Below, piece after piece: positions 1 through 36,607 of a DNA stretch of 36,607 bases; positions within the stretch are counted from its first letter, which is position 1, and every line of letters starts with the position of its first letter. The stretch comes from Spirochaetae bacterium HGW-Spirochaetae-5 (GTDB lineage Bacteria > Spirochaetota > UBA4802 > UBA5550). The notes under the pieces were generated by a model. It did no database searches and was not told the DNA's origin. It was given only the letters and a program-made list of their open reading frames with translations. The stretch is from the NCBI GenBank assembly GCA_002839285.1, contig PGXT01000026.1, forward strand, positions 1 to 36,607, written 5' to 3'. The position numbers and the translations under genes are program-made.

Positions 1-103
1 GAACTTGTAGCTGTCCAGAATTTATACTGATTCTTAACCTAAAAAGCGCTTGTAAAATTAATATGCTAAATCCCTCTATCAGCCGATAATCTTAGAAGAG
101 TAA

Positions 104-133
104 CCGGTAAATCTGCTGAATAGATTTTACCGG
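104..133. repeat. Inverted repeat / stem-loop upstream of the first gene
   Basis: CCGGTAAATCT (104-114) and AGATTTTACCGG (122-133) are complementary apart from one extra A, separated by 7 nt. The structure ends 32 nt before the start codon at 166. It could be a terminator of a gene to the left of the window or a leader hairpin. There is no T-run after it. Confidence 0.45.
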
Positions 134-165
134 ACACTTTCAATACATAATTCACGGTATATTTT

Positions 166-909
166 ATGAAATCAGTATTCAGATTGAATATAATTTTATT
201 TTCTGCACTTGTTATTATTTCTCCCGTCAGATTATTTTCTCAGGGTAAGCAGACAGTTGTTATAGATACGCCCACCGCTTTTACAATTGCAAAAGGGACT
301 TACAAAGTGTCATTCCTGGAGTATGATAACGGCGGGATGGAGTTTAAAACATTTCTAGGGCTGCATGATATATTCTATCTGGGGGTATCCCTGGATGTAC
401 AAAGCGCAATAGGGAGAGATGATCCGCAGTTTAATGTACCGGGTGTAATTGGTAAAGTCAAATTCAATGACGGATGGGAGGTGTTCCCCATCGCCCTTGC
501 CGCCGGTTATGATTCTTTTTATGTCGGGTATGACGGAGTCGAAGAGAATCCGGAAAACGAGATGAATAGAGTTATATATGGCCCTTATTTTGTTCTTACC
601 GGATCTATATATCTTTTCGATTCAGAACAGTACCTGAGCGCCGGTGTAAGATTACCTGCTCAGCCATATTATAAACCTGAAAATACATCATATTTTTCTT
701 CACTGGATATTCCGCTGGGTGAATTTTTCAGATTTCAGTTTGAGATTGAAAGAGTTTACTGGAACTTCAAAAGGAATGAAGAGTGGCTGTATAATGCGGG
801 TTTAAAATATAATTATTTTGACCACGTCGGTTTTGAAATTGCAGTGATTATGCAGGAAGACCAGAGACCGAATAGAATAATAAGGATTGAGTATCATGGA
901 GAGTTCTAA
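166..909 (+). CDS. Predicted outer-membrane beta-barrel protein, function unknown
   Basis: The protein has 247 residues and opens with a signal peptide: basic start, hydrophobic core at about residues 8-24, and likely cleavage after LFS at residue 25. The mature part alternates short aromatic and glycine-rich strands (for example PIALAAGYDSFYVG) with polar turns and ends in strand-like sequence. That pattern is typical of small outer-membrane barrels. The segment beginning DTPTA and running through an LG.S.DV-type strand recalls a family of uncharacterised barrel proteins in spirochaetes and other diderms, which I infer from memory. The ATG at 166 has only a weak ribosome-binding site. The 3' end overlaps the DUF192 gene by 14 nt, which suggests co-transcription. 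No enzymatic motif is visible, so a structural or porin-like role is only an inference. Confidence 0.6.
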   Translation: MKSVFRLNIILFSALVIISPVRLFSQGKQTVVIDTPTAFTIAKGTYKVSFLEYDNGGMEFKTFLGLHDIFYLGVSLDVQSAIGRDDPQFNVPGVIGKVKFNDGWEVFPIALAAGYDSFYVGYDGVEENPENEMNRVIYGPYFVLTGSIYLFDSEQYLSAGVRLPAQPYYKPENTSYFSSLDIPLGEFFRFQFEIERVYWNFKRNEEWLYNAGLKYNYFDHVGFEIAVIMQEDQRPNRIIRIEYHGEF

Positions 910-1378
910 AAAGATTTTATTTACTGCTTTATTTTTTTTATTTTTTAATGCCTGTAATGCGGAACCGGTAAAACAGAAATGCCCTCTTTATATAATTTCA
1001 GAAGGGGGTGCCGGAGTAACTGTAAATGCTGAAATTGCCGATACTCCCGAATTACGTGAAAAGGGATTGATGTACCGGAAGTCACTTAATGAGTCCGATG
1101 GTATGCTTTTTGTTTTTGAAAAAGAGATATTCCTTAACTTCTGGATGAAAAACACATTAATTCCTCTTGATATTGCTTATATAGATAAAAATGGTATAAT
1201 AAACGAAATTTACACCATGAAACCGCTTGACGTCTCCATCATATATAATTCTATAAAACCTGCAATGTATGCACTCGAGGTTAACTCGGGCTGGTTCAGC
1301 AGACATAAAATAAAAACAGGATCAAAGATAGAATTTAATGGATGCATCAGTAAACAGAATAGCCTCATCGAAAGATGA
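896..1378 (+). CDS. DUF192-family lipoprotein
   Basis: I place the start at the ATG at 896, because AAGGA at 882-886 sits 9 nt before it. The in-frame TTG at 887 directly abuts that site and is unlikely. The product is then 160 residues. A hydrophobic segment at about residues 7-17 ends in a lipobox, FNAC, making Cys20 the probable lipidated residue. The rest matches the DUF192 (COG1430) pattern: the EIADTPELREKGLMYRKSL start, GMLFVF, then FWMKNTLIPLDIAYID and a final ALEVNSGWF block. The biochemical role of DUF192 is unknown. The protein is probably periplasmic and membrane-anchored. Its last 41 nt overlap the start of hflX. Confidence 0.85.
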   Translation: MESSKKILFTALFFLFFNACNAEPVKQKCPLYIISEGGAGVTVNAEIADTPELREKGLMYRKSLNESDGMLFVFEKEIFLNFWMKNTLIPLDIAYIDKNGIINEIYTMKPLDVSIIYNSIKPAMYALEVNSGWFSRHKIKTGSKIEFNGCISKQNSLIER

Positions 1379-2447
1379 AAGAGCACTTTTAATATCACTA
1401 TACATTAAGAGTGAAAGCAGAGAAAAAGCAGATTACTCTCTGGAAGAACTCAAACTCCTCGTAGAAACCGCCGGTGCCGTTATCGTCGATTCAATGACAA
1501 TCAAAAGAGATGCCATAGATCCCGCGTATATCTTCGGAACCGGGTATATAGAGATCGTAAAACAGATCATTGAAGAGAAAGAACTTAAACTCATTGTATT
1601 TGATCTTACAAATATAAAACCATCACAGATCCGGAATCTCGAAGAGAAACTTAAATGCCGCGTTATAGGACGGAATGAGGTGATACTTGATATATTTGCT
1701 CGGAGAGCCAGAAGCGCCGAATCCAAAATACAGGTAGAACTGGCACAGCTGAAGTATATTCTCCCGAGACTAAAAGGGCTTGGAGGAGTACTTTCGCGTC
1801 TCGGCGGCGGAATAGGAACAAGAGGGCCAGGAGAGGCCATGCTGGAAACAGACAAAAGGCATATACTCCGGAGAATTGACGTGCTTAAGGAGAAACTTAA
1901 AAAATATGAAGAGCACAGAAGAAGAACGCGCAGTGCCCGTAATAATAAGTTTATAGGAGCCGTAGTCGGATATACCAATGCAGGTAAATCTACACTGATA
2001 AATCTTCTGGCAAAGGATGATCTCTTTGTTGAGAACAGACTTTTTGCGACTTTGGATTCATATACCAGATCGGTTTATATTACTCCGGAAATTGGCGTAC
2101 TTCTTACAGATACTGTGGGTTTTATTCAGAACCTTCCGGCAAATCTCATTGAATCCTTCAGATCGACACTGGAAGATATTGAAAACTCCGATTTTATTAT
2201 TCATGTTGTTGATATAAATGCTCCGGATCTTGAGTCAAATATCAGGACTGTTGAAAACGAGTTAAACCAGCTGAAAATTGAAGGGAAGCCTGTCATATTG
2301 TTCTTTAATAAATCGGATGCGGCTCCTGAAAAAATTATAAATCTTGTAAAAACCAGGTACCCCGAATCAATAGCAGGATCCGCAAAACTTTCAGCGGGAA
2401 TTGATGAATTAAAACAGAAAATGTCTGATTTTTACAAATCAAAATAA
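1338..2447 (+). CDS. hflX: GTPase HflX
   Basis: This 369-residue protein is HflX, a GTPase that binds ribosomes and can split stalled or stress-damaged 70S particles. The N-terminal HflX domain includes the glycine-rich GGIGTRGPGE segment at about residues 156-165, followed by a basic coiled-coil linker. The G domain shows G1 GYTNAGKST at 211-219, G3 DTVGF at 258-262 and G4 NKSD at 324-327. It is shorter than E. coli HflX (about 426) and lacks a long C-terminal extension. The ATG at 1338 lies inside the DUF192 gene. No later in-frame start would keep the ERALLISLYI opening strand, so the 41-nt overlap is probably real. No strong ribosome-binding site is present, which fits translational coupling. 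Confidence 0.93.
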   Translation: MDASVNRIASSKDERALLISLYIKSESREKADYSLEELKLLVETAGAVIVDSMTIKRDAIDPAYIFGTGYIEIVKQIIEEKELKLIVFDLTNIKPSQIRNLEEKLKCRVIGRNEVILDIFARRARSAESKIQVELAQLKYILPRLKGLGGVLSRLGGGIGTRGPGEAMLETDKRHILRRIDVLKEKLKKYEEHRRRTRSARNNKFIGAVVGYTNAGKSTLINLLAKDDLFVENRLFATLDSYTRSVYITPEIGVLLTDTVGFIQNLPANLIESFRSTLEDIENSDFIIHVVDINAPDLESNIRTVENELNQLKIEGKPVILFFNKSDAAPEKIINLVKTRYPESIAGSAKLSAGIDELKQKMSDFYKSK

Positions 2448-2492
2448 AACTAATGGGTTAAGGGTTTATACTATTTGAAAAGCAGCCAAAAA

Positions 2493-2552
2493 GCAGCGAA
2501 TTATTTTCGGGAGTGCGAATGCTACGTCGTGCCCCGAAAAATAATCTGCTGC
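2493..2552. repeat. Palindromic intergenic repeat, related to the 22.0 kb repeat
   Basis: In the 246-bp gap between hflX and secA, GCAGCGAATTATTTTCGGG (2493-2511) pairs with CCCCGAAAAATAATCTGCTGC (2532-2552) with a few mismatches. The first arm and inner loop closely resemble 22024-22061 (GC.AATTATTTTCGGG followed by a TGCG.ATGCT loop), so these are two members of one dispersed family. The rest of the gap is AT-rich with no other clear feature. Confidence 0.7.
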
Positions 2553-2693
2553 CCTTTAAAAAAACATATACTTTATAAATAATTTCTTGATAATTGTAAC
2601 ATGGACTTTAATTATGATTCCTTAAGTATAAATCTGCACATAAATAAATAATCGCATAAAACATCAAAATCATATTAGAAACAGGATATAAAA

Positions 2694-5423
2694 ATGCTCG
2701 AAATAATTCTAAATACAGTATTCGGTACCAAACCGGAACGTGACCGTAAAAGACTCCAGCCCTTTGCCGATAAAATCAATGCACTTGAAAGCACTACATC
2801 AAAAATGACTCATGCCGAGATGCTCTCCAAAACCGGTGAATTTAAAACACGAATAGAGAAAGGGGAATCTTTGGATTCTATTCTCCCTGAAGCATATGCA
2901 ATGGTAAGAGAGGCTTCTATCCGAACTCTGGGGATGAGACATTTTGACGTTCAGATGATGGGTGGCGTGGTTCTCCATAAGGGACAGATAGCAGAGATGA
3001 AAACCGGAGAGGGTAAAACTCTTGTTGCGACTTCACCTATTTACCTGAATGCCCTTGCAGGGAAAGGGGTTCATGTCGTTACGGTAAACGACTATCTCGC
3101 TAAACGTGATGCTGAATGGATGGGACCGATCTACAGATATCTTGGATTAAATTACGGGATAGTCCAGCATCACCTCGGGCCGATCGAAAGACAGAAAGCA
3201 TACGGATGCGATATTACATATGGAACCAATAACGAATTCGGATTCGATTATTTAAGGGACAATATGGTTGAACACCGGAGTCTTAAAGTACAGCGTAATC
3301 TGAACTACTGTATCGTCGATGAGGTGGATTCAATACTTATAGATGAATCCAGAACTCCTCTGATTATTTCAGGATCAATTGAAGAATCGACAAAAAAATA
3401 TATTCAGATAAACAAAATAATTCCCCAGCTGAAAGAGGGTGTCGATTATGAAGTAAACGAAAAGGATAAAAATGCAACACTTACTGAAGATGGTGTTGCT
3501 CATATTGAAAGAATACTGAAAATTGACAATCTATACGATAATAAACATATTGATATAATTCACCATATTCACCAGGCGCTTAAAGCTCACCTTGTATTCA
3601 ACCGAGATATAGATTATATCGTCAAGGACGGGCAGGTTATAATTGTTGATGAATTCACCGGACGGCTTATGCCGGGAAGAAGATTCTCTGATGGTCTCCA
3701 TCAGGCTCTTGAAGCTAAAGAGAATGTAACTGTTGCGAGGGAGAGTCAGACTCTTGCATCGATAACATTCCAGAATTATTTCCGTATGTATAAAAAGCTT
3801 TCAGGAATGACCGGTACAGCAGAGACTGAATCGGTTGAATTCAGAAATATTTACGGACTTGATGTTGCGGTAATACCGACAAACCTACCTCTGATAAGGA
3901 ATGACCGCCCGGACCGTGTTTACAAAACTGAAAGGGAAAAATATAATGCAATCGCTGCGGAGATAAACGAATACAGCGCAAAAGGGAGACCTATTCTTGT
4001 TGGTACTATTTCAATTGAAAAATCTGAAAAGCTTTCTAATCTTCTCAAATCGAAGGGGATAATCCATAATGTCCTTAATGCTAAATATCACGAGAAAGAG
4101 GCTCAGATAGTTGCGGAAGCGGGAAGACCGGGTGCAGTGACCATTGCAACCAACATGGCGGGACGTGGTACCGACATAGTTCTTGGAGGTAAAAAAGCCT
4201 ACAATGACGACCTTGAGTCTCATAAAGCTGTCCAGAATAAAGAGTTGTGGGAAGAATTTAAATACAAAATCATGATTTCCGATTTTGACGCTGCAGAAAA
4301 GATGATCGAAGAGATGCAGGGCCAGGATAAAAACAAGGCTACTTTGATAGTTAAAAACGGCCGCGAGTGGGTTAAGAATCACGAGAAGGTAGTTGAAGCG
4401 GGCGGTCTTCATATTCTTGGAACAGAGCGTCATGAGGCCCGCCGTATCGACAACCAGCTCAGGGGACGTTCAGGCCGTCAGGGTGACCCCGGTTCTTCAA
4501 GATTCTATCTTTCACTTGAAGATGAGCTCATGCGTCTTTTCGGCTCTGAAAGAATAGGCCGGGTGATGGACAGGCTCGGCATGGAAGAGGGGCAGGAGAT
4601 TGAGAGCGGCATGGTTTCCAAAGCCATAGCAAGCGCCCAGAAACGTGTTGAAGGCAGAAACTTCGAGATAAGAAAACATCTCCTTGAATATGATGATGTT
4701 ATGAATGCTCAAAGAACTTATGTTTATAAAAAGAGAAATGATCTTCTTGACGGGGTAGATGTATCAGAAGAGATTAAAGGATACCTGAGAGATGTAATAG
4801 AAAGAAAAGTTGAATTTTTCGCTGACGGTATGAGACACCCCGAGCAGTGGGATCTTGAAGGTTTAAGAATCTGGTTCAAACAGAAATTTACAATTGACCT
4901 TGATTATGATGAAATAAATCCGATTGACCTATCCTATGGCGAATTTGTAAACGTAATGGAAGAAAAAGTCAAATCATTATACCGGAAGAGAGAGGAGAAA
5001 AATGGCCCCGAGGATATGAGAATCATCGAAAGACTCATATCGCTTCAGGTAGTAGATAATAAATGGAGAGACCACCTGCTTGCTATGGATCAGCTTAGAG
5101 ACGGAATCTGGGCAATGGGATATGGTGAAAAAAATCCTCTTGTTGAATATAAAATTGAAGGTTCCAGAATATTCAATGAAATGATCGGGAATCTTAAAGA
5201 AGAGATAATCGAATTTTTAATGAAAGTTGAAATCCGGAGAGTTGAAGAGGATCAGGTTCCCGCTCATATTCCAGTTGGTCATGAATTACATACAGGTGTT
5301 GATCAATTCGGGTCCGGCGGAATCCCCATACAGCCATCATATGACAAAAAAAATAAAGGTGAAGAGCGGGTTACTGAAGGCGGAGTAAAAAGAAAAAAAT
5401 CGAGAAGAAGCAGGAGAAGTTAA
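2694..5423 (+). CDS. secA: Preprotein translocase ATPase SecA
   Basis: SecA (909 residues) is the cytosolic ATPase motor that pushes unfolded precursors through the SecYEG channel. Walker A is GEGKT at 105-109, Walker B/DEAD-like is DEVD at 209-212, and the motif VI arginine region RGRSGRQGDPGSS starts at residue 590. The preprotein cross-linking domain, helical scaffold and wing domain are all of normal length. The C-terminus ends in a basic tail (KRKKSRRSRRS) and lacks the CxCx8CH zinc domain found in many SecA proteins. An upstream AGGATA element precedes the ATG at 2694. The stop codon is directly followed by the start codon of the phosphohexomutase gene, so the two are surely co-transcribed. 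Confidence 0.98.
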   Translation: MLEIILNTVFGTKPERDRKRLQPFADKINALESTTSKMTHAEMLSKTGEFKTRIEKGESLDSILPEAYAMVREASIRTLGMRHFDVQMMGGVVLHKGQIAEMKTGEGKTLVATSPIYLNALAGKGVHVVTVNDYLAKRDAEWMGPIYRYLGLNYGIVQHHLGPIERQKAYGCDITYGTNNEFGFDYLRDNMVEHRSLKVQRNLNYCIVDEVDSILIDESRTPLIISGSIEESTKKYIQINKIIPQLKEGVDYEVNEKDKNATLTEDGVAHIERILKIDNLYDNKHIDIIHHIHQALKAHLVFNRDIDYIVKDGQVIIVDEFTGRLMPGRRFSDGLHQALEAKENVTVARESQTLASITFQNYFRMYKKLSGMTGTAETESVEFRNIYGLDVAVIPTNLPLIRNDRPDRVYKTEREKYNAIAAEINEYSAKGRPILVGTISIEKSEKLSNLLKSKGIIHNVLNAKYHEKEAQIVAEAGRPGAVTIATNMAGRGTDIVLGGKKAYNDDLESHKAVQNKELWEEFKYKIMISDFDAAEKMIEEMQGQDKNKATLIVKNGREWVKNHEKVVEAGGLHILGTERHEARRIDNQLRGRSGRQGDPGSSRFYLSLEDELMRLFGSERIGRVMDRLGMEEGQEIESGMVSKAIASAQKRVEGRNFEIRKHLLEYDDVMNAQRTYVYKKRNDLLDGVDVSEEIKGYLRDVIERKVEFFADGMRHPEQWDLEGLRIWFKQKFTIDLDYDEINPIDLSYGEFVNVMEEKVKSLYRKREEKNGPEDMRIIERLISLQVVDNKWRDHLLAMDQLRDGIWAMGYGEKNPLVEYKIEGSRIFNEMIGNLKEEIIEFLMKVEIRRVEEDQVPAHIPVGHELHTGVDQFGSGGIPIQPSYDKKNKGEERVTEGGVKRKKSRRSRRS

Positions 5424-6782
5424 ATGGGATCCCCATTGATGAAGAGTGTTTCAGGTATCAGAGGAATAGTCGGTGAAAGTTTTACACCGGAACTTCTAAT
5501 CTCCGCGGGTTCGGCATTTGCAAAATACGCAGGTTATGGGACAGTTGTAGTAGGGCGGGATTCACGGCCTACAGGTGAAGCCGTTTCAATGAATCTGGCG
5601 TCAATACTGCTACTTGCGGGATGTAATGTAATTGATTTAGGGATAGTCCCGACGCCTACAGTTCAGGTTATGGTTGAAGAGCTGAAGGCTGACGGAGGAA
5701 TTGTTCTCTCCGCTTCTCATAATCCTGTTGAATGGAATGCTCTTAAACTTATAAACAGACATGGGACTTTTCTTACTCCGGCAGAGATAAATAAGCTTTT
5801 TAGATTTATGGAGGCCCCTGCTTCATTTAAAAAATGGAACGGAGTCGGTAAACTCACTTCTGTAAATAATGCAGGGGAAATTCATCTTAAAAAAATATTA
5901 GAAGTGATAGATCTGAAAAAAATAAGAGACCGGAAATTCCATGTTGTTATAGACTCTGTAAACGGGGCAGGTTCTATTATAACTCCTGAATTTCTGAGAC
6001 TGCTGAATTGTAAAGTTACTGAAATCAATTGCAAGCCCGATGGTCTTTTCCCCAGGGGCGCTGAACCTCTCCCTGAAAATCTTAAACAGCTATCGGAAGC
6101 AGTTTTAAAGCATAAAGCTGATATCGGATTTGCACAGGACCCCGATGCAGACAGACTTGCAATAGTCGATGAAAAGGGTAAACCTCTCGGTGAAGAATAC
6201 ACAATTGCCCTTGCTGCAGAACATATTCTTTCAAAAAAAACCGGGAGTGTGGTAGTAAATCTTTCTACAACGAGAGCAATTGAGGATGTAGCACTTAAAT
6301 ATAAAGTCCCGTTTTTCAGATCAAAAGTCGGTGAGATAAATGTTGTCGAAGAGATGAAGAAGCGGAATGCAGTTATCGGCGGCGAAGGTAACGGTGGTGT
6401 TATCTCTCCAGAGGTACATCTGGGGCGTGACAGTTTAGCAGGGATTGCATATATACTTGAAATGATGTCATCAAGAAAGAAAACCATTTCTGAAATAATG
6501 GAAGGAATGCCGGAGTATTATATGAAGAAAGGGAAGGTGACCCTTAGCGGGAAATCTAATGTTGATGAAATACTCCTCAAAATCAGAAATGAATTTAAAG
6601 ATGAAAAGATTTCTGCCATAGACGGATTAAGAATCGATTTTAAAAAGAATGATAAATTCAAAAACGGCTGGGTACATTTAAGATCTTCAAACACAGAGCC
6701 GATTTTCAGAATAATAACAGAATCTGATTCTGTAGAAAAAAATGAGATGATATATAAATATTTTGCAGGACTGATAAAGTAG
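5424..6782 (+). CDS. glmM: Phosphohexomutase, probably phosphoglucosamine mutase GlmM
   Basis: A 452-residue alpha-D-phosphohexomutase. The active-site serine loop is SASHNP (S98 as phosphoserine), the metal loop is DPDADR starting at D239, the sugar-binding loop is GGEGNGGV, and the C-terminal phosphate-binding segment reads RSSNTEPIFRI. SASHNPVEWNALKL is the variant I associate with proteins annotated as GlmM in several diderm phyla. Conversion of glucosamine-6-phosphate to glucosamine-1-phosphate for peptidoglycan and LPS precursors is therefore the favoured role. Phosphomannomutase or phosphoglucomutase activity cannot be excluded. AGGAGA at 5412-5417 lies 6 nt before the ATG at 5424, which supports that start over the later ATG at 5439. 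Confidence 0.85.
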   Translation: MGSPLMKSVSGIRGIVGESFTPELLISAGSAFAKYAGYGTVVVGRDSRPTGEAVSMNLASILLLAGCNVIDLGIVPTPTVQVMVEELKADGGIVLSASHNPVEWNALKLINRHGTFLTPAEINKLFRFMEAPASFKKWNGVGKLTSVNNAGEIHLKKILEVIDLKKIRDRKFHVVIDSVNGAGSIITPEFLRLLNCKVTEINCKPDGLFPRGAEPLPENLKQLSEAVLKHKADIGFAQDPDADRLAIVDEKGKPLGEEYTIALAAEHILSKKTGSVVVNLSTTRAIEDVALKYKVPFFRSKVGEINVVEEMKKRNAVIGGEGNGGVISPEVHLGRDSLAGIAYILEMMSSRKKTISEIMEGMPEYYMKKGKVTLSGKSNVDEILLKIRNEFKDEKISAIDGLRIDFKKNDKFKNGWVHLRSSNTEPIFRIITESDSVEKNEMIYKYFAGLIK

Positions 6783-6792
6783 CAGAGTTGAA

Positions 6793-6822
6793 CGGAACAA
6801 GGGGTTTCAGCCCCTTGTTCCG
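6793..6822. terminator. Stem-loop between convergent genes, probable bidirectional terminator
   Basis: CGGAACAAGGGG (6793-6804) and CCCCTTGTTCCG (6811-6822) form a perfect 12-bp stem with loop TTTCAG. It lies between the ends of the converging phosphohexomutase and slyD genes. Neither side has a clear T-run, so it may block read-through by structure alone or act as an mRNA-stabilising hairpin. Confidence 0.6.
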
Positions 6823-6844
6823 CACGATAATTATAGATTAAATA

Positions 6845-7393
6845 CTAACAACATCCGCCGCAGCCGCTTCCGCAGCCGCCGCTTTTAGAATCATCAGAAC
6901 CGCATCCGTCTCCGCAGCCGCAGTCATCTCCGCCGTTTAATCCGAACTCTTTTTCATCTTCAGTTGCTTCTCTGATATCAATAATCTCAACATCAAAATG
7001 AAGTTTTTCACCTGCTAATGGATGATTGCCATCAAGAGTCACTTCTGTATCTGAAACTTCGATAACAGTAAGAATCTGCATTCCATCTTCATCATATGCC
7101 TGAAGCTGCATTCCAATTTCAATACTGGGCAGGTGTGAAAGCTTTTCCTTATCTATCTTTTGAACAAGTTCCTCAAATCTTAAGCCGTATGCATCTTCAG
7201 CTTCAATAGAAGCCTTAAATTTATCACCGACCTTCTTCCCTTCAAGTTCAGCCTCAAGTCCGGGAATAATATTTCCCGATCCATGAAGATACTCAAGAGG
7301 TGCTGTTTTTGCAGAGCTGTCCAGTATATCTCCACTATCGTTTGTTAGTGTATATTCGAAGGTTACCACCTTGTTTTCTTCGACTGTGAGCAT
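6845..7393 (-). CDS. slyD: FKBP-type peptidyl-prolyl isomerase, SlyD-like, with cysteine-rich tail
   Basis: A 182-residue cytosolic FKBP-type prolyl isomerase/chaperone of the SlyD group. The FKBP half-domain shows VTFEYTLTNDSGDILDSS, PLEYLHGSGNIIPGLE and the closing DVEIIDIREAT strand. The insert-in-flap chaperone domain sits between (about residues 70-125, ending near DGNHPLAG). The tail after about residue 155 is glycine-rich with seven cysteines (CGCGDGC, then GGC, GSGC and GGCC) and no histidine. E. coli SlyD has a His/Cys-rich nickel-binding tail, so metal binding is likely here, but with thiol ligands only. A GCGAGGT ribosome-binding site lies 7 nt before the ATG. Confidence 0.9.
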   Translation of the reverse strand: MLTVEENKVVTFEYTLTNDSGDILDSSAKTAPLEYLHGSGNIIPGLEAELEGKKVGDKFKASIEAEDAYGLRFEELVQKIDKEKLSHLPSIEIGMQLQAYDEDGMQILTVIEVSDTEVTLDGNHPLAGEKLHFDVEIIDIREATEDEKEFGLNGGDDCGCGDGCGSDDSKSGGCGSGCGGCC

Positions 7394-7439
7394 TAAAAAA
7401 CCTCGCTTTTTGTTTGAAATAAATACAATATAATTTGTA

Positions 7440-7469
7440 AATATAAAATATTTTTTGTTACTATGACAA
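7440..7469 (-). promoter_or_regulatory. Candidate sigma-70 promoter for slyD
   Basis: On the minus strand TTGTCA (7469-7464) is followed after 18 nt by TATATT (7445-7440). These match five of six positions in each consensus hexamer. Transcription would start about 40 nt before the slyD ATG. Confidence 0.5.
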
Positions 7470-7682
7470 TATAAGTCAAATTATTTTAAAAAAAAGTAAA
7501 AAAAATTCAGTATTCTTCATATACGAAACATTCCGCCTAAAAGTAAAATCCGGCTATATCCGGCTTAAACAGTTCAAAAAGATGATTTTTTTACATTAAA
7601 ACGCATCCGTGATTTTCAGGAAATATGTTTAACATCTGTACCATCAGCACATATATCTAACTTTCATCGGAAATGTGAAAAA
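7470..7682. other. AT-rich intergenic stretch before purL
   Basis: This is most of the 341-bp gap between slyD and purL. It holds a pair of direct repeats ATCCGGCT at 7548-7555 and 7558-7565 with a 10-bp period, which would lie on the same DNA face. I see no riboswitch, tRNA or small gene in it. A protein-binding site is possible but unproven. Confidence 0.35.
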
Positions 7683-7711
7683 TTGTGGACATTTACGGTG
7701 TTATTTTTAAT
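7683..7711 (+). promoter_or_regulatory. Candidate promoter for purL-purQ
   Basis: TTGTGG (7683-7688), a 17-nt spacer and TTTAAT (7706-7711) form a moderate sigma-70-like promoter, stronger in the -10 than the -35. The -35 region overlaps one arm of a loose inverted repeat, AAATGT...ACATTT (within 7665-7696), that could be an operator. This is weak evidence. Confidence 0.35.
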
Positions 7712-7734
7712 AAATCCTTAAATGGAGAATATTT

Positions 7735-10734
7735 ATGCCACAACCAAACACTGCAAAATTCAGAATAGAAGTTTTTTATAAAAAAAGCGACCCCAGAGGT
7801 ATCGCTGTCAGAGATAAATTTATATCTCTCGGGTACTCTATCAAGAATGTTTATCTTGCTGACAATTACTTGATAGATATCGATGTTGATGAAAAAAAAA
7901 TAAAATCAGCAGCAGAGACTCTCGTTCAGCCTGTCACGCAGAGCTACTCTATAAATAAGCCATATAACCCTGAAAATTTTGATTACTGCATAGAAATAGG
8001 ATTTCTCCCTGGAGTTACGGATAACATCTCTCATACCGTAAGGGAATCTCTGGAGGATTTTTTCAAAAAAAAATTTGATGAAGAAAAATCTGTTTTTTAT
8101 ACAACCAGTTATTTCTTTAAAGGTGAATTTGATAAAGATATAATCGCTTCAATCGGGAAAGAGTTATACAATCCTCTTATTCAAAGAATTAAAATATATT
8201 CAAAAGAGCAGTATGCTTCCAATAACGGCATGGGTTTTGAAATACCTGTAGTTCATATCTCCGAAAGTTCAGGAGTTGACAGTGTCGACCTTAACCTTGA
8301 CGACGAAGCCCTGCAGCTTTTAGGTCGTGAAGGGATTGCAAATTCCGACGGCACAAGAAGAGGCCCCCTGGCACTTGATATGATCTCGATGAATGTCATA
8401 AAAGAATATTTTCACAATGAAGAGAAACGTGAACCCACTGATATTGAACTTGAATCTATCGCTCAGACATGGAGTGAGCATTGCAAGCATACAATTTTTG
8501 CAGCCGCGATAGATGACGACACCCCGGGGGGAATTTATAAAAGCTACATACGTGAAGCTACTGCAAGAATCAGAAAAGAGAAGGGGGACAAGGACTTCTG
8601 TGTCTCCGTGTTCACTGATAATTCCGGCGGAATAGATTTTGATGATGATTATATAATATCAGATAAAGTAGAGACTCACAACAGCCCCAGCGCGCTTGAC
8701 CCCTTCGGCGGTGCGATAACAGGGATTGTGGGAGTAAATAGAGATTCTATCGGATTCGGGATGGGTGCAAAGCCAGTGGCTAACCGCTTCGGATTCTGTT
8801 TTGCCGACCCTGAAGATGAAGTCCCTGTATATAAAAATAAATCTGAAGATTCAAAACTCCTCTCCCCCCGGAGAATTATGGAGGGAGTTGTACATGGTGT
8901 AAACGCCGGCGGGAACACCTCGGGTATTCCCACACCTCAGGGATTTATATACTTTGATGAAAAATACAAAGGTAAACCTCTGGTCTTTGTCGGTACCATA
9001 GGACTTATGCCGAAAAAGACTGCCGGACGTTCTTCAGTAGAAAAGAGCGCTCTGCCCGGTGATAATATAATAATAGTCGGAGGGAGAGTCGGACGGGACG
9101 GTATTCACGGCGCAACTTTCTCATCCGAAGCATTATCTTCCGGAAGTCCGGCAACAGCAGTTCAGATCGGTGACCCTATAACTCAGAAAAAATTATCCGA
9201 TGCCATAGTAAAAGAGGCAAGAGACGCGGGATTATATAACTCAATTACAGATAACGGAGCAGGGGGACTTTCATGTTCTGTGGCAGAGATGGCAAAGGAG
9301 TGCGGAGGATTTGTTGTAGACCTTGAGAATATTCCGCTGAAGTATCACGGCCTCTCTCCATGGCAGATATGGGTCAGCGAATCTCAGGAAAGGATGACTC
9401 TTTCAGTCCCTGATAATAAAAAAGATGAATTTATAACTCTCATGAATAAAAGGGGTGTGGAAGCAACAGTAATCGGGAAGTTCACATCATCGGGCAGGGG
9501 AATTGTTAATCATAAAGGGAAGGAGATATTTAATCTAAAACTCGACTTTCTCCATGACGGGCTCCCTAAACGTAATCTTTTTACTGAGAAGAATGATTCC
9601 CCTGTAAAGTTCGCAGTATTCCGCGAACCGGAAGACCACAATGAAGTATTCCATAAAATGATATCACGTTTAAATGTCTGCAGTTTTGAATATATCTCAT
9701 CACAATACGACCATGAAGTTCAGGGCAATTCAGTCACTAAACCTCTTCAGGGTAAAGGGAGAGTAAACTCAAACGTCTCGGTAATACGGCCGCTTCTCAG
9801 TTCATCAAAAGGGGTTGTTATCTCACAGGGATTATACCCCTCATACAGCGAGATTGACCCGTACTGGATGGCTGCGTGTTCAATCGATACGGCAGTGCGG
9901 AATGCAATATCGGCCGGCGGATCGATCGATCATCTTGCTATTCTCGATAATTTCTGCTGGTGTGATTCAAATAATCCATTCAGATTATGGCAGCTGAAAC
10001 AGGCCGCTAAGGCATGCTACGATTTTGCAGTTGCTTACGGAACCCCCTATATCTCAGGGAAAGACAGCATGTTTAATGACTTCAAAGGGTACGATGAGAA
10101 TTTCAATGAAATAAATATATCAATCCCTCCAACACTTCTTATCTCTTCAATAGGAGTTATGAATGATATTACCAAAGCAGTTACCATCGATTTTAAAATT
10201 CCAGGCGATTTAATATATATTATTGGAAATACAGGTGACGAAACCGGCGGCAGTGAATATAATGCATTTATGGGTGAAAAGGAACAGAGTGAAAAATTCA
10301 TCGGAACAAATATTCCCAGAGTAAATGCTGAGTTATCAAAAAAAATCTACAAAGCAATGGAAACAGCTATAAATGAAAGACTTGCCGCTTCCTGTATCAG
10401 TATTGAGAGAGGGGGATTTGCCATAGCTGCGGCAAAATCAGCAGCAGCGGGTATTCTGGGATGCGAAATAAAACTTTCCGGTATTAAAGATAACGATGTC
10501 CAGAGGAATGACATTCTTTTATATTCAGAATCACAGGGGAGATTTCTTGTATCTGTTAACCCTTCAAACAGGGATAAGTTTGAAAATATATTCAAAGATC
10601 TTCCATGTCATCTTCTGGGGAATGTTAAAAAAGAATCATCATTTATCATAGAAGGGATCTCCGGTAAAAAAATAATAGATACCGATATCCGCGAAATTGA
10701 TTACAATTATAAGAAAAAGCTAAAAAAATATTAA
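7735..10734 (+). CDS. purL: Phosphoribosylformylglycinamidine synthase, PurS-PurL fusion
   Basis: This 999-residue protein is the ATP-dependent synthetase part of FGAM synthase, the fourth step of purine synthesis. Glutamine amidotransfer is supplied by the separate PurQ encoded next. The N-terminal 160 residues read as two PurS-like modules. The first, about 8-73, has KKSDPRGIAV and SLGYSIKNV. The second, about 83-157, has FLPGVTDN and ELYNPLIQRI. The PurL core follows, with the conserved WSEHCKH at 246-252, the KVETHNSPSALDPFGGA nucleotide-binding segment, GNTSGIPTPQG, and a second AIRS-like half with a GKDSMFND loop. A typical stand-alone small PurL is about 730-750 residues, so the extra length is the PurS region. 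GGAGA at 7724-7728 gives a strong ribosome-binding site. Confidence 0.95.
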   Translation: MPQPNTAKFRIEVFYKKSDPRGIAVRDKFISLGYSIKNVYLADNYLIDIDVDEKKIKSAAETLVQPVTQSYSINKPYNPENFDYCIEIGFLPGVTDNISHTVRESLEDFFKKKFDEEKSVFYTTSYFFKGEFDKDIIASIGKELYNPLIQRIKIYSKEQYASNNGMGFEIPVVHISESSGVDSVDLNLDDEALQLLGREGIANSDGTRRGPLALDMISMNVIKEYFHNEEKREPTDIELESIAQTWSEHCKHTIFAAAIDDDTPGGIYKSYIREATARIRKEKGDKDFCVSVFTDNSGGIDFDDDYIISDKVETHNSPSALDPFGGAITGIVGVNRDSIGFGMGAKPVANRFGFCFADPEDEVPVYKNKSEDSKLLSPRRIMEGVVHGVNAGGNTSGIPTPQGFIYFDEKYKGKPLVFVGTIGLMPKKTAGRSSVEKSALPGDNIIIVGGRVGRDGIHGATFSSEALSSGSPATAVQIGDPITQKKLSDAIVKEARDAGLYNSITDNGAGGLSCSVAEMAKECGGFVVDLENIPLKYHGLSPWQIWVSESQERMTLSVPDNKKDEFITLMNKRGVEATVIGKFTSSGRGIVNHKGKEIFNLKLDFLHDGLPKRNLFTEKNDSPVKFAVFREPEDHNEVFHKMISRLNVCSFEYISSQYDHEVQGNSVTKPLQGKGRVNSNVSVIRPLLSSSKGVVISQGLYPSYSEIDPYWMAACSIDTAVRNAISAGGSIDHLAILDNFCWCDSNNPFRLWQLKQAAKACYDFAVAYGTPYISGKDSMFNDFKGYDENFNEINISIPPTLLISSIGVMNDITKAVTIDFKIPGDLIYIIGNTGDETGGSEYNAFMGEKEQSEKFIGTNIPRVNAELSKKIYKAMETAINERLAASCISIERGGFAIAAAKSAAAGILGCEIKLSGIKDNDVQRNDILLYSESQGRFLVSVNPSNRDKFENIFKDLPCHLLGNVKKESSFIIEGISGKKIIDTDIREIDYNYKKKLKKY

Positions 10735-10744
10735 GGAATTACAA

Positions 10745-11554
10745 ATGGCAAAACCCGAGACGCTTGTTCTTACCGGCTATGGAATAAACTGTGAAGAGGA
10801 GACAGCTTTTGCTTTTTCTACTGCAGGATCCAATGCGAGAATTATTCATATTAATGATCTTATTGAAAACCGCAAAATACTTGATAATTATCAAATACTG
10901 GTTTTTCCCGGAGGATTTTCCTACGGTGATGATACCGGAAGCGGGAAAGCTCTTGCGAATAGAATGAAAAATAATCTTTTTGAAGAGATAAATAAATTTA
11001 CAGAGAGAGACACGCTGACACTCGGAATCTGCAACGGGTTTCAGGTGCTGGTGAATCTTGGTCTGCTCCCGATTCTGAATGGTTTTGATGGTAACGCACA
11101 GGCTGCTCTTGAATATAATGCTTCATTCAGATATCAGTGCAGATGGGTTGACGTTATGATTGAAAAAGATTCCCCATCAGTCTTTACAAAAAATATTGAG
11201 AGAATGCATATCCCCGTTGCACACGGTGAGGGTAATTTTTATGCTCCCGAAGAGATCATCGAAAAAATAGAGTCTCAAAATCTTGTCTCTATGAGATATA
11301 TAAAAGATGACGGATCCAGGGCAAACTCTGAATTTCCATTTAACCCCAATGGTTCGATGAATGACATTGCTTCGATTTGCAGCCCCAACGGCCGCATAAC
11401 AGGGATGATGCCCCATCCCGAGAGGGGAATGTTCTTTACCCAGCGTGACGACTGGACCTTATTGAAAGAGAGGTATCTCAGGGAAGGTAAAGATATACCG
11501 ATTTTTAGTGACGGTATTACGATTTTCAGCAATGCTGTAAATTACTTTAAATAG
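10745..11554 (+). CDS. purQ: Phosphoribosylformylglycinamidine synthase glutaminase subunit PurQ
   Basis: A 269-residue class I glutamine amidotransferase that releases ammonia from glutamine for PurL. The nucleophile is Cys96 in LGICNGFQVL. The oxyanion loop is FPGGFSYGDDTGSGKALANR, and the catalytic His224 and Glu226 are in MPHPERG. The gene starts 10 nt after purL, and its AAGGAA ribosome-binding site overlaps the purL stop, so the two are translationally linked. The last codons (VNYFK then TAG) run into sequence resembling the left end of the intergenic repeat family, so the extreme C-terminus may have been altered by an insertion. Confidence 0.96.
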   Translation: MAKPETLVLTGYGINCEEETAFAFSTAGSNARIIHINDLIENRKILDNYQILVFPGGFSYGDDTGSGKALANRMKNNLFEEINKFTERDTLTLGICNGFQVLVNLGLLPILNGFDGNAQAALEYNASFRYQCRWVDVMIEKDSPSVFTKNIERMHIPVAHGEGNFYAPEEIIEKIESQNLVSMRYIKDDGSRANSEFPFNPNGSMNDIASICSPNGRITGMMPHPERGMFFTQRDDWTLLKERYLREGKDIPIFSDGITIFSNAVNYFK

Positions 11555-11634
11555 AAAAAAGAATTATATGTCCCCGCCGAAGGCGGCAGTGACAAAAGAG
11601 TTTTTTACTTTATAAAAATTAAGAAGTAAATACT
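11547..11634 (+). repeat. Dispersed palindromic repeat, copy C (left end degenerate)
   Basis: A CCGCC-GAA-GGCGG hairpin (11574-11586) is followed by the conserved right half: TTTTTTACTT, then AATTAAGAAGTAAATACT ending at 11634. The part left of the hairpin (ATAGAAAAAAGAATTATATG) aligns with the left halves of the copies at 14.8 and 26.0 kb, but the left terminal repeat is unclear and runs into the purQ stop codon. The remaining 90 bp up to the next gene is AT-rich without clear features. Confidence 0.7.
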
Positions 11635-11724
11635 GAAAAAAATAAGAGCATATATGTATATTAAATGATAATCGATAGAGACTTACAGTTAAAACTTATT
11701 TTCAAATTGGATGAGTGGTAAAAC

Positions 11725-12780
11725 ATGAAAAAAATATTAATACCTGCTTTAATCAGTTTAATTTCATTAAGCGGCTGTACTCAATGGTTTGTTAATTCAC
11801 TCAGTTCAAAAACACTGCTGAGTATTAAAAGCGGCGACGGCCCCGGACAGATCCAGATCGTCCGTGATGAATACTCATTAAATGACCTTTCATTCAGAAT
11901 TGAAATAAAACAGGATAGAGTTATAACGGCTGATAATAATCTGAAAAGACTTCAGATACTCAACGGAAATACAAATCCTGAACTTATAATAGGCTCCGTA
12001 CAATCAATCGATAAGACCAGATTCAAAACAGTAAATTTCAATTTTAATGTAATCGGGTCGTTTACGATGGATGAAGATAAAAATCTTTATGTTCAGAACA
12101 GACTATTAACAAAAAATGCCGCAGGTGATCAGGAGGGAACACGGTTTTCCCCTTCATACATACTTGTTTTCAATGAAAACGGTGAGCTCCAGTATACAAT
12201 GGGTAAAACCGGTACTCCCGACATCCCCTTTTTCTATATTGAGAAACTATTTGTTGATTCAGATGACAGACTTTTTGTATTATCAAGAACGTTCAACACA
12301 TGGGAACTTTTCAGATTCAATAAAAAGAAACGGGAAAAGCATATAGATTTCTCCAAACTCGATTTCACTGAAAAAGAGGAGAAAAACACATATAATGGTA
12401 AAATTGAAAATATAGTAATTTTAAAAAATGGTGAAGAAGTAATAATATCAGTTGCTTACTATCACGATGTAAGGTTCAAATACAGAAAGATTTATGAATA
12501 CTCACTTGAAAAAGATAAAATCGTAAGAGAGATTACCACAATACAGGATCCGAAAAATGTCCTTTTCAACATTGTTGATGATAAAATATTATATTTCTGG
12601 AATATAGAAGGTAAAGAGACTAAATTCATGCTTGTTAATATGGATGGAAATATTATTAACAATATTAAACTGGAATTTGATAATAATAATATCTTTTCCA
12701 AAATTATTCATGATGAAAACGGAACAATTTACTCATATCACATCTATGATGACACGATGAAAGTTTTTGAATGGAAATAG
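11725..12780 (+). CDS. Lipoprotein, probable beta-propeller, spirochaete-type family
   Basis: A 351-residue secreted lipoprotein. The signal peptide ends in a lipobox, LSGC, with Cys18 as the lipid anchor. Several segments have the rhythm of NHL/6-bladed propeller strands: VITADNNLKRLQILNG, GSFTMDEDKNLYVQNR, SYILVFNENGELQYTMG and KLFVDSDDRLFVLSRT. The sequence resembles an uncharacterised lipoprotein family that I recall as LIC_12708-type, from Leptospira and Treponema. That name is from memory and should be confirmed. The function is unknown. The gene ends 1 nt before the predicted start of the NAD(P)HX repair gene, so the two share an mRNA. TGGTAAAAC precedes the ATG rather than a strong Shine-Dalgarno sequence. 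Confidence 0.7.
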   Translation: MKKILIPALISLISLSGCTQWFVNSLSSKTLLSIKSGDGPGQIQIVRDEYSLNDLSFRIEIKQDRVITADNNLKRLQILNGNTNPELIIGSVQSIDKTRFKTVNFNFNVIGSFTMDEDKNLYVQNRLLTKNAAGDQEGTRFSPSYILVFNENGELQYTMGKTGTPDIPFFYIEKLFVDSDDRLFVLSRTFNTWELFRFNKKKREKHIDFSKLDFTEKEEKNTYNGKIENIVILKNGEEVIISVAYYHDVRFKYRKIYEYSLEKDKIVREITTIQDPKNVLFNIVDDKILYFWNIEGKETKFMLVNMDGNIINNIKLEFDNNNIFSKIIHDENGTIYSYHIYDDTMKVFEWK

Positions 12781-12781
12781 T

Positions 12782-14311
12782 ATGGTAATTAAAGCAGTAA
12801 CTTCCAGCGAGATGCGCGAAATTGACAGAATTTCAATTGATGAAACAGGGATCCCTGCATCTGTTTTAATGAATAATGCCGGAAGAGCTGTCGCATCATT
12901 CATAGAAAAAAAATTCAAAGACAGAGAAATTGCAGTATTTTGCGGCAGCGGAAACAATGGCGGAGACGGTTTTACCGCTGCTTATTATTTATCCAACGCC
13001 GGTCTCGCACCCGTAATTTATTTTTCAGGTAAAAAAGAGAGCCTCAGTGAAACCTCAAAGATTTTTTTGAATCTCTGCATAAAGCAGAATGTTGCCATAC
13101 ATGAAATAGAAGATTCTAATATTAATATAATAAAAATTCCGGAAAATGCCTTAGTAGTTGATGCTGTTCTCGGCACCGGTTCTTCTGATTCACCGCGCGG
13201 TATCCCGCTGGAATTCATCAGGCTGATTAACAAATCTTCAGGTACGATAGTTTCAATTGATATTCCAAGCGGTCTTGGTACGGACGGGGAGTACCCGCCT
13301 GGTGAATTCATCAGAGCGGATTTTACTATAACAATCGGTCTCCCTAAAATTTCACTCGTTACATATCCATGTAAACCTTATTGCGGTGAAGTCATTATTG
13401 AGGATATAGGGTTCCCACTTTCACTGACATCCAGTCCGGAATTAAAAGTTAATCTGATAGACGGAAATTTTTTAAAAACTCTGAATTTATTTACTGCTGA
13501 AAATGATACCCACAAAGGGGAACGTGGTCACACTCTGCTGATCGGCGGATTTGAGAATATGGAGGGGGCTGCACTGCTGACAGCATCTGCTCTATTCCAA
13601 ACAGGATGCGGTCTTGTAACCATAGCAACCCGTAAGGAATCAAGAATGATAATTGCCGGGAAAATTCCGGAAGCCATGACTATTCCGCTTCCGGAAAATC
13701 CCGACATAGTATTTTTTGATGAACTCTTCCAGTCTGTAAAAATTTCATCTATGATAGTAGGTCCCGGATTCGGGCGGACTCCTTATTCTAAAATGCAATT
13801 TAAAAACATAATTAATTCATTAAGACAAAATGCTATAAAACGCGTCCTGATTGACGGTGACGGTCTATTTCATTTAGCTGATTTTATAAAAGATGAAAAA
13901 TTACCGGGAAATATAGATTTTATAATTACTCCTCATTTTCTCGAAGCTTCAAGAATACTCGGGAAGAGTGTCGAACTTATTAAAAAAAACAGACTGGAAA
14001 GCTGCAAAGAACTGTCAAAATTAACCGGTTGTGTAGCTGTTTTAAAGGGACCTTCATCAATTGTTTCTGATGGAGATCTTTCATTTATCAACACCACGGG
14101 GAACGCAGGCCTGGCAACTGCCGGATCGGGGGATGTCCTCTCCGGGATTATCGGAGCATTCATGAATATGAATATTTCTGCAATAGAAGCAGCATCTGCA
14201 GGTGTTTTTATCCATGGTAAATCTGCCGATATCTTCAGTGAAAATGCCGGACAGTTAACCATGAGAGCATCGGATATTATTACGAATATAAGGACTGCTT
14301 TAAATTTGTAA
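12782..14311 (+). CDS. nnr: Bifunctional NAD(P)H-hydrate repair enzyme (epimerase/dehydratase)
   Basis: The protein (509 residues from the ATG at 12782) repairs hydrated NADH and NADPH. Its N-terminal YjeF_N/NnrE epimerase domain (about 1-215) contains GSGNNGGDG at 55-63. Its C-terminal NnrD ADP/ATP-dependent dehydratase domain, a ribokinase fold, contains HTLLIGG, VGPGFGRT and TAGSGDVLSG at 446-455. An in-frame TTG at 12767 would add five residues and overlap the upstream gene. I prefer the ATG, which is preceded by TGGAAA at a usable distance. The product matches the usual length of the fused bacterial enzyme. Confidence 0.95.
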   Translation: MVIKAVTSSEMREIDRISIDETGIPASVLMNNAGRAVASFIEKKFKDREIAVFCGSGNNGGDGFTAAYYLSNAGLAPVIYFSGKKESLSETSKIFLNLCIKQNVAIHEIEDSNINIIKIPENALVVDAVLGTGSSDSPRGIPLEFIRLINKSSGTIVSIDIPSGLGTDGEYPPGEFIRADFTITIGLPKISLVTYPCKPYCGEVIIEDIGFPLSLTSSPELKVNLIDGNFLKTLNLFTAENDTHKGERGHTLLIGGFENMEGAALLTASALFQTGCGLVTIATRKESRMIIAGKIPEAMTIPLPENPDIVFFDELFQSVKISSMIVGPGFGRTPYSKMQFKNIINSLRQNAIKRVLIDGDGLFHLADFIKDEKLPGNIDFIITPHFLEASRILGKSVELIKKNRLESCKELSKLTGCVAVLKGPSSIVSDGDLSFINTTGNAGLATAGSGDVLSGIIGAFMNMNISAIEAASAGVFIHGKSADIFSENAGQLTMRASDIITNIRTALNL

Positions 14312-14413
14312 ACTTTACAGCGCAGAGAGCAGAATTACCGCAGGCAGATGAGCAATGGCCCGGGGACTCATCATAAATAAAATAATAATAATAATTTAAA
14401 AATTGGTAGTAAT

Positions 14414-14794
14414 ATGGAAGAATTTAAACCCCCCTGTGAAGAATGCAGAGGAAGATGTTGTGATTACGTGGCAGTAGAGCTGGAAAAACCGACACGAAAA
14501 AAAGATTACGACAGTATCAGATGGTATCTGGCGCATAAAAATGTAAATGTTTTTGTTGATCATTCTAAAACCTGGTTTGTCGAGTTCAGAACTCCCTGTG
14601 ACAAGATGAATGTAGAAAAAAGATGTACAATATATAAAACACGACCCTCAATATGCAGAGATCATGGAGATTTTGAAGGTTCCTGTGAATTTTACGACAC
14701 GCCATATAAAGAGTATTTTTCCACTGTAAGGGAGTTTGAAAAGTATCTGGAAAATAAAAAAATTGACTGGAAGTTTAAGTTTTTCAGCAAATGA
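14414..14794 (+). CDS. YkgJ-type cysteine-cluster protein
   Basis: A 126-residue cytosolic protein of the CxxCxxxCC family (YkgJ/UPF0153 type, presumed zinc or iron-sulfur binding). Cysteines 8, 11, 15 and 16 form CEECRGRCC. A second set lies in TPCDKMNVEKRCTIYKTRP followed by SICRDH. The role is unknown, and the family is usually described as a putative Fe-S oxidoreductase. The start has little Shine-Dalgarno character (GGTAG). The stop codon falls inside the left flanking repeat of a palindromic element. The 102-nt gap upstream holds only an AT-rich run with AAT repeats (about 14376-14395). Confidence 0.8.
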   Translation: MEEFKPPCEECRGRCCDYVAVELEKPTRKKDYDSIRWYLAHKNVNVFVDHSKTWFVEFRTPCDKMNVEKRCTIYKTRPSICRDHGDFEGSCEFYDTPYKEYFSTVREFEKYLENKKIDWKFKFFSK

Positions 14795-14805
14795 AAGCAG
14801 TAATT
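14789..14805 (+). repeat. Left flanking direct repeat of copy A (target-duplication-like)
   Basis: AAATGAAAGCAGTAATT here and AAATGAAAGGTGTAATT at 14919-14935 agree at 15 of 17 positions and bracket the palindromic element. The first 9 bp lie outside the element and the last 7 include its left terminal AGTAATT. Confidence 0.65.
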
Positions 14806-14917
14806 ATTCCTGAATATTATTTTTAGACTAAAAAACAAATAATATATATCCCCGCCGCCTTCGGCGGCGCGGATAATAAAACTTTTTTAACTTTTGTAAA
14901 GTTAAGGAATAAATACT
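14799..14917 (+). mobile_element. MITE-like palindromic element, full copy A
   Basis: The element is 119 bp with imperfect terminal inverted repeats: AGTAATTATTCCTGAA (14799-14814) against the complement of TTAAGGAATAAATACT (14902-14917), 14 of 16 matching. The centre is a strong hairpin, CGCCGCC-TTC-GGCGGCG (14853-14869), extending with one mismatch to ATCC...GGAT at 14849-14874. It encodes no protein. It aligns along its whole length with the copy at 25992-26107. Confidence 0.7.
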
Positions 14918-14918
14918 T

Positions 14919-14935
14919 AAATGAAAGGTGTAATT
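14919..14935 (+). repeat. Right flanking direct repeat of copy A
   Basis: This is the partner of 14789-14805, with two mismatches at positions 10-11 of the repeat. Just downstream, ACTGCTTTCATT (14939-14950) is the perfect inverted complement of AATGAAAGCAGT at 14790-14801. Confidence 0.65.
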
Positions 14936-14986
14936 TAGACTGCTTTCATTATAAAGTAATAGGTTAAAAAAACCGATTATATAAGT

Positions 14987-16072
14987 ATGAAAAGTATATT
15001 TAAAACAATCAGTCTATTGATAATGATACAGCTCATTCTGATTCAGGCTGTTTACTCTTATGAAAAAATGAGTGATCCTATTGAGAACTCCTATATAATC
15101 AACAATCTTAAAATGGATAGTGATATTGATCCTACATCGGCAGATGAAGAATCATCTGCAGGTGAAATTTTATTTGATGACTCTTTCCACGACAGTTTTC
15201 CGCAGAAAAAAAATATTAAAACAGCTATAAAACCGCAAAACATATTAAAAAAAATGAAAAGCTCCGATAAAAGACTCCATTTTAAAGAATACAGAGTTAA
15301 ACGTAATGAAAATCTCTGGGCAATTGCTAAAAGGTCGGAAATCAGCTTAAAGCAGCTCATTGAGATAAATAATATCTCTAATCCGGAATTTATCAAAGAG
15401 AATGATGTAATTCTTGTCCCTTCACGAAGAGGTATTTTTTACACCATAAAAAGAGGGGATACTCTCACCGGGATATCAGACAGATATAATACAGAAATTG
15501 ATATAATAGCTGAACATAATAATATTGACGGTAAAAAAATAATAGCCGGTAAAAAAATATTTCTCCCCGATGCAGAAGAGCTTATAATTAAACCTGTCAT
15601 AATAAAAAATCCTCAGGAAAAAAAGCTGACTCCTGTTGAAAAAATAGCACTGCCGATAAATAACGAAAAAAAATCACGAAGTGAAAAAGTTGTATTATCA
15701 TGGCCCATGCGAGGTCCTATTACATCCGGTTTCGGAGTAAGAACTCATCCATTTTCCGGTGACAGAAAATTTCACTGCGGACTCGATATTGGCGCCGAAG
15801 AGGGTACCGTTGTCAGAGCTGCCGGTGAGGGAAAAGTTATATTCAGCGGATGGAAAGAAGCATACGGGAATATGATTGTCATATCTCATAAGAATAACTA
15901 TCTTACTATTTATGCTCACAATGATAAGAATCTTGTAGATGTTAATGAAACAATAAGTAAAGGCCAGAAAATAGCTCTATCAGGAAAAACCGGAGCTGTA
16001 ACCGGTGCCCATCTTCATTTTGAGATAAGAAAAGGGATTGTTCCCCTGAATCCATTAAGGATATTAAAATAA
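14987..16072 (+). CDS. LysM and M23-family cell-wall peptidase (lipoprotein-free, secreted)
   Basis: A 361-residue exported protein with a signal peptide (probable cleavage after VYS at residue 24). An acidic/basic low-complexity linker leads to two peptidoglycan-binding LysM domains at about 101-146 (YRVKRNENLWAIAKRS) and 151-195 (YTIKRGDTLTGISDRY). The C-terminal M23/LytM metallopeptidase domain spans about 246-358. The zinc and catalytic residues are present: H263 and D267 in HCGLD, and H342 and H344 in HLHFE. It should therefore be an active endopeptidase on peptidoglycan cross-links or an NlpD/EnvC-like activator that kept its active site. It overlaps the next gene by one base (TAATG). 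Confidence 0.93.
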   Translation: MKSIFKTISLLIMIQLILIQAVYSYEKMSDPIENSYIINNLKMDSDIDPTSADEESSAGEILFDDSFHDSFPQKKNIKTAIKPQNILKKMKSSDKRLHFKEYRVKRNENLWAIAKRSEISLKQLIEINNISNPEFIKENDVILVPSRRGIFYTIKRGDTLTGISDRYNTEIDIIAEHNNIDGKKIIAGKKIFLPDAEELIIKPVIIKNPQEKKLTPVEKIALPINNEKKSRSEKVVLSWPMRGPITSGFGVRTHPFSGDRKFHCGLDIGAEEGTVVRAAGEGKVIFSGWKEAYGNMIVISHKNNYLTIYAHNDKNLVDVNETISKGQKIALSGKTGAVTGAHLHFEIRKGIVPLNPLRILK

Positions 16073-17133
16073 TGTATATAAAAAAGTTTAAATTTGTCTT
16101 TTCATTTACTTTTATTCTTTATCTTTCACTGCCGGTTAATGGCAATTTAAAATATGAAAGTGAAAACCTTAAAATGAAAATATATTTTTCATACAGTGAT
16201 AAGGTCGGACAGGATGCAGTTATAAAAGGCAAAATCATATCAATTTCAACAAGTGAAATTCCCCCTGAAAACGAATTATCCGGCGTAATTCAGGATAGAA
16301 CAAAAGTAACGGTAAGACTCATTGATAGAGAGGGGCTTCATTCTGACAACACGCTCTATGTTATAGATCCCAACAATCTTGTTGTATCCAAATTGAAAGT
16401 GAAGTACATCTTCGACAACAAAACTCTGGGGAACATGCTCATAGGTTACGGTAATTTTTCCTTGAGTAATAACGGTTATCGAGTTGTCAAAGCTGTGTCA
16501 GATCACAAAGCCGGTGATTCCTATATCTACAAAACACGCGGAGATTATTACTATAGAACAGGCGATAAGGGTAAAGCAATTGCCGAATATAAAAAAGCCA
16601 TAGAAATGGACAGGGATAATCCGAATCCCCGACTTGCTCTCGGGCTGGTTTACTACAAGGATCAGATTTATAATTTCGCTTACGCCGAATTGTCGGCAGC
16701 GTATAAAAGCATCAGCAGTTTATATGATAATGAAGACCGTTTTATGCTTCTTAAATCCCTCGCAGAGATAAGGGAAATTGAAGCATATAAAAATGTTAAT
16801 CTCTTTGAAAACAGGGTTAAATTCAGAAGTGAAGGGATTAAATACTGCAAAGAAGCTCTAAAAATTAATAAAAATTCTGTTGAAGTAAACTACCTTCTTG
16901 GAGAGTTTTACTATCGTAAAATCGGCAGTGCAACCGAAGATGATAAGCTTGCAAGGGATATGTTCTTGAAAGTGGTTGAACTCGATGAATCTCACTCACA
17001 GGCAAATATGAGGCTGTCAGAACTTTATCTGAAGCATAATAATAAAGAGAAAGGGATGTATTACGCAAAAAAAGCTGCTGAATCTGATCCATCCAACCGG
17101 AAAGCGCTGGAAATTATTAAGCCTTACGAATAA
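16072..17133 (+). CDS. Secreted tetratricopeptide-repeat protein
   Basis: A 353-residue protein with an N-terminal signal peptide (hydrophobic residues about 8-22, cleavage near VNG). The N-terminal half (about 25-145) is beta-rich and unassigned. From residue 150 there are TPR units, clearest at 150-183 (YKTRGDYYYRTGDKGKAIAE then YKKAIEMD) and 308-341 (ANMRLSELYLKHNNKEKGM then YYAKKAAESDP), with others between. TPR domains bind partner proteins. Coupling by a 1-nt overlap to the LysM/M23 peptidase suggests a periplasmic partner or scaffold for cell-wall remodelling, but this is an inference. Confidence 0.8.
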   Translation: MYIKKFKFVFSFTFILYLSLPVNGNLKYESENLKMKIYFSYSDKVGQDAVIKGKIISISTSEIPPENELSGVIQDRTKVTVRLIDREGLHSDNTLYVIDPNNLVVSKLKVKYIFDNKTLGNMLIGYGNFSLSNNGYRVVKAVSDHKAGDSYIYKTRGDYYYRTGDKGKAIAEYKKAIEMDRDNPNPRLALGLVYYKDQIYNFAYAELSAAYKSISSLYDNEDRFMLLKSLAEIREIEAYKNVNLFENRVKFRSEGIKYCKEALKINKNSVEVNYLLGEFYYRKIGSATEDDKLARDMFLKVVELDESHSQANMRLSELYLKHNNKEKGMYYAKKAAESDPSNRKALEIIKPYE

Positions 17134-17149
17134 TCAGGATAATACTTTC

Positions 17150-17178
17150 TTGACATTTAAATCTTATAGTAATAAACA
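17150..17178 (+). promoter_or_regulatory. Weak candidate promoter for the small membrane protein
   Basis: A perfect TTGACA at 17150-17155 is followed after 17 nt by TAAACA (17173-17178), a poor -10. The next gene starts at 17197. It could be a promoter with an unusual -10 element, or only a chance hexamer. Confidence 0.3.
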
Positions 17179-17196
17179 TATATACGGAAAAGGTAT

Positions 17197-17655
17197 ATGT
17201 TTATATTTATATTATTAATTACTCTCTCATTTTCTTTCTGCCTGCAGATTCTGGTGATCATTCAATATCTTTCTACAAAAAGTGAAAGTTATTACAGAAC
17301 ATTTCTGGGCACTTTTATCATTAATACAGTACTAATGGTTGTCACAAGTATTTCACTTTTCCGGGATTCATCAGACCTGGCATCCATCGATCTTAAACTT
17401 ATACTGTGGATCGTATCGGGTTTCGTTCTGATATTTATAATTTTTTTAAAGGTAAGCACAATTGTTAAAATTTACAAAAGATCAAAGGACCCGCTGTTTT
17501 ACTCTATCAATTTTTTCGGTAAAAAAGTATACGAAAAAGGGATTGTTAAACCCCATGAGTTTTTAACTCTTGTTTTTACAATGCCGTTCTTCCTTATGGT
17601 TGGTGCTTATTTTCTTGCCAGACTGATTAATATACTGCTCTACGGTCACCTGTGA
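17197..17655 (+). CDS. Small four-helix membrane protein, unknown function
   Basis: A 152-residue protein with four predicted membrane segments at about residues 2-24, 36-54, 66-88 and 121-147. A basic cytosolic-looking loop (KIYKRSKDP) lies between the third and fourth. I recognise no family. The start is not preceded by a strong Shine-Dalgarno sequence (GAAAAGG lies close to the ATG). It follows the TPR gene by 63 nt on the same strand. Its last 10 nt overlap the end of the converging methyltransferase gene, leaving no room for a separate terminator. Confidence 0.65.
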   Translation: MFIFILLITLSFSFCLQILVIIQYLSTKSESYYRTFLGTFIINTVLMVVTSISLFRDSSDLASIDLKLILWIVSGFVLIFIIFLKVSTIVKIYKRSKDPLFYSINFFGKKVYEKGIVKPHEFLTLVFTMPFFLMVGAYFLARLINILLYGHL

Positions 17656-18776
17656 CCCTTTACAAGCCTGCCTATCACCTCAATATGATGAGTACAAGGG
17701 AACATGTCTATTAAGGTAATATCGCTTAAAATATAGCCGTTTTTAAAAAAATCTGCAATATCACGGGAAAAAGTTGAGGGATTACACGAAACATATACTA
17801 TCACTTCAGGATTAATAGCATTTATTGTCCTTCTCCCTTTTTTTGATATCCCGGCTCTGGGGGGATCAATGACCACGGTTTTAACATTCAATTTAACAGG
17901 ATTAATTTCCGATTCGGATAGAGGATAAAATTTCAGATTGCTGCAATTGTTAAAAGAAGCATTAATCTGCGCAGATTTTATACTTTTTTTATCGATATCG
18001 TAACCTGTACCCGATAAAGCTGCCTTCGAAAGAGGTACTGCAAAAAAACCGCAACCGCAGCAGATATCCGCAAACTCATCAAGCTCTGTTAAGTCACTGT
18101 AACTGCACACGATCTCCGACATTTTTTCTCTTAAATATTTATTGCTCTGAAAGAAACTATTTATATCTCTTTTAAAGTAACAATTACCTGTTTTCTCTTC
18201 AATTATACCCGGGTTATCAATGTCATAAAAAAAGTTCCCTTTCCAATCCTCTGCAATTTTCAGTTCACGATCCATATTTTTTATTTCAGAAGTATTAAGA
18301 CCATTAATCAGCTTCTGTGAGAGCAGCATACATCCCGATTCAGGGAATTGGACAATATCATTGCTGTTCTTCCCGTAGAATCCGCAGAATTGACCGCTGC
18401 ATTTAACACTGGAGTGGCTCCTGTAATGAAACCGGTCCCCTGTAATAATTTTTATTTCAGGAGCATTTTCCAGGGATGCGATTCGCTTCAGCTGATCTAT
18501 TAAAATTATTTTTTTAAAATCGATTTCATCGGAATAACTTAAATTCTGATAAGTGCAGCCTCCGCATATTCCGAAATTCGGGCATGGAGGATCAACTCTC
18601 TTATTTGAAGGCTTAATTATCTCTTTATATGAAGCAAATGAGAAGCTTTTTCTATCATCATAAATTTCGATTTCAAGTTCATCACCCGGCAGAGCATAGT
18701 CAACAAATACAGCTTTACCATCAACTCTGCCGACACCATAACCGCCATAAGCGATATTATCTATAACTATCTTCAC
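17646..18776 (-). CDS. TrmA/RlmD-type uracil-5 RNA methyltransferase with [4Fe-4S] site
   Basis: A 376-residue SAM-dependent methyltransferase that makes 5-methyluridine in rRNA or tRNA. A TRAM-like domain (about 1-55) is followed by the iron-sulfur cysteines C65, C71 and C74 (CPNFGICGGC) and a probable fourth, C149. The C-terminal Rossmann domain carries a DICCGCGFFAVPLS SAM loop and DPPRAG at 304-309. The catalytic Cys331 is in VYVSCNPSTFSRD and the general base Glu366 in HHIEV. The cluster and length fit RumA/RlmD-like proteins, but the exact target base (23S U747, U1939 or tRNA U54) cannot be read from sequence alone. Confidence 0.9.
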   Translation of the reverse strand: MKIVIDNIAYGGYGVGRVDGKAVFVDYALPGDELEIEIYDDRKSFSFASYKEIIKPSNKRVDPPCPNFGICGGCTYQNLSYSDEIDFKKIILIDQLKRIASLENAPEIKIITGDRFHYRSHSSVKCSGQFCGFYGKNSNDIVQFPESGCMLLSQKLINGLNTSEIKNMDRELKIAEDWKGNFFYDIDNPGIIEEKTGNCYFKRDINSFFQSNKYLREKMSEIVCSYSDLTELDEFADICCGCGFFAVPLSKAALSGTGYDIDKKSIKSAQINASFNNCSNLKFYPLSESEINPVKLNVKTVVIDPPRAGISKKGRRTINAINPEVIVYVSCNPSTFSRDIADFFKNGYILSDITLIDMFPCTHHIEVIGRLVKGHR

Positions 18777-18812
18777 TTTGGTATTCCATTGAATAAGGAT
18801 TAAAAAATCTAA

Positions 18813-18841
18813 TTGACTTTATATTTCGATGCTTATTAAAT
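18813..18841 (+). promoter_or_regulatory. Candidate promoter for the lipoprotein pair
   Basis: TTGACT (18813-18818), a 17-nt spacer and TTAAAT (18836-18841) precede the ATG at 18868. AGGAAGG at about 18853-18859 is a good ribosome-binding site. The region lies between divergently transcribed genes. Confidence 0.45.
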
Positions 18842-18867
18842 TAATAATTATACAGGAAGGATAATCC

Positions 18868-20424
18868 ATGCAAGGTCATAAAAAGTCAATATCATTGATT
18901 GTTTTTTTTATTTTTATAATTTCATGTAAGATAAGTACTAACACTGAAAAAGAACCGAATAATACTTTCGCCAATGCGAATAAAATATCTATTAATAATG
19001 AAATTACCGGTTACCTGGAAAGTGAAAATGACACAGACTGTTTTATCGTTGACGTGGATCAGGAGCAGATCCTTAAAATAGCACTAAGCGGAATTAAGGG
19101 AGTAAACCATGCTGTAAGTATTTACAGAAATGAAAATCCCGGACCAGTACTGATTAAAGTTATAGATGATAACCGTAAATCCTCTCCTGAAACCTTTGCC
19201 AATCTGTATGTCGAACCGGGACAGTACTTTTTTACAATAAGTCATGGTTCCAGAGATATAAAAAAGGGTAATACGGAAACACCCTATAAACTCAATATTA
19301 CTTCAAGATCCTATCTTAATGAAGAGAAAGAACCGGACGACACAATTTTCTCAGCAACTGAAATTTCTGATAAGTCTATTATTATCGGATACTTCTCTCC
19401 AGCTCAAAACACTATGAATAATGATCCTAAAACTAAAATGCAGGAGCTGGATTTTTTTAAATTCAATATCAGCATTACTGACAACATACCTGTTTTAATA
19501 AATGTAAGATTAACGGGAGTGACCGGTGTAGATTCAGTATTATCCCTTCTGACCGGCACCATGGAAGAACTCCACATTGCCGATAATGCGGGATCAAGTG
19601 AGAGCGAGATGATTTCTGATTTCGGGATTAAAGAATCGGGAACATATTATATCCGGGTAAGTTCTAAAAATTTTCTGGTCAATCACGAGATCCCCTACGA
19701 GCTTACTCTTGAGTATAAGCAATATGATCAAAATTCAGAACTGGAATCAAATAACAGTTTTGATAAATCAAACCTGATATTAAACAATATAATCACTGGC
19801 AGAATAAGTAATTCCGGAGATTCTGATTTTTTTCATTTTGTACCGCAGTTTAAAAACAGGTTCTATAAAGCAACTTGCAGCGGAGCATCAGGACTTGATA
19901 TTGTTATGACCATTTATGATAATAATCATAATAAGCTCTTTGAAATAAATAATTCGGGAGCAGGTGAGCCTGAGAAAATACCGTATTTTATGGTTAAAAA
20001 CCCTATTTATATATCAGTTACAGCCCTGTCGTTATCATCCCCCGAATCGGAATACACACTTGCACTTGAACAGTATGATTCTAACGAAATACTTGAGGTT
20101 GAACCGAATAATTCAAAAAACACAGCAAACATATTAAATAACAGAATAACCGGTTTTATTACATACAGAAACGATATTGATTACTATCTTCTGAAATTTA
20201 CAGAGAAGCAGAGAGTGAAACTTACCGTTCGGGGAGTAAAAAACGGACGGATAAAAATATCTACAACGGATCCTTTAGGTTTCATAATCAAATCGAAAGA
20301 GATAAATGCCGATGAAGAGGTATCATTTAATGAAATATTTGATAAAAAAGGTTTTCTTATAGTAGAGTCTGCTGTTCCGGATTTTGAATTCCCCTATACT
20401 ATTACCGTCGAGGAGTTACAATGA
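18868..20424 (+). CDS. Lipoprotein with four PPC-like beta-sandwich repeats
   Basis: A 518-residue lipoprotein with lipobox IISC and Cys20 as anchor. The rest is four repeats of about 110-130 residues, at roughly 27-146, 152-283, 290-402 and 409-516. Each opens with an EPNN-type motif (EKEPNNTF, EKEPDDTI, ELESNNSF, EVEPNNSK), continues with an I.G.I..-like strand and a D.D.F.F acidic-aromatic motif (NDTDCFIVDV, ELDFFKF, GDSDFFHFV, NDIDYYLLKF), and ends in a Y.L.L strand. This is the pattern of bacterial pre-peptidase C-terminal (PPC) domains, which often bind carbohydrate or protein on secreted enzymes. No catalytic domain is attached here. It overlaps the next gene by 4 nt (ATGA). Confidence 0.75.
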   Translation: MQGHKKSISLIVFFIFIISCKISTNTEKEPNNTFANANKISINNEITGYLESENDTDCFIVDVDQEQILKIALSGIKGVNHAVSIYRNENPGPVLIKVIDDNRKSSPETFANLYVEPGQYFFTISHGSRDIKKGNTETPYKLNITSRSYLNEEKEPDDTIFSATEISDKSIIIGYFSPAQNTMNNDPKTKMQELDFFKFNISITDNIPVLINVRLTGVTGVDSVLSLLTGTMEELHIADNAGSSESEMISDFGIKESGTYYIRVSSKNFLVNHEIPYELTLEYKQYDQNSELESNNSFDKSNLILNNIITGRISNSGDSDFFHFVPQFKNRFYKATCSGASGLDIVMTIYDNNHNKLFEINNSGAGEPEKIPYFMVKNPIYISVTALSLSSPESEYTLALEQYDSNEILEVEPNNSKNTANILNNRITGFITYRNDIDYYLLKFTEKQRVKLTVRGVKNGRIKISTTDPLGFIIKSKEINADEEVSFNEIFDKKGFLIVESAVPDFEFPYTITVEELQ

Positions 20425-20864
20425 AAATTATTTCATTTTTGATGTCAGTTACTACATGCTTTTTAATTACAGGATGCAGTACTCCAGGTAAAGAGATTAT
20501 AAAAAAAGAAAAAAGTGAATTCAATTTTTACATCTCCATTTACGACTCCGATATTGATAATCCGGAAAATGACAGAAGATGCTATTACATGATATATATC
20601 AATAAGCTCGATTCAGGGAGAACAACCACAGGTCTGGAGTCTCAGAAGAAACAGTTTGAAACTGTTCTTCCGGCAAACCGACATCTGATAAAAGTTGAAA
20701 AATGGGTTTTAAATGAAAATCTGGGGCGATATGTGAAGATGAACAATATCGATCAGCCGAAGCCTGATTTTATTTATATCAATATTGAAGAGGATAAAGT
20801 TGTACGTGTAAACTTAAAGTCCTCTAAATCAGGAACAGCTTTTTACAGCGTTATTGCAGAATAA
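20421..20864 (+). CDS. Small lipoprotein of unknown function
   Basis: A 147-residue lipoprotein. The signal peptide ends in LITGC, with Cys19 as the lipid anchor. The remainder is a mixed beta-rich domain with no motif I recognise (for example YYMIYINKLDSGRTTTG and DFIYINIEEDKVVRVNL). Its start codon overlaps the stop of the PPC-repeat lipoprotein (ATGA), so both are translated from one mRNA and may work together at the membrane. The strand pattern would fit a small immunoglobulin-like or carboxypeptidase-regulatory-like fold, but that is speculation. Confidence 0.7.
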   Translation: MKIISFLMSVTTCFLITGCSTPGKEIIKKEKSEFNFYISIYDSDIDNPENDRRCYYMIYINKLDSGRTTTGLESQKKQFETVLPANRHLIKVEKWVLNENLGRYVKMNNIDQPKPDFIYINIEEDKVVRVNLKSSKSGTAFYSVIAE

Positions 20865-20867
20865 TAA

Positions 20868-20892
20868 AACCGGGTATTACCCCGGTTCTTTT
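20868..20892. terminator. Bidirectional Rho-independent terminator
   Basis: AACCGGG (20868-20874) pairs with CCCGGTT (20881-20887) around loop TATTAC. CTTTT follows on the plus strand and TTATTATT on the minus strand. It lies exactly between the ends of two converging genes. Confidence 0.8.
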
Positions 20893-20894
20893 AT

Positions 20895-21896
20895 CTATTT
20901 TTTAGCTAGAGCTCCATTTTTCGCGTAGAAGTTTTTTACAACCTGAAAAGGTACATCATAGTCCTGTCTTGCATTCCATAACAGATAACCTTTAATACCG
21001 GCATCATGAGTGGCCTGAATCTGGTCTTTTATATATTTATCATAAGGAATATCATAAAGCTTCATTCTGAAAGCCTGAATCCATGTAACAATTTCCGCGT
21101 TACCCCCACGCTCTTTCGCTTTCTTCGATGTCTGAAAAACTGTAAAATAAGGATCAGTCTGAAGTTTTTTGCTCCATGTATAATGAGAGGGGTAAGCCAT
21201 GGGACAGATTATATCTGAAACTTTCGCAAGACTCTCCATCTTCTGACCTATAATATCATCCTGATTCAATGGTATACGGCCGAATATATCAACTGCAATT
21301 TTTACATTATAATCTTTAAGCTGCTCTTTTGCTCTGGTAATAAAACTCTCAATGAAGGCGTATCTCTCTTTATTGCTTAAATGTTTGTTAGAGCTTGAAT
21401 CATTAAATCTGATATAATCAAACTGAATTTCATTAAAACCGTTTTTACAGGCACTTTCGGCAATATCAAGTTTGTCTTTCAGATATTCTTCAGTAACCGG
21501 CCAGTTTTTCAGCCCATCGGGAAAGATTACAACACGTGCAATGGGATGTATTCCGTTATCTTTGCAGTACTGAACATTTTCAGCAGGTACTATACATTTA
21601 GCATATTTAGCACTCTGAACATCAAGAACAAAGGCATTTATATTGGAAGCTTTGGATCTTTCTACAAACTCTTTAAGTTTCGGCATACTATTGGCAGACG
21701 TAACAGTTAAATAAATTCCGCGGTAGAAATCAGGGAACTTGTAATTACGATCTGGAGTTACCGTTTTTGTTTCACCCTTTATAAGAGTGGTTGTACCGTC
21801 GGTCTTTACATTTTCAGCATTAATATAGTTTATAGTAATTGTGCCTGCGGCAAACAATACTACAACAACTGAAAATATGATAAGGATTTTCTTCAT
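20895..21896 (-). CDS. DUF4015-family glycoside-hydrolase-like protein
   Basis: The product is 333 residues from the ATG at 21896. TGAGGT sits 5 nt upstream, which makes this a better start than the in-frame TTG at 21908. An N-terminal hydrophobic segment (about residues 4-20) is a signal peptide or anchor. The rest looks like the DUF4015 TIM-barrel family, related to glycoside hydrolases: RGIYLTVTSAN, NAFVLDVQ, ARVVIFPDGLKNW, NEIQFDYIRFND, KIAVDIFGRIPL, DIICPMAYPSHY and a terminal GYLLWNARQDY. The FDYIRF and ICPMAYPSHY strands carry the acidic and polar residues expected of the active-site cleft. The substrate is unknown, and a periplasmic or surface polysaccharide is likely. Confidence 0.85.
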   Translation of the reverse strand: MKKILIIFSVVVVLFAAGTITINYINAENVKTDGTTTLIKGETKTVTPDRNYKFPDFYRGIYLTVTSANSMPKLKEFVERSKASNINAFVLDVQSAKYAKCIVPAENVQYCKDNGIHPIARVVIFPDGLKNWPVTEEYLKDKLDIAESACKNGFNEIQFDYIRFNDSSSNKHLSNKERYAFIESFITRAKEQLKDYNVKIAVDIFGRIPLNQDDIIGQKMESLAKVSDIICPMAYPSHYTWSKKLQTDPYFTVFQTSKKAKERGGNAEIVTWIQAFRMKLYDIPYDKYIKDQIQATHDAGIKGYLLWNARQDYDVPFQVVKNFYAKNGALAKK

Positions 21897-22005
21897 AATT
21901 AACCTCAAAAATTATCTCATTTATTGATTTATCGACAGAATAGAAATACAACGTTCAGATTTTATTGATCTTTTGTCAAAATTTATTTATTCTGTTATTG
22001 ACATC

Positions 22006-22208
22006 AGTAATTAAAGGCGGGGTAGCAAATTATTTTCGGGGATGCGTATGCTCCGCATACGATGGGAGTGGTGAATTGCGGGGCAACGCCCCGTAATTCA
22101 CCATTTCAGGCACAACGCAAAGCGATTTGCCCCTAAAAATAAACCGCTACCGAAGGCGACGGGGATAATGGAGCTTTTTTACTTCAGAAAAGTTAAGGAA
22201 GAATCACT
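22006..22208 (+). repeat. Large branched palindromic repeat with family right end, copy D
   Basis: This fills most of the 379-bp gap before dnaG. It begins with AGTAATTA, like the left terminal repeat of copies A and B, and ends with the family right half (CTTTTTTACTTC, AAAAGTTAAGG, then AATCACT at 22208). Between them is a larger folded core. An outer stem, GGTAGC plus ATTATTTTCGGGG (22021-22041), faces CCCCTAAAAATAAACCGCTACC (22130-22151). Inside it are hairpins CGTATGC-TCC-GCATACG (22045-22061) and a 16-bp stem at 22069-22103. No open reading frame of note is present. Confidence 0.7.
22069..22103. repeat. 16-bp stem hairpin inside copy D
   Basis: TGGTGAATTGCGGGGC (22069-22084) pairs fully, with one G-T pair, with 22088-22103 around a 3-nt loop. 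It is the most stable single hairpin in the window. Confidence 0.8.
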
Positions 22209-22217
22209 TAATTGTTT

Positions 22218-22248
22218 TTAACAAAATCTCAATTTTTAATCATATAAT
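22218..22248 (+). promoter_or_regulatory. Candidate promoter for dnaG-rpoD
   Basis: TTAACA (22218-22223) and a perfect TATAAT (22243-22248) are separated by 19 nt, slightly longer than ideal. Initiation near 22255 would give a leader of about 20 nt before the dnaG start. The promoter sits just right of the repeat's end. Confidence 0.5.
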
Positions 22249-22275
22249 ATACATAATATAGAATGGTAAAACACC

Positions 22276-24075
22276 TTGTACCTTGAAAAAGATATAATAG
22301 AAAAAGTAAGAGAGAGTGTCCGAATTGAAGATCTGGCACTAAGATATATCCCCTCCCTGAAGAAAAAAGGGAGAAATTACACCGGTTTGTGTCCGTTTCA
22401 TAAGGAGAAAACCCCGTCATTCTCAATATCTCCGGATAAACAGATATTCCAGTGTTTCGGATGTAATACGGGCGGAAATATTTTCACTTTTATAGCCAAA
22501 ATAGAAAACATCGGATTTGTTGAGAGTGTTAAGCGTATTGCAGATATTGCCGGAATTGTAATAGATGATAAAGCTGATGAATCATCAGCTGTTATCCCGG
22601 CAATCAGAAGAATTAATAAATATGCCATGAGCTTCTATCAAGCGTATCTTTCCTCAGGAGAGGGGGCCGCGGGAAAAAACTATCTTAAAAACAGAGGTGT
22701 CTCTGAAGAAGCAATTGCTTCATTTAAACTTGGATTTTCCCCCGATTCGTGGGATAGATTAAGTTTAAATCTGAAAAAAAATAAAGCAGACCTTGAACTT
22801 GCAGATAAAATCGGTCTTATAGGTAAATCCCAGAAGTATCAGGGGAGTTATTACGATAAATTCCGGAATAGAGTTATTTTCCCGATTTTTGACAGGAGCA
22901 ACAACGTAATAGCTTTCGGAGGGCGAGCCATTACCAGTGAGAATCAGCCTAAGTATCTCAACTCTCCGGAATCGGAAGTATACCAGAAAAGATCAATTTT
23001 ATACGGATTAAATTTTGCTCAAAATGAAATTAAAGAATTAGACCGGGCGATTATAGTCGAAGGTTATCTGGATGTAATCGGATGTCACCAGAACGGCATA
23101 ACCAATGTCGTGGCGCCTCTGGGTACAGCTCTCACCGAAAGTCATCTGAAAATACTTTCGCAGATATGCAACGAAGTAATAATGCTCTTTGATTCAGATT
23201 CAGCCGGAATTAATGCTTCTTTGAAATCAATTGAGACATCTAAACTGTTTAACATCGATATTAAAATTGCCATACTCCCGCAGGATGACCCCTTTGACTT
23301 CATAATAAAAAAAGGTGTTCGCGAACTCATGGCTGTAATCGATTCAGCTGAAAAACCTGTGGATTTTAAAATCCGCACAGTCCTTGAAAAAAACCGGGGC
23401 AAAGACAACATAGGTATTCTTGGTGAACTATTTGAAATTATCCGTAATATCTCTAATTCTGATGATCCTGCAAGATCAATTGAGTCGGAAAAAAGACTTC
23501 ACCTGAGAGTGCTTAGCCAGACTCTGAACATTCAGGAAGAGGCGCTGATTGCCGATTATGAAAGATTTACAAAGGGTGAGAGAAGGGATCAGACTGAAAA
23601 AAGAAAGAATGCACCGGCAATCCCTTATGAAACAAGAGCCTATAGAGATCTTATCCATTTACTGGTTCATTATCCCGAAATCACAGGTGACGTCTTAATA
23701 GATTTTTCACCTGATGAGATAACTGATCCGCTTGCGAATACTATTTTTTCTGCAATTTCAAAATTGTATAATTCAGAAAATGAACTTAGAATAGATAAAA
23801 TATTTGACTTTTTCCCTAAAGGATTAGAAATGGACTTTTTGAATAGTGCAATTCAAAATGAAGCATCAGTTGAAGATCCGAAAGCCGCGTACACAGAAAT
23901 TTATGTTAACTTAAAATTACACAACATCAATAAAAAAATTACTGAATATGTAGAAAAAGTCAAAAAATCCGGTAGTGACAGGCTGGAATATCTAGCTGAA
24001 ATAGAAATCCTAAGACGTGAAAAAGAAAAACTCTCTAGCTACATTTACAACAGAGGATCTATAAAAAACAAATAG
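22276..24075 (+). CDS. dnaG: DNA primase DnaG
   Basis: DnaG (599 residues) makes RNA primers for chromosome replication. The N-terminal zinc-binding domain has C39, H42, C60 and C63 (CPFH and CFGC). The catalytic core follows, with FGGRAI and the TOPRIM motifs: E262 in IIVEGYLDVIG, and D306/D308 in LFDSDSAG. The C-terminal region (from about 430) is the less conserved helicase-interaction domain. The start is a TTG at 22276. The frame upstream is closed by a TAA at 22267, and the next residues match the usual DnaG opening, so no better start exists. rpoD follows 62 nt later, the classic primase-sigma arrangement, here without rpsU in front. Confidence 0.97.
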   Translation: MYLEKDIIEKVRESVRIEDLALRYIPSLKKKGRNYTGLCPFHKEKTPSFSISPDKQIFQCFGCNTGGNIFTFIAKIENIGFVESVKRIADIAGIVIDDKADESSAVIPAIRRINKYAMSFYQAYLSSGEGAAGKNYLKNRGVSEEAIASFKLGFSPDSWDRLSLNLKKNKADLELADKIGLIGKSQKYQGSYYDKFRNRVIFPIFDRSNNVIAFGGRAITSENQPKYLNSPESEVYQKRSILYGLNFAQNEIKELDRAIIVEGYLDVIGCHQNGITNVVAPLGTALTESHLKILSQICNEVIMLFDSDSAGINASLKSIETSKLFNIDIKIAILPQDDPFDFIIKKGVRELMAVIDSAEKPVDFKIRTVLEKNRGKDNIGILGELFEIIRNISNSDDPARSIESEKRLHLRVLSQTLNIQEEALIADYERFTKGERRDQTEKRKNAPAIPYETRAYRDLIHLLVHYPEITGDVLIDFSPDEITDPLANTIFSAISKLYNSENELRIDKIFDFFPKGLEMDFLNSAIQNEASVEDPKAAYTEIYVNLKLHNINKKITEYVEKVKKSGSDRLEYLAEIEILRREKEKLSSYIYNRGSIKNK

Positions 24076-24137
24076 CAAAGCTGTTTAAATGTAAAAGTAA
24101 CGATCAAAATCTTATATAGCAGGTTAATAAACAGAAT

Positions 24138-25904
24138 ATGAGCAAAAGTGATCTGGTAATTGAAAACATTGCAGAAGTAAAAAAACTGATAGAAATTGGT
24201 AAAGCAAACAATGAAGTAACTTATGATGAAATAAATGAAACTCTCCCCGATAAACTCCTGAATTCAGAAAAAATAGATGATATATTCATTTTATTGAATC
24301 AGATGGGAATTGAAGTAGTTGAAGAATCAACAAAAAAAGCATCACCTGAAGTTACGACCAAGAAGAAGGCCGCTCCATCAAGAAAATCATCATCGGCATC
24401 TGAGGACACTTCCCATGTTGATGATCCGATCAGACTATATCTGAAAGAAATTGGACGGGTTTCTCTTCTTTCCGGCGAGCAGGAGGTTGATCTTGCAAAA
24501 AGGATAGAAGAGGGTGAAATACTTATAGAAAAAGCGGTTATTACATCAACCCTTCTTACTAATGAGTTAATTAAAAATCACTCAAAAGTAACCAGCGGAA
24601 AAATTAAACTGACTGAAATTCTTAGAATCAACAGATTATACTATTTTTCATCGATAGATTTAACGAGTCTTGATATCAAATATAATGAAAAAATGAAGAC
24701 AATAATTGAAGAAGATTCCAAGATAATAAAACTGCAGAATAAAATTAAAAGATATGAAGAAGACTCAGTAGAATCTGAAAAAATCAAAGAAGATATTTTA
24801 AAATCAAAAGTTAAAATCAGACAGTCAATCGAAGAGCTTGAGATAAGTGAAGATGAAATAAGCAAGCTGTCTCACAAAATTCAATCTATGGTGAAAAGAA
24901 TCGATGAAACCTACAGGTTTTTCAAAGAGATTGAACAGATATACAGCAAAGATATAAAAGAACTTAAACACTACGCAAGAAAAGTTGAGAAAGACGAAGA
25001 TATAGATCAGATCATTAAAGAACTGAACCTTCAGGATAAAGATGAACTTCTTGAAATAGTAAAGGATGTAAGAAATAACGAGAGAAAAATCAGACGTATC
25101 GAGCAGGAAGCAGGAGCTGATGCGGATGATATTCTCGAGTGGGGCAAGCAGATATCCTACGGCCAAAGAAAGATTCAGAGAGCAAAAAAAGAGCTTATAA
25201 ATGCAAACCTGAGACTTGTTGTATCTATTGCGAAAAAATACGCCAATAGAGGGATGCATTTCTTTGACCTTATTCAGGAGGGTAATATCGGCCTGATTAA
25301 AGCTGTTGATAAATTTGAATACCGGAAAGGGTATAAATTCTCCACATATGCCACTTGGTGGATAAGACAGGCCATTACCCGTGCCATTTCTGATCAGGCA
25401 AGAACCATCCGTGTCCCTGTTCATATGATTGAACAGATCAACAAGGTTATGAGAGAAACAAGACTATTTCAGCAGGAATTCGGTAGAGAACCGAATCCTG
25501 AAGAACTAGCAGACAGACTCGGCTGGCCGGTCTCTAAAGTAAAAGCCGTAAAGAATGTTGCCCGTGAACCTATATCACTGGAAACTCCCGTAGGGGAAGA
25601 GGAGGATTCACTCCTTGGTGATTTCATTGAAGATAAAGATGTAGATTCTCCAGCTAATACAGCTGCGCATAGATTATTGAATGAACAGATAGTTTCTGTT
25701 TTAAATACTCTCCCTGCAAGAGAACAGAAAGTAATAAGAATGAGATTCGGACTCGATGACGGATATTCTCACACTCTTGAAGAGGTCGGATACGTTTTCA
25801 AGGTTACCAGAGAGCGGATAAGACAGATCGAAGCGAAGGCTTTAAGAAGATTACGCCATCCCACCAGAGCTAGAAAACTGAAAGATTACCTGGATTATAT
25901 GTAA
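24138..25904 (+). CDS. rpoD: RNA polymerase primary sigma factor RpoD (sigma-70)
   Basis: The housekeeping sigma factor, 588 residues. A short region 1.1 is followed by a Lys/Ser/Ala-rich spacer. Region 1.2 is [20 protein letters not shown] at about 95-115. A long charged non-conserved insert of roughly 220 residues comes before region 2, which spans about 355-430 ([41 protein letters not shown]). Region 3 begins after VPVHM. Region 4 is at about 524-580 with [19 protein letters not shown] and the helix-turn-helix [20 protein letters not shown]. Region 4 reads much like spirochaete RpoD. The gene ends at a strong stem-loop. Confidence 0.97.
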
Positions 25905-25906
25905 TA

Positions 25907-25931
25907 TAAAGGGGCCGTCAGGGCCCCTTTA
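25907..25931 (+). terminator. Terminator after rpoD
   Basis: TAAAGGGGCC (25907-25916) and GGCCCCTTTA (25922-25931) form a perfect 10-bp stem with loop GTCAG, immediately after the rpoD stop. The right arm ends in TTTA, but the following sequence is only moderately T-rich. Confidence 0.75.
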
Positions 25932-25991
25932 ACTTGATTCTATTACGTAAATAGTATAAATTAGATTTATGAATTAAATGTATAAATTATA

Positions 25992-26107
25992 AGTAATTAT
26001 TCTTTAATAAAATTTTTAGAGTAAAAAACAAAATAATTTTATCCCCGCCGCCTTCGGCGCCGGGGATAAAAGGTCTTTTACTTTAGAAAAGTTAAAAAAT
26101 AAATACT
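25992..26107 (+). mobile_element. MITE-like palindromic element, full copy B
   Basis: A 116-bp copy of the element at 14799-14917. Terminal inverted repeats are AGTAATTATTCTTTAA (25992-26007) and the complement of TTAAAAAATAAATACT (26092-26107), 14 of 16 matching. The central hairpin is ATCCCCG...CGGGGAT around GCC-TTC-GGC (26041-26067). A 15-bp perfect direct repeat, AAATTATAAGTAATT, occurs at 25984-25998 and 26111-26125. It lies between the rpoD terminator and gpsA. Confidence 0.72.
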
Positions 26108-26149
26108 GAAAAATTATAAGTAATTGGAATTCAATTAAAACAGTATACA

Positions 26150-28501
26150 ATGCCAGAAAGATATAACAAGATAAAACAGATAACAATTATCGGCGCCGGA
26201 TCCTGGGGTACGGCTATTGCGAAAGTTATAGCTGAAAATAACCCGGGAACTATTGTCCTCATGTGGTCTTACGAAAAATCGACTGCAAACTCTATCAATA
26301 TAAAAAATCTGAATAGTGAATTTCTACCCGGAATAAAGCTGCCTTACAATATTAAAGCAACCACTCATCTCCGCGAATCTTTAGTTAATACAGATGGTAT
26401 AATCATCGCGACGCCATCTAAGGTCACGCCAGATACAATACAGAAAATATCAAAATTTTTAAAAGATGAAGTACCTATTGCTTATCTGACTAAAGGTTTT
26501 TGTAAAATAAATAATGAAATACTGACAATATCACAAACGATATCCAGGCTTTTCCCGAAATACAGCGGCAGAATTGTCGGTATATCAGGACCGAGTCATG
26601 CAGAAGAGGTTGTCAGATACTACCACACTACACTAAGCGTAGCAGGTCACAACCTTAAAGACAGAAATTTCTTTTCAAAGCTTCTGAATTGTGATTACAT
26701 TCAATGCAGAGAAACAGAGGACATCATAGGGGTTGACCTTGGCGGCACATTGAAAAATCCCGCTGCAATTGCCGCAGGAATAATAAATATGCTGCCGAAA
26801 TGCGGCGACAATCTCGAGGGAGCCCTTATTGCAGAATCATTAAAGGAGATGATTAAACTGGGAAAATTCCTGGGTGCAGAAGTTGATACAATTATTGATA
26901 TATCCGGAACAGGCGACCTTGTTGCAACAGCATTGAGTGATCACAGCAGAAACAGAAGATTTGGCAAGGACATTGCAAAACAGATTCAGGAAAAGGGGAC
27001 TATTCTATCCTGGTCTGATAAATTCTACCTTCGTTTTAAGCCGGAATATGTTCTTGAAAAAATGAGTGAGAAGCTTCATTATCTCGCGGAGGGTGCCTAT
27101 GCAATTGAACCACTGATTGAACTAGCTGAAAAAAATAACATATCTATACCGGTTTACAGATCTCTTTATGAAGTTCTCCTTAATAAAAAAGAACCGTCTC
27201 TGCTGATCGAAACTATTAAAAATCCTGATAATTTTGCTGAAATTTATAATAACGCAAAAATTCATATAAAGGATAAGAAGAAAGGACTGGAAAAACTTAA
27301 AGGTAAAGCTTTTAAAAAACTGATATTAAACGGTATAATTTCAAAATTAGAAAGCAATTCAATATCTCCGGATTCTGAAAACGACATTATAAACAATCTG
27401 AAAAGCAATCTTATTTTAAGCAGAACTCAGAATATATTTCTGTTTAAAAATGAAGAAAAACTTATCACTGAGATAAAGCCAAATAACGCAAAAAAAACAT
27501 TAAAAAAAATAATCAAACTATATCTTACTGAAACAATTGATCATTACAGCCCGCTATATTATCATTTTTTTATTAAATTTCTAACAATTAAATACTTCTG
27601 GATGAAACTTACAGGGAACAGGAACAGAATAACTATCACCGGAGATTTTCACAATCTGCATAGTTTAAGAAACAGCGTTAATACTATTTACACTGCCAAG
27701 CATAAAAATATAAACGACTGCATCTATTATTCATACGGGATAAGTAAATTTATTCTTCCTGTGCCGAGGTTCTTTGTTCCTTCGGAGATTCTGACAAACA
27801 AATTCATGAAGTATCTGGTCCGTAAAAGCGGCGGATTTATTGTCCATCAATCAAAACTGAATAATACTTTATATCTTGAATGCATTATGGAATATCTGTC
27901 AATCCTTGCCGGACACGGTGTCCCTTTTTTATACTTCCCGGAGCTGCAGGGAACTGATTCACCACTTCTGGCACCAAATGATAAATTCTTTAAGATGTTA
28001 AACAGTGTAATGTTTAAGGAGACGACAGAAGTTGTGCTTATTCCATCTGAAATAACCTACACAAGCAGAATGGATGAAGCAGAGACAAAAGACCTGTTTA
28101 CTGAACCTGTTGGTATAAATTTTTCTACGCCTGTTTTTTTATCTGAATATACAAGGCAATCAAGTTCTGATATACCCATATCAGAACTTATACATAAAAT
28201 ATGGATTCTGGATGAAATAATTCTTCCTCATTATATAATTTGCGGAATACTGTATGAAAATGATTACACCGTTAAAGCTTCTAAATTGAAAAAGATGATT
28301 TATTCATATATTGCGGATAACAGAATTATCATAAATAAATCAGATAAAACCATTATGAATGAGGGATTAAAAGTTTTACAGAAAAATTCAATTATAGTAA
28401 GGAAAGATGATTTCTACATTGGCCTGAAAAATGATGTGATTAAAAAATTTGCTGATTTTATAAAAATTAAAGAAACTGTTAAATTAGACAATGCCGATTA
28501 G
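26150..28501 (+). CDS. gpsA: Glycerol-3-phosphate dehydrogenase GpsA fused to a PlsB-like acyltransferase domain lacking the HX4D motif
   Basis: A 783-residue fusion. Residues 1 to about 372 are GpsA, the NAD(P)-dependent dihydroxyacetone-phosphate reductase that makes sn-glycerol-3-phosphate. They include IIGAGSWGTA (13-22), GISGPSHAEEV, catalytic K202 in LKNPAAIAAG and SRNRRFG. After a linker, about 480-670 resembles GPAT/PlsB acyltransferases: GDFHNLHSLR (498-507) where motif I lies, GGFIVHQ (motif II), FPELQGTDSPLLAPN from F596 (motif III) and VVLIPSEITYT (motif IV). The normal HX4D catalytic pair is not there: the sixth position after H501 is Leu, and no nearby Asp fits. The C-terminal about 100 residues look like the helical tail of PlsB. 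The fusion would channel glycerol-3-phosphate to phospholipid synthesis, but the second domain may be inactive, altered or regulatory. Confidence 0.82.
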   Translation: MPERYNKIKQITIIGAGSWGTAIAKVIAENNPGTIVLMWSYEKSTANSINIKNLNSEFLPGIKLPYNIKATTHLRESLVNTDGIIIATPSKVTPDTIQKISKFLKDEVPIAYLTKGFCKINNEILTISQTISRLFPKYSGRIVGISGPSHAEEVVRYYHTTLSVAGHNLKDRNFFSKLLNCDYIQCRETEDIIGVDLGGTLKNPAAIAAGIINMLPKCGDNLEGALIAESLKEMIKLGKFLGAEVDTIIDISGTGDLVATALSDHSRNRRFGKDIAKQIQEKGTILSWSDKFYLRFKPEYVLEKMSEKLHYLAEGAYAIEPLIELAEKNNISIPVYRSLYEVLLNKKEPSLLIETIKNPDNFAEIYNNAKIHIKDKKKGLEKLKGKAFKKLILNGIISKLESNSISPDSENDIINNLKSNLILSRTQNIFLFKNEEKLITEIKPNNAKKTLKKIIKLYLTETIDHYSPLYYHFFIKFLTIKYFWMKLTGNRNRITITGDFHNLHSLRNSVNTIYTAKHKNINDCIYYSYGISKFILPVPRFFVPSEILTNKFMKYLVRKSGGFIVHQSKLNNTLYLECIMEYLSILAGHGVPFLYFPELQGTDSPLLAPNDKFFKMLNSVMFKETTEVVLIPSEITYTSRMDEAETKDLFTEPVGINFSTPVFLSEYTRQSSSDIPISELIHKIWILDEIILPHYIICGILYENDYTVKASKLKKMIYSYIADNRIIINKSDKTIMNEGLKVLQKNSIIVRKDDFYIGLKNDVIKKFADFIKIKETVKLDNAD

Positions 28502-28512
28502 TTTTTTTCTTT

Positions 28513-28583
28513 CGCCAGCGCCGAAGGTAGTATGAAGAGTCAGTCCTTTAACTTAACTTTGAAAATAGGGTTAAGAAATTAAC
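28513..28583 (+). repeat. Degenerate copy of the palindromic repeat, copy F
   Basis: Between the gpsA fusion and the converging GAF-like gene, GCGCCGAAGG is followed by TTTAACTTAACTTTG and GGTTAAGAAATTAACATT. These resemble the core and right half of copies A to C, with many changes. It has no clear terminal repeats. Confidence 0.45.
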
Positions 28584-28598
28584 ATTTATAAAAATTAA

Positions 28599-29519
28599 TT
28601 ACACCGGATTATTAATTATAAATATTGTTTCAAATATATCATATATAGATTTATTCTCATGAGGTATCTTTATACAGCGGTGCTGCAGGACTACACCCTT
28701 ATAGCTGAAATCAATAACATTCCTGTTGTTTAAATCTGAAAATCTTATCTGTTGAGATGTGACGGAAGGGGCTATGACTATATACTCCGACAGGGAAAAC
28801 CGGAAAATTGATGCGTTCTCTCCGAAAACCTCAGTTAGCTTTATTTTTATTGCTTCAGACAATTCTATTATGATCTCCAAACCCATTTTAAGAAAAAAAT
28901 CATAAATATTCTCAAACTTAAAAAGATAAAACTCTGAATCTACAACATCAGTTGTTGAAAGATAACTATTTATACCAATTACTGTATCTTCAAATAAATC
29001 ATTATACATTGAAACTCTTGATACAGCTGTTGATCTTACAATGTCCATAATAATATCTGAAAGCATATGGAATTTACTCGGCTTAAAAAAAACCGACTCT
29101 GTAATTGTTAAAATTGTATAAACACCTTTCTCAATTTCCATAGACTCATAAAAAATTCTATAACTGTTGCCTTTGATTTTCAGACTTTCAGTATTTTTAT
29201 AGAACTCAATATCAGTTTTATGCAGAAGATTAAACTCATCCAGAATAAAATCTGAACCTGCAGATTCAATAATCTGCATCTGTCCCGATTTTATTACAAA
29301 AAGCATTGTGAAATCAGAAAAATTTTTTATATTAAAAGTAACAATCAGATTTTTAATCAGACTATTATCTGTGCCCGGGTTTATAGTAATTAAAGATGAT
29401 ATCTCTGATTCTGCTTCTTTCAGTAAACCGGAGATATTAGACCTGTTGAAATTGTTATCCCTGATTGAAGATCTGATTCCATTCAGTTGAGATAGTATTT
29501 TGTCTTTTGATGTCATCAT
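28599..29519 (-). CDS. GAF-like protein with degenerate GGDEF-like domain
   Basis: A 306-residue cytosolic protein without signal or membrane segments. Residues about 1-45 are helical. About 50-165 has a GAF-like strand order (TMLFVIKSGQMQIIESAG ... YRIFYESMEIEKGVYTILTI). About 190-300 follows the strand/helix pattern of a GGDEF domain: LFKFENIYDFF, a long amphipathic helix, then IFRFSLSEYIVIAP and a final IYDIFETIF helix. The signature that should read GGDEF is SLSEY at 242-246, so cyclic-di-GMP synthesis is not expected. A role in sensing or nucleotide binding is inferred. AAGGATAA precedes the double ATG. It lies 14 nt after folC on the same strand and is probably co-transcribed. Confidence 0.5.
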   Translation of the reverse strand: MMTSKDKILSQLNGIRSSIRDNNFNRSNISGLLKEAESEISSLITINPGTDNSLIKNLIVTFNIKNFSDFTMLFVIKSGQMQIIESAGSDFILDEFNLLHKTDIEFYKNTESLKIKGNSYRIFYESMEIEKGVYTILTITESVFFKPSKFHMLSDIIMDIVRSTAVSRVSMYNDLFEDTVIGINSYLSTTDVVDSEFYLFKFENIYDFFLKMGLEIIIELSEAIKIKLTEVFGENASIFRFSLSEYIVIAPSVTSQQIRFSDLNNRNVIDFSYKGVVLQHRCIKIPHENKSIYDIFETIFIINNPV

Positions 29520-29533
29520 TTATCCTTAATTGT

Positions 29534-30802
29534 TTAATTCAATTGCTTAAATTTACTCGCAATATTCAAAGCATGCGTATAAATTCTGAAAGATCCGGTA
29601 AAAATTATCATTTCATCAGGTAAACATGCATTTCTGATTATTTCAAGAATAATATTTTCGTCAGCAATTATCTTTTTAAATTGACCAGGCTCAGGGATAA
29701 AAGCTCTTTCATCATCTAAAATATAATAGTAAGTATCCGAATTTTTAAACAAATTTAAAGTTTGATTTTCCGCTTTATCCTTCATCAGTGATAAAATTAT
29801 TTTTTTCTTTTTCCCGGGGTAGAAAACTTCTAATCCCGAAAAAAGATTATTAAGTGATTCAAAATTATGCGCCGGATCAAATACAATAAAAGGTTTTAAA
29901 CATAACTTCTGAAACCTCCCGGGAACTTCAACATCCTTAAGGCATGAATATATTATATCTTGTGTTATAAGAGAAAAATCACCTCTTTGAAGATATAATA
30001 CCGCGGTAATCGCCAAAGCTGAATTTTTAACCTGATGAATCGGAAAAAGTGATAAACAGATTCCGGGAAGGTCGGTCTCACCTGAATTATAATCAAATTG
30101 AAAATATTCATTTTCCCGAATTATATTGTTAGTGAAAAAGTCTCTGTTATAAACAGTAAGTTCAGAATTCATCTGCACGGCAGATTCAGCAATAACGGTA
30201 AGAATCTCAGGCCGGGTATTTGATGTAACCACGGGGATTCCCGGTTTAATTATACCGCATTTCTCCCTGGCAATAGCTTCTATACTATTTCCGAGAATCT
30301 GTACGTGATCAAGAGAAATATCTGTTATAACTGATATTTCCGGAATAATAATATTTGTTGAATCGAGGCGTCCGCCAAGTCCGGTTTCAATAACAGCAAT
30401 ATCAACATTCTCATCACTAAAGTATTTAAAGGCTGCGGCTGTTAATACATCAAAGTAAGTGGGCGTAATGGTGCCGGAATCTGAAAACCGGTCAATTTCA
30501 CTTATATAGCGATATAATAACTCTTCATCAATATCCTTTAAATTGATTTTAATTCTTTCATTTATTGTATGAAGATGTGGAGATATATAAAGTCCTGTTT
30601 TATATCCGGATTTCTGTAAAATTGAAGCAATCATAAAAGCAGTTGAACCTTTTCCATTTGTACCAGCAATATGTAATGACTTGAAATTTTTTTGCGGATT
30701 CTTAAGATGACTTAAAAGTGAAATAATGCCATCAAGTGAATAATTAGAAATATTTACTTTTTTTTCATTGTTTAAATATTTATTTAAAATATCATTGATC
30801 AT
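29534..30802 (-). CDS. folC: Folylpolyglutamate synthase / dihydrofolate synthase FolC
   Basis: A 422-residue Mur-ligase-family enzyme that adds glutamate to dihydropteroate and to folates using ATP. The P-loop is GTNGKGS at 47-53, followed by the SPHLHTINERIKIN segment and TYFDVLTAAAFKYF. ETGLGGRLDSTNI (about residue 140) and SLDHVQILG with REKCGIIKPG are the hallmark folate-binding and omega-loop motifs. FDPAHNFESL marks the C-terminal domain. The length is standard for the bacterial enzyme. No folP or folE is nearby. It heads a short minus-strand unit with the GAF-like gene. Confidence 0.96.
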   Translation of the reverse strand: MINDILNKYLNNEKKVNISNYSLDGIISLLSHLKNPQKNFKSLHIAGTNGKGSTAFMIASILQKSGYKTGLYISPHLHTINERIKINLKDIDEELLYRYISEIDRFSDSGTITPTYFDVLTAAAFKYFSDENVDIAVIETGLGGRLDSTNIIIPEISVITDISLDHVQILGNSIEAIAREKCGIIKPGIPVVTSNTRPEILTVIAESAVQMNSELTVYNRDFFTNNIIRENEYFQFDYNSGETDLPGICLSLFPIHQVKNSALAITAVLYLQRGDFSLITQDIIYSCLKDVEVPGRFQKLCLKPFIVFDPAHNFESLNNLFSGLEVFYPGKKKKIILSLMKDKAENQTLNLFKNSDTYYYILDDERAFIPEPGQFKKIIADENIILEIIRNACLPDEMIIFTGSFRIYTHALNIASKFKQLN

Positions 30803-30836
30803 AATGTTCTCTAATTTCCTTTAAGATCTCATGTAC

Positions 30837-30879
30837 CTGCTCATAAACCGGTTGTATTATATTTCTGATTTATGAGCAG
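30837..30879. promoter_or_regulatory. 11-bp perfect inverted repeat between divergent genes
   Basis: CTGCTCATAAA (30837-30847) and TTTATGAGCAG (30869-30879) are exact complements 21 nt apart in the 149-bp gap between folC and the lipid kinase gene. The position between two outward-facing genes and the arm spacing would suit an operator or an attenuator-like hairpin. Confidence 0.5.
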
Positions 30880-30951
30880 ATAACTCTTATTACATTTATT
30901 CCTTGTGTTTTATTTGCAAGATATTATTTATTATATTTACGGAGACTCTGC

Positions 30952-31878
30952 ATGAAAAAAACAGGTGTAATTTTAAATCCCGGCGCAAAAAAATTCAGGA
31001 CAGGAAGAGATTCAATATCCTCTTATTCAAAATATAATTCTGATAAAGTTTTTGTTTCAGCTCCTCAAAGTGTAGAAGATCTTAAGGCTATAGCGGAACA
31101 ATATAAGAAAGAAAAAATAGATTATCTATGCATTGGCGGGGGGGATGGGACAATTCACCTTGTATTGAGTGAACTTGTAAATGTTTATCATCCGGAGCAG
31201 GTTCCGCCGGTACTTATACTTAAAGGGGGCACAATGAATAATATTGCCCGAACCGTAAAGAATAAAGGGGAGGGTTCCGGCATATTAAAACGGTTAATAA
31301 AAAAAATTGAAAAAAATGAAATAATCCAAACAAAAGAACGTTTAACAATCAAAGTGAATAATAAATTCTGCTTTCTTTTCGGTACAGGTTTCATAACAAA
31401 CTTCCTTGAAAAAGTTTATTCCGGTACTGAAAAAGGTTTTCTCCGGAACCTGCAGGTAGGCTTCATGGCAATAAAAGAAGTTTTTAAGAATGTTAAAAAC
31501 TGTGAAATTATAAAATTAACCGAACAGGCTGTATTTATTGATAATAAAAAAATACTAATTAATCCTGTTTCAGGAATTCTTGCAGGGACAGTTGAGCATA
31601 TCGGCATGGGTTTTTCCCCTTTGAAAGATGCAGTACGGGGTGACGGCACTTTTCAGATTATAATTCTCGGCCTGCCTGCGTCAAAAATAATGCTGAATTT
31701 AAATAAGCTTAGAACAGGTAAGAAAATAAAATCGCCTAAATATTCAAATCTCTCGGGAAAATCAATACATATAAAACATAAAGGTACTTTCACATATACC
31801 ATGGATGGAGAGATATATACGGCAGAAAATGAATTAAAAATTGAATCGGGACCTATCATAAGGCTTGTGAAAATATAA
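30952..31878 (+). CDS. Diacylglycerol kinase-family lipid kinase (DagK/YegS-like)
   Basis: A 308-residue ATP-dependent lipid kinase of the DAGK catalytic family. It opens with VILNPGAKK and has the nucleotide-binding GGGDGT at 62-67. The second glycine-rich segment ILKGGTMNNIAR corresponds to the usual G(T)xNDFAR-like motif with altered residues. A late YTMDGE (about residue 283) is the metal-site aspartate motif. Substrate could be diacylglycerol, sphingoid base or another lipid alcohol, and sequence alone does not decide. CGGAG lies about 9 nt before the ATG. The 3' end overlaps the converging IspH-UbiA gene by 23 nt, and no terminator fits between them. Confidence 0.87.
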   Translation: MKKTGVILNPGAKKFRTGRDSISSYSKYNSDKVFVSAPQSVEDLKAIAEQYKKEKIDYLCIGGGDGTIHLVLSELVNVYHPEQVPPVLILKGGTMNNIARTVKNKGEGSGILKRLIKKIEKNEIIQTKERLTIKVNNKFCFLFGTGFITNFLEKVYSGTEKGFLRNLQVGFMAIKEVFKNVKNCEIIKLTEQAVFIDNKKILINPVSGILAGTVEHIGMGFSPLKDAVRGDGTFQIIILGLPASKIMLNLNKLRTGKKIKSPKYSNLSGKSIHIKHKGTFTYTMDGEIYTAENELKIESGPIIRLVKI

Positions 31879-33586
31879 TTACGTAAAAGAATACTGCCAG
31901 CAGTATATAATTCAGATCAATTATAAATTCATACCTGAGAGAAATAAGATAATCGGTCTTCTGTATTTTTTTAAGCAAAAGCGTATAATATAGAGTGCAT
32001 AACAAGAGTATAATAAAAACAGATTTTCCTGCTGCTATAGAAATCCCTGCGAAAACCATTGAACTGATAATTATAATTAAATATGTCATATTGATAACAT
32101 TTCTCACACCAAGCCAGGTTGGGAGAGTGTCTCTGCCAAGAATTAAATCACCCTGAAATGCTGCAAAATCAATAATTAAATGACGGGTAAAAACGAATAC
32201 AAAAAAGAAGAGGGAGGATGATAGATATATTTCCCATGGAACTCCATTTCTGAAATAAGGAATTATTATTACAACCACAAGCCAGCCGAGTCCTGTTATA
32301 ATTTTAGTATTATAAAGCTTTTTTAAAAATCCTGAATTCGTCTTTTTTATGATTTTTTTAATTACAGAAGTGGAGTAAACTAAACCGAACAGGTACGGGA
32401 CAAGAATCAGAATAGCAAGTGATGGGAAAATTTTCATCGCAAGATATATTGATACAAAAAATAATATTATTGATGTCATAAGTAAATATGAACCGTATTT
32501 TTCATAAATCTGATATTTATAGGAGTTACTTTTAATCAGAAAACCTCTGTCCAGATAATTATTTACGGAATACATTACAAAAATATAAAATGAAGCAATT
32601 ACCCCATACCTTATATCCAGAGCTATCCCGGCGTAGAGTTGAGCCAGCAGAACCATAAATAACGAGGCAAGAGACGAAACAATATTGCTCCTGATCAGCA
32701 ATTCTATTAAGTGTTTAAATGATTTAACAATAAAATTGCTGCTTTCACTTTTTATAATATAAAGTTTCTCAAGTACATTATTAATAATCCAGCCTGGAGT
32801 AGAAGCCCCTGCTGTAACAAGTACATATTTGCTCTCCTTAAAATCATCTTTTTTTAATTCGGCATCTGTCTCTATATGAAATGTTTTTACACCGCTATCT
32901 ACACCAATCTTAACAAGACGGGATGTATTAGCCGAGTTTTTACCCCCCACAACCACAAGAGTATCAATACCTTTTTTTATCGCATTTTTTACGTCATCCT
33001 GTCTTAGCCTTGTTGAATCACAGATGGTATCAATTACATATACATTATTAATTTTCTTTGAAATTTCCGCTACAAGCTGATCAAATTGATCTCTTTCATG
33101 TGTTGTCTGGGAAACAACAATATATTTTTTTGCAGATTCAATGCCATCTATATCGGCAGCATCGGATACAATGTGCACTCCGGCCCGGGCATAACTTTTT
33201 AATCCGACTACCTCAGCATGGTTCCTGTCACCGATAATTATCGTATAGTATCCTTCACCTGAATATTTCTTTATAATAGATTGGACCCTGGCCACCCTGG
33301 AACAGGTAAGGTTAATTGTACGAAGGGCACTGCTCCGGATTCTTTTATTCTCATCAACTGGTATACCATGAGTTCGAATAGCTATCTGTCTGTTTTCAAG
33401 TGTATCAAGAGAATTTATTGTTATAAGACCTCTGTTTTTTAAAACCTCTATAGTCTGAGGATTATGAATTAAAGGTCCATACATATATATCTTTTCTTCC
33501 GAAGAATTCAGTTCATCTACAATTCTAAGCAGAGCTTTCCTTACGCCCATGCAGAATCCTGAATTTTTTGCCATTTCAATTTTCAT
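31856..33586 (-). CDS. ispH: IspH (HMBPP reductase) fused to a UbiA-like membrane prenyltransferase domain
   Basis: A 576-residue fusion. Residues 1 to about 280 are IspH, the [4Fe-4S] enzyme that makes IPP and DMAPP in the last MEP-pathway step. Cluster cysteines are C12, C95 and C189. Active-site H41, H73, H123, E125, T161/T162, S218, N220 and S262 are all in place. From about 300 there are eight or so membrane helices with UbiA-like motifs: NNYLDRGFL at 342-350 where NDxxDxxxD is expected, and FQGDLILGRDTLPTWLG from 477 where a DxxGDxxxGxxTLP motif is expected. Both Asp-rich motifs are partly degenerate, so prenyl transfer is likely but not assured. The start overlaps gspN by 11 nt. IspH is normally a free protein. 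Confidence 0.88.
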   Translation of the reverse strand: MKIEMAKNSGFCMGVRKALLRIVDELNSSEEKIYMYGPLIHNPQTIEVLKNRGLITINSLDTLENRQIAIRTHGIPVDENKRIRSSALRTINLTCSRVARVQSIIKKYSGEGYYTIIIGDRNHAEVVGLKSYARAGVHIVSDAADIDGIESAKKYIVVSQTTHERDQFDQLVAEISKKINNVYVIDTICDSTRLRQDDVKNAIKKGIDTLVVVGGKNSANTSRLVKIGVDSGVKTFHIETDAELKKDDFKESKYVLVTAGASTPGWIINNVLEKLYIIKSESSNFIVKSFKHLIELLIRSNIVSSLASLFMVLLAQLYAGIALDIRYGVIASFYIFVMYSVNNYLDRGFLIKSNSYKYQIYEKYGSYLLMTSIILFFVSIYLAMKIFPSLAILILVPYLFGLVYSTSVIKKIIKKTNSGFLKKLYNTKIITGLGWLVVVIIIPYFRNGVPWEIYLSSSLFFFVFVFTRHLIIDFAAFQGDLILGRDTLPTWLGVRNVINMTYLIIIISSMVFAGISIAAGKSVFIILLLCTLYYTLLLKKIQKTDYLISLRYEFIIDLNYILLAVFFYVIIFSQAL

Positions 33587-34457
33587 TTTTATCAGCCCGG
33601 TTTAACGCAAGCTCGGGTCTTCCTAGCGTGCCTTTGATTTTTAAAGTTAAAACATTATCTTTAATATAAGCACCCAGAAGATCTCTGTATTGATCAATTA
33701 TTGATGATTCAGAATCAAGATTAACTGTTATATTAAGTTTTGAATTATTAGTAATATTTGATAACTCTATTGTGCCTGAAATATCACATGAAAGATCATT
33801 TCCTGATAATTTGAAAACATTAAGACTGATAGTCCCATTTGTAATTTTTGAATCTAAATTACCGCTTTGAATATTTATTGATTCAATTTTTAAATTCATC
33901 GGCCCCATAGGTCCGGGAATACTCAAACTATTAATTTTAATAACTGAATCACTTAATATTATTTTAACAGATCCCTGCTGAGGCAAACCGCTCTGCCTGT
34001 CAAGAGTCAAATCAATATTACCGTTTATATTAATTAATGCTTCGATTTCTTTAGTTATGTATTTTAAAGAATCAAACTGAAAATCAGATTTTAATCTGTT
34101 TTTCAAAAATAATGTTACCGGGTTAAGAGCGATGTTAAGTATTGCATTTTTACATGATAATTCATTGCTGTTGTTAAATACAATATTCAGATTATCAATG
34201 TATGTTTCGCCAAAAATACTGAAATCAAAACCGGGAATATCTATAGATCTGAATGTTTTACCTTCATATTCATAAATCTTTTTTTTGATAAGAAAATCAT
34301 AAGGAAAAGTCAGAATTAAAAAAACAATAAAAAACAGAATAGAAAGTAAAAAATATTTTCCTGAATGGGGGAGATTGTAAATAGTTTTAAAATGCTCCTT
34401 AATCCCGGAAGGTAGTAATTTAATTGATGACACTATAGATTTAATATTTATTTTCAT
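33576..34457 (-). CDS. gspN: Type II secretion system protein GspN
   Basis: A 293-residue inner-membrane protein. A cytosolic N-terminus is followed by one membrane segment at about 35-55 and a large periplasmic beta-rich domain. The domain contains IDIPGFDFSIFGETYIDNLN, NPVTLFLKNR, and repeated 'inner leaflet' strands such as GSVKIILSDSVIKINSL and GTIELSNITNNSKLNITVN, followed by TLKIKGTLGRPEL near the end. This is the GspN architecture seen in spirochaete and deltaproteobacterial T2SS operons. It follows gspM by 6 nt and overlaps the start of the IspH-UbiA gene by 11 nt. Confidence 0.8.
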   Translation of the reverse strand: MKINIKSIVSSIKLLPSGIKEHFKTIYNLPHSGKYFLLSILFFIVFLILTFPYDFLIKKKIYEYEGKTFRSIDIPGFDFSIFGETYIDNLNIVFNNSNELSCKNAILNIALNPVTLFLKNRLKSDFQFDSLKYITKEIEALININGNIDLTLDRQSGLPQQGSVKIILSDSVIKINSLSIPGPMGPMNLKIESINIQSGNLDSKITNGTISLNVFKLSGNDLSCDISGTIELSNITNNSKLNITVNLDSESSIIDQYRDLLGAYIKDNVLTLKIKGTLGRPELALNRADKNEN

Positions 34458-34463
34458 TTATCT

Positions 34464-34979
34464 CTATCTCTTGCTTAAACTGACGATTGTTATCACAGAA
34501 TCATATCTGCTTCTCTCTTTAATACCGGAATAAATAACCAGACTCTCAATTTTCAGCGGCACATTTGAACGCTCAATACGGTTAATCATTTCCAGAAGAG
34601 CTTTAATTGGTACACCTTCAAATTTAACTTCTGTGGTAATTTTCTGAATTTCATTCTGGATAATCCCCGGCTTTTCATTCAGGTATACTTTATTACTGCT
34701 GATATTAAGGCTTGAAGCTATCCCGTCAATCATTGAGCCTATTCCGCTGCTTTGAGAAGCGACTGCATTAAGTTTACTTTTGTCAGACACTATCTCTCTG
34801 TATTCAGCATAAATCTCATCCAGTTTTCCTATCTTCAATCTGTTTCTATTATAGATATCATCCGAATTTTTTTTAAATTCTACTATAGGGGATATAATAA
34901 AGTAATAACAAATTCCTGTTACAAGAATACCGGCAAGAATGAATAACAGTTTTTTCTCTCTATCGTTAAGAATAATCAT
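34464..34979 (-). CDS. gspM: Type II secretion system protein GspM-like
   Basis: A 171-residue bitopic inner-membrane protein. A short cytosolic N-terminus (NDREKK) precedes one membrane helix at about 10-31, then a coiled stretch (about 35-70) and a small ferredoxin-like periplasmic domain. VEFKK, LNISSNKVYLNE and TEVKFEGVPIKALLEMINRI fit GspM, which pairs with GspL on the T2SS assembly platform. The identity rests on the neighbours as well as the fold. GAGAG precedes the ATG. It lies 10 nt from gspL and 6 nt from gspN. Confidence 0.75.
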   Translation of the reverse strand: MIILNDREKKLLFILAGILVTGICYYFIISPIVEFKKNSDDIYNRNRLKIGKLDEIYAEYREIVSDKSKLNAVASQSSGIGSMIDGIASSLNISSNKVYLNEKPGIIQNEIQKITTEVKFEGVPIKALLEMINRIERSNVPLKIESLVIYSGIKERSRYDSVITIVSLSKR

Positions 34980-34989
34980 AATTTCACTC

Positions 34990-36594
34990 TCAAATCTTCT
35001 GCTTTATAGTTAGTGTAAAAAGACTCCGGCTGCTGCTTGTGTCCCTGATATTTACTGTAACACTTTCAAATTTATCAGTGCTTAAAAGATTTTTTTTCAA
35101 CTCTTCAAGATCTCCAGATAATCTGGTTTCACCTTCAATAGTCATGCTTTTGCCGTCATAGGTTATTTTTTTAACATCAAAACCTTCAGCATCATTTAAA
35201 CTCTTCACTACAATATCAAGTGCAGGTATAAACCGGTTCTGATCTCCCAGCATTTCATTAAGTACAGAATATTCTTTCTTTTCGTTTGCCAGAATACTCA
35301 TTGCTTCCTTAATCGGATCTTTTGGAACACTTTGTGTATTGAAATACCTTTTAAATTTCTGCTGCATTACTGTTTCTGTATAATTATTACTTTTAACTAC
35401 AAAGTAGACTGTACTGGAAAAATTAATTATCAAAAACAAAACCGATAAGACTGCAAACACAACAGGAAGATAAAACCTGTTTAGTGCCCCATGAGCTGAT
35501 ACCGGAGAGAAATCACCCTTAAGAAAATTTATCGATGTTGTGCGGTTATTCATATAAACAAGCAGATTCCCGAGACAGACTGAAAATCTGCTTTTCAGAT
35601 TTATATCATTATATCCGTTTAAAAAGGGCATAAAAACTACAGGCAATCCCGACTCATCGCCAAGCACTCTTGATATCCCTTTAATGTTTGAACCGCCGCC
35701 TGTAATAATAATTCTGCTGAAAATAGAATAATCAGTATGCCCACCGCTGGCTTTTATGGTAAAAGCGATACTATCGAGTATATCTGAAACCAGTCTCTCC
35801 GCTTCATTAAAAATTATCTTCAATTTAGGTTTAGTTATATTTAATTTTTTATAATTTTCATTTTTCAGATTTGAATCAAATGATGTCAAATCCAGATCAA
35901 GGGACACAAATATTTTTTCTGCTTCAGCAAGAGTGATGCTGAAAACTTCAGCAATTTTCTCTATCAGTAGTCCCATACCGAAGGAGATCCCTCTCGTATA
36001 AATTAATTCACTGTTTTTAACAAGATTAACTACTGTTTTAGTATAACCTATATCTATCTGTAAAACCGTTTCATTATTGACCGAATTGAAATACTCATAA
36101 CACCTTAATAATGAATTCGATTCTATACCGCAAAAAACAGGATTGAGATTAAATTTTTTTAGCACTTCGAGAATACCTGTAAGATATTCCTTATTTACAG
36201 CTGCAAGAATGACACTTCTGCCTTCAGATTCTTCATCAGGTATTATCTGAAAATCCAGTGTAACCATTTCAATTGGATATGGGATATTCTCCTCTGCTTC
36301 GAATGGTATGGCCGTGGCAATTTTATTTAAATCGCTGAAAGGGAATGTTATATTACGCAATAACAGACGTTCAGCCGGGATTGACATTACAATCTTAAAG
36401 TCATCCAGACTCTCCTTTTCAAGGATGGCATGAAGCGCATTTTCTATCGCAGCTGTATAATCCTGCTTTAGTAAATCCGGATCTATAAATTCAAGACATG
36501 TGGAAATAAGTTCAAATTTTTTGAAACCTCTCCTGGCTTTGATAAGCTTAATAGAGGTTGCTCCAATATCTATTGAGGCAATATTATCAAACAA
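34990..36594 (-). CDS. gspL: Type II secretion system protein GspL (PilM-like ATPase fold plus periplasmic domain)
   Basis: A 534-residue assembly-platform protein. The N-terminal about 350 residues have the actin-like (ASKHA) fold of PilM/GspL: DIGATSIKLIKA at 9-20, then QIDIGYTKTVVNL (179-191) and ITGGGSNIKG (297-306). A membrane helix lies at about 374-400, and the periplasmic C-terminus is a PilN-like ferredoxin domain. GspL recruits the secretion ATPase GspE through its cytosolic part. The start codon is a TTG, at 36594, with CAGGAG seven bases upstream, near the right edge of the window. Earlier operon genes probably lie outside. Confidence 0.87.
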   Translation of the reverse strand: MFDNIASIDIGATSIKLIKARRGFKKFELISTCLEFIDPDLLKQDYTAAIENALHAILEKESLDDFKIVMSIPAERLLLRNITFPFSDLNKIATAIPFEAEENIPYPIEMVTLDFQIIPDEESEGRSVILAAVNKEYLTGILEVLKKFNLNPVFCGIESNSLLRCYEYFNSVNNETVLQIDIGYTKTVVNLVKNSELIYTRGISFGMGLLIEKIAEVFSITLAEAEKIFVSLDLDLTSFDSNLKNENYKKLNITKPKLKIIFNEAERLVSDILDSIAFTIKASGGHTDYSIFSRIIITGGGSNIKGISRVLGDESGLPVVFMPFLNGYNDINLKSRFSVCLGNLLVYMNNRTTSINFLKGDFSPVSAHGALNRFYLPVVFAVLSVLFLIINFSSTVYFVVKSNNYTETVMQQKFKRYFNTQSVPKDPIKEAMSILANEKKEYSVLNEMLGDQNRFIPALDIVVKSLNDAEGFDVKKITYDGKSMTIEGETRLSGDLEELKKNLLSTDKFESVTVNIRDTSSSRSLFTLTIKQKI

Positions 36595-36607
36595 TTATAT
36601 ACTCCTG

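Follow-up and report, generated by a model that had tools for sequence, protein, structure and literature searches.

An IspH protein fused to a UbiA-fold membrane domain with eroded aspartate motifs in Spirochaetota, including Brachyspira

IspH catalyzes the last step of the MEP pathway, the conversion of HMBPP into IPP and DMAPP, and is an essential enzyme and an antibiotic target in most bacteria. Little is known about how this step is regulated or linked to the membrane. In a draft genome of Spirochaetae bacterium HGW-Spirochaetae-5, a single reading frame in the 36,607 nucleotides of contig PGXT01000026.1 analyzed here (hereafter, the window) joins an IspH sequence to a membrane domain resembling the UbiA prenyltransferases, which raises the question of whether this protein is a genuine fusion and, if so, what such a domain may do when attached to IspH. 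The original prediction was that the fusion could couple precursor supply to a prenyl transfer step in the membrane.

The fusion gene is located on the minus strand of the window at 31856–33586, from an ATG at 33586 to a stop codon at 31858–31856, and encodes a protein of 576 amino acids; the coordinates and the length of the frame were thus correctly predicted. The plus strand of this region is rich in stop codons. Since the window belongs to a draft genome consisting of 309 contigs, a frameshift, a misassembly or an annotation artefact joining two genes might be suspected. However, the same join, with the linker at a constant position and without any stop codon, was found in dozens of independent genomes belonging to several families, at loci with G+C contents ranging from 26 to 65%, and about 30 of the 59 relatives carry a full-length, colinear fusion without internal stops, showing 42–62% identity. 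A frameshift or a misassembly of two genes, which would have undermined the original prediction, is ruled out by this recurrence, and an artefact of any kind is hardly credible: the protein is a true fusion of IspH with a UbiA-fold domain and not a chimera. In one draft genome of family f34 (G201), the fusion gene is split into two frames of 132 and 471 amino acids (L106:5880–7726, minus strand).

The IspH (LytB) domain corresponds to residues 1–280 (32747–33586, minus strand). It matches the Pfam profile LYTB (PF02401) over residues 3–275 with an E-value of 3e-79 (266.5 bits, cut-off 24.5) and TIGR00216 with 263.5 bits (cut-off 187.85), and this part of the AlphaFold2 model matches the E. coli IspH structure (9ql0/3f7t) with a Z-score of 29.3 and an rmsd of 1.7. 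The three cysteine residues of the Fe-S cluster, C12 (33551–33553), C95 (33302–33304), and C189 (33020–33022), all encoded on the minus strand, are invariant in an alignment of 31 fusions, as are most of the substrate-contacting residues. In the window protein, the latter are all present (H41, H73, H123, E125, T161/T162, S218, N220, and S262), and the usual SSN motif of IspH reads SAN. Both the sequence and the profiles therefore bear out the proposal that this half is a complete IspH. Neither the window's genome (G000) nor the Brachyspira genomes checked contain any IspH gene besides the fused one, while a few relatives carry a second IspH gene. Because the active-site residues are intact and no other copy is present, we infer that the fusion converts HMBPP into IPP and DMAPP. 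All 10 genomes searched for GcpE/IspG have it, and 8 of 10 have DXR; the lack of a DXR match in the draft genome of the window itself most likely reflects a gap.

The C-terminal part of the protein, from about residue 292 to residue 576 (31859–32713, minus strand), is predicted to adopt the UbiA fold, with nine helices. The Pfam profile UbiA (PF01040) matches residues 368–542 of the window protein with an E-value of 2e-4 and 21.2 bits, below the cut-off of 34.2; it also matches the domains of 18 of the 22 relatives (best E-value 9e-10), and the fusion of G020 exceeds the cut-off with 38.8 bits. The whole window protein was modelled with AlphaFold2 using a 31-sequence alignment (pLDDT 88.7, pTM 0.78). 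Residues 296–575, approximately, of this model match ApUbiA (4od4) with a Z-score of 18.4 and an rmsd of 3.2 over 250 aligned residues, AfUbiA (4tq4) with a Z-score of 16.7, and UBIAD1 (8djk) with a Z-score of 14.9, and when the Brachyspira domain was modelled alone (pLDDT 87.3), ApUbiA again came out on top (Z-score 17.5), followed by AfUbiA. Polyprenyl synthases also match these domain models, with Z-scores of 12–15 (12.7–14.7 in the case of the window model), and since the best UbiA entries outrank them, the fold was taken to be that of UbiA. A profile-profile comparison with the canonical UbiAs of related genomes was weak, aligning just 44 columns with a probability of 35%, and the claim of homology therefore rests on the Pfam matches of the relatives together with the fold. 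A PDB sequence search with the C-terminal domain alone gave no significant match. The alternative considered at the outset, that the membrane domain might be unrelated to UbiA, was seen neither in the profile searches, including those on the other IspH fusions, nor in the fold searches, and a chance hydrophobic extension of IspH is ruled out by the UbiA fold and by the conservation of residues described below. Basic residues are clustered in the loops on the N-terminal, IspH-bearing side (before TM1, between TM2 and TM3, and between TM4 and TM5). With this distribution of charges, the motif loops would face the same side of the membrane as IspH, presumably the cytoplasmic one, as is also consistent with the established topology of UbiA.

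The active site of AfUbiA includes R22, N68, D72, D76, Y139, S140, K146, D198, and D202 (PMC4106721). Based on a joint alignment of the fusions with canonical UbiAs from related genomes, N68 corresponds to N342 in the window protein, D72 to D346, D76 to L350, Y139 to Y404, S140 to S405, D198 to A476, and D202 to D480. R22 and K146 probably correspond to R299 and K410, these less certain assignments applying to the window's order only. Residues were counted over 58 fusion sequences, which are related and in some cases near-identical, and hence not independent. In the degenerate motif I (N342-N-Y-L-D346-x-x-x-L350; 32537–32563, minus strand), the asparagine is present in 56 of these 58 sequences, position 346 is occupied by D, E, N, L, M, T, P or I, and position 350 by a hydrophobic residue (Leu, Ile, Met or Phe), so that the canonical NxxxDxxxD pattern is not found. 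As position 346 varies, D346 is ruled out as an obligate catalytic residue of the family. In the degenerate motif II (D473-x-x-A476-x-x-x-D480-x-x-x-G484; 32135–32170, minus strand), the canonical DxxxD pattern is likewise absent: its first aspartate is replaced by A476, at which position an acid occurs only in family f34, while D480 is kept in all 58 fusions and an acid is present at position 473 in 52. The degenerate aspartate motifs described in the original prediction, NNYLD with D346 and FQGD with D480, were therefore correctly recognized and placed. The Y404-S405 pair (32372–32377, minus strand) includes a tyrosine found in 57 of the fusions. R468 (32183–32185, minus strand), in the helix preceding motif II, is specific to the family: 57 fusions carry an arginine at this position and the other a lysine, and the aligned canonical UbiAs do not have an arginine there. 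Within the domain, conservation is highest at residues of the pocket type, beyond mere hydrophobicity. Unfused UbiA-like relatives with intact motifs also exist (L108 and L110); that at L108:1–5000 (G088), the nearest intact-motif cousin seen, lies near a gene for a geranylgeranyl-reductase-like FAD enzyme.

The loss of two canonical acids and the variability of a third argue against canonical prenyltransferase chemistry, and the domain is probably not a canonical Mg-dependent prenyltransferase. In EcMenA, function is lost upon mutating the equivalents of D72 or D198 (PMC4106721); judging from its sequences, the fusion family tolerates the loss of acids required in that enzyme. The window copy keeps D346, D473, and D480, and may thus still bind Mg. 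In addition, UbiA-type terpene synthases are active with a motif I of the form NxxxG/AxxxD, from which the central aspartate is missing (PMC9835599), so that motif drift is no proof of inactivity.

A search with the C-terminal domain alone detected it in 72 of the 296 genomes sampled from across Spirochaetota. In the window's class, 38 of 46 genomes match the fusion profile, mostly at full length, and the fusion is also present in Brachyspira and several other families. The genus in question (g34, about 30 species sampled) was assigned to Brachyspira by means of a published cpn60 primer (PMC7887428), which matched all 11 of the g34 genomes tried, and none of five others, with at most two mismatches. 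The named public records containing the fusion are Spirochaetota MAGs, and no full-length fusion was found in the plasmid collection searched. Between close pairs, the dN/dS ratios amount to 0.07–0.20 in the C-terminal half vs. 0.03–0.10 in the IspH half: the C-terminal domain is under purifying selection. On the tree of the IspH domains, the fused label requires about 4 state changes, compared with 9.9 when the labels are shuffled. The unfused proteins of family f3 (G021 and G030) branch, with strong support, beside the window's order, and the unfused CAMQVF is placed among the Brachyspira-family fusions; these positions suggest that the UbiA-fold domain was probably lost in some lineages. 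The positions of f34 and f31, which are long-branched, are unsure. Where IspH is unfused, no remnants of the domain were found beside its gene. The fact that IspH occurs without the domain in family f3 and CAMQVF means that the domain is not universally required.

Three genes on the minus strand precede the fusion gene in the window: a GspN-like gene of the type II secretion system (33576–34457; TIGR04411, 80.1 bits, cut-off 50), which overlaps the start of the fusion by 11 nt, a GspM-like gene (34464–34979; Pfam T2SSM, 32.7 bits, cut-off 27.8), and a PilM/GspL-like gene (34990–36594; Pfam PilM_2, 108.2 bits, cut-off 27). The order GspL-GspM-GspN-fusion, of which the upstream block spans 33576–36594 here, is kept across the class, the fusion gene overlapping GspN or lying within about 36 nt of it. 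The neighbors differ in Brachyspira and the other families, and this linkage may be an operon of convenience. A convergent YegS/diacylglycerol-kinase-like gene (30952–31878) overlaps the 3' end of the fusion gene by 23 nt, and a gene of this kind is also found beside the fusions of some relatives. Elsewhere in the window (26150–28501), a 783-amino-acid frame putatively combines, as judged by eye, a GpsA-like glycerol-3-phosphate dehydrogenase with a PlsB-like acyltransferase.

Most members of the window's order carry a separate canonical UbiA, and no other UbiA was found in the Brachyspira genomes searched. Quinone biosynthesis is an unlikely role for the fused domain, since an intact protein of the UbiA/MqnP/MenA type is encoded separately in most of the order, and Brachyspira has none. 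Some other fusions were noticed. A fusion of an ABC-transporter permease (about 250 amino acids) with an MqnP-type UbiA adjoins a flavin prenyltransferase-like gene (G000:C294:62910–64436, L031; L117:1447–3087, minus strand); it is full length in G010, G014, and G016, and about 36 internal residues are missing, in frame, from the G000 copy. A 544-amino-acid frame consisting of an IspE-like GHMP kinase and a second, divergent IspH was identified in G015 (L034:3714–5348, plus strand; G015:C76), a genome which also has the IspH-UbiA fusion; the contig involved could be a contaminant.

What might the domain do? The reading we favor, tentatively and with somewhat less than even confidence, is that it serves as a membrane anchor and a prenyl-lipid-binding module coupled to IspH, without canonical Mg-dependent transfer. 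The UbiA-fold domain would keep the cell's sole IspH on the cytoplasmic side of the inner membrane, and its pocket would bind a prenyl diphosphate or phosphate via the conserved equivalents of N68, Y139, and D202, and, in the window's order, via the probable equivalents of R22 and K146, which are also kept. The conserved pocket residues make binding of this kind probable, and the domain would anchor the enzyme, sense the product or hand it over. In a more specific and rather doubtful version of the sensing role, suggested by analogy with UBIAD1 and HMG CoA reductase, a pseudo-transferase might sense the prenyl (di)phosphates in the membrane and set the activity of IspH, forming a bacterial, one-polypeptide counterpart of that pair.

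A bifunctional enzyme, in which IPP and DMAPP would be supplied locally and a UbiA domain with altered motifs would prenylate some membrane acceptor, is a serious but less probable possibility. The UbiA fold and the near-invariance of N342, Y404, and D480 are consistent with it, a polyprenyl synthetase gene lies directly upstream of the fusion, on the same strand, in one f34 genome (L105), and a channelling proposal has been published (Rao et al., 2015; PMC4746011). However, the equivalents of D76 and D198 are lost and that of D72 is variable, whereas EcMenA needs the D72 and D198 equivalents, and Brachyspira conserves the domain despite strongly degenerate motifs. Of the original prediction, the fusion and the UbiA fold are supported; a coupling of precursor supply to prenyl transfer by canonical chemistry is made less likely by the lost and variable acids. 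The erosion of the aspartate motifs, the faster evolution of the C-terminal half, and the probable loss of the domain in some relatives would also suit a pure membrane anchor of UbiA descent, with neither ligand nor chemistry; since pocket-type residues are the most conserved positions and an anchor has no need of N342, Y404, D480, and R468, this seems unlikely. Other isoprenoid chemistry, such as intramembrane terpene cyclisation or prenyl diphosphate hydrolysis, is brought to mind by the UbiA-type terpene synthases lacking the central aspartate of motif I (PMC9835599), but these enzymes keep a QDxxDxxxD motif II, the middle aspartate of which is lost in the fusions, and no terpene-type neighboring genes were recognized in the class, which makes it very improbable.

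In a whole spirochaete class and in the genus Brachyspira, IspH is thus fixed to a UbiA-fold domain. Since Brachyspira has no other UbiA, the role of the domain cannot be masked there by a quinone enzyme, so that the question raised in 2015 can be put to a direct test, for which natural controls exist in the relatives without the domain and in the graded loss of the motifs. If the sensing role were true, spirochaetes, including Brachyspira, would have a built-in feedback in the MEP pathway.

The IspH-UbiA architecture itself was published in 2015: Rao et al. described 47 hybrid sequences, each from a sulfate reducer and with a UbiA domain containing two DxxxD repeats, and proposed a "Rosetta stone" channelling which amounts to the same precursor-supply idea as the original prediction (PMC4746011). 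Their text names no spirochaete, and a literature search combining UbiA, IspH, and Spirochaetes yielded no paper, while the hybrids turned up in a single further paper of the literature searched, as a citation; the spirochaete branch, with its eroded motifs and including Brachyspira, appears to be new to the literature. Both kinds of proteins have an N-terminal IspH and a C-terminal UbiA-like domain with nine helices, and a separate quinone-type UbiA is present elsewhere in the sulfate reducers (Rao et al., 2015) as in most of the window's order. By contrast with the published description of the hybrids, the acids of motifs I and II are lost or variable in the spirochaetes.

With the UbiA superfamily in general (AfUbiA, ApUbiA, MenA, MqnP, and UBIAD1), the fusions share the predicted nine-helix fold and the near-invariant asparagine of motif I, tyrosine of helix 4, and last aspartate of motif II; unlike the canonical members, they have lost the equivalents of D76 and D198, vary at that of D72, and carry the family-specific R468. 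The IspH-RPS1 fusions of clostridia and Fusobacterium also consist of IspH with an additional C-terminal module and likewise occur mostly in anaerobes, but their module is the ribosomal protein S1, which is soluble and unrelated to UbiA. Lastly, UBIAD1 regulates HMG CoA reductase, providing a case in which a UbiA protein controls an isoprenoid enzyme (PMC4374513). As in the spirochaete fusion, a UbiA-fold protein is physically tied to an enzyme of isoprenoid supply; this is an analogy in the way of working only, since the UBIAD1 system is eukaryotic, belongs to the mevalonate pathway, and involves separate proteins and regulated degradation.
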